Of a DNA stretch of 64,000 nt, positions 1-64,000 are shown piece by piece (position 1 is the stretch's first letter; each line of letters starts with the position of its first letter). The position numbers and the translations under genes were made by a program. The stretch spans positions 1,240,001-1,304,000 of the forward strand of contig NZ_CP040504.1 of assembly GCF_005886145.1 (NCBI RefSeq), read 5' to 3'. This DNA comes from Neisseria sp. oral taxon 014 str. F0314 (lineage in GTDB: Bacteria; Pseudomonadota; Gammaproteobacteria; Burkholderiales; Neisseriaceae). The notes beneath the pieces are model-generated. The model was not told the origin of the DNA and did not search any database. It saw nothing but the letters and a program-made list of their open reading frames with translations.

Positions 1-2087
1 TTAGAGTGTAAAAAATTAAACCAATGCTGTGCATAGGAAGTTTTCATAAAATCGGTATTTATAGCGCGTGTATTGCTACCGCTACCAATATTTTGTCCTA
101 CAATATTGTTCCGCCAAGTAGGCATAATCAGAATTTGTTTACTTTGAGCAATATTCTTTGATACCAAATTGTCATAACGCGGAAAGCCTGCTAACACTAC
201 CTCTTTTTCTGTGAGTTTATAACGGCTAGGATTAGCTATGATTGTTTGATATTCAGGAGTAGCAGTGGCAATAAAACAATGCAGATTGGTCTTAGTATTG
301 AACCATGCGGAAAGATCGTTTTGGGTCACTCCATGTTGGAGGAAAACAAATTTTTTGCTGTGTTCGTATAAATCACCGAAATAATTATTGATATGTTTTT
401 CCAAGTGGCTAGAAATGATTTTTTCGGCTTTACGCAAGTGGTGCTCGTATTCACTGCTGCCGAATTCTACCAGCTTGAAACCTTCCTGTTTAAGGCGATC
501 CCAGTCTGGCGCGGTTTTGTTCAACACGAAATAGCAGGTCTGTTCAGGGTGGTGCTGCATCATATAACGGTAGAAATGCTCGGCGTTGTCATCTGCTTTG
601 GTTTCTCTATCCATTAATAGCCAGCTACCGTCCGAAAGATATTTTTCAGACGGCATGAATAAGCCTGTCAGCTCGTTCAAAGTGATGCCGTGCATAAAGG
701 TTTTGCCTTTAATTGAAATTCGCATCGGTTTTTGGTTGAGCAGGATATTGATTTTGGCATTCTCAGCAACTCCGCCGTAAGGAATCCAAAGGCGTTTTTC
801 GTAAACGAATAATTGCTCGTTCAAATTGTTAATGACGCTTTTTGTGTAAGCGGGAATAATGTCATCCCCATTAGCCTGCACGGAATAGGGCAGATCAAAA
901 TGAGTGAAATAGCTGACAAGAAACTGTTTGCGTTCATGGTCGATGTTTTCAATATAGGCAATTTGGAATGGTGGCTCGCTCTGTTTGAACATACCGAGCA
1001 TACCAACCTTATGGAACAGCCATATACCCGCCAAGCCAAACTCCATGATGTTTTTTTCATCAATATAATTAAAAACCTGCTTCATTAAGGCATAAAAGTG
1101 TGCTTTTTGTTCAGCATTCAACAATTCCAGACGCTCAGGTCTATTGAGTAATTGTTGGATATACCATGCCATATCGTACAATGCAGTTTTTTGGATTGAA
1201 GATGGTACGCTTCCCAAGCGGTTTTTATAGTTTTGGAGCATAGGCAAAAAGCCATACTCAAAAACATTAGAAAACTTTTCCACTTTCTGCCAAGAAGTAT
1301 CTAAAGTAGATGTACCGCTCTCGCGTTTGCGGTAGAAATAGACGGCATCTTTGTCAAACACTGCTTTTGCGTCCTGCAAACCTAATAGATAGTCGGCAAT
1401 AAATTTGCCGTCTTCAAAATTTGGTTTAACATTGTGGTTAAACGCCAAGCCTTGTTTTTTAATATGACTGACTTTGAAAAAGGTTGAAGCGGCTGACATA
1501 TTGATGAATTTGTCGAGCTTAGCAACATCAACAACCTGAGTTTTGTTGAAGCGGAATTTTAAAGGATGACTATCTTTAACAATATTCTGATTTTCAAAGA
1601 AAAATTTTATATTAGTAGCTACCGTTACTGCCGACGGATGGTGACTAATTTGGGTATCCACTGATTTGAAGTAATCGGGGTGAAGGTAATCGTCAGGGTC
1701 TGTAAATACTACCCATTCAGTTTGCGTATATTGCAATCCCAAATTGCGTGCCGAAGCCTGACCGCCGTTTTCTTTGTAAAAATAATGAATATTTTTTGGA
1801 AATTTAGCTTGCCATTGTTTGATAATTTCTGCCGAACGGTCGGTCGAACCGTCATCCACTAAAATCAGTTGGATATGTTTTTTGAAATTCAGACTTTGCT
1901 TCGTCAGGCTAGAGAAGTAGTCGTTTAGATATTTCTCAACATTATACACAGCAGAAACAACTGTATATTGTTGCGTACCGTTGTATTTTACCGGTAAATA
2001 TTTTTTGATCTGTACACTTCTTTTGTTATACATATCCCTAAAAAATAATTTAGGATCTCGAAGAAGTTTTCTAAATTTCCTGTTCAT
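1..2087 (-). CDS. Capsule polymerase: GT2 glycosyltransferase plus TagF-like glycerophosphotransferase (partial)
   Basis: The start codon is ATG at 2087 and the frame is open to the window edge, so about 695 residues are visible and the C-terminus is missing. Residues 40-160 form a GT-A family 2 glycosyltransferase, with VVSAVYN, VDDGSTD (77-83) and the metal-binding TDPDDY (129-134). From about residue 480 the protein resembles CDP-glycerol glycerophosphotransferases of the TagF type, with the short motif FLQHGVTQ near residue 580. This two-domain layout is known from capsule polymerases that build glycerol-phosphate-containing polymers, so the likely job is polymerising a sugar/glycerol-phosphate capsule at the cytoplasmic membrane. 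The N-terminus (KLLRDPKLFFRD) resembles that of the Stealth polymerase at 17642, suggesting a shared docking peptide. It is divergent from ctrA, as capsule synthesis genes are in meningococci. The exact polymer is inferred, not shown. Confidence 0.82.
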   Translation of the reverse strand, partial: MNRKFRKLLRDPKLFFRDMYNKRSVQIKKYLPVKYNGTQQYTVVSAVYNVEKYLNDYFSSLTKQSLNFKKHIQLILVDDGSTDRSAEIIKQWQAKFPKNIHYFYKENGGQASARNLGLQYTQTEWVVFTDPDDYLHPDYFKSVDTQISHHPSAVTVATNIKFFFENQNIVKDSHPLKFRFNKTQVVDVAKLDKFINMSAASTFFKVSHIKKQGLAFNHNVKPNFEDGKFIADYLLGLQDAKAVFDKDAVYFYRKRESGTSTLDTSWQKVEKFSNVFEYGFLPMLQNYKNRLGSVPSSIQKTALYDMAWYIQQLLNRPERLELLNAEQKAHFYALMKQVFNYIDEKNIMEFGLAGIWLFHKVGMLGMFKQSEPPFQIAYIENIDHERKQFLVSYFTHFDLPYSVQANGDDIIPAYTKSVINNLNEQLFVYEKRLWIPYGGVAENAKINILLNQKPMRISIKGKTFMHGITLNELTGLFMPSEKYLSDGSWLLMDRETKADDNAEHFYRYMMQHHPEQTCYFVLNKTAPDWDRLKQEGFKLVEFGSSEYEHHLRKAEKIISSHLEKHINNYFGDLYEHSKKFVFLQHGVTQNDLSAWFNTKTNLHCFIATATPEYQTIIANPSRYKLTEKEVVLAGFPRYDNLVSKNIAQSKQILIMPTWRNNIVGQNIGSGSNTRAINTDFMKTSYAQHWFNFLHS

Positions 2088-2186
2088 AATTTTGATAATT
2101 CAAACCTATTAAATTAAAGTGAGTAATATTTTTAAGTTATTGTTGGTTATGGGCAATAATCCGGTAATCTCTGCTTGTTGTTAAAG

Positions 2187-2773
2187 TTATTTGTATAGAT
2201 AGAATGTGGCGCGAACTCCGTGTTTTTTTTTGTAAGAAATTATGCGTTGTGGGAATTTTAGCCGAATCAATTTCCCATGAAGGAACAAATTTACCCTCCA
2301 AATACCATCCCGCATCGGCACGGAATTTATTAGGGTGAAATTTGGTAAATTTTTCCCCGTATAGGTTCTAGCTATTTGAAAAGCCATTTTGTACAACGGT
2401 ATATAGGTATGTACCAACAGCCTATCTCTAGAAATGTTACTGTAACGGCTTAACAACTATGCTGTTTAAAGAAGCTTTGAGTGTAGGGGTTACACCCCTT
2501 TCGCGCATACTTGCTCTATTTTGCGGAAAGATAGGTTTGATATTTTTCTTGTCACTGCGAATAGGTATTGTCCACCCAAATAAAAATGACATTGACGAAC
2601 ATTACGAACATCCGACCCAATCTCAATAGCAATCATGTTGATGGGGGGTGTCCTAATCAACACACGCTCATCAGACTCTTTGGTGAGTCTCGTTCGCTAT
2701 TGATGAATAGGATATCTGAAATAATCCCTAGCAAAAATCCTAGAATTCCTTATAACATTTTGATTTTCTTCAT
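2187..2773 (-). pseudogene. Decayed Stealth-family capsule phosphotransferase
   Basis: Fragments in different minus-strand frames match, in order, the intact Stealth protein at 17642-18787. They are: an N-terminal piece RIFARDYF (2700-2753) matching HIFFRDYL; the CR1 motif VNVIFIWVDNT (2564-2597) matching IDVVFTWVDNT; MRERGVTPTLKAS (2474-2511) matching MRHRGLITPTLTAS; and LLVHTYIPLYKMAFQ (about 2371-2425) matching PLVHTYVPLRKTTFQ, with 11 of 16 residues identical over the best stretch. An ATG at 2773 precedes the first fragment, but a stop and frame changes follow at once. Parts between CR1 and the C-terminal pieces are missing, so the gene has both frameshifts and deletions. It cannot make a functional enzyme. 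It lies immediately upstream of the current polymerase gene and suggests an older capsule type at this site. Confidence 0.75.
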
Positions 2774-2836
2774 GTTTTATACATTTTAAATGCATTTGTA
2801 ATTTTTAACTATAAATTACATTTTTGCTGCTTGTGT

Positions 2837-2845
2837 TGCTATAAT
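2837..2845 (+). promoter_or_regulatory. Putative extended -10 promoter of ctrABCD
   Basis: TGCTATAAT matches the extended -10 consensus TGnTATAAT exactly. It lies about 45 bases before the ctrA start in an AT-rich stretch. No convincing -35 hexamer is seen, which is usual for extended -10 promoters. Confidence 0.5.
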
Positions 2846-2890
2846 AACAAATTCCAATAGCGAATTTACAGAAATATACAGGTATAAACA

Positions 2891-4069
2891 ATGGCCCCCA
2901 AAGAATATTTCTTCAAAAACAGCCTGTTTCTCTTGGCTTACGGCTTGCTAACTGCTTGCAGTTCCATTCCTTCCGCAGGACCCAGCGCAAGAAAAATTGT
3001 TGCGCTTAACCAACAAAACTCAAATGCACAGGTTCCCGCAGTAGAGTTGATCGAAGTCAACGATGCTGTATCTAAATCTTTGTATCAGGCACAAACCAAT
3101 CAGTCGTTTGCCCAACTTGGAGACGGCTATGCCTCTGTGGGAGCGATTAATGTCGGCGACATGCTGGACATTACGGTTTGGGAAGCTCCGCCAGCCGTAT
3201 TGTTTGGCGGTGCCTTATCGTCTGTCGGCTCCGGTAATGCGCAACAAACGAAGTTGCCTGATCAAATGGTTACCTCGGCAGGTATGATTTCCGTTCCCTT
3301 TATAGGCGATATTTCCGTAGCCGGAAAAACACCTGTTCAAGTTCAAAATATGATTAGAGGCCGTCTGAAAAAAATGGCAAACCAGCCTCAAGTCATAGTG
3401 CGGCTGGTACAGAACAATGCGGCGACGGTATCGGTTATCCGTGCGGGAAACAGCGTGCGTATGCCGTTGACGACTGCAGGAGAACGCGTACTCGATGCTG
3501 TGGCTGCAGTGGGTGGCTCTACGGCCAATGTGCAAGATACAAATGTACAGCTTACCCGCGGAAATCAAGTAAAAACGGTAGCACTCGAAGACTTGGTTTC
3601 TCATCCGCGCCAAAATATTTTATTACGTCGCGGTGATATTGTAACGATGATTACTAATCCGAACAGCTTTACTTCGATGGGTGCGGTTGGCCGAACCCAA
3701 CAGATTGGTTTTTCCGTGAAAGGCCTATCGTTGGCGGAAGCGGTCGGTCGTATGGGAGGATTACAAGATTATCGAGCAGATGCGCGCGGTGTATTTGTAT
3801 TCCGCTATACACCGGTGGCCGAGCTGCCGTCTGAAAAACAAGGGAAATGGACAGCCCAAGGTTATGGCAGCGAAGCAGAAATCCCCGTGGTGTACCGTTT
3901 AAATTTATCGGATGCCCATTCTTTATTCTGGATGCAGCGCTTTCCAATCAAAAATAAAGATGTGGTATATGTTTCGAACGCACCTTTGTCTGAAGTACAA
4001 AAATTCTTGTCTTTTGTGTTCTCACCTGTAGTTAACAGTGCGAACAGCATCAATAATCTTACTAATTAA
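2891..4069 (+). CDS. ctrA: Capsule polysaccharide export outer membrane lipoprotein CtrA
   Basis: CtrA is the outer-membrane channel of the group 2-like capsule exporter (Wza/BexD/KpsD type, polysaccharide export domain). The 392-residue protein begins with a lipoprotein signal peptide whose lipobox LTAC places the acylated Cys near residue 23. The export domain begins around GDMLDITVWE (residues 89-98), and SLBB-like repeats follow (ISVPFIGDISVAG; RRGDIVTM). The length matches known CtrA proteins. It is first in the ctrABCD operon, with an extended -10 promoter upstream. ctrB follows after a 23-base gap with its own ribosome binding site. Confidence 0.95.
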   Translation: MAPKEYFFKNSLFLLAYGLLTACSSIPSAGPSARKIVALNQQNSNAQVPAVELIEVNDAVSKSLYQAQTNQSFAQLGDGYASVGAINVGDMLDITVWEAPPAVLFGGALSSVGSGNAQQTKLPDQMVTSAGMISVPFIGDISVAGKTPVQVQNMIRGRLKKMANQPQVIVRLVQNNAATVSVIRAGNSVRMPLTTAGERVLDAVAAVGGSTANVQDTNVQLTRGNQVKTVALEDLVSHPRQNILLRRGDIVTMITNPNSFTSMGAVGRTQQIGFSVKGLSLAEAVGRMGGLQDYRADARGVFVFRYTPVAELPSEKQGKWTAQGYGSEAEIPVVYRLNLSDAHSLFWMQRFPIKNKDVVYVSNAPLSEVQKFLSFVFSPVVNSANSINNLTN

Positions 4070-4092
4070 TTTTAACTGCGGGAGTTTTGGTT

Positions 4093-5268
4093 ATGTCTGA
4101 GCAGTTCCCTGTTGCCGAATCTGAGATAAAAACGGAACCGGCCCTCTCCAATCCGTTACCGAACGGCAAAAAGAATATATTACGAAAAATCAGCCCCTTA
4201 TTGTGGATGACAGTCATTATTCCGACTGTTTGTTCAACGGTATATTTCGGATTATTCGCTTCTGATCAATTCACGTCCCAATCCAGTTTTGTCGTGCGCT
4301 CTCCGAAAAGCCAGTCTTCCCTAAACGGTTTAGGAGCGATTTTGCAAGGTTCCGGTTTCTCGCGTTCACAAGACGATATTTATACCGTACAAGAATACAT
4401 GCAGTCGCGCTCGGCTTTGGAGGCCTTGTCGAAAAAAATGCCCGTACGCAAATTCTATGAGACTAAGGGAGATATTTTCAGCCGTTTTAACGGCTTCGGT
4501 TTTCAAGGCGAAGATGAAGCGTTTTATCAATACTATAAGGATAAGGTGTCCATTCACTTTGACTCCATATCGGGTATTTCCAATTTGAACGTTACTTCGT
4601 TTGATGCGGGAGAATCGCAAAAAATCAATAATGCGCTTTTAAAACAAGGCGAGGTATTAATCAACCAGTTGAACGAGCGGGCGCGAAAAGACACCATCCG
4701 TTACGCAGAGGAAGTGGTGGCATCTGCTGAAGAACAGGTAAAAGAGGCTTCGGCCGAATTAACCAAATTCCGTATTTCCAACGGTATTTTCGACCTGAAA
4801 GCACAATCCGACGTACAGATGAACTTGGTCTCGAAACTGCAAGACGAGTTGATTGTAATTCAAACCCAGTTGGATCAGGTCAAGGCGGTAACACCGGAAA
4901 ACCCTCAAATCCCCGGTTTGATTGCCCGCGAAAAGAGCTTGCGTAGGGAGATTACCCAACAAATGAAGGCGATTTCAGGTGGCAACGAAAGCTCTTTATC
5001 CAATCAGGCTGCCGAATACCAAAGGGTTTATTTGGAAAACGAGCTGGCAGAAAAACAACTGGCTGCGGCCATGACTTCTTTGGAGAGTGCGAAAGCGGAG
5101 GCAGACCGTCAACAGCTATATCTTGAAGTGATTTCCCAACCGAACAAACCAGATTTGGCGCACGAACCCAAACGTATTTACAACATTGTGGCAACATTCA
5201 TCATCGGCTTAATCGTTTACGGTATCGCCAGTCTGTTGTCCGCAAGCATACGTGAGCACAAAAACTGA
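4093..5268 (+). CDS. ctrB: Capsule export inner-membrane protein CtrB (polysaccharide co-polymerase)
   Basis: CtrB spans the periplasm between the ABC transporter CtrCD and the CtrA channel (PCP-3/KpsE family). The start is taken as ATG 4093, preceded by GGGAG at 4080-4084; an in-frame TTG at 4087 is a poorer choice. A membrane segment near residues 35-55 (MTVIIPTVCSTVYFGLF) is followed by a large periplasmic region with coiled-coil character (about residues 190-320). A second membrane helix lies near the C-terminus (FIIGLIVYGIASLL). The length of 391 residues is normal. The stop codon overlaps the ctrC ATG (ATGA type), so the two are probably translationally coupled. Confidence 0.94.
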   Translation: MSEQFPVAESEIKTEPALSNPLPNGKKNILRKISPLLWMTVIIPTVCSTVYFGLFASDQFTSQSSFVVRSPKSQSSLNGLGAILQGSGFSRSQDDIYTVQEYMQSRSALEALSKKMPVRKFYETKGDIFSRFNGFGFQGEDEAFYQYYKDKVSIHFDSISGISNLNVTSFDAGESQKINNALLKQGEVLINQLNERARKDTIRYAEEVVASAEEQVKEASAELTKFRISNGIFDLKAQSDVQMNLVSKLQDELIVIQTQLDQVKAVTPENPQIPGLIAREKSLRREITQQMKAISGGNESSLSNQAAEYQRVYLENELAEKQLAAAMTSLESAKAEADRQQLYLEVISQPNKPDLAHEPKRIYNIVATFIIGLIVYGIASLLSASIREHKN

Positions 5269-6065
5269 TGAAAGAGCTGCATAAAACATCGTTTTGGGAG
5301 TCGCTGATCATCCAAAAACGGGTTATCGGCGCTCTTCTGATGAGAGAAATCATTACCCGTTACGGGCGTAACAACATCGGCTTCTTATGGCTGTTTGTCG
5401 AACCCCTATTAATGACGTTGATAATGGTGTTGATGTGGAAATTTTTTAAGGTCAACAATATATCCACTTTAAATATTGTTGCCTTTACCATTACGGGTTA
5501 TCCGATGATGATGATGTGGCGTAACGCGTCTAACCGTGCCATCGGATCCATCTCGGCCAATATGAGTCTGCTTTACCACCGGAATGTCCGTGTATTGGAT
5601 ACGATTTTTGCGCGTATGCTATTGGAAATCGCGGGAGCGACCATTGCTCAGATTGCCATTATGAGCGTTTTGATTGCCGTTCGCTGGATTGAGATGCCGG
5701 CTGATATTTTTTATATGCTGTTGGCCTGGTTGTTGATGGCAATGTTTGCTATAGGATTAGGCCTGATTATCTGCTCGGTTGCATTTCATTTTGAGCCTTT
5801 CGGCAAAGTATGGGGCACAATCAGTTTTGTCATGATGCCGTTATCAGGCGTATTTTTCTTTGTTCATAATCTGCCACAGCAGTTGCAGCATTATGTGTTG
5901 ATGCTCCCTATGGTTCACGGTACAGAAATGTTCCGTGCAGGCTATTTCGGCAACAGTGTAACAACATACGGGAATCCGTGGTTTATTTTGTTGTGCAATT
6001 TAGTTTTGCTGCTACTGGGATTGGCTATGGTTACCAAGTTCAGCAAGGGGGTCGAACCGCAATGA
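5268..6065 (+). CDS. ctrC: Capsule ABC transporter permease CtrC
   Basis: CtrC is the ABC-2 type permease that carries lipid-anchored capsular polysaccharide across the inner membrane, with CtrD as its ATPase (KpsM/BexB family). The 265-residue protein has about six hydrophobic segments and the family landmark [20 protein letters not shown] near the N-terminus. It overlaps ctrB at the start and ctrD at the end by a few bases, which keeps the two transporter halves in stoichiometric expression. Nothing is unusual in length or sequence. Confidence 0.95.
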
Positions 6066-6712
6066 TTTCTGTTGAACATGTCTCCAAACGATATCTGACG
6101 CGCCAAGGCTGGAGAACGGTATTGCACGATATTAATTTCACTCTGCAAAAAGGCGAAAAAATCGGTATTTTAGGGCGGAATGGTGCAGGCAAATCTACAC
6201 TGATCCGTCTTATCAGCGGTGTAGAGCCGCCTTCCGAAGGTGAAATCAAACGTACGATGAGTATCTCTTGGCCCTTGGCTTTTTCCGGTGCATTCCAAGG
6301 CAGCCTGACCGGAATGGATAATCTGCGTTTTATCTGCCGTATTTATAATGTCGATATCGATTATGTGAAAAACTTTACCGAAGAATTCTCCGAATTGGGC
6401 CAATATCTATACGAACCGGTCAAACGTTATTCTTCGGGTATGAAAGCACGTCTAGCTTTCGCTCTGTCGCTGGCGGTGGAATTTGACTGCTATTTGATTG
6501 ACGAGGTCATTGCCGTAGGCGATTCGCGTTTCGCCGAAAAATGCAGATACGAACTGTTTGAGAAACGCAAAGAGCGTTCGATTATTTTGGTTTCGCACAG
6601 TCATAGTGCTATGAAGCAATATTGTGACAACGCCATGGTCCTGGAAAACGGTCATATGCACACATTTGAAGACATGGACAAGGCCTATGAGTATTACAAC
6701 GCACTGACCTAA
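6062..6712 (+). CDS. ctrD: Capsule ABC transporter ATP-binding protein CtrD
   Basis: CtrD is the ATPase of the capsule exporter (KpsT/BexA family). The start is ATG 6062, overlapping the ctrC stop by four bases; this gives [12 protein letters not shown] and 216 residues, the usual length. Visible motifs are Walker [10 protein letters not shown] (about residues 38-46), signature YSSGMKARL (about 124), Walker [13 protein letters not shown] (about 141-152) and the switch His in VSHSHS. It is last in the ctrABCD operon. A DUS inverted-repeat terminator follows at 6736-6770. Confidence 0.95.
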
Positions 6713-6735
6713 AGTTTTACAATTCGAAAAACCAA

Positions 6736-6770
6736 GGAGGCCGTCTGAAATCAATTTTCAGACGGCCTCC
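6736..6770. terminator. Bidirectional DUS inverted-repeat terminator
   Basis: A perfect stem of GGAGGCCGTCTGAAA with its complement and a short loop lies between the convergent ctrD and comP genes. It carries two AG-DUS 12-mers in inverted orientation, the usual Neisseria terminator form. Confidence 0.85.
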
Positions 6771-6777
6771 TTAACAA

Positions 6778-7233
6778 CTAAGGTTGGAACACTGTGCATT
6801 TCTTATCGCTACCGGAAAAATAGTTTTTGCCTTCCTCACAGATACTGGTTGTACTCTCACAAATAACTGTTATCAATGACTCGTTAATTTTCAGGATGCG
6901 CGGCTCCTTATCTTTATCGTAAGCAACCGCCTTAAGGGTAAACTTGTCATTCAACGCCCCCCGAGCATCTCCATGCGGACGAATACAAAAGGTTCCATTC
7001 CCTCCATCCGGCAAGTCGGGCCATGTGGTGGAAGTCTTCTTAAAACTGCTATGTTGGTGATAAAACCGTTCCATAAACCTAGCATTAGACAATAACATCG
7101 TCTGCGCTTCCCTCAGGCGGGCACTTTTTATATAGGATTGGTAACTGACAAAAGCTACTGTTACCAAAATAACCGTTATCACGATAGTAAACAATAGTTC
7201 GGCAAGTGAGAAGCCAATTTGATTTTCCTGCAT
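6778..7233 (-). CDS. comP: ComP, minor type IV pilin and DNA uptake sequence receptor
   Basis: ComP is the surface-exposed minor pilin that binds DUS-containing DNA during transformation. The start is ATG 7233; an in-frame TTG further out is unlikely. The type III prepilin leader MQENQIG is followed by FSLAELLF, with cleavage after Gly and Glu at mature position 5, then the long hydrophobic pilin helix. The rest matches my recollection of meningococcal ComP: NARFMERFYHQ, FKKTSTTWPDLP, FCIRPHGDARGALNDKF, LKAVAYDKDKEP, NESLITVIC, and a Cys-rich end with CTVF. Four cysteines are available for the two disulfides of ComP. It shares a terminator with ctrD and lies just downstream of a peptide exporter on the same strand. 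It has its own putative promoter at 7264-7291 but could also receive read-through from the exporter genes. Confidence 0.88.
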   Translation of the reverse strand: MQENQIGFSLAELLFTIVITVILVTVAFVSYQSYIKSARLREAQTMLLSNARFMERFYHQHSSFKKTSTTWPDLPDGGNGTFCIRPHGDARGALNDKFTLKAVAYDKDKEPRILKINESLITVICESTTSICEEGKNYFSGSDKKCTVFQP

Positions 7234-7263
7234 AGTAACCAACCATTTATAATTAAAGTTACT

Positions 7264-7291
7264 ATTTTACACAGATATAATAATCTTTCAA
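7264..7291 (-). promoter_or_regulatory. Putative comP promoter
   Basis: On the minus strand a -35-like TTGAAA (7286-7291) and a -10-like TAAAAT (7264-7269) are separated by 16 bases, ending about 30 bases before the comP ATG. The match is fair, not perfect. Confidence 0.4.
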
Positions 7292-7360
7292 TTAAATTTA
7301 ATCACTTGCTTAACCATACACCTTATACATAGAGGAAAAGGCGCAATCCAGCTAGCTACC

Positions 7361-9463
7361 TCATCCCTTCCGATTAAGCGTCTCCATATCAATTACCCTA
7401 TCGGCAGATTCTATGGTTTCCTTACGATGCGCCACCATAATTTTGGTAATGTTGAGAAATTTCAGGTTTTCATTAATCGCACGCTCGTTTTCCATATCCA
7501 AATGGCTTGTCGCTTCGTCAAGGAACAAGATTTTCGGTTCGCGGTAAAGGGCTCGCGCCAGAATAATTCGCTGCTTCTGTCCACCGGACAAGGCATTACC
7601 CATATCACCGATTAAAGTTTCATAACCCATAGCCATCTGCATAATGTCTTCATGTATCATCGCCATCGCCGCACATTGCATAATTTTCTGCTGATTGGGT
7701 GTTTCATCGAAAAAACATATATTTTCACTGATAGATCCGGCAAACAATACATCATCCTGCGTTACCGTGCCACTTAACCCGCGGATAAAGCGCGGTGAGA
7801 GTTTATGAATATCGTGCCCGTTCACCAACACTTTCCCCGACTCAGGGGTAAGGTTGCCGATTAAAATGTTCATCAACGTCGATTTACCGCAACCCGAACT
7901 ACCGGTAAATGCTAAAGATTCGCCTTGTTTAATATGCAAATTAATATTTTGCAAAATATATGGTTCGGCATCGGAATAACGGAATGACACGTCGTCAATA
8001 ACAATGTCAATATCACCTTCGATTTCCGGAATATAAATTTCTTCGATTTTCTCCGCTTCGGTTTCTGTAAGTACAATATCGGCCAAACGTTCGGCATGAA
8101 GGCTCAACATACGAATCTTGATATATTGGTCGACCAATTCGCCCACTCGGGTTTCAAACTGGTTTTTATAAGCCCAAAAAGCCGTCAACGCACCTACGGT
8201 AAAACCGCCATCCAAAATTTTATCTGCCCCCAGATATACAATCAGGATTCCTTCAATACCAAACAATAGTTTATTCGCGAAGTCAAAGATATTAGTCAGC
8301 TTTTGTTTGGTCAGATTAGTATTAATCGTATCGACGAACAAAGTCATCCAAGAACTATGTCTTTGCTCATTTTTTTCAAACAGTTTTACCGTATGGATAC
8401 CGCGCACCGTTTCCATAAAATAGGTATTCTGCTTGGCATCATGTACGATATTTTCTTCGGTAGCGTTACGCAGCGGATAATAAGACACAATACGGATGAT
8501 GATATACAATGCCAAAGCAATCAGCACTGCTACCGATAGCAGCCAACTGTAATAAAACATCAATATCAGCGTAAACACCGCCATAATGCCGCTTAAAACC
8601 GTTTTAAACGCCGTGGAAGTCAAAGTTTCTTGGATATTGTCAATCGAACCGAATCGAGAAATCACGTCACCCAAATGGCGCTTGGTAAAATAATCGGCGG
8701 GGAGTTCTAGCAACCTTTTGAATATATTGGCTTTCCATTGCACATTGAGTGTAGTGGTCAGATGCATATTCACCCACGCCTGCAACAAGCTGGTAAGTTG
8801 TTCCAAAATTTTCAAAAGACCGAAGCCCAAAACCAGCGTTAACAACAGATTCCTATCGGCTGTAACGATTACATGGTCAATTACCCATTGCATCAAAAAC
8901 GGACTGACCAGACCGAAAATTTCCAGCGCAAATGCCAATATCAATACCTGTACCAACGAACGCTTGATACCGGTAACACCCTTAAGCAAAGAAAGAATCT
9001 TGATTTTTTGCTTTTCTTCTTTTTCCTCGAAATGCGTGTTCGGCCACAGTTCCAACGCGATACCGGTGAACTTTTGTGATACTTCATCTTGCTTGATTTT
9101 ACGCAAACCTACGGCAGGATCCATGATCATGATGCCGTCTTTCCGCACTTCCTTCAGCACCACAAAATGATTTAAATCCCAATGCAAAATACAGGGGGTG
9201 CGTAAATTAGGCAAATCATCCAAATCCAGACGCAAGGCACGCGAAGTCAGATTCAAGTCATTGGCAAAACGCACAATATCCGCCAGCGTCAAACCTTTTT
9301 GCGAAAGCGAATATTTCTGCCGCATCGTGCGCAAATCACTGTGATAGCCGTGATAACCGGCAATTGACGTCAGACACGCCAAACCGCATTCAGCAATTTC
9401 AGTCTGTAAGACAATCGGCAGTTTTTTGCTAAATCCAAAAGATAAACGTTCTAAATAATTCAT
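7361..9463 (-). CDS. Double-glycine peptide ABC exporter with C39 peptidase domain
   Basis: This 700-residue protein is a bacteriocin-type ABC exporter. An N-terminal C39 cysteine peptidase cleaves double-glycine leaders while the transporter exports the cargo. The peptidase spans residues 15-135, with catalytic Cys in AECGLACL and His in DLNHFVVL. Six membrane helices follow (about 165-440). The ATPase has Walker A TGSSGCGKST, signature LSGGQKQR, Walker B ILFLDEATSHLD and the switch His in VAHRKE. Because the Cys/His pair is intact, it should process GG leaders rather than being a CLD-type RTX exporter. It overlaps the adaptor gene by four bases (ATGA). The four GG-leader genes at 11.6-12.6 kb are its obvious substrates. 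Confidence 0.92.
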   Translation of the reverse strand: MNYLERLSFGFSKKLPIVLQTEIAECGLACLTSIAGYHGYHSDLRTMRQKYSLSQKGLTLADIVRFANDLNLTSRALRLDLDDLPNLRTPCILHWDLNHFVVLKEVRKDGIMIMDPAVGLRKIKQDEVSQKFTGIALELWPNTHFEEKEEKQKIKILSLLKGVTGIKRSLVQVLILAFALEIFGLVSPFLMQWVIDHVIVTADRNLLLTLVLGFGLLKILEQLTSLLQAWVNMHLTTTLNVQWKANIFKRLLELPADYFTKRHLGDVISRFGSIDNIQETLTSTAFKTVLSGIMAVFTLILMFYYSWLLSVAVLIALALYIIIRIVSYYPLRNATEENIVHDAKQNTYFMETVRGIHTVKLFEKNEQRHSSWMTLFVDTINTNLTKQKLTNIFDFANKLLFGIEGILIVYLGADKILDGGFTVGALTAFWAYKNQFETRVGELVDQYIKIRMLSLHAERLADIVLTETEAEKIEEIYIPEIEGDIDIVIDDVSFRYSDAEPYILQNINLHIKQGESLAFTGSSGCGKSTLMNILIGNLTPESGKVLVNGHDIHKLSPRFIRGLSGTVTQDDVLFAGSISENICFFDETPNQQKIMQCAAMAMIHEDIMQMAMGYETLIGDMGNALSGGQKQRIILARALYREPKILFLDEATSHLDMENERAINENLKFLNITKIMVAHRKETIESADRVIDMETLNRKG

Positions 9464-10755
9464 TGTTTTAGTTTCCCCGTGATACTGTAAAGCGGATCAA
9501 GCACCCATTCATAAAGTTTCTTACGTTCGTGCAGAATATCCGCCTCCACCACCATGCCGATTTGCAGCGGTTTATTTTTGCCATATACCTTAATTGTCTG
9601 TTTTTCCAGCTTAACCTTTACCAAATACACCGGCTCGTTAGCTTGGGCCTGTACCATTTGATTTTCACTGTCGGCAGACGCTCCACCCAAACTGGCCAAT
9701 TCCTGTTTTCCTAGAGCGGTTTTCGCAATAGAAATAATTTTCCCTTGCGCATGCCCGAATTTCTGATAGGGATAAGCCTGATAACGCAATACCACCTTAT
9801 CATTAGGATTGATAAAACCCGCCGCCCGACTAGGCACATACAAATTCGCCACCAACTCCGTATTTCCCGGGACAATGCTCAACAATAGTTGAGAGGGACT
9901 AACCTGCTGGCCTACTTCCACATTGGAAGTACTCACATAGCCCGACTTACTGGCATGAACCGTTTGTTCCTGCTGTAAATCCAAATTCAATTCTTCCTGC
10001 TTAATCTCAGATACCGTACGGTTAAGCTGGCTCAATTCCGTTTCCTGCTTGGCCGGCAGGCTCTCCAAGGTTTGCTTTTGCGTATTCAATTCACGCAAAA
10101 CACCCGCTTGTTCCCGTTTCAACGCATTCAGTTGCGACACTTGGTCCAAATGCTCGTTTTCATACCCTATCATCTGCTGCTCGGAAATAAACCCCTGCTT
10201 GAGCAACGGCCGATATTTTTCAATGATTTGTTTTGCCAGTTGCACCCGTTTCTCTTGCCCCTGGATTTGACTGCGTATATCGGCCAGTTGGTTTTCCAAT
10301 TTGGCCACCGTATCGGTTAAAGTACGTTCTTCTCCCTGCTGAACTTTTTTCTGCCGTTCGATTTCCTGCAACAGCATGTCTTTCTTCATCTCGGCTTCTT
10401 TAACCAACTTGGCCCGCACATCGCCGCCACCGCTATATCGCGGCATAGAAATCGTCAGCAGCTCGTCTCCCTGTTGCACATAATCACCGTCAGCCACTTT
10501 TTTCGAGGTTACTACACCCGTATCAGGCGCATATACCCGCACCAAACCGGATACAGGCAAAAGCTGCCCTTCCACCGTAGTCTTGCGCGTGTAACTGCCG
10601 AAAAAGGCAAAAATAATCAAAGTAAACGCTCCCGCCGCCGCGCAGCAGGTCAAAAACACAAAAGAAAACGGCCGGGACAACACCACATGCCCCGTCCATT
10701 TATTCTTCTTCGCCTCGAAAATCTCCGGGCGGAAAAAACTATTGTTGTCGGCCAT
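9460..10755 (-). CDS. HlyD-family periplasmic adaptor of the peptide exporter
   Basis: This is the membrane fusion protein of a type I secretion system, linking the ABC exporter to a TolC-like channel. The start is taken as ATG 10755; a TTG six bases upstream is less likely. One N-terminal membrane helix (about residues 30-55) is followed by the first lipoyl half (VEGQLLPVSGLVRVYAPDTG), a long coiled-coil hairpin (about 105-260), the second lipoyl half (SGYVSTSNVEVGQQVSP) and a beta-barrel domain. The length of 431 residues fits the CvaA/HlyD bacteriocin adaptor group. It overlaps the exporter start by four bases, so the pair is co-translated. Confidence 0.9.
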   Translation of the reverse strand: MADNNSFFRPEIFEAKKNKWTGHVVLSRPFSFVFLTCCAAAGAFTLIIFAFFGSYTRKTTVEGQLLPVSGLVRVYAPDTGVVTSKKVADGDYVQQGDELLTISMPRYSGGGDVRAKLVKEAEMKKDMLLQEIERQKKVQQGEERTLTDTVAKLENQLADIRSQIQGQEKRVQLAKQIIEKYRPLLKQGFISEQQMIGYENEHLDQVSQLNALKREQAGVLRELNTQKQTLESLPAKQETELSQLNRTVSEIKQEELNLDLQQEQTVHASKSGYVSTSNVEVGQQVSPSQLLLSIVPGNTELVANLYVPSRAAGFINPNDKVVLRYQAYPYQKFGHAQGKIISIAKTALGKQELASLGGASADSENQMVQAQANEPVYLVKVKLEKQTIKVYGKNKPLQIGMVVEADILHERKKLYEWVLDPLYSITGKLKQ

Positions 10756-10757
10756 CG

Positions 10758-10946
10758 TCAACCCATTGGGAATTTTTTAGAAACAGGAACTACCTTAAAG
10801 GGGACAGCGGATACGGCAGACAGTTCCAATTTTTTGAACAAATATTTGATATAAAATATAAAACAACCGTAAAACAGGTTATTTTTGTATTTCGATAAGA
10901 AACGGTTACCGAAATACATAAACAACACATAAAGCTCTGTTACCAT
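10758..10946 (-). CDS. Small hydrophobic protein upstream of the adaptor gene (uncertain)
   Basis: The frame from ATG 10946 encodes 62 residues and ends three bases before the adaptor start. It is open further upstream, to a stop about 11055, through another strongly hydrophobic stretch (ILFFIFLVAYFLTY), with only TTG as an upstream start. Two to three membrane segments are predicted, with a basic C-terminal tail (VSKKFPMG). It could be a bacteriocin immunity protein or the end of a decayed membrane protein gene. No family is recognised and no strong ribosome binding site is seen. Confidence 0.3.
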   Translation of the reverse strand: MVTELYVLFMYFGNRFLSKYKNNLFYGCFIFYIKYLFKKLELSAVSAVPFKVVPVSKKFPMG

Positions 10947-11153
10947 TGACGTAAGAAATAATAACGTTCTTTTCAGACTGTTTTCAGGGTAAGTCAAGAA
11001 ATAGGCAACAAGAAAGATAAAAAATAAAATAGACGGTTGCTTGGAGCGGCAAAAGTAGACTATAAAAGCACTCTATCTCATTCAGCAATAGACACCATAC
11101 AACAAATGATTCAAACGTAATTACAATATTTTTTAATAAAATTAAATCACGAA

Positions 11154-11327
11154 TTACTTAGAAGCCATTTTATTCAATAAAGCCGCAAGAATGAAATATA
11201 ATACTGCAATAATAAATCCATAACCCAAAGATTTTCCAACGCCATAATTCGAAAGAAAATAATATCCGCAAAACAATACAACAAAAATTACAATACTAAT
11301 ATTTCTATATTTCACTGTTAAACTCAT
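11154..11327 (-). CDS. 57-residue two-helix membrane protein, candidate immunity protein
   Basis: ATG 11327 is preceded by GGAG at an ideal distance. The product begins MSLTVKYRNISIVIF and has two hydrophobic helices (about residues 11-25 and 36-52) joined by a short loop and ending in Lys. Small two-helix membrane proteins beside double-glycine peptide genes and their exporter are typically self-immunity factors; that role is inferred from position and topology only. It is shorter than usual gene-calling cutoffs and easily missed. A 16-bp perfect hairpin lies just upstream. Confidence 0.6.
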   Translation of the reverse strand: MSLTVKYRNISIVIFVVLFCGYYFLSNYGVGKSLGYGFIIAVLYFILAALLNKMASK

Positions 11328-11355
11328 AATTGAATCTCCAAATGATTCATAGCAG

Positions 11356-11397
11356 AAAGAAGTTTAACTATGTATATATGTATAGTTAAACTTCTTT
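11356..11397. promoter_or_regulatory. 16-bp perfect inverted repeat before the candidate immunity gene
   Basis: The arms AAAGAAGTTTAACTAT (11356-11371) and its exact complement (11382-11397) enclose a 10-base loop. It lies in the transcript between two small genes, about 25 bases before the ribosome binding site of the 57-residue gene. It may be an attenuator, an RNA processing site or a protein-binding operator. No U-run marks it as a standard terminator on the minus strand. Confidence 0.6.
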
Positions 11398-11409
11398 GCC
11401 ATCATAGTA

Positions 11410-11577
11410 TTACTGGCTTATCCAAAAAAGCCACCTATTATTGCACCAACTCCCATACCAACAGCCTAAAAATCCGACAATGGCAAAAATTCCCCAAATC
11501 CACATGATCAGATGCCTGTTCTTGTACCATTCTGTTACCGGTTGGCTTACCCTGCTTCCGTTACCTCCCTTTCCCAT
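11410..11577 (-). CDS. 55-residue membrane peptide, possibly frameshifted bacteriocin-like product
   Basis: ATG 11577 has a GGGG-containing ribosome binding site. The product is a short polar N-terminus (MGKGGNGSRVSQ) followed by a hydrophobic segment (LIMWIWGIFAIVGFL). In this frame it ends with an odd Trp/Asn-rich tail. One frame over, the same DNA reads AVGMGVGAIIGGFFG and then stops, a Gly-rich zipper typical of class II bacteriocins. Loss of one G near 11465 would join the two. It therefore looks like a small membrane peptide whose native end has been altered by a 1-base insertion, or a sequencing error. Confidence 0.45.
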   Translation of the reverse strand: MGKGGNGSRVSQPVTEWYKNRHLIMWIWGIFAIVGFLGCWYGSWCNNRWLFWISQ

Positions 11578-11602
11578 ATCGTCCACCCCAGTCACCCCGT
11601 CT

Positions 11603-11794
11603 TTAATAACGTGTATGTTTGAACGCCAGCGTCGTAATATTACTGCCGCCGGTCGGTGTGGAAAGCCTGACCCTACCTGCAGCCAAATCACGTTTATCGG
11701 GTTCGCCGACCACGCTGCCGTCGTCGGCATCACGGAAAAACACCACTCCACCACCGGAGATATAGTGTTGTTCAGATGTGTTCAATTCTTTCAT
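11603..11794 (-). CDS. Double-glycine-leader peptide precursor (63 residues)
   Basis: The leader MKELNTSEQHYISGGG fits the double-glycine pattern, and an AAGGA ribosome binding site precedes ATG 11794. Cleavage after GG would release a mature peptide of about 47-48 residues, rich in charged residues (RDADDG, GEPDKRDL) and lacking cysteine. The leader resembles those of the other three precursors here, so the C39 exporter at 7361-9463 should process it. Activity is unknown. It is less hydrophobic than typical pore-forming class II bacteriocins. Confidence 0.65.
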   Translation of the reverse strand: MKELNTSEQHYISGGGVVFFRDADDGSVVGEPDKRDLAAGRVRLSTPTGGSNITTLAFKHTRY

Positions 11795-11890
11795 ATTTAT
11801 TTCCTTAGCATTATTTCAGATATATAAACCGTCTGTTTATCCTGCGCTCTGCGCTAAAGATTTTTTAGACGGCCTCTAAAACGGTTTGGT

Positions 11891-12055
11891 TTACATAACC
11901 TCCTGCCGTATCGGCGGTAGCGGATACATTCCGTCTCTGTCTTCCCAAAGGGGGATCGGCTTCACGGGGAGAGACGGACTGATCCCGTAAACTGGTTTCG
12001 ATAAGATTAATCCGCCTGCAACTTTTTCCATCTCAAACAGTTTGATAACCTTCAT
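11891..12055 (-). CDS. Double-glycine-leader peptide precursor, proline-rich (54 residues)
   Basis: ATG 12055 follows a GGGAG ribosome binding site. The leader MKVIKLFEMEKVAGG is a classic double-glycine leader. The predicted mature peptide is 39 residues, starts LILSKPVYGIS and holds eight prolines, including PSLPVKPIPLW and YPLPPIRQE. A proline-rich secreted peptide could act on an intracellular target, as proline-rich antimicrobial peptides do, or serve as a signal; both are inference. It starts 22 bases after the preceding precursor gene ends, so the two are probably co-transcribed. Confidence 0.65.
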   Translation of the reverse strand: MKVIKLFEMEKVAGGLILSKPVYGISPSLPVKPIPLWEDRDGMYPLPPIRQEVM

Positions 12056-12076
12056 AAATCAAATCTCCCGAGCGCT

Positions 12077-12184
12077 TCAAAAACAAACAATATTCAAGAT
12101 ATTGAGCAGTGAATCTAAAGAGTCGCGGTTTTCGCGAAATCCGCCGCCCACGCGTCCAAGTTCTTGCATATTCAATTCATTCAT
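12077..12184 (-). CDS. Double-glycine-leader peptide precursor (35 residues)
   Basis: ATG 12184 has a strong AAGGAG ribosome binding site. The leader MNELNMQELGRVGGG is followed by a 20-residue mature peptide (FRENRDSLDSLLNILNIVCF) with an acidic/polar start and an aliphatic C-terminal half holding one Cys. The short size resembles peptide pheromones as much as bacteriocins. It is far below normal gene-calling length and is supported by its leader, its ribosome binding site and its neighbours. Confidence 0.6.
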   Translation of the reverse strand: MNELNMQELGRVGGGFRENRDSLDSLLNILNIVCF

Positions 12185-12278
12185 TGTTCTTAACTCCTTC
12201 TGTAACTTAAGTCGGCTTTTTAATGAAAGCCGTCACCAAATAAAAAAGATAAGGCGGCAAGCGTCCTCGCCCGCCGCC

Positions 12279-12410
12279 AAAAAATATTACGTTGCGCAAT
12301 AAATATATGAAGAAGCCTGTTGCTACGGATACACAATCCGCCTTCTGCCACACAGCCTCTATCAAATCCTCAAGGTTTTCACAACAATAATATTTTCATC
12401 AATTAAACCG
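12279..12410 (-). pseudogene. Possible decayed fifth GG-leader gene
   Basis: Between two precursor genes a minus-strand stretch reads ENLEDLIEAV and, one frame over, continues AEGGLCIRSNRLL. Together these resemble a double-glycine leader and mature start broken by a frameshift. No start codon or full frame survives. It is recorded as the only structure seen in this gap and could be chance. Confidence 0.25.
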
Positions 12411-12418
12411 ACTTTGGT

Positions 12419-12592
12419 TTAATTGCCATGGACTGCATCCCGTGCTTTTTTCCAAGCATCACTGATGTCGTCGCCTGCTTTAGAAAAACCTTTGCCCATT
12501 TCTTCCCAAAAATCTTTCCAGTCTTTACGGAAATCGCTCCAACGATAGCCGCCGGCAACCTGTTCCAATTCTTTTTGATTCAAAGTTTTCAT
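12419..12592 (-). CDS. Double-glycine-leader peptide precursor, amphipathic (57 residues)
   Basis: ATG 12592 (or 12595) follows GGAG. The leader MKTLNQKELEQVAGG is the best double-glycine leader in the cluster. The mature peptide of 42 residues begins YRWSDFRKDWKDFWEEMGKG and is rich in Lys, Asp and aromatic residues with helical spacing, so it is probably an amphipathic helix, like many leaderless or class II bacteriocins. It is the first gene of the minus-strand series leading to the exporter and has about 400 bases of AT-rich DNA upstream, where the operon promoter should lie. Confidence 0.72.
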   Translation of the reverse strand: MKTLNQKELEQVAGGYRWSDFRKDWKDFWEEMGKGFSKAGDDISDAWKKARDAVHGN

Positions 12593-12595
12593 CAT

Positions 12596-13007
12596 AAGCT
12601 CCTATACACAAGTTCTAGGTTAAAGATGGTTCATCACCCTACTTTTGGGTTCTGTACTTTTGTGAGTAGAAATTACCGACTTTGTTCGTTTGATTCCGTT
12701 ATTTTTCCGAAAAAATAAATCAGTATTTTTATACTCTAAAAACATATATCAGTATACTCACCCTTTTAAATAAAATACTTACCCCCTATAAACACCAATA
12801 TAACGGAAGCTACGACAAATGAGAAATTCTCTGAGGATGTAAATTTAAAATTACAAAAATAATTATCAGTAAAGTTTTACGTAGACAATTAAGATGTGTA
12901 TGATTAAGTAAGATATTTATTCTGTTCGGGTTATTTTCAAAAAAATTAAACTAATCCGAAAAAGGGGACTCTAAGTTTTCATCATTATTTCATAATCATT
13001 ATCCACC
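12596..13007. other. AT-rich divergent intergenic region (peptide operon / TolC-like gene)
   Basis: About 410 bases separate the first peptide precursor from the divergent outer membrane channel gene. The stretch is strongly AT-rich and holds short direct repeats on the minus strand (CAAAAGTA twice about 12650-12670; GAGTATA twice about 12730-12770) that could be regulator sites. No open frame or clear promoter pair was identified. Confidence 0.4.
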
Positions 13008-14330
13008 ATGCCGAAATTGAAAAAACTGCCGTTGTTTTTTTCGCTCTTTTCCATCCTCCCTACCATTGCCAATAGTTTTACCTTATTAGATGCCTGGCAG
13101 GCGGCTTTAGGTTATTCCGCCGATTTTTCAGCTGCAAAACATGAACGTGATGCAGAATCGGAAAAAAAGAATCAGGCACGGGCCGAGTTGCTGCCTCAAG
13201 TCAATGCCAACGCCACTTACCAAAAACAGCCTTATTCTCTTTCCTCCAACACCCAAAGCCGCGGCTGGAATGTACAGGCGACGCAGGTCTTATTCGACAG
13301 AAGCCTGTTTGCCCAATATAAGCAGGGTAAAATTAATGCGGAAATGGCAGATGCACGTCTATACGGCAGCGAAGACGAACTAAGGATAAATGTAGCAAAG
13401 GCTTACTTCGACATTTTGCTGAACAAGGATAAACTTGCCGCAATAACCGAAGAAAAAAGCGCTTATGCCCGACAGCTTCAACGTGCCCAGGAAATGTTCA
13501 AACAAGGTGCGGCCACTATTTTGGATACCAACGAAGCCAAATCCGGCTACGACGCCGCTCTAGCAAAGGAAATCAGTACGCTAGCCCAATTACAGGTGGC
13601 GGAAAATACGCTGGCCAACCTGACCGGACTGGACCCCAGCCAAATCAGTCCGGTGAAAAGCGATAAAAATCTAGCCGATTTTCTTGGAGAGTCGCAAGAA
13701 CAGGAATGGCAGGCTTTGGCCGAACAGCACAACCCCGAATGGCAGTTGCAGCGCAAAACGCTGGAAAACGCCACGCAAGCGGTAAAAGCCGCCAAAGGCA
13801 GCCGCCTGCCCACCCTCACCGTCAACGGCGGTTATCAAGACGACCACAGCACCTACCGTCAAGAATATTACGGAGGCAGCTCCGACCTGACTTACCGCAG
13901 CAAAGGCGGTATGTTTAATGTCCAGCTCAGGGTGCCGCTGTTCACCGGAGGTAAAATTTCCAGCCAAATCCGCGAAGCCGTCGCCCGCGAAATGCAAAAC
14001 AAAGATTTGCTGACCGCTACCGAAAGGAAAGTGCAACTCGAAGTAAGGCAGGCTTATCAAACTACCCGCAGCAGCAAAATCCAAACGCTTGCCCAGCAGC
14101 GCCTGTTGGAAAGCAACCAAGCCAAACTGGAAGCCACTTTGTTGGGGCGTCAGGTAGGCGTCAGGAATAATCTGGAAGAAACTCAGGCGCAGCAGGAAAA
14201 AGCCGATGCCGAACAAAAACTGGCCGAGGCGAAATACACCTACATCCAAGCCTATCTGAAGTTGCTGCAAAGTGCCGGCGTATTGGGAGACGAAGAAAGA
14301 ATCCGCCGCGTTGGAATGCTGTTGTTTTAG
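13008..14330 (+). CDS. TolC-family outer membrane channel of type I secretion
   Basis: This is an outer membrane efflux protein of 440 residues with an N-terminal signal peptide (KKLPLFFSLFSILPTIANS). The TolC-type repeats each begin with a long coiled-coil helix; typical elements are TLLDAWQAALGYSADF near the mature start, RVPLFTGGKISSQIREA at the second repeat and GVLGDEE at the end. It lies divergently from the peptide precursors and completes an ABC/HlyD/TolC export route with the genes at 7.4-10.8 kb. A dedicated channel beside the exporter suggests the system does not depend on a general TolC elsewhere. A DUS terminator follows. Confidence 0.88.
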   Translation: MPKLKKLPLFFSLFSILPTIANSFTLLDAWQAALGYSADFSAAKHERDAESEKKNQARAELLPQVNANATYQKQPYSLSSNTQSRGWNVQATQVLFDRSLFAQYKQGKINAEMADARLYGSEDELRINVAKAYFDILLNKDKLAAITEEKSAYARQLQRAQEMFKQGAATILDTNEAKSGYDAALAKEISTLAQLQVAENTLANLTGLDPSQISPVKSDKNLADFLGESQEQEWQALAEQHNPEWQLQRKTLENATQAVKAAKGSRLPTLTVNGGYQDDHSTYRQEYYGGSSDLTYRSKGGMFNVQLRVPLFTGGKISSQIREAVAREMQNKDLLTATERKVQLEVRQAYQTTRSSKIQTLAQQRLLESNQAKLEATLLGRQVGVRNNLEETQAQQEKADAEQKLAEAKYTYIQAYLKLLQSAGVLGDEERIRRVGMLLF

Positions 14331-14425
14331 CAGGCCTGCGCCGTACCGGATTTTCAAAATTATTTCTGACAATATCCATACGGGCGTGCACCGCATTCAG
14401 CCGACAGTACACGCAAAACACTCGA

Positions 14426-14458
14426 AAGGCCGTCTGAAAACATTTTCAGACGGCCTCC
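14426..14458. terminator. DUS inverted-repeat terminator
   Basis: AAGGCCGTCTGAAAA pairs with its complement around a 2-3 base loop, after the TolC-family gene, with two inverted AG-DUS copies. Confidence 0.85.
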
Positions 14459-14535
14459 TTATTATTTGCCGCGTTATCTATCTGATAGTATAGTTCCGTC
14501 TAAGCTTATTTCTTTAGGTTATATACCATACCAGC

Positions 14536-15603
14536 ATGAAAAAAATCCTCGTTACCGGCGGCGCGGGCTTTATCGGCTCCGCAGTCGTCCGCCATATCAT
14601 CAAAAATACTCAGGATTCCGTCGTTAACCTCGACAAACTGACCTACGCGGGCAATCTCGAATCGCTGACCGACGTAGCCGACAACCCGCGTTACGCTTTT
14701 GAGCAAGTGGACATTTGCGATCGTGCCGAACTTGACCGTGTGTTTGCCCAACACCGGCCAGATGCCGTCATGCACTTGGCGGCGGAAAGTCATGTCGACC
14801 GCTCTATCGATTCAGCAGGCGAATTCATCCAAACCAACATCGTCGGCACGTTCAACCTGCTTGAAGCCGCACGTGCCTACTGGCAACGGATGCCGTCTGA
14901 AAAACGCGAAGCCTTCCGTTTCCACCATATTTCCACCGATGAAGTTTATGGCGACTTGCACGGCACGGACGATTTGTTTACCGAAACTACGCCCTACGCC
15001 CCGTCCAGCCCCTATTCCGCTTCCAAGGCGTCCAGCGACCATCTCGTCCGCGCATGGCTGCGCACCTACGGTCTGCCGACCATCGTAACCAACTGTTCGA
15101 ACAACTACGGTCCGTACCACTTCCCTGAAAAACTCATTCCATTGATGATTCTGAACGCGCTCGACGGCAAACCGCTGCCTGTGTACGGCGACGGGATGCA
15201 AATCCGCGACTGGCTGTTTGTCGAAGACCACGCCCGCGCGCTGTATCAGGTTGTTACCGAAGGCGTCGGCGGCGAAACCTACAATATCGGCGGGCACAAT
15301 GAAAAAGCCAATATCGAAGTGGTCAAAACCATCTGCGCACTGCTGGAAGAACTCGTTCCTGAAAAACCAGCCGGCGTGGCGCGTTACGAAGATTTGATTA
15401 CCTTCGTGCAAGATCGCCCCGGCCATGACGTGCGCTACGCCATCGATGCCGCCAAAATCGGCAGGGAACTGGGTTGGAAACCGCAGGAAACGTTCGAATC
15501 CGGCATCCGCAAAACGGTGCAATGGTATTTGAACAACAAAACCTGGTGGCAAAACGTATTGAACGGCAGCTACCGTCTGGAACGTCTGGGAACGGGAAAA
15601 TAG
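14536..15603 (+). CDS. rfbB: dTDP-glucose 4,6-dehydratase
   Basis: RfbB converts dTDP-glucose to dTDP-4-keto-6-deoxyglucose in the dTDP-rhamnose pathway. The 355-residue SDR-fold protein shows the NAD-binding GGAGFIGSA at residues 8-16, [12 protein letters not shown], the catalytic pair region STDEVYGDL and YSASK (Tyr/Lys). A DUS 12-mer of the AT type lies in frame (ATGCCGTCTGAA at 14889). It is first of rfbB-rfbA-rfbC, the set found in region D of the meningococcal capsule locus. rfbD is not in the window, so a complete rhamnose pathway is not shown here. Confidence 0.96.
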
Positions 15604-15873
15604 TTTTCAGACGGCCTTTAGGGAACACAGGCTTCTTGCGAAAGTTTAAATTTTCCAAGCAACAAACCCTAAGGTTTGTTGCCCGCTCCTCGGCAAGAGG
15701 GAGTCAAGGCCGAAACCCGACTGCTCTCAGACAGGTTTTCCGTCCCCCCTCTTCTTCTTACCGGAAAGGTTCAGGGGACAATCAATAATCTTTGCAAGCA
15801 AACAATTTCACAGAAAGCCCAATAAGGCCGTCTGAAAAAATTACACACATTCCAATATTATTAGGAGAAACTC

Positions 15874-16773
15874 ATGAAAGGCATCATCCTTGCCGGCGGC
15901 AGCGGCACGCGCCTTTACCCCATTACGCGCGGCGTGTCCAAACAGCTTCTGCCCGTATACGACAAACCCATGATTTATTACCCCCTGTCGGTTTTGATGC
16001 TGGCGGGGATACGCGAGATTCTGGTCATCACCACCCCCGAAGACAACGCCTCTTTCAGACGCCTGCTCGGCGACGGCGATGATTTCGGCATCTCCATCAG
16101 CTATGCCGAGCAGCCCAGCCCCGACGGTTTGGCGCAGGCATTCATCATCGGCGAGGAATTTATCGGCGGCGACAATGTCTGTTTGGTATTGGGCGACAAT
16201 ATTTTTTACGGGCAGTCGTTTACCCAGATGTTACAAAAAGCCGTTGCCAGGAATTACGGCGCAACCGTGTTCGCCTATCAGGTCAAAGACCCCGAACGCT
16301 TCGGCGTGGTCGAATTCAATGAAAACTTTAAGGCGTTGTCTCTTGAAGAAAAACCGCAACAGCCTAAATCCGACTGGGCGGTTACCGGCCTTTATTTCTA
16401 CGACAGCCGCGTCGTCAAATTTGCCAAACAGATTAAGCCGTCGGAACGCGGCGAACTGGAAATCACCAGCCTGAACCAGATGTACTTGGAAGACGGTTCG
16501 CTGTCGGTGCAGCTTTTGGGGCGCGGTTTCGCATGGCTGGACACCGGTACGCACGAAAGCCTGCTCGAAGCCGCTTCGTTCGTCCAAACCGTGCAGAACA
16601 TCCAAGGACTGCAAGTCGCCTGCCTCGAAGAAATCGCCTGGCGCAACGGCTGGCTTTCAGACGGCCGCTTGGAAGAACTGGCCCGGCCGATGGCGAAAAA
16701 CGAATACGGCCAATATCTGTTGCGCCTGCTAAAAAACAAACAAAGGCCGTCTGAAAAAGTTGGTGCAGCCTAA
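15874..16773 (+). CDS. rfbA: Glucose-1-phosphate thymidylyltransferase
   Basis: RfbA makes dTDP-glucose from glucose-1-phosphate and dTTP. The 299-residue protein starts [16 protein letters not shown], the nucleotide-binding signature, and carries LGDNIFYG and the VVEF and EEKP elements of the family. AGGAG precedes the ATG. About 270 bases separate it from rfbB; this gap contains part of a DUS and no gene. The C-terminus incorporates a DUS (RPSEKVG). A Correia element follows. Confidence 0.96.
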
Positions 16774-16780
16774 ATTAAAT

Positions 16781-16921
16781 TAGTGGATTAAATTCAAATC
16801 AGTACAAGGTGACGAAGCCTCAGACAGGCACCAATCCACTTTGGTGCTCCTGCACCTTAAAAAATCGTTTCCTTTAAGCCTAGGCAAGGCAACGCCGTAC
16901 TAATTTGAATTTAATCCACCA
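16781..16921. repeat. Correia element (CREE/NEMIS)
   Basis: The ends TAGTGGATTAAATTCAAAT and its near-complement ATTTGAATTTAATCCACCA form terminal inverted repeats around about 100 bases of typical Correia core (AAGGTGACGAAGCCTCAGAC ... GGCAAGGCAACGCCGTACT). At about 141 bp it is close to the usual full-length form. In a transcript it folds into a long hairpin that RNase III can cut, and its ends can carry promoters, so it may uncouple rfbC from rfbA. Confidence 0.88.
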
Positions 16922-16980
16922 CACAATACCGAAACCGTAGAACCATACTTTCAGACGGCCTCAGTTCCCAAAGGACAAAC

Positions 16981-17520
16981 ATGAAACTCATCGACACTGC
17001 CATCCCCGAAGTCAAACTTTTAGAACCGCAAGTCTTCGGCGACGCGCGCGGCTTCTTTATGGAAACCTTCCGCGACGAATGGTTTAAAGCCAACGTCTGC
17101 GACCGCACCTTCGTGCAGGAAAACCATTCCAAATCAGGCAAAGGCGTATTGCGCGGCCTGCATTACCAAACCGAAAACACCCAAGGCAAACTCGTGCGCG
17201 TCGTCGTCGGCGAAGTGTTTGACGTTGCCGTCGATATGCGCAAAAGCTCGCCGACTTTCGGCAAATGGGCGGGCGAAATCTTGTCGGCGGAAAACAAACG
17301 CCAACTATGGGTACCCGAAGGTTTCGCGCACGGCTTTTACGTTTTGAGCGATGAGGCCGAGTTCGTCTACAAATGTACGGATTATTACAACCCGAAAGCC
17401 GAACATTCATTGATTTGGAACGACCCGTCAGTCGGCATAAACTGGCCGCTCCAAGGTGAACCGAACCTGTCTCCCAAAGACTTGGCAGGTAAAGTGTTAG
17501 CGGAAGCGGTAACGTTTTAA
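16981..17520 (+). CDS. rfbC: dTDP-4-dehydrorhamnose 3,5-epimerase
   Basis: RfbC epimerises dTDP-4-keto-6-deoxyglucose at C3 and C5. The 179-residue cupin has the family elements GDARGFFMETF near residues 20-30, the catalytic His region VLRGLHYQ, and PEGFAHGFYVLSD. AAAGGA precedes the ATG. It is separated from rfbA by a Correia element and followed after 121 bases by the Stealth capsule polymerase. Confidence 0.96.
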   Translation: MKLIDTAIPEVKLLEPQVFGDARGFFMETFRDEWFKANVCDRTFVQENHSKSGKGVLRGLHYQTENTQGKLVRVVVGEVFDVAVDMRKSSPTFGKWAGEILSAENKRQLWVPEGFAHGFYVLSDEAEFVYKCTDYYNPKAEHSLIWNDPSVGINWPLQGEPNLSPKDLAGKVLAEAVTF

Positions 17521-17641
17521 ACCACCTCAAAATAAGGCGGGCCTCACCACCCGCCGCTATTTCGCAGCATATGTTTATCCATAACAAATCGGGTTGCCTA
17601 TTTTTATTGTAATATTATGATTTCCCATTAGAAAGTTTTAA

Positions 17642-18787
17642 ATGAACACTAATAAAGTCAGAAAACTTTTTAGAGAACCTCATATCTTTTTTAGGGATTA
17701 TCTGAATAAACGTTTCCCTCCTTATAACGTTGAACAGCCTATTCCCGAAACTGAAGAATTCATGCTCATCAATGCCGATGAAAATCTGGCATCACTTACA
17801 GAAAACATTCTTCCAAACTTTCCGATCGATGTTGTTTTTACCTGGGTGGACAATACCGATAAAGATTGGCAGCAGCAATACCACCAGACACTTCAGCCTA
17901 TAAATCAAGAAAACATCGGCTTATATGCAACTGATCCCGCCCGTTTTTCCAACCATAATGAACTGTTCTACTCAATAAAAGCCGTACAAAAATTTATGCC
18001 ATGGGTTCGCAATATTTTTATTGTTACTGCGAATCAAAAGCCTCAATGGCTGAATGAAAATACGCACCCTAAAATCAAGCTGATTAATCACTCGCAAATT
18101 ATTGATGATAAATACCTGCCAACATTTAATTCCCATGTAATCGAGGCACATTTATATAAAATCCCTAATCTAAGTGAGCATTTTATTTATTTTAACGATG
18201 ATGTTTTTGTTGCAAGAGACCTTTCATCTAGCCACTTTTTCGAAAGTAATGGATTAGCATCATTATTTGTCGCCAATAAGAGTTTTCAAAAAATGCGTCA
18301 CCGAGGTCTTATTACACCTACCTTGACCGCATCAGAACATGCCCTGAAGTTATTAAAGAGTTATTATTCCAGCATCAATATCGATACTCCATTAGTACAT
18401 ACTTATGTACCATTACGGAAAACAACCTTTCAGAAAGCATGGTCATTATTTGAAAACGAAATACATTCCTTCTTAAATAATAAAGTCCGCCACAATTCCG
18501 AACTTAATATGGCCAGTTTTTTAGTACCGTGGTTGATGTATCTTGACGGACATGCCACACTGAAACGCGAGGTTTGCTACTATTTCAATATCCGCAGCAC
18601 ACACGCTCAAACTCAATATAAGAAATTATTATTTAAAAAGAAATATCTCCATATGCCGCACTCTTTTTGCATCAATGATTCAAGTAGCAACAACACTGAT
18701 AAAAACTATGCCTTGCATTTTCGTAATTTTATGGATGCCTACTTCGAAACCGAAGCAAATGAGATTTCAAAACCAACAGATTTATAA
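17642..18787 (+). CDS. Stealth-family capsule polymerase (hexose-phosphate transferase)
   Basis: Stealth proteins transfer sugar-1-phosphates and build phosphodiester-linked capsules, as in meningococcal serogroups A and X. The 381-residue protein shows the conserved regions in order: CR1 PIDVVFTWVDNTD (about residues 61-73), CR2 FSNHNELFYSIKAV with PWVRNIFIVT (about 101-130), CR3 HFIYFNDDVFVARDL (about 181-195) and CR4 around RHNSELNMASFLVPW. The N-terminal KLFREPHIFFRDY matches a motif in the GT2/TagF polymerase at the window start. The gene is AT-rich compared with rfbBAC and ctrEF, fitting replacement as a capsule cassette. Its sugar donor is not evident. Confidence 0.9.
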   Translation: MNTNKVRKLFREPHIFFRDYLNKRFPPYNVEQPIPETEEFMLINADENLASLTENILPNFPIDVVFTWVDNTDKDWQQQYHQTLQPINQENIGLYATDPARFSNHNELFYSIKAVQKFMPWVRNIFIVTANQKPQWLNENTHPKIKLINHSQIIDDKYLPTFNSHVIEAHLYKIPNLSEHFIYFNDDVFVARDLSSSHFFESNGLASLFVANKSFQKMRHRGLITPTLTASEHALKLLKSYYSSINIDTPLVHTYVPLRKTTFQKAWSLFENEIHSFLNNKVRHNSELNMASFLVPWLMYLDGHATLKREVCYYFNIRSTHAQTQYKKLLFKKKYLHMPHSFCINDSSSNNTDKNYALHFRNFMDAYFETEANEISKPTDL

Positions 18788-18804
18788 TTAACATATCATT
18801 CCAA

Positions 18805-20829
18805 ATGATTCTTTCAACAATCGGTTTATTCAAACAACGCCGCTTACTGGCACTATTTTTAGACGATATTCCAACCACTAAGACCATCTTATTCTGGGGG
18901 AAAAAACACCCGAATCGTAGAAAATTAGCGAAAATTTCAAGCTTGTCTCTTCTAAATCTTGAAGACGGTTTTTTACGTTCACCCGGGCTGGGTGTGGCCG
19001 GTTGTCCGCCGTATTCCATTGTATATGACGACATCGGTATCTACTACGACACCACCCGTCCCTCGCGTTTGGAGCAATTAATTCTGGCCGCCGACGCCAT
19101 GCCGTCTGAAACCTTGGAACAAGCGCAACAGGCCGTTGATTTAATCCTGAAACACCGCCTGTCCAAATATAACCATGCCCCAGAGCTTTCAGACGGCCAT
19201 CCTTTACGCGCCCCATCCAAATCCGAAACCGTCCTCATCATTGACCAAACGCTCGGCGATATGGCGATACGATACGGCGGCGCGGACGCAGCCACATTTG
19301 AACACATGTTTCAGACGGCCTTAAACGAAAACCCACAAGCCGACATTTGGGTCAAAACCCACCCTGACGTCTTGTGCGGCAAAAAACAAGGCTATCTGAC
19401 CCAACTGGCGCAACGGCACCGCGTTCGCATACTGGCAGAAGACATCAATCCTATTTCCTTGTTGCAAAACGTTGATAAAGTCTATTGCGTAACCTCGCAA
19501 ATGGGTTTCGAAGCCCTCCTCTGCGGCAAACAGTTGACCACCTTCGGTCTGCCTTGGTATGCCGGTTGGGGCGTAAGCGACGACCGCCATCCCGGAATCA
19601 ATAACCTTACCCAAACCCGACGCCGCGCACCGCGCACCCTGCTGCAACTCTTCGCCACCGCCTATCTGCAATACAGCCGCTACCTCAACCCCAACACCGG
19701 CGAAGCAGGCAGCCTTTTCGACGTCATCGACTATCTCGCCACTGTCAAACGCAAAAACGATAAACTGCGCGGCGAACTATACTGCGTAGGCATGTCGCTA
19801 TGGAAACGCACAGTAATGAAACCGTTTTTCAACGTCCCTTCATGCCGTCTGAAATTTATTCCCTCCACCGATAAACTGGCAGAAATGAAGTTGCCCGACA
19901 ATGCGCGCATTCTCGCCTGGGGCAACGGCAAAGACGCCATCGTCCGTTTTGCCGAGCAACACAACATCCCGCTTTTGCGCATGGAAGACGGCTTTATCCG
20001 CTCGGTCGGACTCGGTTCCAACCTCGTGCCGCCGCTGTCGCTGGTAACCGACGACATGGGCATCTACTTCAATGCCGAAACACCGTCCCGACTCGAACAC
20101 ATCCTGCAAAACCAAATATTCAACGAACACGATTTTCAGACGGCCTCAGTGCTGCAAAAAGCATTGACGGAAAACCGCATCAGCAAATACAACGTCGGTA
20201 ACGCAAACTTCACCGTGCCGCCGACAGATAAGACCGTCATCCTCGTTCCCGGCCAAGTCGAAGACGACGCTTCCATCCGCCACGGTTCGCCGCAAATCCG
20301 CCGCAATCTGGATTTGCTCCGAACCGTGCGCGAACGCCATCCCGACGCCTATATCATCTACAAACCCCATCCCGACGTCGTCAGCGGCAACCGCACCGGC
20401 CACATCAGCGCCGAAGATACCGCGCGTTACGCCGACCAAACCGCCCCCGAAGCCGACATCCTGACCTGTCTGCAATACGCCGACGAAGTACACACCATGA
20501 CCTCGCTCACCGGCTTCGAAGCCCTGTTGCGCGACAAAAAAGTATGCTGCTACGGCCTGCCGTTTTATGCCGGATGGGGGCTGACCCAAGACCTGCTTCC
20601 CATCGAACGCCGCAGCCGCAGGCTCGAATTATGGCAGCTTATCGCCGGAACCCTGGTTTACTACCCGGACTACGTCCATCCGGAAAAGCATCACTTCATT
20701 GATGCGGCGACAGCAGTCGAAATATTAAAAAATCAAAAAAGTTTGCAAAAAAACAACACAAATTTGTATCGAAACTGGTTTGAAAAACAAATCGGAAAAA
20801 TCCGTCAACTATACCGTTCTTTATTATAA
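18805..20829 (+). CDS. ctrE: Capsule lipid-anchor Kdo transferase CtrE (LipA/KpsC)
   Basis: CtrE/KpsC builds the poly-Kdo linker between phosphatidylglycerol and the capsule together with CtrF. The 674-residue protein is a tandem of two homologous halves. Each has EDGFLRSPGLG or EDGFIRSVGLG (about residues 53 and 394), a following TRPSRLE or TPSRLE element, a KTHPD or KPHPD motif (about 189 and 527) and GFEALL with PFYAGWG. It starts 18 bases after the Stealth gene. The coding sequence carries several in-frame DUS copies (for example about 19098, 19309 and 19841), showing heavy DUS loading of a conserved gene. Confidence 0.95.
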   Translation: MILSTIGLFKQRRLLALFLDDIPTTKTILFWGKKHPNRRKLAKISSLSLLNLEDGFLRSPGLGVAGCPPYSIVYDDIGIYYDTTRPSRLEQLILAADAMPSETLEQAQQAVDLILKHRLSKYNHAPELSDGHPLRAPSKSETVLIIDQTLGDMAIRYGGADAATFEHMFQTALNENPQADIWVKTHPDVLCGKKQGYLTQLAQRHRVRILAEDINPISLLQNVDKVYCVTSQMGFEALLCGKQLTTFGLPWYAGWGVSDDRHPGINNLTQTRRRAPRTLLQLFATAYLQYSRYLNPNTGEAGSLFDVIDYLATVKRKNDKLRGELYCVGMSLWKRTVMKPFFNVPSCRLKFIPSTDKLAEMKLPDNARILAWGNGKDAIVRFAEQHNIPLLRMEDGFIRSVGLGSNLVPPLSLVTDDMGIYFNAETPSRLEHILQNQIFNEHDFQTASVLQKALTENRISKYNVGNANFTVPPTDKTVILVPGQVEDDASIRHGSPQIRRNLDLLRTVRERHPDAYIIYKPHPDVVSGNRTGHISAEDTARYADQTAPEADILTCLQYADEVHTMTSLTGFEALLRDKKVCCYGLPFYAGWGLTQDLLPIERRSRRLELWQLIAGTLVYYPDYVHPEKHHFIDAATAVEILKNQKSLQKNNTNLYRNWFEKQIGKIRQLYRSLL

Positions 20830-21041
20830 ATGCTAGATTTTATTGATTATTTAATTCCATATTCATAAATGACGTGCAAAACAATCCTTTACCCGCACCC
20901 TTAATTCATCGTATTCTTACCCCATTATCCATCCTTCCCGAGACGGATAAACACTCAAATAAAAAGCAGGCATACATCCGAAACGATATGCCTGCACTTT
21001 ACTACTATGCGGTTTGACAACTTACGACGCCTTTACAATCC

Positions 21042-22406
21042 ATGAACCAGCCCATCAAAAGCAATCTTCACGAGCTGATTGACACCGCTGACAACATCCT
21101 GCTGCTGCAAGGGCCTGTTGGCGACTTCTTCCGCCACTTTTCCGAGTGGCTTTCCAACGAACACGGCAAAACCGTCCATAAACTCAATTTCAACGGCGGA
21201 GACGACTGGTTCTACCCGCAAACCATTCCGCATACTTCATCCTACCGCGGCAGCTACGACGATTTTTCCACCTACCTTGCCGGTTATATCGTCCGACACC
21301 GCATTCAGGCCGTCGTCTGTTTCGGCGACACCCGTCCCTATCACATCCTTGCCCGCACCGTTGCCGAACGGGAAAACATTACCTTTTGGGCGTTTGAAGA
21401 AGGCTATCTGCGGCCCTACTTCATCACGTTGGAAAAATCGGGAGTCAACGCTTATTCCCCGCTGCCGCGCGATGCCGGTTTCTTCATGGAGGCCTACCCG
21501 CGCCTGCCACAACAGCAATACCGCGAACCGCCCGCTGTCCCCTGCGGCTTCATGCCCGTGGCGAAAACCGCCATGCGCTACTATTACCAATCCAACCTGA
21601 AACGGAAACACTATCCGAACTACATCCACCATCGTCCCGTCCAGCTCGGCCACTATATCAAATTATGGACAATGTCCGCCTGCAAACGGCTCAACTACTG
21701 GCTGGAAGACCGTTTTATGGCCAGACACGTCAAAGCCGGCAAATACGGCCGGTTCTTCATCGTACCGCTGCAAGTGTTCAACGACAGCCAAGTGCGCGTC
21801 CACTGCGACTTTTCTTCAGTACGCAGCTTCCTGCTGCATGTCCTGACTTCGTTTGCCACCCATGCCCCCAGCGACACCCACCTGATTGTCAAACACCACC
21901 CGATGGACCGCGGCTTTATCGATTATGAAAAAGACATCAGGGCTTTCGTCAAAAAGCATCCCTCTCTCAAGGGCAGGATTACCTATGTTCACGACGTACC
22001 GCTCCCCGTCTTCCTGCGCAGCGGGGCGGGTATGGTCACCCTCAACAGCACCAGCGGCCTCTCCGCCCTCATCCACAATATGCCCGTCAAAACATTGGGG
22101 CGCGCCCACTATGATATTCCCGGCCTAACCGACCAAGCCCCGCTGGCGGAATTTTGGCACAATCCCACTGCACCCGACAAAGACATCTTCCACGCCTATC
22201 GCATGTACCACATCAACGTAACCCAAATCAACGGCAGCTTTTACAGCCAAGTAAACTTCCCAAAGATTCCGTCGAAAAAACCTGCAATATTGATGAGGCC
22301 GTCTGAAACCGTTTATGTCAAGTGTAGCGCCGCCGCTTTACCTGCCGCGCGGGAAACATATTCCGACAAACACGATAGTTTCGGCAAAACAAAATGGCAT
22401 CTGTAA
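21042..22406 (+). CDS. ctrF: Capsule lipid-anchor Kdo transferase CtrF (LipB/KpsS)
   Basis: CtrF/KpsS adds the first Kdo to the lipid acceptor of the capsule anchor. The 454-residue protein shows the family features LLQGPVGDFFRHFSEWL near the N-terminus, FGDTRPYH, FEEGYLRPYFIT, IVKHHPMDRG and LNSTSGLSAL. The C-terminal about 35 residues after VNFPKIP include a DUS and look variable. It is last of the capsule block and is followed by a strong terminator. The 212 bases between ctrE and ctrF hold no gene. Confidence 0.94.
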   Translation: MNQPIKSNLHELIDTADNILLLQGPVGDFFRHFSEWLSNEHGKTVHKLNFNGGDDWFYPQTIPHTSSYRGSYDDFSTYLAGYIVRHRIQAVVCFGDTRPYHILARTVAERENITFWAFEEGYLRPYFITLEKSGVNAYSPLPRDAGFFMEAYPRLPQQQYREPPAVPCGFMPVAKTAMRYYYQSNLKRKHYPNYIHHRPVQLGHYIKLWTMSACKRLNYWLEDRFMARHVKAGKYGRFFIVPLQVFNDSQVRVHCDFSSVRSFLLHVLTSFATHAPSDTHLIVKHHPMDRGFIDYEKDIRAFVKKHPSLKGRITYVHDVPLPVFLRSGAGMVTLNSTSGLSALIHNMPVKTLGRAHYDIPGLTDQAPLAEFWHNPTAPDKDIFHAYRMYHINVTQINGSFYSQVNFPKIPSKKPAILMRPSETVYVKCSAAALPAARETYSDKHDSFGKTKWHL

Positions 22407-22424
22407 AACACCCATTCCGAAAAT

Positions 22425-22462
22425 AAAAAAGCGGCTGCATTGGAAATGCAGCCGCTTTTTTA
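22425..22462. terminator. Rho-independent terminator after ctrF
   Basis: GCGGCTGCAT (22431-22440) pairs with ATGCAGCCGC (22446-22455), flanked by an A-run and a T-run, so it works in both directions between the convergent ctrF and tldD. Confidence 0.9.
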
Positions 22463-22503
22463 TTTTCAACCAAATTCTCTTCTACCCTATGTTCCGATAA
22501 AAA

Positions 22504-23946
22504 TCAGATTTCGCTGCCGCCAACAGTCAGCCCTACATCAATCCGCAGAGTCGGTTGTCCGACACCGACAGGAACGCTCTGTCCGTCTTTGCCACATACA
22601 CCAATGCCGCTGTCAAGCGCGGTGTCATTGCCTATCATGGAGACATGTTTCAACACTTCGGGGCCATTACCGATGATGGTTGCGCCTTTGACAGGATATT
22701 GCAGTTTGCCGCCTTCGACCCACCATGCTTCGGATGCGCTGAAAACGAATTTACCGCTGGTGATGTCTACCTGTCCGCCGCCAAAATTGACGGCGTAAAT
22801 GCCTTTATCAATCGAGGCGATGATTTCGTCAGGTTCATAGCCGCCGTTTTCCATGAAGGTGTTGGTCATGCGCGGCATAGGAGCGGAGGCGTAGCTTTCG
22901 CGGCGGCCGTTGCCGGTGGATTGCGTACCCATCAGGCGGGCGTTGGTTTCGTCCTGCATATAGCCGACCAAGATGCCGTCTTCAATCAATACGGTGCGGC
23001 GTGTTTCGTTGCCTTCGTCGTCGATATTGAGCGAGCCGCGTCTGTCGGCGATGTCGCCCTGATCAACGACGGTAACGCCTTTGGCGGCAACGCGCTCGCC
23101 GATTCTGCCTGAAAAGACGCTGGTTTCTTTGCGGTTGAAATCGCCTTCCAATCCGTGTCCGACGGCTTCATGCAGCAACACGCCCGGCCAGCCGTTGCCC
23201 AAGACAACGGTCATTTCGCCTGCGGGTGCAGGGCGGGATTCGAGATTAATCAGGGCTTGTTTGACAGCGGAATCGACAAACTGCCGCACCAAAGTTTCAT
23301 CAAAATAAGCCAAGTCGTAGCGACCGCCGCCGCCCGCACTGCCTTGTTCGCGCCTGTCGCCCTGTTTGGCGATGACGGTAACGTTCAGGCGCACCATCGG
23401 ACGGACGTCGGCGGCGTGCCTGCCGTCGAGGCGGGCGATGTAAATCATGTCGTATTCGCAGGTCAGCCCCGCCATGACTTGCACAATACGCGGGTCGGCG
23501 GCTTTGGCAAGTGTTTCGACTTTGTTTAAAAGAGCGACTTTGGCAGCGGAATCGAGGCTGGCAATGGGGTCGAAACCTGAGTGTACCTGTTTGCCGTGCT
23601 TCACAGCGGGAACGCGTATATGTTGTTCGCCGCCACCTGCTCCTATGACGCGCACGGCATGGGCCGAACGGTTAATCGAATCGATACACAGGCTGTCGGC
23701 GTAGGCAAATGCGGTTTTTTCACCCGATACGGCACGCACCCCCACCCCTTGTTCGATTTGGAAACTGCCGGATTTGACGATTCCCTCTTCCAAATGCCAG
23801 CTTTCAAATGCGGTATGTTGGCAATAAATATCGGCATAATCAACCTTGCGGCCGCCGATGATACTCAGGCTGCGTGCGAGCAGCTCCGGAGACAAGTGAT
23901 TGGCTTCGAGCAGGTCGTGTCGGACGGTTGGATAGGTTTGCTGCAT
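22504..23946 (-). CDS. tldD: Metalloprotease TldD
   Basis: TldD with TldE forms a zinc protease that degrades unfolded peptides and helps mature some modified peptides. The 480-residue protein has the zinc motif LLHEAVGHGLEGD (HExxxH, about residue 258) and the C-terminal Cys region IGVCGKDGQSVPVGVGQP typical of TldD. Length is normal. It is convergent with ctrF. Its presence is ordinary in Neisseria, and its proximity to a peptide export system is probably coincidental. Confidence 0.95.
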   Translation of the reverse strand: MQQTYPTVRHDLLEANHLSPELLARSLSIIGGRKVDYADIYCQHTAFESWHLEEGIVKSGSFQIEQGVGVRAVSGEKTAFAYADSLCIDSINRSAHAVRVIGAGGGEQHIRVPAVKHGKQVHSGFDPIASLDSAAKVALLNKVETLAKAADPRIVQVMAGLTCEYDMIYIARLDGRHAADVRPMVRLNVTVIAKQGDRREQGSAGGGGRYDLAYFDETLVRQFVDSAVKQALINLESRPAPAGEMTVVLGNGWPGVLLHEAVGHGLEGDFNRKETSVFSGRIGERVAAKGVTVVDQGDIADRRGSLNIDDEGNETRRTVLIEDGILVGYMQDETNARLMGTQSTGNGRRESYASAPMPRMTNTFMENGGYEPDEIIASIDKGIYAVNFGGGQVDITSGKFVFSASEAWWVEGGKLQYPVKGATIIGNGPEVLKHVSMIGNDTALDSGIGVCGKDGQSVPVGVGQPTLRIDVGLTVGGSEI

Positions 23947-24384
23947 GGTTTCAGACGGCCCCTTGATTAAATTGCTTGGATTATACGGTATTCGGCAATC
24001 CTTGGGACGACGATTAGTCGGAATCTATCACATCTTTTGAGTTTGCCAACCCGAAGAGATAAATTTATATCCTTTTATTACAACAGGTTATCTACACTAA
24101 CCTTTTAATCCTTGATTTGCTATTGATAATAATTTTTATTAGCGTATAATGACTTTCACTCGAAAGCCGTTCTGCTGCGAGTCATTAAACAAACGATTAT
24201 CCCTCTTCATTCATTTACCCTTCGGAGTGCGCATATACGAGAAATACTGTTCCCTTTATATCAGATACTCAAAACCGAAAAACACAAAACCCGCTGTTTC
24301 ACACTGCGGGTTTTGTGTTTTCAAGCATTGCTTTCCTGCTTTTCCAGAACTCGATTCATCCGTTTCAGACGGCCTGTACTTGGT
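23947..24384. other. Intergenic region upstream of tldD with a terminator
   Basis: This 438-base stretch holds a DUS (23948-23962, TTTCAGACGGCCCC region) near the tldD start, AT-rich DNA about 24080-24150, a terminator at 24280-24321 and another DUS at about 24364. No coding frame is convincing. Confidence 0.5.
24280..24321. terminator. Terminator after the SPOR-like gene
   Basis: AAAACACAAAACCCGC pairs with GCGGGTTTTGTGTTTT around an 11-base loop. It terminates the leftward hldE-birA/coaX-SPOR operon. Confidence 0.85.
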
Positions 24385-25317
24385 TTATTTGCAGTTTTTC
24401 ACATTCAGTTTGCCGTAGCGCCCGACCACGTTATTAATATCCTGCGCCATACGGCCGTCAACCGACATGAAGGTGATATGCATCCGCGCCACACTCAATG
24501 CACCGTCGGAAGTACCGCCGCCCTCCTCATCTTCAACGATACGCGCGCCGCCGATATTGGCGCTGGACAGGCGCGAGATGATGATTTGTGCGGCCGAACG
24601 GCTGTGGGTAACACCCACGCTGATTTCTCCGTTATGCAGCGTACCGCTGAAACCTTTCGCATTCAGGTTTTCCAGTTGCGCTACGGCATCGCCGCCGGTG
24701 GAAATCAGCACACGGTAATTCTTCGACGGTTTCTGCGCGCTTTTTTTCGGTGTGCGTTTCTCAACGCTGCGGGTTGCGGCGTGAGGCCATCTGCCGAGCA
24801 ATCCTTTGATACGGTGGTAATCGTCTTCGTCTATCACAACCGTGGCGGTCGAACATTGTTGCTGTGCCGGTTTGCCTTCCTCTGATGCGGTGTTCTGGTT
24901 TTCCGCCGCTTTTTCTTTCCGTTCTTTCTCCCGTTTAAGTTTTTCTTCGCGCTCTTTTTTCTCTTTTTCTTTTTCTTTTGCCTTGGCCTCCTGCTCCTCC
25001 CGTACTTTTTTATCTTGTTCGTTTTCAACACGCCGCTCTACGGCTTGGGATTCTTCGGTTTTTTCCGTTTTGCGTTCGGCCACTGCGGCATTGCTTTCAG
25101 ACTGCGCCACCCATTCGGGCACACTGTCGGGGGCGGATGCAGGGGTTGTCGATTTCGGGGTCAGTGATTCGGGACGTGCCAATTCGTGTGTGCCGCCTTC
25201 CAACGGTGCGGAGGCCTGCACCACAGTCTGATTTTGCTTCACCGTCATGCGGTACGCCACCATTCCGCCGAAGACGATGAGATTCAACGCCACCAGCAAT
25301 GCAAATAACCATTTCAT
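24385..25317 (-). CDS. Membrane-anchored SPOR-like envelope protein
   Basis: The 310-residue protein has a single N-terminal membrane helix ([20 protein letters not shown]), a long low-complexity Lys/Glu linker (about residues 85-150) and a C-terminal domain from about 205 ([18 protein letters not shown]) whose pattern suits a SPOR-type peptidoglycan-binding fold. It is probably periplasmic with a spacer that reaches the cell wall. No specific function is recognised. Its start overlaps the stop of birA/coaX by four bases, so it is the third gene of a coupled operon. Two Cys residues flank the C-terminal domain and could pair. Confidence 0.75.
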
Positions 25318-27065
25318 TTTTGTTCTATCCAGTTGAGTAAGCCGTAAATAACGAGATTATCTACAATTTTTACCGTATTGTCCAAAACAAAAGCCTCCGG
25401 CAGCGCCTGAACGACTTTGGCCGCACCGCCGCCCGTAATCACCACGTCCACCGGTTTATCCGAACCGATTTTGTTTTTCAGACGGCCATGCATCACCATC
25501 AATGCGCCGCATACTGCATCCATCATACCGCTGGCCAACGCATTGGAGGTAGTGGTCGGGAACGGGTACACTTTTCCGATAGGACGGTTGAGGTTGGCCG
25601 TTTTCAAGGCCATCGCCTCTTTCATCAAGTGGAACCCGGGCATAATCGTACCGCCGAGATAATGGTCGTCATCAGTCAGCGCATCTGTGGTAACCGCCGT
25701 GCCGCAGCTTACGATGACGCAGGCGTTCCGGCTGAAACGGCGGCTGCCCAGCGCATTGAACCAGCGGTCGGAACCGTGTTCCGCCGTATTGCGGTAATGG
25801 TTTCGGATGCCCAGTCCTTGAGCCATCGACGCCAGCCATTCCACCGGCCGCATCAGTTGCGCCTCGGCCAGTGCCTTTTTCGCGTCGCCGCAAACGGCGC
25901 AGCCGACGATTTTGACGTCCTCGCCGCCCCGCGCCGCCCATTCTTCGCCAAGCCTGCTCAAATCGCGGTACGGCGCGCGACCGACTTCGTGGAAAGCGCC
26001 GTTTTCCACCCATGCCCATTTAAGTTGGCTGTTGCCGCCGTCCAACAGTAAATAACGGTCGTTGCAGACAGGCTGTACAGGCACGGGATTATCATTGGGT
26101 CGCAGGCTGATTTCACCGCTGACGATGGTCTTTTCCCCCTCCCGCGTGTTCAGCCGCAACGCTCCCTGCCCCGTAACTCCGGCAACCGTTCCCTCATGAA
26201 TCACCCGCTCTTCTTGCAACAGAATGACCGGCCGCCCCTGATCGCGGTTGGCGGCCTGATAATCGGCCAGCATCGGTTCGAATCCATACTCGCCGAACTG
26301 CATCAGTGCAATATTCAGCTCGTCCAGCAGGCTGTCCAGCAACTGCGCCGCCGATACGCCTTTTTGTGAGGCCGTCTGAAAAAGTGCTTGTACGGAAGCC
26401 GCATTTTCCACTTCCTTCGGCAACACAAAATTGATACCGATACCGACGACGGCAACGGTTTTTCCGTCCGTACGGACGGTTTCGATTAAAATCCCGCCCA
26501 ATTTGTCGCGTCCGACCACCAAATCGTTCGGCCATTTAATCTGCGTCGCCAAGCCCAGTTTGGCCAAAGCACGGTTACATGCAAGCGCCGCTGCCAGGGC
26601 AAGCGCACCCAACTCGTTCTGCTGCCTGTCGAAAGACCAGCCGAAACTGAACATCAGACATTCGCCCAAACGGTTATGCCAGCTTTTGCCCTGCCTCCCC
26701 CGTCCTTTGCTCTGAAAATGGGCGACGCATAAAAATTTATGTGCCCCATCAGCCGACCGACGCGCCCGCTCCAGCACCACATCGTTGCTGGAAGTACATT
26801 CCTGTTCCAAGGCCGTCTGAAATCCGTGTTTCCTGCCGACGGCATCCAAACCGGTTTCATCGAATACCGCCAGCGGCCGCACCAACCGCCACTGCCCGTC
26901 GTGCTGGCGCAACAAGCCGCGGATATGCGGCGGCATCTGCTGCCAGAAACCGTTTAACTGCTGCGGCTTTATCCCTGCCAAACGCCCCAGTTGCGACACA
27001 TGCTGCGGCAGGCCGTCTGAAAGGGCGGCCAGCAGCTGCCAGTGGCGCTGCTTAAACACCGTCAT
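25314..27065 (-). CDS. birA/coaX: Biotin-protein ligase / type III pantothenate kinase fusion
   Basis: This is a two-enzyme fusion. Residues 1-330 are a BirA-type ligase: N-terminal helix-turn-helix-like region, [12 protein letters not shown], the biotinyl-AMP loop [10 protein letters not shown] (about 119-128) and [18 protein letters not shown]. Residues about 340-583 are a type III pantothenate kinase (CoaX) with [12 protein letters not shown] at its start and [11 protein letters not shown] and [11 protein letters not shown] downstream. The first enzyme biotinylates acetyl-CoA carboxylase and the second makes 4-phosphopantothenate for CoA; both support fatty acid synthesis. The fusion is known in Neisseria. 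It overlaps both neighbours by ATGA. Confidence 0.95.
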
Positions 27066-27568
27066 TTCTCCGCCGCCTCTCCGGCACGGATTTTCGCCAA
27101 TGTTTTGGTGGTCGAGGTCTGATGCAGGAAAGGAATCGAATACACCTTGCCGCCGCGCGCCAGCGTTTCCTTGGCTCCAACGATTTTATCCGCCGCCCAA
27201 TCGCCGCCTTTAACCAAAATATCCGGCTTCACCAACTCAATCAGTTCGGCGGGCGTATCTTCGTCGAACCATGTTACCAAATCCACACTTTCCAGCGCGG
27301 CGGCAACGGCGGCACGGTTTTCCAACGGATTGACAGGGCGGTCGTCTCCTTTGCCCAACCGGCGCACGGAAGCATCGGTATTTAACGCCAATATCAAAAA
27401 CGCGCCTGTCGCCTTAGCCTGCGCCAAATAGGTAACATGGCCGCGGTGCAAAATATCGAAACAGCCGTTGGTAAACACCAGCGGACGCGGCAACGCAGCC
27501 AAGCGCTCGGCCAGCTCTTCAGGCGGACAGATTTTCTGCTCGAAAGCGGGTAACGGCCATTCGGACAT
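27062..27568 (-). CDS. hldE: D-glycero-beta-D-manno-heptose 1-phosphate adenylyltransferase
   Basis: This corresponds to the C-terminal adenylyltransferase domain of HldE (RfaE domain II), which makes ADP-heptose for the LOS core. Motifs are [17 protein letters not shown] (nucleotidyltransferase HxGH) and the C-terminal TTKTLAKIR with SSTT-like loop. Only this domain is present, as is normal for Neisseria, where the kinase is a separate gene. The start is placed at ATG 27568; ATG 27601 would add 11 residues ([11 protein letters not shown]) and cannot be excluded. The stop overlaps the next start by four bases. Confidence 0.93.
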
Positions 27569-27781
27569 GATATTTTCCAATAATTTATCGATAGGCGGCA
27601 TAATACAGAAACGCGGAACAAAGGAAAAGCAAAGGCCGTCTGAAAGCCTTTGTCTGAGCGAAACTTGAGTTCACCCGTATAGACGCGGCCTTTCAGACGG
27701 CCTGATCAATCCTTCCGGCACGCGACAAACCGAGCAGACAAACCGGATAACATGTTCAGCAAAAGAATAAGCCATAGAAAA

Positions 27782-27806
27782 AGCCCGCATAATCATGCGG
27801 GCTTTT
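27782..27806. terminator. Terminator after the tRNA cluster
   Basis: AGCCCGCAT and ATGCGGGCT flank a short loop; on the minus strand this follows tRNA-His and ends the tRNA transcript. Confidence 0.85.
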
Positions 27807-27809
27807 ATC

Positions 27810-27886
27810 TGGGGTGGCTGATGGGGCTCGAACCCACGACAACCGGAATCACAATCCGGGGCTCTACCAACTGAGCTACAGCCACC
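27810..27886 (-). tRNA. tRNA-His (GTG)
   Basis: A full cloverleaf is seen on the minus strand, with acceptor GTGGCTG/CAGCCAC, anticodon GTG, the T-loop GGTTCGA and an encoded CCA. The extra 5' G expected of tRNA-His is present. Confidence 0.96.
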
Positions 27887-27896
27887 ATAAAACTTT

Positions 27897-27973
27897 TGGC
27901 ACGCCCGACAGGAATCGAACCTGTAACCCCCGACTTAGAAGGTCGGTGCTCTATCCGGTTGAGCTACGGGCGC
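27897..27973 (-). tRNA. tRNA-Arg (TCT)
   Basis: Cloverleaf with acceptor GCGCCCG pairing CGGGCGT, anticodon TCT in ACCTTCTAAGT, T-loop GGTTCGA and encoded CCA. It is 10 bases upstream of tRNA-His in the same transcript. Confidence 0.96.
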
Positions 27974-28005
27974 TCTTGCCGTATCGTGCTGAATAACTTT
28001 CATGG

Positions 28006-28083
28006 TGGTCGGGGCGGTGGGATTCGAACTCACGACCCTCTGCTCCCAAAGCAGATGCGCTAACCGGGCTGCGCTACGCCCCG
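28006..28083 (-). tRNA. tRNA-Pro (TGG)
   Basis: Cloverleaf with acceptor CGGGGCG/CGCCCCG, anticodon TGG in CTTTGGGA, T-loop AGTTCGA and encoded CCA. First of the three-tRNA cluster. Confidence 0.96.
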
Positions 28084-28352
28084 ACTGAAAGTGCGAAATA
28101 TACAGGCGTTTGCATACCCAGTCAACAAATTTAACCTACATCCATACCAACAAATTTTATCTTATTATTTTTATTTAATATTTACTCAAACCTTCTCCAA
28201 GCCGCTTATGATAGAGGCCGTCTGAAAAATAACAGAAAGCAGCATGACCTCCCGTTAACCGCCTCGTTGCACCATATAAAAAACAAAATTATTTGGCTAT
28301 AATCTCCGGCAACCGTTTAACTTTTATTTCATCCAAGCTAGGGAAAACCATC

Positions 28353-29204
28353 ATGACCGCCCAACTCATCAATGGTAAAGAAGTTTCGCAACAACGTCTG
28401 GCATCTGTGGCTCAAGCCGTTCAGGAACGCACCGCTGCGGGTCTGCGAGTGCCTTGCCTGGCGGTAATCCTCGTCGGCGACGATCCTGCCAGCGCAGTTT
28501 ATGTGCGTAACAAGAAAAAAGCCTGCCTACAGGCGCAAATCGAATCACTGTCTTACGAACTGCCTGCCTCCACTACGCAGGAAGAGTTGCTGCAACTGGT
28601 GCAACAACTGAATGACAACCCGAAAGTGGACGGCATTCTGGTCCAACTCCCGCTCCCTGCCCATATCGACAGCCAAGATATACTGGAACACATTCTGCCG
28701 CATAAGGACGTAGACGGCTTCCATCCCTACAACGTCGGCCGGCTGGCCGTTAAAAAACCGCTGCTTCGCCCTTGCACCCCAAAAGGTGTGATGACATTGT
28801 TGGAGTCCTACCATATTGACCCCAAAGGTAAAAAAGCCGTGATTGTCGGCGCTTCCAATATTGTCGGCCGACCGCAGGCATTGGAAATGCTGCTGGCACG
28901 CGCCACAACAACCGTCTGCCACAGTGCGACGGAAAATCTGGCCGCGGAAGTCGGTGCAGCAGATATTTTGGTTGTCGGCGTCGGGATCCCGAATTTCGTC
29001 AAGGGAAGCTGGATTAAACCCGGGGCCGTCGTTATTGATGTCGGCATCAACCGGCTGGAAGACGGCAGCCTGTGCGGCGACGTTGAATTTGATATTGCAA
29101 AAGAACGGGCGTCCATGATTACTCCCGTGCCCGGCGGGGTTGGGCCGATGACCATCGCTACGTTGCTGGAGAATACGTTGGAGGCCGCAAAGCTGCATGA
29201 CTAA
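28353..29204 (+). CDS. folD: Methylenetetrahydrofolate dehydrogenase / cyclohydrolase FolD
   Basis: FolD oxidises methylene-THF and hydrolyses methenyl-THF to formyl-THF. The start is ATG 28353 ([11 protein letters not shown]), with GGGAA upstream; in-frame codons further out are not real starts. At 283 residues it is full length. Motifs include [11 protein letters not shown] (catalytic Lys and Tyr), the PKGVMTLL region with NADP-site [22 protein letters not shown], and the family end [23 protein letters not shown] lies at 28298-28303. It ends in a DUS terminator. Confidence 0.96.
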
Positions 29205-29236
29205 AATAACTATATAATCAATCACTTATTAAAAAT

Positions 29237-29269
29237 AGAGGCCGTCTGAAAAATTTCAGACGGCCTCTA
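29237..29269. terminator. DUS inverted-repeat terminator (folD / pilC)
   Basis: AGAGGCCGTCTGAAA and complement with a minimal loop, between the convergent folD and pilC genes. Confidence 0.87.
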
Positions 29270-29283
29270 TTTAAAGTGCGACT

Positions 29284-32200
29284 CTAAAAAATCTCACCCC
29301 AAGAAAGCCGGCGTACCCCGCAAATCCGCCCTCTGACATTAAAACTTTCGTTTTTGTTGGTCAGCAGCACACGCAGCGTATCTTTTCCAAAACAGGTATT
29401 GTTCGGAATTTCATTATTCGCCGTTTTATAGGCTTGATCGGTACCTGCGCCGCCGCTGTCTCCATCGGCGGTAACGGGCGAATCGTTTAATTTCGCGCTA
29501 TCCATATAGGTGAAACTGGTAATTCCTTCCTTTTGCAACCCGGCATAATATGTATCCGTTGCCTCACCTTCGGCCCGAAGGATGGTCAAATGCGCATCGT
29601 ATTTATCCAGTTTTCCTCCCGTCAGGGCATTCAATGTCAATATCCAGCTACTACTCATTGTTTCAGTTTTGTAACTGTCTATCGAACAAGGATCACCCGA
29701 ACTGCTGATTTTTTCTTTTTTCTGGTTATAAATTCGCGTGCTGACAATCGCCGTGCGCAGAATCATGGTCGGTTTGACGATCACACGCTCGCCATCATCC
29801 GTACCGAGTTTCACCATCCAGCCTTTGTGATTGGAACCAACTTGGTTATTCGTGGTAATCTGCCGCACTGTTTTTCCGTCGACAGTCATTTCACTCAACT
29901 CCTGTTCCAACAAATCTTTCGATTCCGCCGCAACAACCTTATCCCCCTGAAGGTTCAAATCATCGTAAATGCCGTAAATCGCCTGCCGGTTTTTATCGTC
30001 GACATCCTCTTGATAAATATCGCTGCCGGTGCCGAAAATCACGACATACTTGTTGAGACCATAGCGTGATATTGCAGGTGCGGAAGTAATCGGTTGTGCC
30101 GCCGATCCCGAAAAGATCTTCTTAACCGACCATTTGGACTTATCGGTACTCCGCAAATCAAAACGGTACATATTGCCTTTATAATCGCCTGCATATGCCA
30201 CATCGACAATCCCGTCGAAATCGGCATCCACCAGTGTCGGGGCGGACAAACCTTGCGCCGAACTGTTATCAGCCACGATTTTTTGTATCAATGTGCCGGC
30301 CTTGCTGCCTCCGTAAGCACCGCTGTCCGCATCCTGCCCCAGCATATCGTAGATATACAGGGCCGATTCGTTTTTTATCCCGCCTTTAGTAAGTGCAAAA
30401 CCGTTTGATAAGAAACCTGCGTAACGGGTATTTTTATAACGAACTTTTTTCTCTTTTTTATTGTTTACAGTTATTTCCCTTTCTGCCGACTTTACTGCCC
30501 CGCCTGCTTCGCGCTCCAGCGCAATGCGGCCAATCTGTGGAGAACCTACGATATAGCCTAACTGGTTGTTTTCACCTTTTTCGGTTTCGAACAAAGGGAT
30601 TTGCTTATCCCAGGTGTTTTCCGGCGCATTCAGTCCGACGGCCTTGCCCGTAGTTCGATCTTTGCCGCCGATATTGAGTGCGTAAGCACCGCGCGCGCCT
30701 TGTCCCATTGTGCCGAACAGGAACGACTGCTGACCGATTATGCCTGCTTCGGCATCTTCAGCGGTACGGCGTACGACAATACCGCCGTTAATCAGATAAC
30801 GGTGGGGATGAGAAGCATCTCTGCCGTATTTCTCATGAGCCACTTCTTTCAGGGTTTCGGCAATATTTTTACCGCCGTAGCTTGCGTCCCTTTCCATACC
30901 GCCCGGAATATAACTGAGTTTCAGGCTATATGGATGGGTATCGTTTTTGCTTTGGAACAAATGAACCATGCCGTCATTGGCAGCAGTAACCAAAAATTCA
31001 TTCCGTCCGTCTACCAGCCCATCCGTCGTTTGCCCGCCGCCGACGGTTAATACCGAACTGTCGATAATATCGCCCAAATTGCGCTTATCTGAAGGCGATG
31101 TCTCACGCAAACGGTAATTCTGGCTGTAGCCGGTCGCTTCGGAATATGTGTTTTTGATGGTATTGTCTTGACCTGAGCGCGTTACCCACGGCATCAAAGC
31201 ATTCTTCCATTCGTCTTTCTTTTTGGTCAAACCGAAATAGGCATCACTGCCATATTTGCCGGTTTCATTCGCCCAATAAACATTTTTGCCGTCCGTATTA
31301 ATCAGCGTCTTACGCTCGGTAAATAACGGATATCTGATATCCGCACCCGAGGTATTGACTTCCCCTGTTTGCTTATCAATGCGGAAAAATTGCAACTGAC
31401 TGCTCCACGAACCGGAATCCAGTTGCACATTAGCCGCCATCCCGCTGATGCCGCTGCTTGTTACCGCCGGAGAGACGGTTCCTTCGGCTTCAATGATCTC
31501 ATTTTTACTGTCATTGGCAATACTGTCGGTAATCGCATCAAAAGCAGCGAATAATCCGTTTTCATCCCTAGCATTGAAATAGTTATTGCTTCCGCTTGCC
31601 CCGTTCCTCAGATAGGCTTCGCCCGTAGCACTGACTCCGGAACCGAAACCGACCGTATAGGTCTGCACCAATTGATTTTTAAAATTAGTACCCCTAGGAT
31701 CGCTGTAATCACCATCCCAGCTTTTTCCGGCTTTATCCTTACCGCCCACTTTGATGTCTTTGGTTGCTAACGTTCTACTGAAGAATGCCAAGCCGTCCTC
31801 TCTGTCCCAAAAGGTGTCATAAGCACCGCCTGTTTGATTTCTACAATATCCGCCAGAATGAGGGCCAAAATAATTATAGGAGCTCATTCCTACGCTGGGG
31901 ATATAATCTCTATAATAATCTGAGTAATATCTCCTTCCATAATAAAATGGACTTATTCCGTATCCTGGCCGCCCCCAATAATCATAAATATCGCAACTCA
32001 AATTAGCATCACCATCCGACATCAGTACGACATAGCTTTTTTGGCAACGGTATTTGATATTCGGCATCACAATATTACTGACCACTTCATAATAACGTCG
32101 GGTGGTCGGCGTACCGTTTTCCGCGCGTATGCCGTTTACTTTGTTTTTTATTGTCCGCCAAGACGACGAAAAATCCTGAGTATCGGTTCGCCCGTTATTA

Positions 32201-32562
32201 TGTAATGTCTGCAAACTCCAATTAAAACGGTCTTGATATTTATCCAATACTTTGTTCAAAACGTTTTTTGTTATATCTAGGCGCGATATTTCTCTGGCCC
32301 CGTAACCATAGTAATAACTAGAGTAAGGCCTTCTGTCGCTACTAGGAACATATTCCATACTGCCTGAGTCATCGATAAGCAACATGATGTTATGTTTTAC
32401 CGTGAGTTGCCCCTTGGTAGAAGATTCATTTTGCAGATACGGCGGAGTGGGCGAAAACTGAGCATGTGCTTCAAGACTGATAAAAAGCAAGGCGGAGGCC
32501 ACGCTGTAAATCATTGGACGCAACGGGCTGCGAAAACCCGAAGGTATTTTGATATTTTTCAT
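29284..32562 (-). CDS. pilC: PilC/PilY1-type pilus adhesin, copy 1
   Basis: PilC proteins are tip/outer-membrane adhesins that control type IV pilus retraction and are needed for adhesion and transformation. The 1092-residue protein has a signal peptide ending SLEAHA, then an N-terminal VWA-like domain with the metal site LLIDDSGSMEY. The C-terminal half is a PilY1-type beta-propeller with calcium loop DADFDGIVDVAYAGD (about residue 780). Two Tyr-rich insertions (YSSYYYGYGA, and a stretch about residues 195-245 with YYGRRYYSDYYRDY) are shorter or absent in copy 2. An AAGGGA ribosome binding site precedes ATG 32562. Unlike pathogenic Neisseria, no poly-G tract lies in the signal peptide region, so slipped-strand phase variation is not expected. 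Confidence 0.95.
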   Translation of the reverse strand: MKNIKIPSGFRSPLRPMIYSVASALLFISLEAHAQFSPTPPYLQNESSTKGQLTVKHNIMLLIDDSGSMEYVPSSDRRPYSSYYYGYGAREISRLDITKNVLNKVLDKYQDRFNWSLQTLHNNGRTDTQDFSSSWRTIKNKVNGIRAENGTPTTRRYYEVVSNIVMPNIKYRCQKSYVVLMSDGDANLSCDIYDYWGRPGYGISPFYYGRRYYSDYYRDYIPSVGMSSYNYFGPHSGGYCRNQTGGAYDTFWDREDGLAFFSRTLATKDIKVGGKDKAGKSWDGDYSDPRGTNFKNQLVQTYTVGFGSGVSATGEAYLRNGASGSNNYFNARDENGLFAAFDAITDSIANDSKNEIIEAEGTVSPAVTSSGISGMAANVQLDSGSWSSQLQFFRIDKQTGEVNTSGADIRYPLFTERKTLINTDGKNVYWANETGKYGSDAYFGLTKKKDEWKNALMPWVTRSGQDNTIKNTYSEATGYSQNYRLRETSPSDKRNLGDIIDSSVLTVGGGQTTDGLVDGRNEFLVTAANDGMVHLFQSKNDTHPYSLKLSYIPGGMERDASYGGKNIAETLKEVAHEKYGRDASHPHRYLINGGIVVRRTAEDAEAGIIGQQSFLFGTMGQGARGAYALNIGGKDRTTGKAVGLNAPENTWDKQIPLFETEKGENNQLGYIVGSPQIGRIALEREAGGAVKSAEREITVNNKKEKKVRYKNTRYAGFLSNGFALTKGGIKNESALYIYDMLGQDADSGAYGGSKAGTLIQKIVADNSSAQGLSAPTLVDADFDGIVDVAYAGDYKGNMYRFDLRSTDKSKWSVKKIFSGSAAQPITSAPAISRYGLNKYVVIFGTGSDIYQEDVDDKNRQAIYGIYDDLNLQGDKVVAAESKDLLEQELSEMTVDGKTVRQITTNNQVGSNHKGWMVKLGTDDGERVIVKPTMILRTAIVSTRIYNQKKEKISSSGDPCSIDSYKTETMSSSWILTLNALTGGKLDKYDAHLTILRAEGEATDTYYAGLQKEGITSFTYMDSAKLNDSPVTADGDSGGAGTDQAYKTANNEIPNNTCFGKDTLRVLLTNKNESFNVRGRICGVRRLSWGEIF

Positions 32563-32936
32563 GATTTCCCTTTTTATAATTATAACGAATGGTTACAAAT
32601 TCATAATTTACAACCAGAATCAATATGTATTTAAAGTAACGAAATATTCCCAAATTATCCGGCAGAACCGATTAAGATGACTCAATCACATCCTGCATAC
32701 ATACTGATTTATGTGATCTGATTTTATCATGTATGAATACCACAGGATAAGATTAACGGTATTAATTTGCACCGAGTGGTTATATAGCAACAATGACTGT
32801 ACTATTTCTTCGGTAAAATCCATCAGGTTGTTCAAAATTATGAAATATCACTTTCTTTATAGATAAGGCCGTCTGAAAACTCAGTTTCAGACGGCCTTAT
32901 CTAAATTAACACAAAATTAAGGATATTCAATCAACA
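32563..32936. other. Intergenic region between the two pilC genes
   Basis: The 374 bases hold the upstream region of pilC copy 1 (AT-rich, promoter probably within 32590-32760) and a DUS terminator for copy 2 at 32861-32902. No gene is seen. Confidence 0.5.
32861..32902. terminator. DUS inverted-repeat terminator after pilC copy 2
   Basis: AGATAAGGCCGTCTGAAA and its complement form an extended stem, separating transcription of the tandem pilC genes. Confidence 0.87.
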
Positions 32937-35900
32937 TTATTTGTCTTTGGTGGCGTCGAAAACCTCACGCCATGAAAGCCGACGTAAGCCGCAAATACGA
33001 CCGCCAATACCAAAACTCTGGTTTTTGTTGGTCAACAACACTCGTACTGTTTTTTTGCTGAAGCAGGAATTGTTCGGAATTTCGCTATTGGGCGCCTTGT
33101 ATTTCTGATCCGTACCCGAACCGCCGCTGTCTCCGTCACGCGTTACGGGCGAATCATCGGTTTTGGAACCATCCATGTAGGTAAAGCTGGTGATTCCTTC
33201 TTGTTTCAAACCGGCATAATACAGCGCCGGTTTGCCGGCCTTCAGGAAATTGACATAGGCATCGTTTTTACTCAACTTGCCGCCTGTTTTCGCATTCAGT
33301 GCCAAAATCCAGCTACTGCTCGAAGTTGCTGTTTTGTGGCTGTCGATAGAACATGGATCGCCTGAGCCACCGCTTGTTTCCACTTTTTGGTCGTAAATCC
33401 GCGTGCTGATAACCGCTGTGCGCAGAATCATTGTCGGTTTGACCACCACTCGTTCGCCGTCTTTCTCTCCAAGTTTGACCATCCAACCTTTTTTATCGCC
33501 TATTTGGTTGTCGCTGGTAATTTCACGCAGGGTTTTGCCGCTTGCATCTATGGTCTCGGACAATGTCTGCTCCACCAAATCCCCAGACGTTGCTGCGGTT
33601 ACCTCTTTTCCTGTCAGACTCAGATCGTCATAAATACCATAGACTGCCTGTTGGGTTTTATCGCCGACATCATCCTGATACACATCGCTACCGGTACCGA
33701 AAATCACGACATATTTATTGGCAGCATAACGTGACACCGCAGGAGCGGAAGTAACCGGTTGGCCTGCCGAACCTGAAAAGATTTTCTTCACCGACCATTT
33801 GGTCGCATCTTCGCCGCGCAAATCGAAACGATACATATTGCCTGCGTAATCGCCTGCGTAAGCCACATCGACAATACCGTCAAAATCGGCATCCACCAGC
33901 GTCGGCGCAGACAAACCTTGCGTCGTGCTACCGGCTATGATTTTTTTAACCAGGGTTCCCGCAGCGGTTCCTTCCGAAATGCCGCTGTCGGCATCTTGGC
34001 CCAACATATCATAGATATATAATGCAGATTCGGTTTGACCGCCTTTGGTCATCAAATAACCGTTTGCCAAAAAACCAGCATAACGTGTATTTCGATAACG
34101 TACCTTTTCCTCCGTTTTGTTACCGGTTTTGATTTTTCTGCTTCCGCTCTTCACAGTGCCGTCACTGTTTCGTTCCAATGCGATACGGCCGATTTGCGGC
34201 GTACCGACGGTATAGTTCAGCGTATTGTTTTCTCCTTTGGCCGTTTCAAACAGCGGCACTTTCGTATTCCAAGCTGTTGACGCTGCATTCAGGCCCACCG
34301 AATCGCCGGTTGCTCGGTTTTTACCACCGATGTTGAGTGCATACGCGCCACGCCCGCCCTGCCCCATTGCACCGAACAGGAATGACTGCCGATCTTTGAT
34401 TCCGGCTTCGGCATCTTCGGCAGTCCGGCGCACGACAATACCGCCGTTGACCAGGTAACGATGAGGATGGGCAGTATCACTGCCATATTTCTCATGCGCC
34501 ACATCTTTCAAGGTTTCGGCTACATTTTTACCGCCGTAATTCGCGCCGCGTTCCATACCGGCCGGAATATAGTTCAGTTTGAGACTGTAAGGATTTGTTT
34601 CGTCCCTGCTTTGGAACAGATACACCATACCGTCATTGGCGGCAGTTACCATAAACTCGTTACGTCCGTTCAAGAGGCCGTCTGAAGATGCGCCACCTAT
34701 GGTTAATACCGGACTGTCGACAATGTCGCCCATATTGCGTTTGTCGGATGGACTGGTTTCCCTGATGCGGTAATTCTGGCTGTATCCCGATGCCTCTTTG
34801 TACCATCCCGCGATGGTACTGTCGGCGGCCGAACGGGCCAGCCAAGGAATCAATGCTCCTTTCCATTCATTTGCTTTTTTGGTCAAACCAAAATAGGCAT
34901 CGCTGCCGTATTTATTGGTTTCATTTGCCCAATGGACATTTTTACCGTCATGAATCAGCACTTTGCGTTCGCTGAACAAAGGGGATTTGAATTGGGTTTT
35001 ATCAACAACCGCGCCGGTCGACGGATTAATGCTGTAAAACTGCAAACGGCTGCTCCACGAACCGGTATCAAGCTGCACATTGGCCGCCATCCCGCTGATG
35101 CCGCTGTTGGTTACGGCAGGTGCGGTCGTACCCGTCGTCTCAATAACGACGTTTTGGCTTTCATCTTTGATACTGTCGGTAATGGTGTCGAAAGCACGAT
35201 ATAAATCGTCTTCACTTTCCGCGCTGAAATAATAATCATCACGGCTGGCTCCATTGGTCAAATAGTTCCGCCCTGCCGACGAAATATCCCGACCGAAACC
35301 GATGGTAAACGTCTGTACCAACTGGTCTCTGAAACCGTTGGGATTTTTAGCTGTTTTAGGGTCTTTAGGATCGCCTTGCCAGCTTTTTCCCGCTTTATCC
35401 AGTCCGCTGGTTTTAAAATCGATGGAGGACAATTTCCGGCTGAAAAACGACAAACCCGTATTCCTATCCCAGAAAGTATCATACGAACCGCCGTCAATAT
35501 CACGGCAAGCTCCCGCATGCTGTCGGCCGAAATAGTCATCATACGCATATCCTGCCGGATAGACGAACGAACGGTTTCTGGAGGAAGAATAACGGCCGCA
35601 TGCCTGACTCAGGTTCGCATCACCGTCGGACATCAGGACGACAAATGCCTTCTGGCAACGGTATTCCACGCTCGGCATAACAATACCGCTGACAATTTCG
35701 TAATAACGGCGCGTCGTCGGCGTACCGTTAGCCGCTTCGATACCGTCCACCCTGTCTTTCACAGATTTCCACGGCGTTTTAAAATCCGCCGTGTCCGTAC
35801 GGCCGTTGTTGTGCAGCGTCTGCAGGCTCCAGTTGAACTGGTCTTGGTATTTGTCCAAAACCTTGTTCAATACGCTTTTGGTAATGGCAAGGCGCGATTT

Positions 35901-36152
35901 TTCTCCGTAATACCTAGGAGGCCTTTTCTCACCGGGAATCCATTTCATACTGCCGGAATCATCGATAAACAACATGATGTTGTGTTTAACGCCAAGCTGA
36001 CCGGCACTTGAAGAGTCGTTTTGAAGATACAGCGGAGTAGACGCGAATTGCGCATGAGCCTCAAGGCTGAACAGGGACAAGGCGGAGGCGATGCTGCAAA
36101 TCATCGGACGCAGCGGAACGCTGAGACGGGGCTGTTTGGTCGTAAATTTCAT
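32937..36152 (-). CDS. pilC: PilC/PilY1-type pilus adhesin, copy 2
   Basis: This is a second PilC of 1071 residues in tandem with copy 1. The signal peptide ends SLEAHA, the VWA metal site is FIDDSGSMKW, and the propeller calcium loop DADFDGIVDVAYAGD is identical to copy 1. Both copies share long conserved blocks (for example RRTAEDAEAG and FGAMGQG or FGTMGQG) but differ in the N-terminal third, where the exposed adhesive face should lie. A DUS lies in frame about 34675. No poly-G tract is found. Copy 2 ends FDATKDK, a little longer at the C-terminus than copy 1. Confidence 0.95.
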   Translation of the reverse strand: MKFTTKQPRLSVPLRPMICSIASALSLFSLEAHAQFASTPLYLQNDSSSAGQLGVKHNIMLFIDDSGSMKWIPGEKRPPRYYGEKSRLAITKSVLNKVLDKYQDQFNWSLQTLHNNGRTDTADFKTPWKSVKDRVDGIEAANGTPTTRRYYEIVSGIVMPSVEYRCQKAFVVLMSDGDANLSQACGRYSSSRNRSFVYPAGYAYDDYFGRQHAGACRDIDGGSYDTFWDRNTGLSFFSRKLSSIDFKTSGLDKAGKSWQGDPKDPKTAKNPNGFRDQLVQTFTIGFGRDISSAGRNYLTNGASRDDYYFSAESEDDLYRAFDTITDSIKDESQNVVIETTGTTAPAVTNSGISGMAANVQLDTGSWSSRLQFYSINPSTGAVVDKTQFKSPLFSERKVLIHDGKNVHWANETNKYGSDAYFGLTKKANEWKGALIPWLARSAADSTIAGWYKEASGYSQNYRIRETSPSDKRNMGDIVDSPVLTIGGASSDGLLNGRNEFMVTAANDGMVYLFQSRDETNPYSLKLNYIPAGMERGANYGGKNVAETLKDVAHEKYGSDTAHPHRYLVNGGIVVRRTAEDAEAGIKDRQSFLFGAMGQGGRGAYALNIGGKNRATGDSVGLNAASTAWNTKVPLFETAKGENNTLNYTVGTPQIGRIALERNSDGTVKSGSRKIKTGNKTEEKVRYRNTRYAGFLANGYLMTKGGQTESALYIYDMLGQDADSGISEGTAAGTLVKKIIAGSTTQGLSAPTLVDADFDGIVDVAYAGDYAGNMYRFDLRGEDATKWSVKKIFSGSAGQPVTSAPAVSRYAANKYVVIFGTGSDVYQDDVGDKTQQAVYGIYDDLSLTGKEVTAATSGDLVEQTLSETIDASGKTLREITSDNQIGDKKGWMVKLGEKDGERVVVKPTMILRTAVISTRIYDQKVETSGGSGDPCSIDSHKTATSSSSWILALNAKTGGKLSKNDAYVNFLKAGKPALYYAGLKQEGITSFTYMDGSKTDDSPVTRDGDSGGSGTDQKYKAPNSEIPNNSCFSKKTVRVLLTNKNQSFGIGGRICGLRRLSWREVFDATKDK

Positions 36153-36956
36153 AATGTGTCGCTTTATATTGTCGTTACGGAAACCGAACTGGCCGGCAAA
36201 CCCAAAAAGTTGGTTCGGTTTCAGATATCTGTAAATCGGATGGGGCTAAATTCAGGAAATATTTAAGTCAAACAAGTATATTCTGATGCTGTTTTTCAAA
36301 TTGGGATATTGTTATTTTGCGGCATGTTTATTTTATCACAGATGAGTATTTTTCGTAAAAATTATCCAGCTTTTCATATACTTCTGCTGATAAATAAAAT
36401 TTTTAACATGATTATTTTGTTTGTTACATTACCTCATGGTTTCAATTTGCCCGATAATCTGCAAAACATACCGATTAACTCTAAATTTATTCACTCCCAA
36501 AGCCTCTCATCCGACAAAAAAGCAGCAATGCCCCCTCTCCCTAAAAATAAAGGCATGAGGCCGTCTGAAACATACATTCAGACGGCCTCATGCCTTTTAT
36601 ACATATAACAACATGAACAAAAACAAAAAAATTACATCATTCACTCCGATCAGATTCTGCCCGAACCGCCGCCAAGTCCAATTCTCCCTTGAATCCGGCC
36701 CTATTTTGACTTAAAATGTGTTGCTTCTAAGGCATATTATGGTATGTCTGAAAAAGCACGTTGACGCAGATATTTTGGATGCGTTGCGTGTTTTTTTTTA
36801 ACCGATATTCGGGTTTGTTGACAATCGGTCGTGCGGCAGCGTTTACAACGGCCCAAACCGGATGTCTGCCGGTCCAAAGGCCGCGCCCGCAAACAACCGT
36901 TTCTTTCAGACGGCCTCTCCAAATATTCCATCAGGAAAACCAAACAGGATTCCATC
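36153..36956. other. Intergenic region pilC / carA
   Basis: About 800 bases between divergent genes. It contains AT-rich pilC upstream DNA (36153-36540), a long DUS hairpin (36549-36597) and the carA leader, with a TTGACT at 36706 that might be a -35 but lacks a well-spaced -10. A DUS lies at 36905-36916. No credible gene is seen. Confidence 0.5.
36549..36597. terminator. Extended DUS hairpin
   Basis: AAAGGCATGAGGCCGTCTGA and its complement give a stem of about 20 bp, longer than other DUS terminators here, followed by TTTTAT. It stands between divergent promoters, so it may insulate them. Confidence 0.85.
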
Positions 36957-38087
<1,131 letters not shown>

Positions 38088-38095
38088 GCCGCCTT

Positions 38096-38131
38096 TTCAG
38101 ACGACCTCTCAACTCAACAAGGTCGTCTGAA
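38096..38131. terminator. AG-mucDUS inverted-repeat terminator after carA
   Basis: TTCAGACGACCT (38096-38107) and AGGTCGTCTGAA (38120-38131) pair. This is the GTCGTCTGAA dialect rather than the AG-DUS used by most of the window. Confidence 0.8.
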
Positions 38132-38179
38132 TAAGAAAGATTACCTAACTTAATTTTGACTTATCATAGGAAAGTTAAA

Positions 38180-38553
38180 ATGATTCAATATTTTAATCCA
38201 AATTCATCACAATCTAGACGCGCCTTGCAAGCATGGCAAATTCTTATTTCTGCTGCAATGCATAGACAAACGCATAGTTATAAGACTTTATCCATTTTAA
38301 TGTTTGGAAACCTGCAACCGGTGTTCTTGGCGGAATTTTAGGTAACATCGCTTTTTATTGTAATGAAAACAACTTACCACCATTAACGACTCTAGTGGTT
38401 AACGAAACAACTGGGCTTCCCGGCGAAGAAATTCCTGTTTCACAAGACTTAAATAGTCTACGCGAAACAGTCTATAAATATGATTGGTATAACTTGTACC
38501 CTCCTACAGAGCAAGAACTTAAAGATGCTAATGACCGCAAACAATTTAAGTAA
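38180..38553 (+). pseudogene. Conserved hypothetical gene broken by a 1-base deletion
   Basis: ATG 38180, with AGGAAAG upstream, begins MIQYFNPNSSQSRRALQAW and runs to about 38310. One frame over, the protein continues KPATGVLGGILGNIAFYCNE ... LPPLTTLVVNETTGLPGE and stops at 38553. Restoring one A in the run at 38308-38310 rejoins both into about 124 residues. I recall a small conserved family of unknown function with the block IAFYCNENNLPPLTTLVVN. The break means it is inactive, or the base is a sequencing slip. Confidence 0.65.
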
Positions 38554-38813
38554 TTTAAAGATGCGAGCAGGTTAAGAAAATGAATACAACCTAGAGCTAA
38601 TTCAACAGCTATTATTTTGATTTATGACTCAACCTACCTTAACTAAATAATTCTCTCTTACCTAATAAAGAAGCAGTAAACCCAAGAAAGCTGGTAATTA
38701 GGCAGATGTTCTGAAACCTTTAAACAGAAAAATACAGAGATTTTTCAGCACCCTCAACACAAAACGTCGTCTGAAAAAATCCCCTCAATCCTCAAATCAG
38801 AAAGGAAACTCCC

Positions 38814-39071
38814 ATGACTGAAAAACAAATGCGCGTACTCTCCGTCGTCGCCACCCTGACCGCCGTAGGCATGTACGTTTCCTACATCCCGCAAATCCAA
38901 AACAACCTCGCGGGCAACCCCGGCTCGCCGCTGCAACCCCTCGTTGCCGCCATCAACTGCACATTATGGGTTGCCTACGGCTTTTTGAAAGAAAAACGCG
39001 ACTACCCCGTTATGCTGGCAAACGCCCCCGGTATCATTTTGGGCTTGATTACCTTTATCACCAGCTTTTAA
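38814..39071 (+). CDS. SemiSWEET-type sugar transporter
   Basis: The 85-residue protein has three predicted membrane helices and the PQ-loop motif SYIPQIQNNL (about residues 23-32), with the conserved NCTLWVAYGFLK in helix 3. SemiSWEETs are half-size, dimeric sugar facilitators. It lies in the carA-carB insert with AGGAAA before the ATG. The substrate is unknown. The 260 bases before it hold no gene. Confidence 0.85.
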   Translation: MTEKQMRVLSVVATLTAVGMYVSYIPQIQNNLAGNPGSPLQPLVAAINCTLWVAYGFLKEKRDYPVMLANAPGIILGLITFITSF

Positions 39072-39164
39072 GGAAGTTTTCAGACGGTCTGTGCAAAATA
39101 AAAACATAAAAGGTCGTCTGAAAAAAGATTATCATCAAAGTGTTTCCCGCACCTAATAATAAAA

Positions 39165-39554
39165 ATGAACCCGCCCGAAAAACTATTGACTGCCGATAAC
39201 CCCGCCCTGCATCAACGTGCCAAAGCCATGCGTCAAGAAATGAGCGAGGCGGAAGCAAAATTGTGGCAGCACCTGCGGGCAGGCCGTCTGAACGGCTATA
39301 AATTCCGCCGCCAGCAGCCGATGGGAAATTATATTGTTGATTTCATGTGCGTAACGCCCAAGCTGATTGTCGAAGCAGACGGCGGGCAGCACACAGAACA
39401 AGCCGCATACGACCACGCGCGGACGGCATATCTCAACAGCTTGGGCTTTACCGTGCTGCGTTTTTGGAATCACGAGATTTTGCAGCAGACAAACGATGTG
39501 CTGACAGAAATTCTGCGCGTGTTGCAGGAATTGGAAAAGCAGCCTGCACGGTAG
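39165..39554 (+). CDS. DUF559 endonuclease-like protein
   Basis: This is a 129-residue protein of the DUF559 group, related to very-short-patch-repair endonucleases. Landmarks are AKAMRQEMSEAEAKLWQHLR, FRRQQPMGNYIVDFMC, LIVEADGGQH (catalytic acidic residues) and LGFTVLRFWNHEIL. The DUS AGGCCGTCTGAA lies in frame and encodes GRLNG. Such genes are common near mobile or restriction genes and their function is not firmly known. Confidence 0.85.
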   Translation: MNPPEKLLTADNPALHQRAKAMRQEMSEAEAKLWQHLRAGRLNGYKFRRQQPMGNYIVDFMCVTPKLIVEADGGQHTEQAAYDHARTAYLNSLGFTVLRFWNHEILQQTNDVLTEILRVLQELEKQPAR

Positions 39555-39621
39555 CAGATGACTGATTTTGATTAAATTATTGAAAATAATAGGGTGCAAA
39601 CCGACTGAATTGAGCATTTAT

Positions 39622-40160
39622 AAAGGTCGTCTGAAAAGCAAAAAGCAACCTGCACAACCTATTTTCCTTGCAAAACCCTTCATCCCAACAGCCGCCCCGT
39701 CCTCTCTCCCGTGGGAGAGAGCTAGAGAGAGGGCAACAAGCCGCAAGGCTTGTATTTGGGGCGGTTGGGGGTATTGTGAAAGGTTGCCGAAATTCGGGGA
39801 ATGCCCTCTCCCCAACCCTCCCCCACGGGGGAGGGAGCAGGTTGCAGCGGATTTGGCGATTTTGGCGATTTGAAAGGCAACTTGGGTTTACAACCGTTGA
39901 TGCAGGTCGTCTGAAAAGCAAAAAAGCAGCCAATACAACCTGTTTTCTTGCAGAACCCTTCATCCCAACAGCCACTCCGTCCTCTCTCCCGTGGGAGAGA
40001 GCTAGAGAGAGGGCAACAAGCCGCAAGGCTTGTATTTGGGGAAGTTAGAGTGTTGGGAAAGATTGCCGTAATTCGGAGAATGCCCTCTCCCCAGCCCTCC
40101 CCCACAGGGGAGGGAGCGGGTTACAGCGGATTCAAGCGTTGCAGGTCGTCTGAAAAAGAA
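39622..40160. repeat. Tandem duplicated non-coding module bounded by AG-mucDUS
   Basis: Two similar copies (about 39622-39890 and 39902-40142) each start with AGGTCGTCTGAAAAGCAAAA, continue through CTTCATCCCAACAGCC and the palindrome-rich CTCTCCCGTGGGAGAGAGCT, then GCCGCAAGGCTTGTATTTGG, and end with CTCCCCCAC-GGGGAGGGAG and CAGCGGATT. A third mucDUS at 40143 closes the array. Copies diverge by scattered substitutions and a gap. No plausible coding frame is kept between copies, so it is probably a repeat family that grows with the carA-carB spacer. Confidence 0.75.
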
Positions 40161-40262
40161 TGCCCGAAACATCAACGGCAGGAATTTTTCAGGTAGCCTT
40201 TATCGCAAGGCAGATGGAACAAACGCCGCAAGCGTTTTTTCAGACGACCTTTGAACCCATCG

Positions 40263-40352
40263 GTAGGGTGTGTGCCGCAAGGCACGCACGCGGTGGGTTG
40301 GGGTTGCAGGGAAAATGAAGAACGCGTGCGTGCGTACCGCACACACCCTACA
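40263..40352. repeat. REP-like inverted repeat
   Basis: TAGGGTGTGTGCCGCAAGGC at the left and its near-complement ACCGCACACACCCTA at the right, with GCACGCACGCG / CGCGTGCGTGCG inside, form a long imperfect palindrome of about 90 bases. It resembles a REP/MITE-type element. No gene is inside. Confidence 0.6.
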
Positions 40353-40399
40353 TGAGGGCGACGGCTTGCTTGTTAATCTTTTAGGAAAGGATTTCTATT

Positions 40400-41398
40400 A
40401 TGATAAGACTAGATTCGGATTATAAATGGTGGGAAAAGACCGTTGAATATTTATTTGTTATTCAATATTTATCTATGATCTATCCGGATAATTTCTTAAA
40501 AATCGCCCCCTTAGATGGAGACCATGAACAAGCAGGTGATGTAATTCTATGCAATCCCAATAATAAGTATTATCTAATTGAATTTAAAAAAAGATCTAGC
40601 TCTCAATATGATGAATTTATAAAATTTTTAGATGTAAAATCTAAAAATTTTAAATTTCTAAAAGAGAAGTGTTCAGAAAGTGAGATAGCAAAATATCTAT
40701 CAGAAGCCCTTTCAAATGAAAATTTTGATTTTTCAAAATTAGCTAAAATTAAAATAGATCCACAATATAAAATTAAAAACTTGCAAGAATTGAAAGATGC
40801 AAAATATCATTTTGTTATATTTGCTAAACGAGAACGAGACGAACTATTTTTATATGCGCAACAATATAAAGATTATCTGAAAAAATTAGAAAATTCTATA
40901 CCGCAAACTAACTTCAAAAAAGAGTTTGACGAAAATGCTGCAAGTAGGGATGAATTTTTAGCATATGTACATGAATTTGTTTCTTTGAAAAAAGGGAAAG
41001 AACTTGTCATTGTTGATGATGGTAAATCATCATCAGCTTTTGCAAATGTTTTGGCAATAAACAGCGAAGGACAAACATGTACTCTGTTGGATATTATCAA
41101 TAGTAAAACATATCAAAATAAATATCCTCCATTGAATGTGGAAACAATACAGAAGAATTTGGATGGCATAGCAAATGAAATAAATCAACCAGATATTACA
41201 TTGCAGAGAGTAGAAGAATTAAATGAAATACTTGGAGAGTTTCGCGAATATTTGAATGATGCACAAGAAGATTTTGAAAATACACAAAACATCATTACCG
41301 AAATTGAACAATCGATTGATAGTTTAGAAAGAAATCTGGACAAATTAAAAATTGAATTAACACCAAAAGAAACTAATTCTGTTAAATTTAAAATATAA
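40400..41398 (+). CDS. PD-(D/E)xK-like protein of unknown function in the carA-carB insert
   Basis: The 332-residue, strongly AT-rich gene has AGGAAAGG before ATG 40400. Residues about 8-70 fit a PD-(D/E)xK nuclease core: E in [10 protein letters not shown] in HEQAGDVIL and the ExK pair in YYLIEFKKR. The rest is charged and helical, and the C-terminus (about 255-325) is a predicted coiled coil ([20 protein letters not shown]). No family is recognised. Base composition unlike carA/carB points to transfer. A defence or restriction role is plausible but inferred. It ends 14 bases before carB. Confidence 0.7.
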
Positions 41399-41412
41399 AA
41401 GGTAAATCTCCC

Positions 41413-44628
<3,216 letters not shown>

Positions 44629-44634
44629 GGCGTT

Positions 44635-44768
44635 TCAGGCTGCCTGAAAAATATAGTGGGCTAAATATCGGGAATGAAGGTCGTTGGATGTCCTATTTTC
44701 ATTGACCATCAAAAACAGCCTGCACAAAGGCCGTCTGAAAAACAGGTTTCATCTTTTCAGACGGCCTT
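44635..44768. terminator. carB downstream terminators in two DUS dialects
   Basis: TTCAGGCTGCCTGAA at 44635-44649 is a near-palindrome that contains AGGCTGCCTGAA. A standard AG-DUS hairpin (AAGGCCGTCTGAAAA and complement) follows at 44727-44768, just before the restriction gene. Confidence 0.75.
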
Positions 44769-44804
44769 CCCACAAACCGAACAACCGATTGCAAAGGATT
44801 ATCC

Positions 44805-47800
44805 ATGTCGGCATTGCAAACACTTTTGGCATCTTTCCGCGAACAAACACAAAATGCCGCCTACCAAGGCCGCCGCGACCAAGGCACGGCTTTTGAGCAT
44901 CTGATGGTTGCCTATTTCCAAACCGAACCCTGCTATAAAGAGCTGTATCAAAACGTACAGCCCTACGGTACATGGGCAGCGAAGCATTTAAATGAATTGG
45001 ATTTAGGCGGTGCAACCGATGCTGGCATCGACTTGGTCGCTACCACTTTCACAGGCGAACACCATGCTATCCAATGCAAAAACTACGCACCTGACCACAC
45101 ACTGCAAAAGAAAGACATCGACAGCTTCTTTACCGCGTCGGGTAAAACGCACTTCAGCAACCGCATTATCGTTTCCACCACCGACAAATGGTCGAAAAAC
45201 GCCGAAGATGCACTGGAAGGGCAGCATATTCCTGTTTCCAAAATCACCCTGTCCGATTTGGAAAACAGCGTTATCGACTGGACGCAATACCACATCGGCG
45301 AACCGCCGAAACGCAAAAACAGAAAATCACTCCGCCCTCATCAGCAATCAGCGCTAACCGCCGTGTCAAACGGCTTCGCACGCGGCGAAACGCGCGGCAA
45401 GCTGATTATGGCCTGCGGAACGGGTAAAACGTTCACTTCGCTGCGGATTGCTGAGCATTTGGCCGGCAAGGGTAAGCGCGTACTGTTTCTCGTCCCCAGC
45501 CTGTCGCTGCTTTCCCAAACCCTTCGAGAATGGACGCAGGATGCTGATTTGCCGCTGCGCAATTTCGCCGTCTGCTCCGATAGCGAAGTCGGCAAATATA
45601 AAAAAGACGACGACCGCACCTTCGTCCGCCCCAGTGACTTGAACTACCCTGCCACCACCAACGCCAAAAGCCTGTATCAGGCGGCCAGCGTGCTGCATGA
45701 TGCAGAGCACATGACCGTCGTCTACTCCACCTACCACTCCATCGATGTCATTCATCAGGCGCAGGCACAATACGGGCTGCCTGAATTCGACCTGATTATT
45801 TGTGATGAGGCGCACCGCACCACCGGTGCAACGTTTGACGGCGACGACGAATCCGCCTTTGTCCGTGTACACGATGCCGGTTACATCAAAGGCGCAAAAC
45901 GGTTGTATATGACTGCTACTCCGCGCATCTATGTAGATGACGCAAAAGCAGCCGACGGCGTATCCGTTTATTCGATGGATGACGAAACCCACTACGGCAA
46001 AGAATTTTTCGTCCTCACTTTCTCACAAGCCGTATCACAAAAATTGCTGGTGGATTATAAAGTGATTGTTTTAGCAATCGACCAGGCGCATGTCGAGCGC
46101 AGATTGCAGGAATTGCTGCGCGATGATACGGGCAGCGAATTGAAAATAGACGATGCCGCCAAAATCGTCGGTTGTTGGAAAGCCCTGTCTAAATATGGTT
46201 TGAGTGGCGAAGAAGGCGCACTGTACAACCCCATGCGCCGAGCCGTCGCCTTCTGTCAGGTGATTGAGAAAGAATACAAAGGCAGCCGACACAAAGTCAG
46301 CTCCAAACTGATTGCCGATGAATTTTCCAAAGTCGTCAAGAAATACCAGCAGAAAGAAACGGAAGAATGGTTGAAAGATAATCCCGACCTTCTGACGCCG
46401 CCATCCCTAGCGATGATTTGCGAAGCCAAACATGTAGACGGCGGTATGAACGCGGGCGAAAAAGAAAGCAGGCTGCAATGGCTCAAAGCCGACATTCCCG
46501 ACAACACCTGCCGCATCCTGTCCAACGTCCGCTGCCTGTCCGAGGGCGTGGACGTACCTGCGCTGGATGCCGTGCTGTTCCTGACCCCGCGCAATTCCAA
46601 GGTTGATGTCGTTCAGTCGGTCGGCCGCGTCATGCGCCGTGCCGAAGGTAAAAAGCAGGGCTACGTTATCCTGCCTGTCGTGATTCCGCCCGGCATTGAA
46701 CCGGAAGCCGCGCTGGACAAAAACGAAAATTACAAAGTCGTATGGGACGTACTCAATGCCTTGCGTTCACACGACGACCGCTTCGATGCGATGATTAACA
46801 AATTGGAATTCAACGGAAAAGACACCGACAAACTGGAAATTGTCGCCATAACCGGACAGAATTTCAGACAAATGGAAGTGGTTTCCAAAGTTGGAAAAAT
46901 CACACCCAAAGCCAAGCGCAACAAACAAGACCAAGTTTTACGCGAAGCAAGAAACAGCTACAACATCGGGCAATCCGAAAAACCGCATCCGATACAAGAA
47001 ACCCTGCCGTTTGAAACAGGGGCAATCGAACGCGCCCTCTACGCCAAAATCGTCAAAAAATGCGGCAACCGCCACCATTGGGAAGACTGGGCGGGCGACA
47101 TCGCCAAAATCGCCCGCACCCATATTGACAGCATCAACGCTATTTTGGAAAACCCTGCCAACGAAGCCGAATGCACTGCCTTCGAAGCCTTTGCTGCCGA
47201 ACTGCGCGATGACCTCAATAACGCCGTTAGCGACGAAGAAATCGTCGAAATGCTTGCCCAGCATCTCATTACCAAGCCCGTGTTCGACGCACTGTTTTCC
47301 GATTACAGCTTCGCCGAACACAACCCCATGAGCCGCGCCATGCAGAAAGTGCTGGATTTATTGCAGCAGAAAAACCTCCACAAAGAGCGCAATACCCTGC
47401 AATCCTTCTACGACTCCGTCCACCTGCGTGCCAGCGGCATCGAAACCGCCGAAGGCAAACAAAAAATCGTCGTGGAACTCTACGACAAATTCTTCCGCAA
47501 CGCCTTCCCGCGCATGACAGAACGGCTCGGCATCGTTTACACGCCCGTCGAAGTCGTCGATTTCATCATCAAAAGCGTGGAAGACGTCTTACAGCACGAA
47601 TTCAAAAGCAGCCTGCAAGACAAAGGCGTGCATATCCTCGACCCCTTCACCGGCACAGGCACCTTCATCACCCGCCTGCTGCAAAGCGGCATCATCCCGC
47701 GCGACAGGCTGCCTGAAAAATACAAAAACGAAATCCACGCCAACGAAATCGTCCTGCTCGCCTACTACATCGCCACCATCAACATCGAATCCGCCTACCA

Positions 47801-49709
47801 CGGCATACTGGCAGGCAACATTGACGGCAATGTTTCAGACGACGTCCCCTACGTTCCCTTTGAAGGCATCTGCCTGACTGATACCTTCCAAATGTACGAG
47901 AAAGGCGACATGCTGGACGAAATGCTGGTGGACAACAGCGCACGCCGCAAACGGCAGAAAGCCTTGGATATCCGTGTCATTATCGGAAATCCGCCCTATT
48001 CCGCAGGACAGGAATCCGCCAACGACAACAACGCCAACATCGAATACCCCCATCTTGATGCACGCATCCGCCAAACCTATGCCGAACACTCCACTGCCAC
48101 ATTAAAAAATGCCCTGTATGACAGCTACATCCGCGCCATTCGCTGGGCATCTGACCGCATCGGGCAGCAGGGCGTTATTGGCTTCGTAACCAATGCAGGC
48201 TGGGTAGAAGCCAATACCGCAGACGGATTGCGCAAATGTTTGGCAGAGGAATTTTCCAGCCTGTATATCTTCCACCTGCGCGGCAACCAACGCACATCAG
48301 GCGAACGTTCTCGCAAAGAGGGCGGCAAAATTTTCGGCTCAGGCAGCCGTGCGCCGATTGCTATTTCCATACTTGTCAAAAACCCTCAGGCCGAAAAACG
48401 GGGACAGATTTACTTCCACGACATCGGCGACTACCTGACCCGCGAACAGAAGCTGGAAACCATCGCCGAACTCGGAAGCATCGGCGGCATTACCGAACAG
48501 CAGGGCTGGCAGGAAATCGTCCCTGACGAATTTAACGACTGGCTAAACCAACGCGACCCTAATTTTGATAGCTATATCAGTTTAGGAAATAAGAAAAGCA
48601 AGGATGAAATCGCTGTTTTTGAAAACTATTCAAGAGGTATTGCAACAAGCCGAGATGTTTGGTGCTACAACTTTTCAGGCAGCCTTCTGCGTCAAAATAT
48701 GCAGAATATGATTGGCTTTTACAACAGTGAAGTGGCACGTTTTCAGGCAGCCTGCAAAGGGCTACCTGAAAACCAACGACCTGATGTGAATAATTTTCTT
48801 AACTATGATGACACAAAAATGAGTTGGGATTTCGCTCAGAAAAACGACTTGCCGAAAGGAAAAACTTACACATTTACAGATAATTCTATTCAAGCGGCTC
48901 TTTATCGACCATTTACAAAAGAATGGATTTATTGCAATCGAGAGGTTAATAACCGTGTTTATCAAATGCCAAAGATTTTTCCAAATCAACATACCGTTAA
49001 TCAGGTCATTTCCGTAACAGGACGCGGTTCAACCAAAGAATTTTCCGCCCTAATCAGCAGTGAAATCCCCGATTTAGAGATGATTTCCAAAGGGCAGTGC
49101 TTCCCATCGGATGTATATGAATTTTCAGACGGCGTAGAAACAGCCGAACGAACGAACGAACGAACGAACGAACGAACGAACGAACGAACGAACGAACGAA
49201 CGAACGAACGAACGAACGAACGAACGAACGAACGAACGAACGAACGAACGAACGAACGAACGAACGAACGAACGAACGAACGAACGAACGAACGAACGAA
49301 CGAACGAACGAACGAACGAACGAACGAACGAACGAACGAACGAACGAACGAACGAACGAACGAACGAACGAACGAACGAACGAACGAACGAACGAACGAA
49401 CGAACGAACGAACGAAATTATACACCACGAAGTACCGTCCAATATCGCCATCTGCCTCACCACGACCGGCGGCAAGGGCTTCTCTGTGCTTATCACCGAC
49501 CAAATCCCCGATTTACACCTTATCGGCGACGCACAGTGCTTCCCGATGTTCCTCTACGAGACGGAGTAACCAACATGACGATTTGTATTACAGGCTTGGG
49601 CACGACCAAAGGCTTTTCCGTACTGATGACCAATGCGATACCCGATGTCCAGTTGCAGATGAACGGGCAATGCTTCCCCATGTTCCTCTACGAAACGGAG
49701 GAAGCTTAA
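44805..49709 (+). CDS. Type ISP restriction-modification enzyme (nuclease-helicase-methyltransferase), repeat-tract variable
   Basis: This 1634-residue protein has the domain order of single-polypeptide Type ISP enzymes (LlaGI/LlaBIII type). It starts with an Mrr-like nuclease (AGIDLVA at 73-79, AIQCKNY at 88-94), then a superfamily 2 helicase (ACGTGKTFTS about 203, ICDEAHRTTG about 332, QSVGRVMRRAEG about 606). A coupler is followed by an adenine methyltransferase (motif I DPFTGTGTFI about 945, NPPYSAGQ about 1062) and the start of the specificity region. From about residue 1447, 68 CGAA units encode repeated RTNE. In the present frame the end reads through to TAA at 49707-49709, overlapping the next ATG. 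The rest of the specificity domain is encoded by the next gene. It should cut unmodified DNA by ATP-driven translocation, with specificity or activity switched by repeat number. Confidence 0.88.
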   Translation: MSALQTLLASFREQTQNAAYQGRRDQGTAFEHLMVAYFQTEPCYKELYQNVQPYGTWAAKHLNELDLGGATDAGIDLVATTFTGEHHAIQCKNYAPDHTLQKKDIDSFFTASGKTHFSNRIIVSTTDKWSKNAEDALEGQHIPVSKITLSDLENSVIDWTQYHIGEPPKRKNRKSLRPHQQSALTAVSNGFARGETRGKLIMACGTGKTFTSLRIAEHLAGKGKRVLFLVPSLSLLSQTLREWTQDADLPLRNFAVCSDSEVGKYKKDDDRTFVRPSDLNYPATTNAKSLYQAASVLHDAEHMTVVYSTYHSIDVIHQAQAQYGLPEFDLIICDEAHRTTGATFDGDDESAFVRVHDAGYIKGAKRLYMTATPRIYVDDAKAADGVSVYSMDDETHYGKEFFVLTFSQAVSQKLLVDYKVIVLAIDQAHVERRLQELLRDDTGSELKIDDAAKIVGCWKALSKYGLSGEEGALYNPMRRAVAFCQVIEKEYKGSRHKVSSKLIADEFSKVVKKYQQKETEEWLKDNPDLLTPPSLAMICEAKHVDGGMNAGEKESRLQWLKADIPDNTCRILSNVRCLSEGVDVPALDAVLFLTPRNSKVDVVQSVGRVMRRAEGKKQGYVILPVVIPPGIEPEAALDKNENYKVVWDVLNALRSHDDRFDAMINKLEFNGKDTDKLEIVAITGQNFRQMEVVSKVGKITPKAKRNKQDQVLREARNSYNIGQSEKPHPIQETLPFETGAIERALYAKIVKKCGNRHHWEDWAGDIAKIARTHIDSINAILENPANEAECTAFEAFAAELRDDLNNAVSDEEIVEMLAQHLITKPVFDALFSDYSFAEHNPMSRAMQKVLDLLQQKNLHKERNTLQSFYDSVHLRASGIETAEGKQKIVVELYDKFFRNAFPRMTERLGIVYTPVEVVDFIIKSVEDVLQHEFKSSLQDKGVHILDPFTGTGTFITRLLQSGIIPRDRLPEKYKNEIHANEIVLLAYYIATINIESAYHGILAGNIDGNVSDDVPYVPFEGICLTDTFQMYEKGDMLDEMLVDNSARRKRQKALDIRVIIGNPPYSAGQESANDNNANIEYPHLDARIRQTYAEHSTATLKNALYDSYIRAIRWASDRIGQQGVIGFVTNAGWVEANTADGLRKCLAEEFSSLYIFHLRGNQRTSGERSRKEGGKIFGSGSRAPIAISILVKNPQAEKRGQIYFHDIGDYLTREQKLETIAELGSIGGITEQQGWQEIVPDEFNDWLNQRDPNFDSYISLGNKKSKDEIAVFENYSRGIATSRDVWCYNFSGSLLRQNMQNMIGFYNSEVARFQAACKGLPENQRPDVNNFLNYDDTKMSWDFAQKNDLPKGKTYTFTDNSIQAALYRPFTKEWIYCNREVNNRVYQMPKIFPNQHTVNQVISVTGRGSTKEFSALISSEIPDLEMISKGQCFPSDVYEFSDGVETAERTNERTNERTNERTNERTNERTNERTNERTNERTNERTNERTNERTNERTNERTNERTNERTNERTNERTNERTNERTNERTNERTNERNYTPRSTVQYRHLPHHDRRQGLLCAYHRPNPRFTPYRRRTVLPDVPLRDGVTNMTICITGLGTTKGFSVLMTNAIPDVQLQMNGQCFPMFLYETEEA
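48990..49709 (+). repeat. Three divergent copies of a C-terminal protein module around the CGAA tract
   Basis: Three stretches encode the same module of about 42 residues: copy 1 VISVTGRGSTKEFSALIS...GQCFPSDVYEF (about 48990-49130), copy 2 AICLTTTGGKGFSVLIT...AQCFPMFLYETE then stop (49444-49569) and copy 3 MTICITGLGTTKGFSVLMT...GQCFPMFLYETEEA then stop (49575-49709). Copies 1 and 3 are in frame 0 and copy 2 in frame +1. The CGAA tract lies between copies 1 and 2. Copy 3 has its own ATG. Confidence 0.85.
49145..49416 (+). repeat. Tetranucleotide tract (CGAA)68
   Basis: A perfect run of 272 bases equals 68 CGAA units. Because 4 is not a multiple of 3, each gain or loss of one unit changes the downstream frame. 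Slipped-strand mispairing of such tracts is the standard phase-variation mechanism in Neisseria. The run encodes Arg-Thr-Asn-Glu repeats in every frame, so no frame is closed inside it. An assembly could have the count wrong. Confidence 0.97.
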
Positions 49710-50443
49710 TGGAAAATCAAGACCTGTTCGCTGCTGAAATGCCGTCTGAAAAGCAGCCAGCACAGAAAAAGCTCGTCCGCCGCTCCGCCATCACCGACGA
49801 TGCGCTGGCACATTTCCGCGAGCCGTATTCCGCCACCGATGCCGCCCGAATCGGCAAAGAAGACATCTTCTATTACATCTACGGTCTGCTGCACAGCGAA
49901 GAATACCGCGAACGTTACGCCGACAATTTAAGCAAACAGCTCCCGCGCATCCCGCGCATGAAAAACTACGCCGATTTTTCTGCATTCAGCAGGGCGGGAC
50001 GCGATTTGGCGGCACTGCACCTGAACTACGAAACCGTACCGATGTATCAGGGTGTGAAATTTTCAGGCAGCCTGCAAGGTTTGAAACTTGCTCCGCAGCA
50101 AATCATCGGCGGCGCAGACGAAGACTTCCGTGTGGTCAAAATGAAATTTGCCAAAAAAGACGATAAAACCAAAATCGTCTACAACGGCAAAATTACTGTG
50201 GAAAACATTCCCGAAGCCGCCTACGACTACATCGTAAACGGCAAATCCGCTATTGAATGGGTGATGGAACGCCAGGCCGTAACCACCGACAAAAAATCCG
50301 GTATCACCAACGATGCCAACGACTGGGCAGCCGACACCATGCACAACCCGCGCTATCCGCTCGAACTGCTCCTGCGCGTCATCACCGTCAGCTTGGAAAC
50401 GCAGAAAATCGTCTATGCTTTGCCGAAACTGGATATTGTGTGA
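49709..50443 (+). CDS. Type ISP C-terminal specificity domain protein
   Basis: ATG 49709 overlaps the stop of the preceding gene (TAATG) and GGAGG lies just upstream, so translation is probably coupled. The 244-residue product matches the C-terminal part of Type ISP enzymes, which recognises the DNA target: KEDIFYYIYGLLHSEEYRERYADNL-like block (split here: EDIFYYIYGLLHSEEYRER, then LPRIPRMK), GRDLAALHLNYE and VERQ-like WVMERQAV near the end. In single-chain enzymes this is fused to the methyltransferase part. The frame is open upstream through 49412 into the CGAA tract, so one more repeat unit would make a full-length fusion. A DUS-containing linker (EMPSEKQPAQKK) precedes the domain. Confidence 0.82.
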   Translation: MENQDLFAAEMPSEKQPAQKKLVRRSAITDDALAHFREPYSATDAARIGKEDIFYYIYGLLHSEEYRERYADNLSKQLPRIPRMKNYADFSAFSRAGRDLAALHLNYETVPMYQGVKFSGSLQGLKLAPQQIIGGADEDFRVVKMKFAKKDDKTKIVYNGKITVENIPEAAYDYIVNGKSAIEWVMERQAVTTDKKSGITNDANDWAADTMHNPRYPLELLLRVITVSLETQKIVYALPKLDIV

Positions 50444-50510
50444 TTTAAAACCCAAAGGCCGTCTGAAAACCGTCAGACCCGCTTTCAGATGGCCTTTGAA
50501 TACAGATCCG

Positions 50511-51143
50511 TCAGTCCGTCCGGCCAGTACCGTTACCGTGTGAAACCATAGAAGCAGCGAGTGGTTTCCCAACTGTTTTTTCCTGCGATTTATTCAACGC
50601 ATACCAATCAATCTCCCGTGTGTAATACATCACCGCGAACAGCGCTGCAAACAGCAGGCAAGAGCCGGCCAGCAGGTTGTATTGCTGCATTTTTATCAGC
50701 ACAAACATCGTACCGTATGCCGCAACAAGCAGTGCCGTCATCATATGCACACCGCGCGTGGTGGCCAGCACGAAGCGCAGATACCAAAACAGTAAGCCGA
50801 TACACGCCGCCGCACCGATGGTATAAGCGGCAGTAAAGCCGACATGTTCCGCCAGCGAGAGCAACAGCAGGTAGAAAATCGACAACGCCGCGCCTACCAG
50901 CAGATACTGCACCGGATGAATACGCCATTCCTGCAGGATTTCGCTCAAAAAGAACGAAGAAAACACCAACACCACCAGCACCATACCGTATTTCACGCTG
51001 CGGACGACCATGTGGTAGCCCTCCGCCCCCAGTAGTATGCTGGACTGGTATTCGCTCCGCTGTTCGGCCAGCCCGTAAATCCACAGCAATACCACGGCAA
51101 AGGCGATACACAGGCCGATTACGCTCCATAATTTTTTCGTCAT
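50511..51143 (-). CDS. creD: CreD-like inner membrane protein lacking the periplasmic domain
   Basis: The start is ATG 51143, with GGAG eight bases upstream; an ATG at 51155 is weaker. The 210-residue product matches CreD only in its first membrane helix (KLWSVIGLCIAFAVVLLWIYG) and the C-terminal multi-helix part (FSSFFLSEIL, WRIHPVQYLLVGAALSIFYL, LAEHVGFTAAYTI, and YYTREIDWY at the end). CreD is normally about 450 residues with a large periplasmic domain between these parts; here only about 20 residues join them. It is divergent from creB, which regulates creD in enteric bacteria. Membrane targeting is clear; function is uncertain. Confidence 0.85.
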   Translation of the reverse strand: MTKKLWSVIGLCIAFAVVLLWIYGLAEQRSEYQSSILLGAEGYHMVVRSVKYGMVLVVLVFSSFFLSEILQEWRIHPVQYLLVGAALSIFYLLLLSLAEHVGFTAAYTIGAAACIGLLFWYLRFVLATTRGVHMMTALLVAAYGTMFVLIKMQQYNLLAGSCLLFAALFAVMYYTREIDWYALNKSQEKTVGKPLAASMVSHGNGTGRTD

Positions 51144-51368
51144 TTTCTGCTCCATATGAAAGGTTTTGGGCAACGGACTTCCGTTTGCCGACAGCGTCCA
51201 GTATGCCGAAACGCCGTCAATTTCCTGTGGGGCAGTTGTGAAGATTTTATGAAGATTGCAGCCTGAAAATGATGTGCAGCCTGCTACTCTTGCGTACAAT
51301 GAGCAGATGAACTTTATTTTCGCTACGGCTTGCCGCCTTGCATTGATGGCTTGTAAATTCCCTATCCC

Positions 51369-52049
51369 ATGAACCCGCATATCCTCATCATCGAAGACGA
51401 ACGCGAAATCGCCGAACTGGTCGAACTCTCCCTCGCCCGCGCCCATTTCACCGCACGCATCGCCCCCACCGCAGAGCAGGCACGGCAACTGCTCGCGCGC
51501 GAACATTTCGACCTACTCCTGCTCGACGTTGGCCTGCCCGACACCGAAGGCTTCGAACTGCTCAAAACCCTGCGCCCTCAACACCCCCAGCCCGTCATCA
51601 TGCTCACCGCCCAAGACGAAGAAACCGACCGCATCCTCGGCCTCGAACTCGGCGCAGACGACTACATCGGCAAACCCTTCAGCCCGCGCGAACTCGTCGC
51701 CCGCGTCAAAGCCGTACTGCGACGCACACAAACCCGGCCCGCCTCCGAAGCCGAATCCGCACCAGTATGGCACGACGACGCGCCCGCCTGCTGCATCCGC
51801 CACCAAGGTCGCGAACTGCCGCTCACGCAGGGCGAATACCGCCTGCTGCGCACCCTGCTGCACCGCCCCGGCCGCGTGTTCAGCCGCGAAGAACTGCTCA
51901 CCGCCATGTTCGGCGGCAACCGCCCCTCCGACCCCCACACCATCAACACCCACATCCGCGCCCTGCGCCACAAACTGCGCGCAGCCGGCGTAGCCGGCGA
52001 ACCCATCCGCACGCACCACGGGCTGGGGTACAGTTTTAACGAAACCTGA
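51369..52049 (+). CDS. creB: Response regulator CreB-like
   Basis: An OmpR-family response regulator of 226 residues. The receiver has the acidic pair in IIEDERE, the phosphorylated Asp in LLLLDVGLPD (about residue 53), Thr in IMLTAQDE and Lys in GKPFSPREL. The C-terminal winged helix has LTQGEYRLLRTLL, the recognition region SREELLTAMFG and INTHIRALRHKLR, typical of CreB. Its likely kinase is encoded 5.4 kb downstream (57466), an unusual separation because creB and creC are normally adjacent. The upstream divergent creD is a plausible target. Confidence 0.88.
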   Translation: MNPHILIIEDEREIAELVELSLARAHFTARIAPTAEQARQLLAREHFDLLLLDVGLPDTEGFELLKTLRPQHPQPVIMLTAQDEETDRILGLELGADDYIGKPFSPRELVARVKAVLRRTQTRPASEAESAPVWHDDAPACCIRHQGRELPLTQGEYRLLRTLLHRPGRVFSREELLTAMFGGNRPSDPHTINTHIRALRHKLRAAGVAGEPIRTHHGLGYSFNET

Positions 52050-52105
52050 AGTACGGTTTTCAGACGGCCTTTCAAGCTGTCGCAACCATCCACAGGAGTA
52101 ACGCC

Positions 52106-52855
52106 ATGCCTTCCGCCAAGCTCATCCAAAAACTCAAACCCGCCTTACAAAACCCGCTTCCACCCGAACAAGACGGCATCTTGTTGTGCCTTAATTCCGA
52201 CAGCGTAACGGGCGACAACGCCAAATACATGAACATGTACAACCGCCTCGCCCGTTGGTACGATTTCGGCGAACGCTGGATAGCCCGCCTCAAATACGGC
52301 AACAGCATCAACGAGACACGGCGCAGCCTGGTGAACGAACTGGAATGGCGGCAGGACTGCACCGCGCTCTACGTCTCCATCGGCACAGGTACCGATTTGA
52401 ACCACCTGCCCGCCAACATCGACCTCTCCGCGCTGGATTTAACCGGCGCCGACCTGTCGCTCGGCATGTTGGCACGCTGCCGCAACGTATGGCGGAAAAA
52501 AGCGGCAGGCTTGGACTTGGTACACTGCAACGCCGAAGATTTACCGTTTGCCGACAATATGTTCGACGTCGTATTCCATGTGGGCGGCATCAATTTTTTC
52601 AGCGACAAACAAAAAGCCATCAACGAAATGCTGCGCGTTGCCAAGCCCGGCACCAAAATCATGATTGCAGACGAAACCACCGACTTTATCCAAAAACAAT
52701 ACAAAAAAAGCCTGTTCACGCGGAACTACTTCCAAGACACCGATTTCGATCTGACACAAATCGAAAACTGCATTCCCGAAACCGTTCAGGAAAAGAAAAC
52801 GCGGCTGCTGTGGAGCAACCGCTTTTACTGCATCACCTTCCGCAAACCTGTTTGA
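52106..52855 (+). CDS. SAM-dependent methyltransferase (class I)
   Basis: The 249-residue protein has a class I methyltransferase fold. Motif I is weak (YVSIGTGTDLNHL about residues 90-102), followed by ALDLTGADLSLGMLARC, an acidic post-II Asp, CNAEDLPFADNMFDVVFHVGG and LRVAKPGTKIMIAD. This resembles the UbiE/COQ5-like group acting on small molecules. AGGAG precedes the ATG. The substrate is unknown. It lies between creB and creC with other accessory genes. Confidence 0.8.
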   Translation: MPSAKLIQKLKPALQNPLPPEQDGILLCLNSDSVTGDNAKYMNMYNRLARWYDFGERWIARLKYGNSINETRRSLVNELEWRQDCTALYVSIGTGTDLNHLPANIDLSALDLTGADLSLGMLARCRNVWRKKAAGLDLVHCNAEDLPFADNMFDVVFHVGGINFFSDKQKAINEMLRVAKPGTKIMIADETTDFIQKQYKKSLFTRNYFQDTDFDLTQIENCIPETVQEKKTRLLWSNRFYCITFRKPV

Positions 52856-52916
52856 AACAGCCGCCGCATTTGCTTTTTCAGACGACCTCGAAATCTGAAA
52901 AGGCCGTCTGAAAAAT

Positions 52917-52960
52917 AAAAAGCAGCCTGCACTCGTTACAAAAAAGTGCAGGCTGCTTTT
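52917..52960. terminator. Terminator built from king3DUS-type sequences
   Basis: AAAAAGCAGCCTGCACT and its complement AGTGCAGGCTGCTTTT enclose a loop; each arm contains AAGCAGCCTGCA. It separates the convergent methyltransferase and hydrolase genes. Confidence 0.85.
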
Positions 52961-52978
52961 ACGCTCTCAGGCAGCCTT

Positions 52979-54013
52979 TCAGACGACCTTAATGCAGATT
53001 TGCTTTAAAGAACTGCTCAACTTATCAAACGGAATCTTGCCTCGGGTGTTGTCATACAAATCCGTGTGGTTCGCACCCGGCACGATGTACAGCTCTTTGT
53101 TTTTGCTGCCCAGAGATTTGAACGCGTCTTCGCTGAAATAGCGTGAGTGTGCTTTTTCACCGTGTACGATTAAAGCGGGGGCGCGCAATTCGCCGGCACG
53201 TTGCAGGATGGGCATATTGATGAATGCCAGCGGCACGGTGGTCGCCCAAGAACCTTGCGGATTGGAGTTTACCGCGCGGGGATGGAAGCCGCGTTTGGTG
53301 CGGTAGAAATCGGCGTATTCGGCGATAAATTTCGGCGTGTCGGCGGTAATGTCTTTGGGGTCAAGGTTGTTAGCGGGCGAAAGAGTGGCATAACCGTTTT
53401 GCGCTGCTTCCCAGCGGCCGTTGTTCAGTTGCACTTTCATTTGGTAACGCGCTTCGGCAGTTTGTGGCTGCGTGCGATCGTAGCCGCCTTGCGCGTTCTG
53501 CTTCATGTTGATTTCGTAGCCGTTAGCCATCACGCGGGTCATGTCGTACATGGTGCTGGTGGCGACGGCTTTGATGCAGGTATCGCCCACGGCAGCGTTC
53601 AATGCCATGCCGCCCCAACCGCAAATGCCCAAGATGCCTATTTGTTCGCGGTTCACGAAGTTTTGCAGGCCGAGGAAATCAACGGCGGCGGAAAAGTCTT
53701 CGGTGTTGATGTCGGGCGACGCCATATTGCGCGGTTCGCCGCCGGATTCACCGAGGTAGGACGGGTCAAACGCCAAGGTTACAAAACCGCGTTCTGCCAT
53801 CTCTTGGGCATATAGACCGCTGGATTGCTCCTTCACCGCACCGAACGCGCCGACCACCGCAATTGCGGGCAGTTTCTGACCTGAACGGATATTTTTCGGC
53901 ACATACAAATCACCAACTAATGTAATGCCGTAGCGGTTTCGGAATGTTACTTTGTGGTGTTCTACTTTATTGGACTGAGGGAAAATTTTGTCCCATTCTT
54001 GGGTAAGCTGCAT
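52979..54013 (-). CDS. Alpha/beta hydrolase with Cys nucleophile (dienelactone-hydrolase-like)
   Basis: The 344-residue alpha/beta hydrolase has the nucleophile elbow GICGWGG (about residue 130) with Cys in place of Ser, as in dienelactone hydrolases. The catalytic His is in GANHTDLYD near the C-terminus, and an acid residue is expected around LIVHGEKAHS. AAGG precedes ATG 54013. Immediately upstream, in another frame, lies a perfect signal peptide (53962-54129). One added C would join it to this frame as ...SIT-P-DERKTMQL, so the ancestral protein was probably exported. As it stands the product is cytoplasmic. The substrate is unknown. Confidence 0.8.
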   Translation of the reverse strand: MQLTQEWDKIFPQSNKVEHHKVTFRNRYGITLVGDLYVPKNIRSGQKLPAIAVVGAFGAVKEQSSGLYAQEMAERGFVTLAFDPSYLGESGGEPRNMASPDINTEDFSAAVDFLGLQNFVNREQIGILGICGWGGMALNAAVGDTCIKAVATSTMYDMTRVMANGYEINMKQNAQGGYDRTQPQTAEARYQMKVQLNNGRWEAAQNGYATLSPANNLDPKDITADTPKFIAEYADFYRTKRGFHPRAVNSNPQGSWATTVPLAFINMPILQRAGELRAPALIVHGEKAHSRYFSEDAFKSLGSKNKELYIVPGANHTDLYDNTRGKIPFDKLSSSLKQICIKVV

Positions 54014-54129
54014 AGTTTTCCTTTCATCGGGGTAATGGATACGTCTGCCAGCGCAGGGCCGGACAAAGTCAATGCAACGGCGGCTGCGGCAGCAGTTTTC
54101 AGAAATGATTTTTTAGCTCGATTTTTCAT
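53962..54129 (-). pseudogene. Orphan signal peptide ORF, frameshifted from the hydrolase
   Basis: ATG 54129, with GGAGCAACC upstream, encodes a 55-residue ORF whose start, RAKKSFLKTAAAAAVALTLS then GPALA, is a good Sec-type signal peptide with an AXA-like cleavage site. It then runs out of frame over the hydrolase start and stops. The G-run at 54029-54032 (CCCC on the coding strand) is the likely site of the single-base change. Confidence 0.65.
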
Positions 54130-54392
54130 AGGGTTGCTCCGTGATTTACTTATCGAATGAGTGCATTATAGGGATGGACTGTTTAGCAAACAATGAATAA
54201 AATCTGAATTATTAATTCTAGAATATGGAACAATCAGATAAAAGGTCGTCTGAAGTCGGTTCAGGTGACGTTGTTGTCTTCAGAAAAATAATGTCTTACC
54301 TAAAAATTTAGTTCTAATTGTTTTAGTGTGATAGAATTATCCAAATTTTAGGTAAAATTTACTGAAAATAGCTTTGTCTTGAGGTTTAGCCC

Positions 54393-55712
54393 ATGTTAAT
54401 TCAATTTATCTCAGAAAATTTTCGCTCCCTTAAAAAGGAGCAAACCCTGTCCCTAGTACGCAGCTCAGGAAATGAAATGCCTGACAATTTTTTCCAGACT
54501 ACCGCTGCGGCAACCCCAGAATTATTAAAATCTGCGGTCATTTATGGTGCTAATGCTTCTGGTAAATCCAATGTTATTAAGGCATTGGGATCTATGCTTC
54601 ATATTATTCAAAATTCGTTTAGTAAAAAGATAAATAGACCCATTGAAACGGAAAGTTTTTTATTTGATGCGCTTTCCCGTAATGAACCGACACTTTATGA
54701 TATTTCTATTATTGTTCCACTGACAAATGAAGAAGGTAGTTTGCAAGAAACTCGGGTAGATTACGGATTCGTTGCCGATAAAAATATGGTTTATGAAGAA
54801 TGGTTGAGCGTTTACCCCAAAGGAAAAGAGCAGAACTGGTTTCATCGTGAATACAAGCAAGAAAAATCTGACTACGATTGGAAAATGTCCACCTACTTCA
54901 AAGGAGAAAGAGAAAGCTGGAAAAATCAAACCCGTCCGGACCAGTTGTTTTTTTCTAGCGCAGTTCATTTGAATAGTGAACAATTAAAACCGATTTATGA
55001 ATCACTTTCAGAAGAAATATTAATAGTTCGTACTGATAGAATTAGCAATGAACTATCTAAATCATTATGCAAAAATTCAGATAAAGAAAAAACTATTTTA
55101 ATTTCTCTGCTTAAATCTGCAGGTATTGAAGTTGATGATATTACTTTTAGAAAACCTAAAATTCGACATGAAGATTTTCCAAAGGAACTCCCTGAGATTG
55201 TAAAAGATAAAATTCTTAAAGAAATAGAAGAGGCAATTGTTGCCAAAACTGAAACATTCTTTGTATATTTTGATGGTACTGACAATCCACCAGAAATTCC
55301 TTTACATGAAGAATCAGACGGGACTCAAAAATTATTTGAATTTGCCGGACTGATTTTAGCTGTTTTACATAATGGAAATGTTTTAATAATTGATGAATTA
55401 AATAAAAGTCTACATCCTGATTTAGTACGTTTCTTGGTTAAGTTATTCAACTCTCCACTCAATAAGAAAAATGCTCAGTTAATTTTTACAACGCATGAAA
55501 CTTCTGTATTAAGAAAAGATTTGCTGCGTCGTGATCAAATTTGGTTTTGTGAAAAAGAGGAGGATAGAGGAACTCATTTATATCCATTAACCGACTTTAA
55601 GCCCCATATTAACCGCGAAGATATTGAAGAATATTACCTTCATGGTCGTTATGGTGCAAAACCTATGATTAGTAATTTTGAATTTCCCAAGGATTTTTGG
55701 GAGAGTGAGTAA
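54393..55712 (+). CDS. AAA-family ATPase of an AbiL/RloAB-type defence pair
   Basis: The 439-residue protein is an AAA15/RloA-like ATPase: N-terminal MLIQFISENFRSLKKEQTL, Walker A YGANASGKSN (about residues 51-60), signature and Walker B region NVLIIDELNKSLHPDL (about 329-344) and FTTHETSVL. It is AT-rich compared with its neighbours and two bases separate it from the RloB gene. In Lactococcus AbiL and related systems, this ATPase with a Toprim-like partner aborts phage infection. Defence is inferred from family and pairing. Confidence 0.85.
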   Translation: MLIQFISENFRSLKKEQTLSLVRSSGNEMPDNFFQTTAAATPELLKSAVIYGANASGKSNVIKALGSMLHIIQNSFSKKINRPIETESFLFDALSRNEPTLYDISIIVPLTNEEGSLQETRVDYGFVADKNMVYEEWLSVYPKGKEQNWFHREYKQEKSDYDWKMSTYFKGERESWKNQTRPDQLFFSSAVHLNSEQLKPIYESLSEEILIVRTDRISNELSKSLCKNSDKEKTILISLLKSAGIEVDDITFRKPKIRHEDFPKELPEIVKDKILKEIEEAIVAKTETFFVYFDGTDNPPEIPLHEESDGTQKLFEFAGLILAVLHNGNVLIIDELNKSLHPDLVRFLVKLFNSPLNKKNAQLIFTTHETSVLRKDLLRRDQIWFCEKEEDRGTHLYPLTDFKPHINREDIEEYYLHGRYGAKPMISNFEFPKDFWESE

Positions 55713-55714
55713 TC

Positions 55715-56353
55715 ATGTCAAGACGTAAAAACCGTAGTTTGGAGCGTGAAGAACCAAAAAAGGAAGCCTATGACTTGGTTTTAATTGTTTGCGAAGGAGA
55801 AAAGACAGAAAAGTTTTATTTTCGCAGCCTGATTAAGTTTGAAAAGTTATCATCAGTAAACATTAAGATTATTTCAGGAACGGGGTCAGACCCAGTTTCA
55901 GTAATAAAAACTGCCCTAAAGGAAGTAGAGGATCAAAAGGAATATCTGCCTTTTAATAAGGTTTATTGTGTAGTAGATAGGGATGAACATAAGAATTTCT
56001 CTAATGCTGTGAACATGATTAAAGATAAGAATCTGGAACTTATTATTTCTTATCCCAGTTTCGAATATTGGTATTTGTGCCATTTCAAATATTCTCGGGC
56101 TCCAATAACACGAAGTGGTACAAGAAGTTCGGGGGATAACTGTGTTGCTACTTTGAACGCTGAATGGAAAAAGGTATTTGGCAATGAGTATGAAAAAAAC
56201 ACAGAAAATCTATATGAAATTTTACATGATAAGCTAGAAATAGCGTTAAGCAATGCCGCAAAATCGTTGAAGGCTGCTGAAAGTGAGGAGGAATCAAATC
56301 CTTCTACAAAAGTCCACATATTGGTAGATTATTTAAGAAAACTTAAGATTTGA
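55715..56353 (+). CDS. rloB: RloB-family Toprim-like protein (defence pair partner)
   Basis: The 212-residue protein starts with a basic stretch (MSRRKNRSLERE) and has the RloB core LIVCEGEKTEKFYF (Glu of the Toprim-like site, about residues 25-38), YCVVDRDEH (DxD, about 85-93) and SYPSFEYWYLCHF. These acidic residues suit a metal-dependent nuclease. It follows the AAA ATPase after two bases, so the pair is co-expressed and probably forms one toxin/effector complex. It shares the low GC of its partner. Confidence 0.85.
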   Translation: MSRRKNRSLEREEPKKEAYDLVLIVCEGEKTEKFYFRSLIKFEKLSSVNIKIISGTGSDPVSVIKTALKEVEDQKEYLPFNKVYCVVDRDEHKNFSNAVNMIKDKNLELIISYPSFEYWYLCHFKYSRAPITRSGTRSSGDNCVATLNAEWKKVFGNEYEKNTENLYEILHDKLEIALSNAAKSLKAAESEEESNPSTKVHILVDYLRKLKI

Positions 56354-56371
56354 GATTCTGCAAAATCCAAA

Positions 56372-57277
56372 ATGGACAAACTCAACGCCCTAAAATACTT
56401 CTGCTCCGCCGCCGAGACCCTGCAATTCCGCGAGACCGCGCTGCGCCTGTCCGTTTCGCCGCAGGTGGTAACGCGTGTGATTGCCGAATTGGAACAACAC
56501 CTCGGCAAACAGCTTTTTACCCGCAACACACGCAATATCCACCTGACCGAGTTTGGCGCAGCCTTCCTGCCGCGCGCCCAGCAGCTCCTTGCCGACAGCG
56601 AAAACCTGTTTTCCGCCGCCAAAGAAAAAGACGAGATACGCGGCATCGTCCGCATCACCGTACCGCAGTGGAACGATAACGGCCGCATACTCGCCCGCCT
56701 GCTGGAGAAATGCGCCGACTATCCCGAACTTTATATCGATTGGCGCAGCAACGACGCCAAACTTAACGCGGTGGAAAACCAACTCGACATCGGCATCCGC
56801 ATCGGTACACAGGCGGAAGATTTGATGATTGTCCGCAAAATCTGCGACATCACCGACAAAATCGTCGCCTCCCCCGCCTATCTCGCCCGCCACGGCACGC
56901 CGCAAAGCCTAGACGAATTAACCAGCCGTTTTCCCGCATCGTCGCTCATTAACGCCAACACCAACCGCCCGTGGGGCTGGCCGCTCAACGCAGAAATGCA
57001 CGTTTTTCCAAAAAACCTCCGTTTCATCACAGACGACCCTGCCAACGAACTCGCTGCCGCACTGACAGGCAGCGTTGCCGCCTATATCCCGGAACATCTG
57101 TGCCGAATCCACCTGCAAAACGGCGAACTGCTAGAACTCTTCCCCGAAATCCCGCGCCGCCCGTGGCAACTCTATATCTACCGCCCGCAACGCACAGTAA
57201 CTTCCGGGCGCGTGTTAAAGGTGTTCGACTGGCTGACGGAGGTGTTGCGGGAAATGTATGGCAAAGAGGCTACCTGA
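56372..57277 (+). CDS. LysR-family transcriptional regulator
   Basis: The 301-residue protein has an N-terminal winged helix-turn-helix (LNALKYFCSAAETLQFRETA, then LSVSPQVVTRVIAELEQHLG) and a periplasmic-binding-fold effector domain (IVRITVPQW onwards). It resembles the group that regulates nearby oxidoreductase or efflux genes. Its target is unknown; it begins 18 bases after rloB but has quite different base composition, so it is probably not part of the defence pair. It is followed after 188 bases by creC. Confidence 0.88.
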   Translation: MDKLNALKYFCSAAETLQFRETALRLSVSPQVVTRVIAELEQHLGKQLFTRNTRNIHLTEFGAAFLPRAQQLLADSENLFSAAKEKDEIRGIVRITVPQWNDNGRILARLLEKCADYPELYIDWRSNDAKLNAVENQLDIGIRIGTQAEDLMIVRKICDITDKIVASPAYLARHGTPQSLDELTSRFPASSLINANTNRPWGWPLNAEMHVFPKNLRFITDDPANELAAALTGSVAAYIPEHLCRIHLQNGELLELFPEIPRRPWQLYIYRPQRTVTSGRVLKVFDWLTEVLREMYGKEAT

Positions 57278-57378
57278 TAATCCGGCAAGCTCAATGATAG
57301 TCATCAGTTATCGCTAACCTCCTTTTCAGACGGCCTCCAAGCGCGAAAACCAGCCCGACTTAATCACACACACTTTTC

Positions 57379-57390
57379 AGGCTACCTGAA
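57379..57390 (+). other. Exact AGGCTACCTGAA (Eikenella-type DUS)
   Basis: This 12-mer differs from the resident AG-DUS and matches the dialect I recall for Eikenella. It sits in the short spacer between the LysR gene and creC. Confidence 0.6.
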
Positions 57391-57465
57391 AGCGAAACCG
57401 CAACGAAATTGAAACACCGCCCGGCTCAATATCAGGCCGCGCAACCATATCCATTCAGCCAACCC

Positions 57466-58491
57466 ATGCTTAAATATTTCAAACACCTCAGCATCCGCCT
57501 TTTCTTCGTCTCGCTCGGCATCCTCCTCCTGCTCACCGCTTGGTCGCTCGCCTATGCCAAACAGCACATCTCCCTCCTGCTCACCGCCAGCCTGCTTGTG
57601 CTCGGTACGCTTGCCTGGTGGCTGGCGCGCAGTATCAACCGCATCCGCCGCTATGCCGAAGCGATGGCGGCCAACCGTACCGCGATCAAACCGCAGTTCG
57701 GTGACAGTTATTTATACCGTTTGGTAAACGCCGTCGCCCACCTGCGCGAGGAACTCGACCACCGGCAGCACATCGAAAATTATGTATTAGGGCTGACTCA
57801 CGAACTCAAAACGCCGCTCACCGCGCAACAAGCCGCGCTGGAACTGCTGCAAGACGGCGGACTTTCGCCGGAGCAGCAACAACTGGTCACCCGCATTGTC
57901 CGCAACACGCAAAAACAAAAGCAACTGATTGCCCGTCTGCTGGAACTGGCGCGGCTGGAAAACCGCGACAGCCTGCAAACGGTACAAACAGTCGATTTGG
58001 CCGCATTATCCGCCAAGGCCGCCGACGAATGCCGCGCCGCGCTCCATGCCAAAAATCTGCAAATCGCATTGGATTGCCGTCAAAAACACCCCGTACAGGG
58101 CGATCCCCTGCTCATCCGCCAAGCTGTCGACAATCTGCTGTACAACGCCATAGACTTCGCCGCCGGACACAGCGAAATCAAAATCAGCCTCGCCGAAAAC
58201 AGCAAACAGATTGAATTATGCGTTTACAACCGAGGCGAACCCGTCCCCGAATTTGCCCTAGACAAAATCCCGCAGCGCTTCTATTCGCTTCCACGCGCCG
58301 ACGGCGCGCGCAGCAGCGGGCTGGGTTTGAATTTCGTATCGGAAATCATGCGGCTGCATCACGGGGGCTTTGTCCTCCGAAACCACGGAAACGGCGTACT
58401 CGCGAGTCTGATTTTCACCGTCGGGAACGACGGCATCTTGCCGAAGGTCGAGACCGTCACACACGGCCATTCATATACGAAGCACTGCTGA
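57466..58491 (+). CDS. creC: Sensor kinase CreC-like lacking a periplasmic sensor domain
   Basis: The start is set at ATG 57466 (MLKYFKHLSIRL), since the TTG at 57409 lacks support. The 341-residue protein has two N-terminal membrane helices (FFVSLGILLLLTAW and LLLTASLLVLGTLAWWL) separated by only a few residues. A HAMP-like linker, H-box GLTHELKTPLTAQ (about residue 130), N-box DNLLYNAIDFA and G-box SSGLGLNFVSEIM follow. The catalytic half resembles CreC. Typical CreC is about 470 residues with a periplasmic domain, absent here, so it may sense membrane or internal signals. An exact AGGCTACCTGAA lies just upstream. Confidence 0.82.
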   Translation: MLKYFKHLSIRLFFVSLGILLLLTAWSLAYAKQHISLLLTASLLVLGTLAWWLARSINRIRRYAEAMAANRTAIKPQFGDSYLYRLVNAVAHLREELDHRQHIENYVLGLTHELKTPLTAQQAALELLQDGGLSPEQQQLVTRIVRNTQKQKQLIARLLELARLENRDSLQTVQTVDLAALSAKAADECRAALHAKNLQIALDCRQKHPVQGDPLLIRQAVDNLLYNAIDFAAGHSEIKISLAENSKQIELCVYNRGEPVPEFALDKIPQRFYSLPRADGARSSGLGLNFVSEIMRLHHGGFVLRNHGNGVLASLIFTVGNDGILPKVETVTHGHSYTKHC

Positions 58492-58577
58492 AAAAGTGGA
58501 ACGGCTGGACAAGGATTCGCACCGAAAGCGTTTGAGGCGGAAAGAGAAAAGATTTACAGACGGTTCAGCATTATTTT

Positions 58578-58610
58578 AAAGGCCGTCTGAAAAACATTTC
58601 AGACGGCCTT
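58578..58610. terminator. DUS inverted-repeat terminator
   Basis: AAAGGCCGTCTGAAA and complement flank a short loop after creC. Confidence 0.85.
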
Positions 58611-58755
58611 AAGGTAGCGTAAAAAGAATGTAAACAGACTGTGGGGTTTTGCCCAAAATCGGACTTGTTGATAAAATGATTCATCTGAATTGCAGGCGGC
58701 GGTTGGTGCGGTATTTGCCGTACAAAAGGCCGTCTGAACCACAATAAGGTATGTT

Positions 58756-59736
58756 ATGAAAAAGCAAACGCAACACGGTAAAGGCCTTTCGGGCTTTTTC
58801 TCTGGTTTACTGCTGGCAACGGCGGTCATCATCGGCATCCTGTTTTTCCTTAACAAGGAAAACCGCGGCGGATTCAAGGAAGTAAAACCGGCCAAAGAGG
58901 TTTCGGAAACCGAAGTTCTACAACCTAAGGGCAACCGGACGAAACCCAAGCAGGAAGAAGAGCCTGAGACCGTACCGGATCAAGGCGGCGTAGCCGGCGG
59001 CGAAAGCAAACCGGAAACAGACAAAGAAACCCCGTCGCAAACCGCAACCAAACAGGCCGAACCGGAAACCGTGCCCGAAGTCGGCGGTGAAACATCCAAA
59101 CCGGTCGTTGCAGAACCGAAAACCGAGGCCAAACCGCAGCATCAGGCCGGGGAGGTAGCAGGTTCGGAAGCCGTTGCACAAGAAGCTTCGTCGGCCAAAC
59201 CGGAAACCGGCAAAACGGTTGAACCGAAAACCGAAACAGAGAAGAAAACGGCCGGACTGACCGACAAACAGAAAGCCCGTATCGAGCGCAAGCTGGCCGA
59301 GAAAAAAGCCGCGGAGAAAAAAGCAGCCGAACATAAGGCCGCAGCTAAAAAAGACAGCGGCCAAAAAGAAAGTAAGCCTACGCCCGAGCAGATTCTGAAC
59401 AGCGGCAGCATCGAAAAAGCACGCGCCGAACATAAGGCGGCGCAAACGAAAGAAGAAGCGAAGAAAGCCGTTTCCGGCGACAATTCGGCCAAGGCGTCTT
59501 CCGGCGGCCGTAAGGTCGTGTTGCAAATGGGTTCGTATGTCGACCGCAAGAGTGCGGAAACCCAGCGTGCCAAGTTGGCGATGATGGGCATCTCTTCCAG
59601 CGTGGTGGAAAGCACTGCCAACGGTAAAGATGTTTACCGCGTACAAAGTGCTGCGATGGCTCAGGATGATGCCAAAAACGTTCAGCAGACTCTGCAAAAA
59701 CACGGCGTAAACAGCTTTGCCCGTTCGGTGAAATAA
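58756..59736 (+). CDS. SPOR-domain cell-wall protein (FtsN/DedD-like)
   Basis: The 326-residue protein has a short cytoplasmic N-terminus, one membrane helix (FFSGLLLATAVIIGILFFL), a long low-complexity periplasmic linker rich in Glu, Lys, Ala and Thr (about residues 45-240), and a C-terminal SPOR domain (about 250-326) starting VVLQMGSYVDRKSAETQ and including DVYRVQSAAM. SPOR domains bind denuded peptidoglycan at the division site. The architecture is FtsN-like, though without further evidence the name is not certain. dsbA follows after nine bases. Confidence 0.9.
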   Translation: MKKQTQHGKGLSGFFSGLLLATAVIIGILFFLNKENRGGFKEVKPAKEVSETEVLQPKGNRTKPKQEEEPETVPDQGGVAGGESKPETDKETPSQTATKQAEPETVPEVGGETSKPVVAEPKTEAKPQHQAGEVAGSEAVAQEASSAKPETGKTVEPKTETEKKTAGLTDKQKARIERKLAEKKAAEKKAAEHKAAAKKDSGQKESKPTPEQILNSGSIEKARAEHKAAQTKEEAKKAVSGDNSAKASSGGRKVVLQMGSYVDRKSAETQRAKLAMMGISSSVVESTANGKDVYRVQSAAMAQDDAKNVQQTLQKHGVNSFARSVK

Positions 59737-59745
59737 GGATTTCCG

Positions 59746-60438
59746 ATGAAATTGAAAACCGCATTGGCCGGTATCGCCCTTTCCGCCCTGCTGCCCGTCT
59801 CCGCACAGGCCGCAGTGGAAGGAAAGGATTATACGGTTCTGCCTAAACCGATTCCTCAGCAGCAGGCGGATAAAATCGAAGTGTTGGAATTTTTCGGTTA
59901 TTTCTGTGTTCACTGCTACCACTTGGATCCTGTTCTGCTTAATCACAGCAAAACCTTTGCAAAAGACACCTACCTGCGCACGGAGCATGTGGTGTGGCAG
60001 CCGGAAATGCTGGGCTTGGCCCGCGTAGCCGCAGCGGTGGACGATTCCGGTTTGAAACGCCAAGCCAATTCCGCCATATTCCAAGCGGTGTACGAGCAGA
60101 AAATCAATCTGGCCGATTCTGCCACATTTAAGCAATGGGCGCAGGCGCAGAAAAGTTTTGACGGCAAGAAACTGATTGCGGCCTACGATTCACCTGCCAG
60201 CCTGAATCGGGCGAAAAAAATGGAAGAGTTGACCGTCGCCTACCGCATCGGCAGTACGCCGACCGTTATCGTCGGCGGCAAATATCAGGTGAAATTCGGC
60301 AATGACTGGAATGCAGGTATGAAAACCATTGATGAGTTGGTGGAAAAAGTACGCGGTGAGGGCAAAACCCGTGCTGAGGACAGCAAATCCGCACCGAAAA
60401 GCAAAGGGGCTTCTTTCGCCCGCTCCGCCAACCATTGA
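59746..60438 (+). CDS. dsbA: Thiol:disulfide interchange protein DsbA
   Basis: DsbA introduces disulfides into exported proteins, including pilus proteins such as ComP and PilC. The 230-residue precursor has a signal peptide cleaved after AQA. The thioredoxin-fold active site is CVHC in FGYFCVHCYHLD (about residues 50-53), and the cis-Pro loop is IGSTPTVIV. There is no lipobox, so this is a soluble form rather than the lipoprotein DsbA forms also known in Neisseria. The tail (KSAPKSKGASFARSANH) is basic. It is co-oriented with the SPOR gene. Confidence 0.94.
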   Translation: MKLKTALAGIALSALLPVSAQAAVEGKDYTVLPKPIPQQQADKIEVLEFFGYFCVHCYHLDPVLLNHSKTFAKDTYLRTEHVVWQPEMLGLARVAAAVDDSGLKRQANSAIFQAVYEQKINLADSATFKQWAQAQKSFDGKKLIAAYDSPASLNRAKKMEELTVAYRIGSTPTVIVGGKYQVKFGNDWNAGMKTIDELVEKVRGEGKTRAEDSKSAPKSKGASFARSANH

Positions 60439-60569
60439 TATTATCGGATAGCTTGAGGCAGCCTTTCGGCTGCCTTTATCGCTGATGGCGGATAAACGAT
60501 CTGCCGCCCCGCACCCTTCACTATATTCTCCCTCCCCCAACAAGGCCGATAGGCCGTCTGAAAGAAATT

Positions 60570-61394
60570 ATGGATATTTTGTTATTGTTGAAAGCCCTGA
60601 TTCTGGGCGTCGTAGAAGGCCTGACCGAGTTTCTGCCGATTTCGAGCACGGGCCATCTGATTGTATTGGGCGACCTGCTGAATTTCCACAGCAACGGCAA
60701 AGTGTTTGAAATCGCCATCCAACTCGGCGCCGTGCTGGCGGTGATTTTCGAATACCGCCAACGTTTCGCCGATATTATTTCCGGCTTGGGACGCGACCGC
60801 AAGGCAAACCGTTTCGTGCTGAATCTGGCGGTGGCGTTCGTACCGGCGGCGGTAGTCGGGCTATTGTTCAGCAAACAGATTAAATTGTACCTGTTCAACC
60901 CGATTACCGTGGCGGCGATGCTGGTGCTGGGCGGCTTCTTCATCCTGTGGGTGGAAAAACACCAAAGTAAGAAAAAACCGAAAGTGATGAATGTGGACGA
61001 TATGCGGCCGATTGATGCGTTTGTGGTCGGTTGTGCGCAAATCTGTGCCCTCGTACCGGGAACTTCGCGTTCGGGCAGCACGATTATGGGCGGCATGTTG
61101 TGGGGGCTGGAGCGCAAAACGGCCACCGAATTTTCGTTTTTTCTGGCGGTGCCGATGATGATTGCCGCTACGGGTTACGATGTGCTGAAACACTACAAGC
61201 TTTTTACCATGCAGGACATCGGCCTGATTGCGGCGGGGTTTGTCGCAGCATTTCTGGCCGGCCTGTTGGCGGTAAAGGCTTTGCTGAAATTCGTGGCCAG
61301 TAAAAACTACGTGCCGTTTGCCTATTACCGCATCGTGTTCGGCGGCCTGATTCTGTTTACTTGGGCGATGGGCTGGGTGAACTGGGCCGAATAG
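60570..61394 (+). CDS. uppP: Undecaprenyl-diphosphatase UppP (BacA)
   Basis: UppP recycles the lipid carrier undecaprenyl pyrophosphate for peptidoglycan, LOS and capsule building. The 274-residue membrane protein has the signature [16 protein letters not shown] (about residues 17-32) and the catalytic-site PGTSRSGST (about 162-170), with eight or so helices. A DUS lies a few bases before the start. Length is normal. Confidence 0.96.
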
Positions 61395-61413
61395 CGGCGC
61401 GGCAAACTAAAGA

Positions 61414-61468
61414 GAGGCCGTCTGAAACGGGATGCTTAGAAATCTAAAATCCCGTTTCAGACGGCCTC
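61414..61468. terminator. Long DUS terminator (20-bp stem)
   Basis: GAGGCCGTCTGAAACGGGAT pairs perfectly with its complement around a 15-base loop, between the convergent uppP and lipoprotein genes. Confidence 0.88.
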
Positions 61469-61484
61469 GGTACATCCTGCCGCT

Positions 61485-61835
61485 TTATTCGATGATTTCG
61501 GTAAACACGGTCTGTTTGTTTTTACGCTTGAGCGTGGCAAAGCCTTCCTGCACATGCCAGCGGGTGGAAAGATTGCTGTATTCCACCCCCTTCGCCCAAG
61601 AGCGGACTTGTTTGAGTTTTTCGACCGTATTGCCTTGGCGCAGCTCAACCGTCATCGGGCTGCTGCCATTGATGTAGACGGCCGTGATGCGCTGGCCCTT
61701 GGCCGCTTTGTAATTGACCGAGTAAGTTTGTGATTCCGCCACGACCGGAGTCTGTACGGACGGGCGCACGGCTTTGTATGAACCGCAGGCGGCAAGAAAT
61801 AAAAGCGGCAGCAGGACGGCGGCGTGTTTGTTCAT
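61485..61835 (-). CDS. Small putative lipoprotein of unknown function
   Basis: The 116-residue precursor has a lipoprotein signal (MNKHAAVLLPLLFLAAC) with acylated Cys at residue 17. The rest is a small domain with YSVNYKAAKGQRITAVYING, ELRQGNTVEKLKQVRSW and ATLKRKNKQTVFTEI, probably beta-rich and outer-membrane anchored. No family is recognised. It starts 15 bases after the preceding zinc-finger gene ends, so the two are in one transcript. Confidence 0.8.
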   Translation of the reverse strand: MNKHAAVLLPLLFLAACGSYKAVRPSVQTPVVAESQTYSVNYKAAKGQRITAVYINGSSPMTVELRQGNTVEKLKQVRSWAKGVEYSNLSTRWHVQEGFATLKRKNKQTVFTEIIE

Positions 61836-61850
61836 GATGGCTCCGGGGAA

Positions 61851-62045
61851 TTAATAGTGGTGCGGATGAATTTTGCCTTCCAAGTGATAATAAGTACCGC
61901 AATACGGGCACTCGATGTCGCCATCCGACTGAATCGGCAGGAAAACACGCGGATGCCCGTTCCACGAATCGGCGTGTTCGGGGCCGGAACAATGCAGCGG
62001 CAGGTCGCGCGGGGTAATGATGACGGGATTGTTTTGGTTGTTCAT
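61851..62045 (-). CDS. Small zinc-finger (CHCC-type) protein
   Basis: The 64-residue protein has the pattern LHCSGP...HPRVFLPI...GDIECPYCGTYYHL, which fits the CHCC zinc-finger family related to a mitochondrial complex I accessory subunit. The metal ligands would be Cys19, His31 and the CPYC pair. Its bacterial function is not established. It lies between ilvE and a lipoprotein gene on the same strand. Confidence 0.85.
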   Translation of the reverse strand: MNNQNNPVIITPRDLPLHCSGPEHADSWNGHPRVFLPIQSDGDIECPYCGTYYHLEGKIHPHHY

Positions 62046-62142
62046 GGCACGTTCCTTTGCAACGGATTAACTGTTTTGCTTATTTTAAGGGATAAGCCGC
62101 ATACTGTGTATCCTTTCGGGATGTACGGACGGAATATGGAAT

Positions 62143-62205
62143 AAGGCCGTCTGAAACGGCATTCCGACAGCGGTTATCCGCTGTGAAGCCCGTTTCAGAC
62201 GGCCT
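62143..62205. terminator. Nested DUS terminator after ilvE
   Basis: An outer stem AAGGCCGTCTGAAACGG pairs with CCGTTTCAGACGGCCT, with a second hairpin ACAGCGG/CCGCTGT inside (62167-62184). Confidence 0.85.
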
Positions 62206-62231
62206 GTTTGCCTAACAATTCCGGCGCGTAT

Positions 62232-63161
62232 TTATTTGACGTAAGTCAGCCAGTCGCGGTATTTGGGATTTTTGCCCTGTACGATGTCGAAGTAACGCTG
62301 CTGAATCTCGGCGGTAATCGGGCCGCGCTCGCCGATGCCGATTTGGCGGCCGTCGATTTCGCGAATCGGCGTAACTTCGGCGGCAGTGCCGGTGAAGAAT
62401 ACCTCGTCGGCTACATACAGCTCATCGCGCGTCAGGCGTTTTTCAACGACTTTCAAACCCATTTCCGAAGCAATGGCAATCACGCTCCTGCGGGTAATGC
62501 CGTCCAGCGCCACATCCAAGGCGGGGGTGTACAACACGCCGTCGCGCACGGTAAAGATGTTTTCGCCCGAACCTTCGGCCACATAGCCTTGGGCGTCCAG
62601 CAGGATGGCTTCGTCGTAGCCGTCGCGGGTGGCTTCGGTATTGGCCATGATGGAATTCATGTAGTTGCCGTTGGCTTTGGCTTTAATCATGGTTACGTTG
62701 GGGTGGTGGCGGGTAAACGAGCTGACGCGCACGCGGATGCCTTTGCGCATACCCTCTTCTCCCAGATACGCGCCCCATGCCCACGCGGCAAGGATGACTT
62801 GGACGTCGTCCTGTTTCGGCGCAACGCCCAGCTTGCCGGAACCGTAATAAGCCATCGGACGGAAATAGCAGGAAGCCAGATTATTGGCTTTAACGACATC
62901 AATATGCGCCCGATTAATCTGTTCTTCAGTAAACGGCAGCTGCATACCGACGATTTTCGCCGAGTTAAACAAGCGTTTGGTGTGGTCTTGCAGGCGGAAA
63001 ATTGCCGAGCCGTCCGGAGTTTCATAGGCGCGCACACCTTCGAAGACGCCCATGCCGTAGTGCAGGGTGTGGGTCAGAACATGCGTGGTCGCACTGCGCC
63101 ACTCGACCAGCTCGCCGTTGAACCAGATTTTGCCGTCGCGGTCGTCCATTGATAATGCCAT
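62232..63161 (-). CDS. ilvE: Branched-chain amino acid aminotransferase
   Basis: IlvE catalyses the last step of valine, leucine and isoleucine synthesis using PLP. The 309-residue class IV aminotransferase has the PLP Lys in MIKAKANGNYMNS (about residue 160), YGMGVFEGVRAYET near the N-terminus, AEGSGENIF and FFTGTAAEVTPI. The start MALSMDDRDGKIW is ATG 63161. Length is normal. Confidence 0.96.
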   Translation of the reverse strand: MALSMDDRDGKIWFNGELVEWRSATTHVLTHTLHYGMGVFEGVRAYETPDGSAIFRLQDHTKRLFNSAKIVGMQLPFTEEQINRAHIDVVKANNLASCYFRPMAYYGSGKLGVAPKQDDVQVILAAWAWGAYLGEEGMRKGIRVRVSSFTRHHPNVTMIKAKANGNYMNSIMANTEATRDGYDEAILLDAQGYVAEGSGENIFTVRDGVLYTPALDVALDGITRRSVIAIASEMGLKVVEKRLTRDELYVADEVFFTGTAAEVTPIREIDGRQIGIGERGPITAEIQQRYFDIVQGKNPKYRDWLTYVK

Positions 63162-63382
63162 GATTGTTCTTTCTTTAAGAATGCGGTTGTGATGAAAATA
63201 TTTCTGCCGGAAACTGCGGCGTTGTGCGCGGCATTGATTAAGATGTGAAACAGCGGAAGGGGTAGCGGCTGCTTTTGTTTGACGGCAGAAAATAGGAATT
63301 AACGGCGGTCATTATACATTTTTTGTACGGGCTTGGGGCGGCGGGCCGGCTTTCTTGTCCGTATGCCCGCCCAATCGACGAC

Positions 63383-63415
63383 AGAGGCCGTCTGAAACGT
63401 TTTCAGACGGCCTCT
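63383..63415. terminator. DUS inverted-repeat terminator after the amidase gene
   Basis: AGAGGCCGTCTGAAA and complement with a short loop, downstream of the leftward amidase gene. Confidence 0.85.
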
Positions 63416-63428
63416 CGGTAAAACCCCT

Positions 63429-64000
63429 TTACCGGCGCAAAGCTGCGGTGTTCAGATAACGCTGAATGCCCGTGGTAATCGCCTGCGCGCATTGCTGGCG
63501 GAACGACGCGCTGGCCAGCAGCCGCTCTTCGTCGGGGTTGGACAAGAATGCGGTTTCGACCAGAATAGACGGAATGTCGGGTGCTTTCAATACGGCGAAA
63601 TTGGCTTCGTCCACACGCCCTTTGTGTAGCTTGTTGAGCTGCCCCAACTGGCTTAACACCGATTGGCCGAGCCTGCGGCTGTCTTTCATGGTGGCGGTCT
63701 GCGTCATATCGAGAATGGCATTGTCTACATGACGGTTGCCGCTGCTCTGCACGCCGCCGACGGCATCGGCGTTGTTCTGCGTCTGGGCGAGGAATTTCGC
63801 CGCGGCACTCGACGCACCGCGCGGATTCAGGATATAGACCCCCGTGCCGCGCGCGGTCGGATTGGTGAACGAATCGGCGTGGATGGAAACGAACACGTCC
63901 GCCCTGCGCGCCCTTGCCTTGGCAACCCGCACATTGAGCGGGATAAACACGTCTTCGTTGCGCGTCATATAAACCGTGTAACCCAGCGATTCGAGGCGCC
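63429..64000 (-). CDS. amiC: N-acetylmuramoyl-L-alanine amidase, AmiC type (partial)
   Basis: Only the last about 190 residues are inside the window; the frame continues past the edge upstream of GYTVYMTRNEDVF. This is the catalytic Amidase_3 domain, with VFVSIHADSFTNP holding the zinc His and VETAFLSNPDEERLL holding the catalytic Glu. AmiC cleaves septal peptidoglycan during cell separation. The C-terminus ends RYLNTAALRR. Confidence 0.9.
   Translation of the reverse strand, partial: RLESLGYTVYMTRNEDVFIPLNVRVAKARARRADVFVSIHADSFTNPTARGTGVYILNPRGASSAAAKFLAQTQNNADAVGGVQSSGNRHVDNAILDMTQTATMKDSRRLGQSVLSQLGQLNKLHKGRVDEANFAVLKAPDIPSILVETAFLSNPDEERLLASASFRQQCAQAITTGIQRYLNTAALRR

Follow-up and report, generated by a model that had tools for sequence, protein, structure and literature searches.

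A microsatellite of CGAA units in a Type ISP restriction–modification (R-M) gene of Neisseria sp. oral taxon 014 str. F0314 gives three different C-termini according to its length, and phase variation that changes the target specificity and the fused or split form of the enzyme together is probably the best explanation for this arrangement. Each reading frame brings its own variant of a base-reading TRD module, which makes a change of target specificity likely. We also lean towards the broader view that such loci are frame-encoded selectors, in which up to three interchangeable base-reading modules, all in frames of their own, overlap an open fusion frame and are chosen by slippage, a single gene keeping two or three target specificities and changing between them without recombination. 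On this view, such selectors evolved or were passed on several times in the alpha-, beta-, and gammaproteobacteria and use different repeat units. The window, that is, the whole stretch of 64,000 nucleotides that was analysed, is part of a single-contig genome of 2.50 Mb, and the nearest named relatives at the Type ISP locus are Neisseria.

The locus and its three reading frames

The N-half of the enzyme (44805–49144, forward strand) comprises an Mrr nuclease, an SF2 helicase, the coupler, an N6-adenine methyltransferase (MTase), and the first half of the TRD, with the Pfam domains Mrr_cat_2, ResIII, Helicase_C, ISP_coupler, N6_Mtase, and Type_ISP_C (profile positions 2–154), and its sequence matches LlaBIII (4xqk) and LlaGI (5ffj). 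The C-half (49709–50443, forward strand) holds the remaining TRD core and the guide subdomain (Type_ISP_C profile positions 154–342), so that the tract splits Type_ISP_C at profile position 154. The domain order (Mrr-type nuclease, SF2 helicase, coupler, N6A MTase, and Type_ISP_C TRD) is that of Type ISP enzymes, and the Pfam domains thus bear out the identity given in the initial annotation. At the deposited length of 68 units, the C-half is an open reading frame of its own, and a single polypeptide is found only at 66 or 69 units; the locus descends from Type ISP enzymes, with the single-chain form depending on the state of the tract.

The (CGAA)68 tract (49145–49416, forward strand) is a perfect array that chance does not explain, with a TRF score of 544, the sole TRF array within the window besides one weak 20-nt pair, and encodes T-N-E-R repeated in whichever frame it is read. 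It is a long in-frame simple repeat whose unit length is not a multiple of three, as in contingency loci, and it lies near the 3' end, gives a distinct C-terminus in each frame, and allows fusion, as in C-terminal phase variation. Direct frame reading agrees with the initial annotation that the frame at 68 units, as at 65 and 71, runs to the TAA at 49707–49709 and overlaps the ATG of the C-half at 49709 (TAATG); it passes m2 out of frame and enters m3, so that the deposited genome is in the split state ending in m3. It likewise agrees that at 69 units, as at 66, no stop occurs until 50441–50443, so that the C-half is joined in one chain and the single-chain form is restored. Here, translation crosses m2 and m3 in a frame not their own and turns them into a linker, with 97 codons past the tract; together with the tract, the linker measures about 190 residues, and the stretch matching it in one relative is predicted to be disordered (AF2). 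With 67 or 70 units, the chain does end after the second module copy (TAA 49567–49569), as had been proposed, but it is not merely truncated, since the alternative module at its end, m2, is complete. Hence, the toggle between split, truncated, and fused enzymes envisaged earlier stands as to its three C-termini and is probably more than on/off, but it was incomplete, each frame carrying a different base-reading module.

The module is a segment of about 45 residues that precedes the tract (m1) and is present twice more after it (m2 and m3), one copy per frame. It spans the Omega hairpin together with Loop VI, by which the TRD recognises base +3 of the target (PMC4872093), and in the anchored alignment Loop V lies immediately before it. 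The placement of Loop VI was anchored on H1368, G1372, and Q1373 of LlaGI and N1360 of LlaBIII, as given in PMC4872093, and m1 aligns with residues ~1170–1219 of the 5ffj chain (LlaGI) and ~1326–1375 of 4xqk (LlaBIII). According to a module HMM and the alignment to H1368 and N1360, m1 (48975–49121, forward strand) has the Loop VI PDLEMISKGQ, with E as the +3-reader. The corresponding loops are PDLHLIGDAQ, with H as +3-reader, in m2 (49438–49569 including the stop, forward strand), which is in frame at 67 or 70 units, and PDVQLQMNGQ, with Q, in m3 (49566–49709 including the stop, forward strand), which is in frame at 65, 68, or 71 units; for both, dN/dS is well below 1. By homology to H1368 of LlaGI, the m2 state may perhaps read G:C at +3.

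The C-half is served by a Shine–Dalgarno (SD)-like GGAGG and the TAATG stop/start overlap (49697–49711, forward strand), with GGAGG seven bases upstream. Moreover, an ATG at the start of m3 (49575–49577, forward strand), 6 nt past the m2 stop and with GGAG upstream, is a possible reinitiation site in the m2 state, and all four three-module loci have an ATG in the m3 frame at −3 to +6 nt relative to the end of the m2 stop codon. A promoter and terminator scan of 44550–50700 gave a signal no higher than that of shuffled sequence.

In the proposed mechanism, slippage in the CGAA tract would set the frame and thereby which of the three homologous Loop VI modules ends the methyltransferase chain, and the same choice would decide whether the C-half, with its guide, shares that chain. 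With 66 or 69 units, the enzyme would use m1 with the guide fused through the long linker; with 67 or 70, it would end in m2 and the guide would be a separate product; and with 65, 68, or 71, it would end in m3, with a separate guide made by stop–start coupling. In the split states, m1 remains on the chain and would have to give way to m2 or m3. We infer that m2 or m3 takes the place of m1 in the TRD core, that the separately made halves form a functional enzyme, and that the base recognised at +3 is altered; states with a different Loop VI should then methylate and cut different targets, at least at this position. A consideration against a specificity switch is that, in a combined R-M protein, self sites left unmethylated risk being cut.

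Several other features were observed around the locus. About 4 kb downstream, two adjoining genes (54393–56353) match AbiLi/AbiLii-like defence models (an AAA_21 ATPase and RloB) and could form a defence cluster with the Type ISP locus. Upstream, an element occurs in two direct copies about 280 bases apart (39663–40132; 104 nt at 94% and 83 nt at 89% identity), and an ORF of 332 amino acids (40400–41398), which precedes a gene at 41413, has no Pfam or PADLOC match; its C-terminal part alone resembles an SMC-related NCBIfam model, at a score below the threshold.

Repeats and extra modules among relatives

Relatives were collected by a search of genome contigs (the best 80 of 173) and by genus, family, class, and other family searches, giving a starting table of 145 rows (144 loci and the window). 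Nine rows without one half were dropped (L044, L049, L059, L074, L080, L108, L110, L122, and L138), among which L074 and L080 (L108 and L110 are from the same genomes) end in a repeat at a contig end. A further 19 rows with the same 250 nt before the junction were also dropped, 15 of them duplicate copies; L128, L136, and L142 match L060, L025, and L051, and L077 matches L075 despite a differing tract. The 117 distinct two-half loci left comprise 100 with a single module and 17 with two or three modules. Of 57 fused translations of 780–1100 residues, 53 were taken further, leaving out L013, L037, L062, and L068.

A non-triplet multi-base repeat directly follows m1 in 16 of the 17 multi-module loci (all but L089) versus none of the 100 single-module loci. 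When L159 (see below) and the contig-end locus L074 are included, eight units are found, up to rotation: CGAA, AACGC, CAGCT, AGCAGCG, AACAG, AGGAC, AGCAC, and AACAGAGC. They are 4, 5, 7, or 8 nt long, none a multiple of three, and one occurs at a contig end only. The hosts are Neisseria, Perlucidibaca and two genomes of its family search, Xanthomonas, Pseudoxanthomonas, acetic acid bacteria, and the genome of L159; the 17 multi-module loci, seven of which are of the Neisseria type, are not independent. An assembly error in the window was rejected in view of 15 further loci with a repeat and extra modules at the same place. Only a minority of relatives have the repeat form; the class sample contributed 12 loci from 10 genomes other than that of the window, all of them without it. 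Six relatives on viral contigs had no repeat of 4–8 nt units, and the E25 plasmid of K. xylinus (L152) had no such repeat around the junction. Treated as a label on a quick MTase-region tree (114 rows, without L060, L089, and L144), the arrangement needs seven changes, at least four of them forced by well supported branches, and on a quick tree of the C-half (113 rows) it needs eight, at least six of them forced; thus, the arrangement has been gained, lost, or transferred several times.

Some relatives depart from these forms. L119 (G592), a single-module locus that lacks a repeat, has its guide in another frame, and may be an ordinary frameshift or a natural split. L089 (G016, same genus) has two modules, the junction, and an open fusion frame without a repeat, just the end of its N-half being matched, and is possibly a relic after loss of the tract. 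In L013, L062, and L068, from Nitrosomonas and Nitrosovibrio MAGs, an apparent dispersed genomic repeat (VVPAQAGTQ...RGNDG) is read in frame and extends the linker from module to guide. In L066 (Pseudomonas laurylsulfativorans), a single-module relative, six copies of TGCTTGGC (5763–5810) lie about 190 bases upstream of the start of the Type ISP match, and could represent a second, promoter-side kind of variation.

Tract-length variation in otherwise identical alleles is found in acetic acid bacteria, the species of the window being represented by one genome. L075 (Novacetimonas maltaceti LMG 1529), L077 (Gluconacetobacter entanii), and L151 (plasmid pGXY010 of Komagataeibacter medellinensis NBRC 3288) have 12, 6, and 28 AGGAC units, respectively, and their flanks show 100% identity for 585 bases upstream and for 795 bases downstream; L075 and L077 are 99.6% identical over 1000 bases upstream. 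With 12 and 6 units, the two draft assemblies (L075 and L077) are in the stop frame, whereas the 28 units of L151 give the fused form, annotated as one gene. A further plasmid, pKOB1 of K. oboediens NCIB 8034 (L153), which like that of L151 is complete, has 49 units and is split, annotated as two overlapping genes; it is 97.5% identical downstream, with just 164 of the 585 upstream bases aligned. As a held-out set, 12 more relatives were obtained from 398 sampled genomes of the phylum; 11 of them were scanned (three share contig coordinates with loci of an earlier search) and the twelfth is L095. One scanned locus, L159, carries a repeat (six AGCAC units) and has every feature of the multi-module set: m1 ends in EYLY and has the Loop VI LQTDGGA, m2 ends in MFLY and has LHMADIEGS, the fusion frame is open (null 0.067), and GGAGG and an ATGA junction are present.

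In all 17 loci, the extra modules have a Loop VI other than that of m1, and where both m2 and m3 are present their loops differ as well (that of L012 m1 was taken from the alignment, the others being parsed by regex). The +3-reader differs among the modules in 16 of 17 loci, the exception being L054 (H in both, with loops of different length); as 80% of random pairs of single-module enzymes also differ at this residue, 16 of 17 is not significant against them, and the weight lies on the copies not being duplicates of m1. The extra modules are 36–56% identical to their own m1 and 50–82% identical to the nearest single-module enzyme, which rules out a recent tandem duplication; for most of them, with the exceptions of L075, L082, and L115, this nearest enzyme has the same or a similar Loop VI.

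Selection on both readings and competing explanations

The module adjoining the C-half sits one frame step from it in 17 of 17 multi-module loci, and in all four three-module loci (the window, L004, L005, and L133) m2, m3, and the C-half occupy three different frames. As deposited, seven of the 17 are fused, including L089, which has no tract, and L012 and L054, whose state is unsure because Ns lie between m1 and the C-half; five end in a module (three in m2 and two, the window among them, in m3), and five are in a third frame that stops early. In loci with one extra module, this early-stopping third frame is probably off.

The extra modules are under strong purifying selection in their own frame, with a dN/dS of 0.02–0.12 in 18 of 21 chosen pairs; two of the other three have saturated dS and one a single difference, and dS is at least 0.8 in 14. 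In the fusion frame across the extra modules, dN exceeds dS in 21 of 21, as expected because the module frame sets the pattern, so that the fusion frame is without visible amino-acid constraint. This frame is stop-free in all 21 extra modules versus 0.87 expected with randomly drawn synonymous codons, and the remaining frame is open in four of 21 (0.62 expected), these being the four m2 copies that a ribosome crosses toward m3; both expectations are a guide and not a p-value, because related loci are non-independent and were counted one by one. At the offsets of the fusion frame, single modules are stop-free in 0 of 100 and 6 of 100 cases, and m1 copies in 0 of 17. A frame open by chance was rejected on the count of 21 of 21 against 0.87. 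Moreover, an SD and ATG junction for the C-half is present in 17 of 17 multi-module loci versus 2 of 100 single-module loci. If the fused form alone were important, the modules and the junction should decay, and if the split form alone were, the fusion frame should gather stops.

These observations bear on a plain on/off switch, in which the fused chain alone would be active and m2, m3, and the separate C-half would be inert leftovers of duplication. Simple-repeat phase variation of R-M genes is mostly on/off, the C-half is in frame with the N-half in 97 of the 100 single-module relatives (all but L119, L143, and L144), and the fused form is complete in an AF2 model, all of which would suit such a switch; nevertheless, it seems unlikely in view of the strong purifying selection on the extra modules in their own frame, the strong junction in every multi-module locus, and the Loop VI sequences of the extra modules, which are unlike that of m1 and are not recent copies of it.

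The last strand of the module raises another explanation. By regex, it is canonical in 21 of 21 extra modules, in none of the 17 m1 copies, and in 82 of 100 single modules, four further unparsed rows being canonical by eye. The non-canonical strand of m1 would fit a weakened m1 that yields to m2 or m3, although this is only suggestive because LlaGI and LlaBIII are likewise unusual at that place (RFTY and KYLY); alternatively, it may just separate the copies at the DNA level. Since the extra module adjoins the C-half and always has the canonical strand, it could serve to dock the separate C-half and read no base, the tract toggling between fused and split forms at one specificity, for instance to adjust restriction level or stability. 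This we regard as quite unlikely, as it leaves unexplained the different Loop VI sequences and the three-module loci with one module per frame.

Finally, slippage in transcription or translation, by which each cell would hold a mixture of all three products and genetic switching would be unnecessary, agrees with every needed frame staying open but is very improbable, given that alleles with identical flanks vary in tract length across frames, as ordinary DNA slippage gives.

Known systems and significance

Specificity shuffling of R-M systems usually takes place by recombination or inversion, with NgoAV as an exception. In NgoAV, a Type I system of Neisseria gonorrhoeae, changes in the length of a polyG close to the end of hsdS1 either join or separate two specificity parts, changing the target from GCAN8TGC to GCAN7STCA (PMC9577141). 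The present locus resembles it in that a change of repeat length fuses or separates specificity parts; however, NgoAV is another enzyme type in which half-subunits are truncated or fused, and homologous modules, one per frame, are not described in the part of PMC9577141 consulted. C-terminal phase variation, sometimes with fusion to the next gene, is known for HCAN_0660/0661 of Helicobacter canadensis (PMC2823697) and NGK_1211/1212 of the gonococcus (PMC5320596), which share with the locus a repeat at the 3' end and different C-termini per frame, whereas the sections of these two papers seen describe neither an alternative homologous domain per frame nor R-M specificity. In Campylobacter jejuni, a polyG in the one-chain R-M gene Cj0031 (Type IIG) can split two reading frames, as here, but alternative modules are not mentioned in the passages of PMC4889913 covered. 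The HpyAXVIII cluster of H. pylori likewise includes a Type ISP gene broken by frameshifts, which, unlike those of the window locus, are stated not to be caused by repeats (PMC3936762, in part). LlaGI and LlaBIII themselves have the same domain order, TRD core with Loop VI, and guide, but as described in the portion of PMC4872093 used they are one chain with one module, whereas the window locus has a TRD core cut by a microsatellite and three alternative modules.

Thus, phase-variable R-M systems, C-terminal phase variation with gene fusion, and the repeat-driven specificity change of NgoAV are known already from the parts of these papers at hand. A literature search on titles and the openings of abstracts, with subscription papers mostly outside it, found no earlier description of a repeat-switched Type ISP enzyme, nor of one with alternative base-reading modules, one per reading frame; the main text of the Neisseria phasome paper (PMC5953494) contains neither 'CGAA' nor 'helicase'.

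The abstract of PMC4872093 calls an engineered change of specificity an "unaccomplished challenge", and the locus, if it works as proposed, would hint, as a natural example, that exchanging Loop VI can alter the specificity of Type ISP enzymes. It would also be a clear case of selected dual-coding DNA. Slippage alone would pick among two or three base-reading loops, so that methylation and restriction would switch together, which would provide these bacteria with a compact means to diversify both their phage defence and their epigenetic state.
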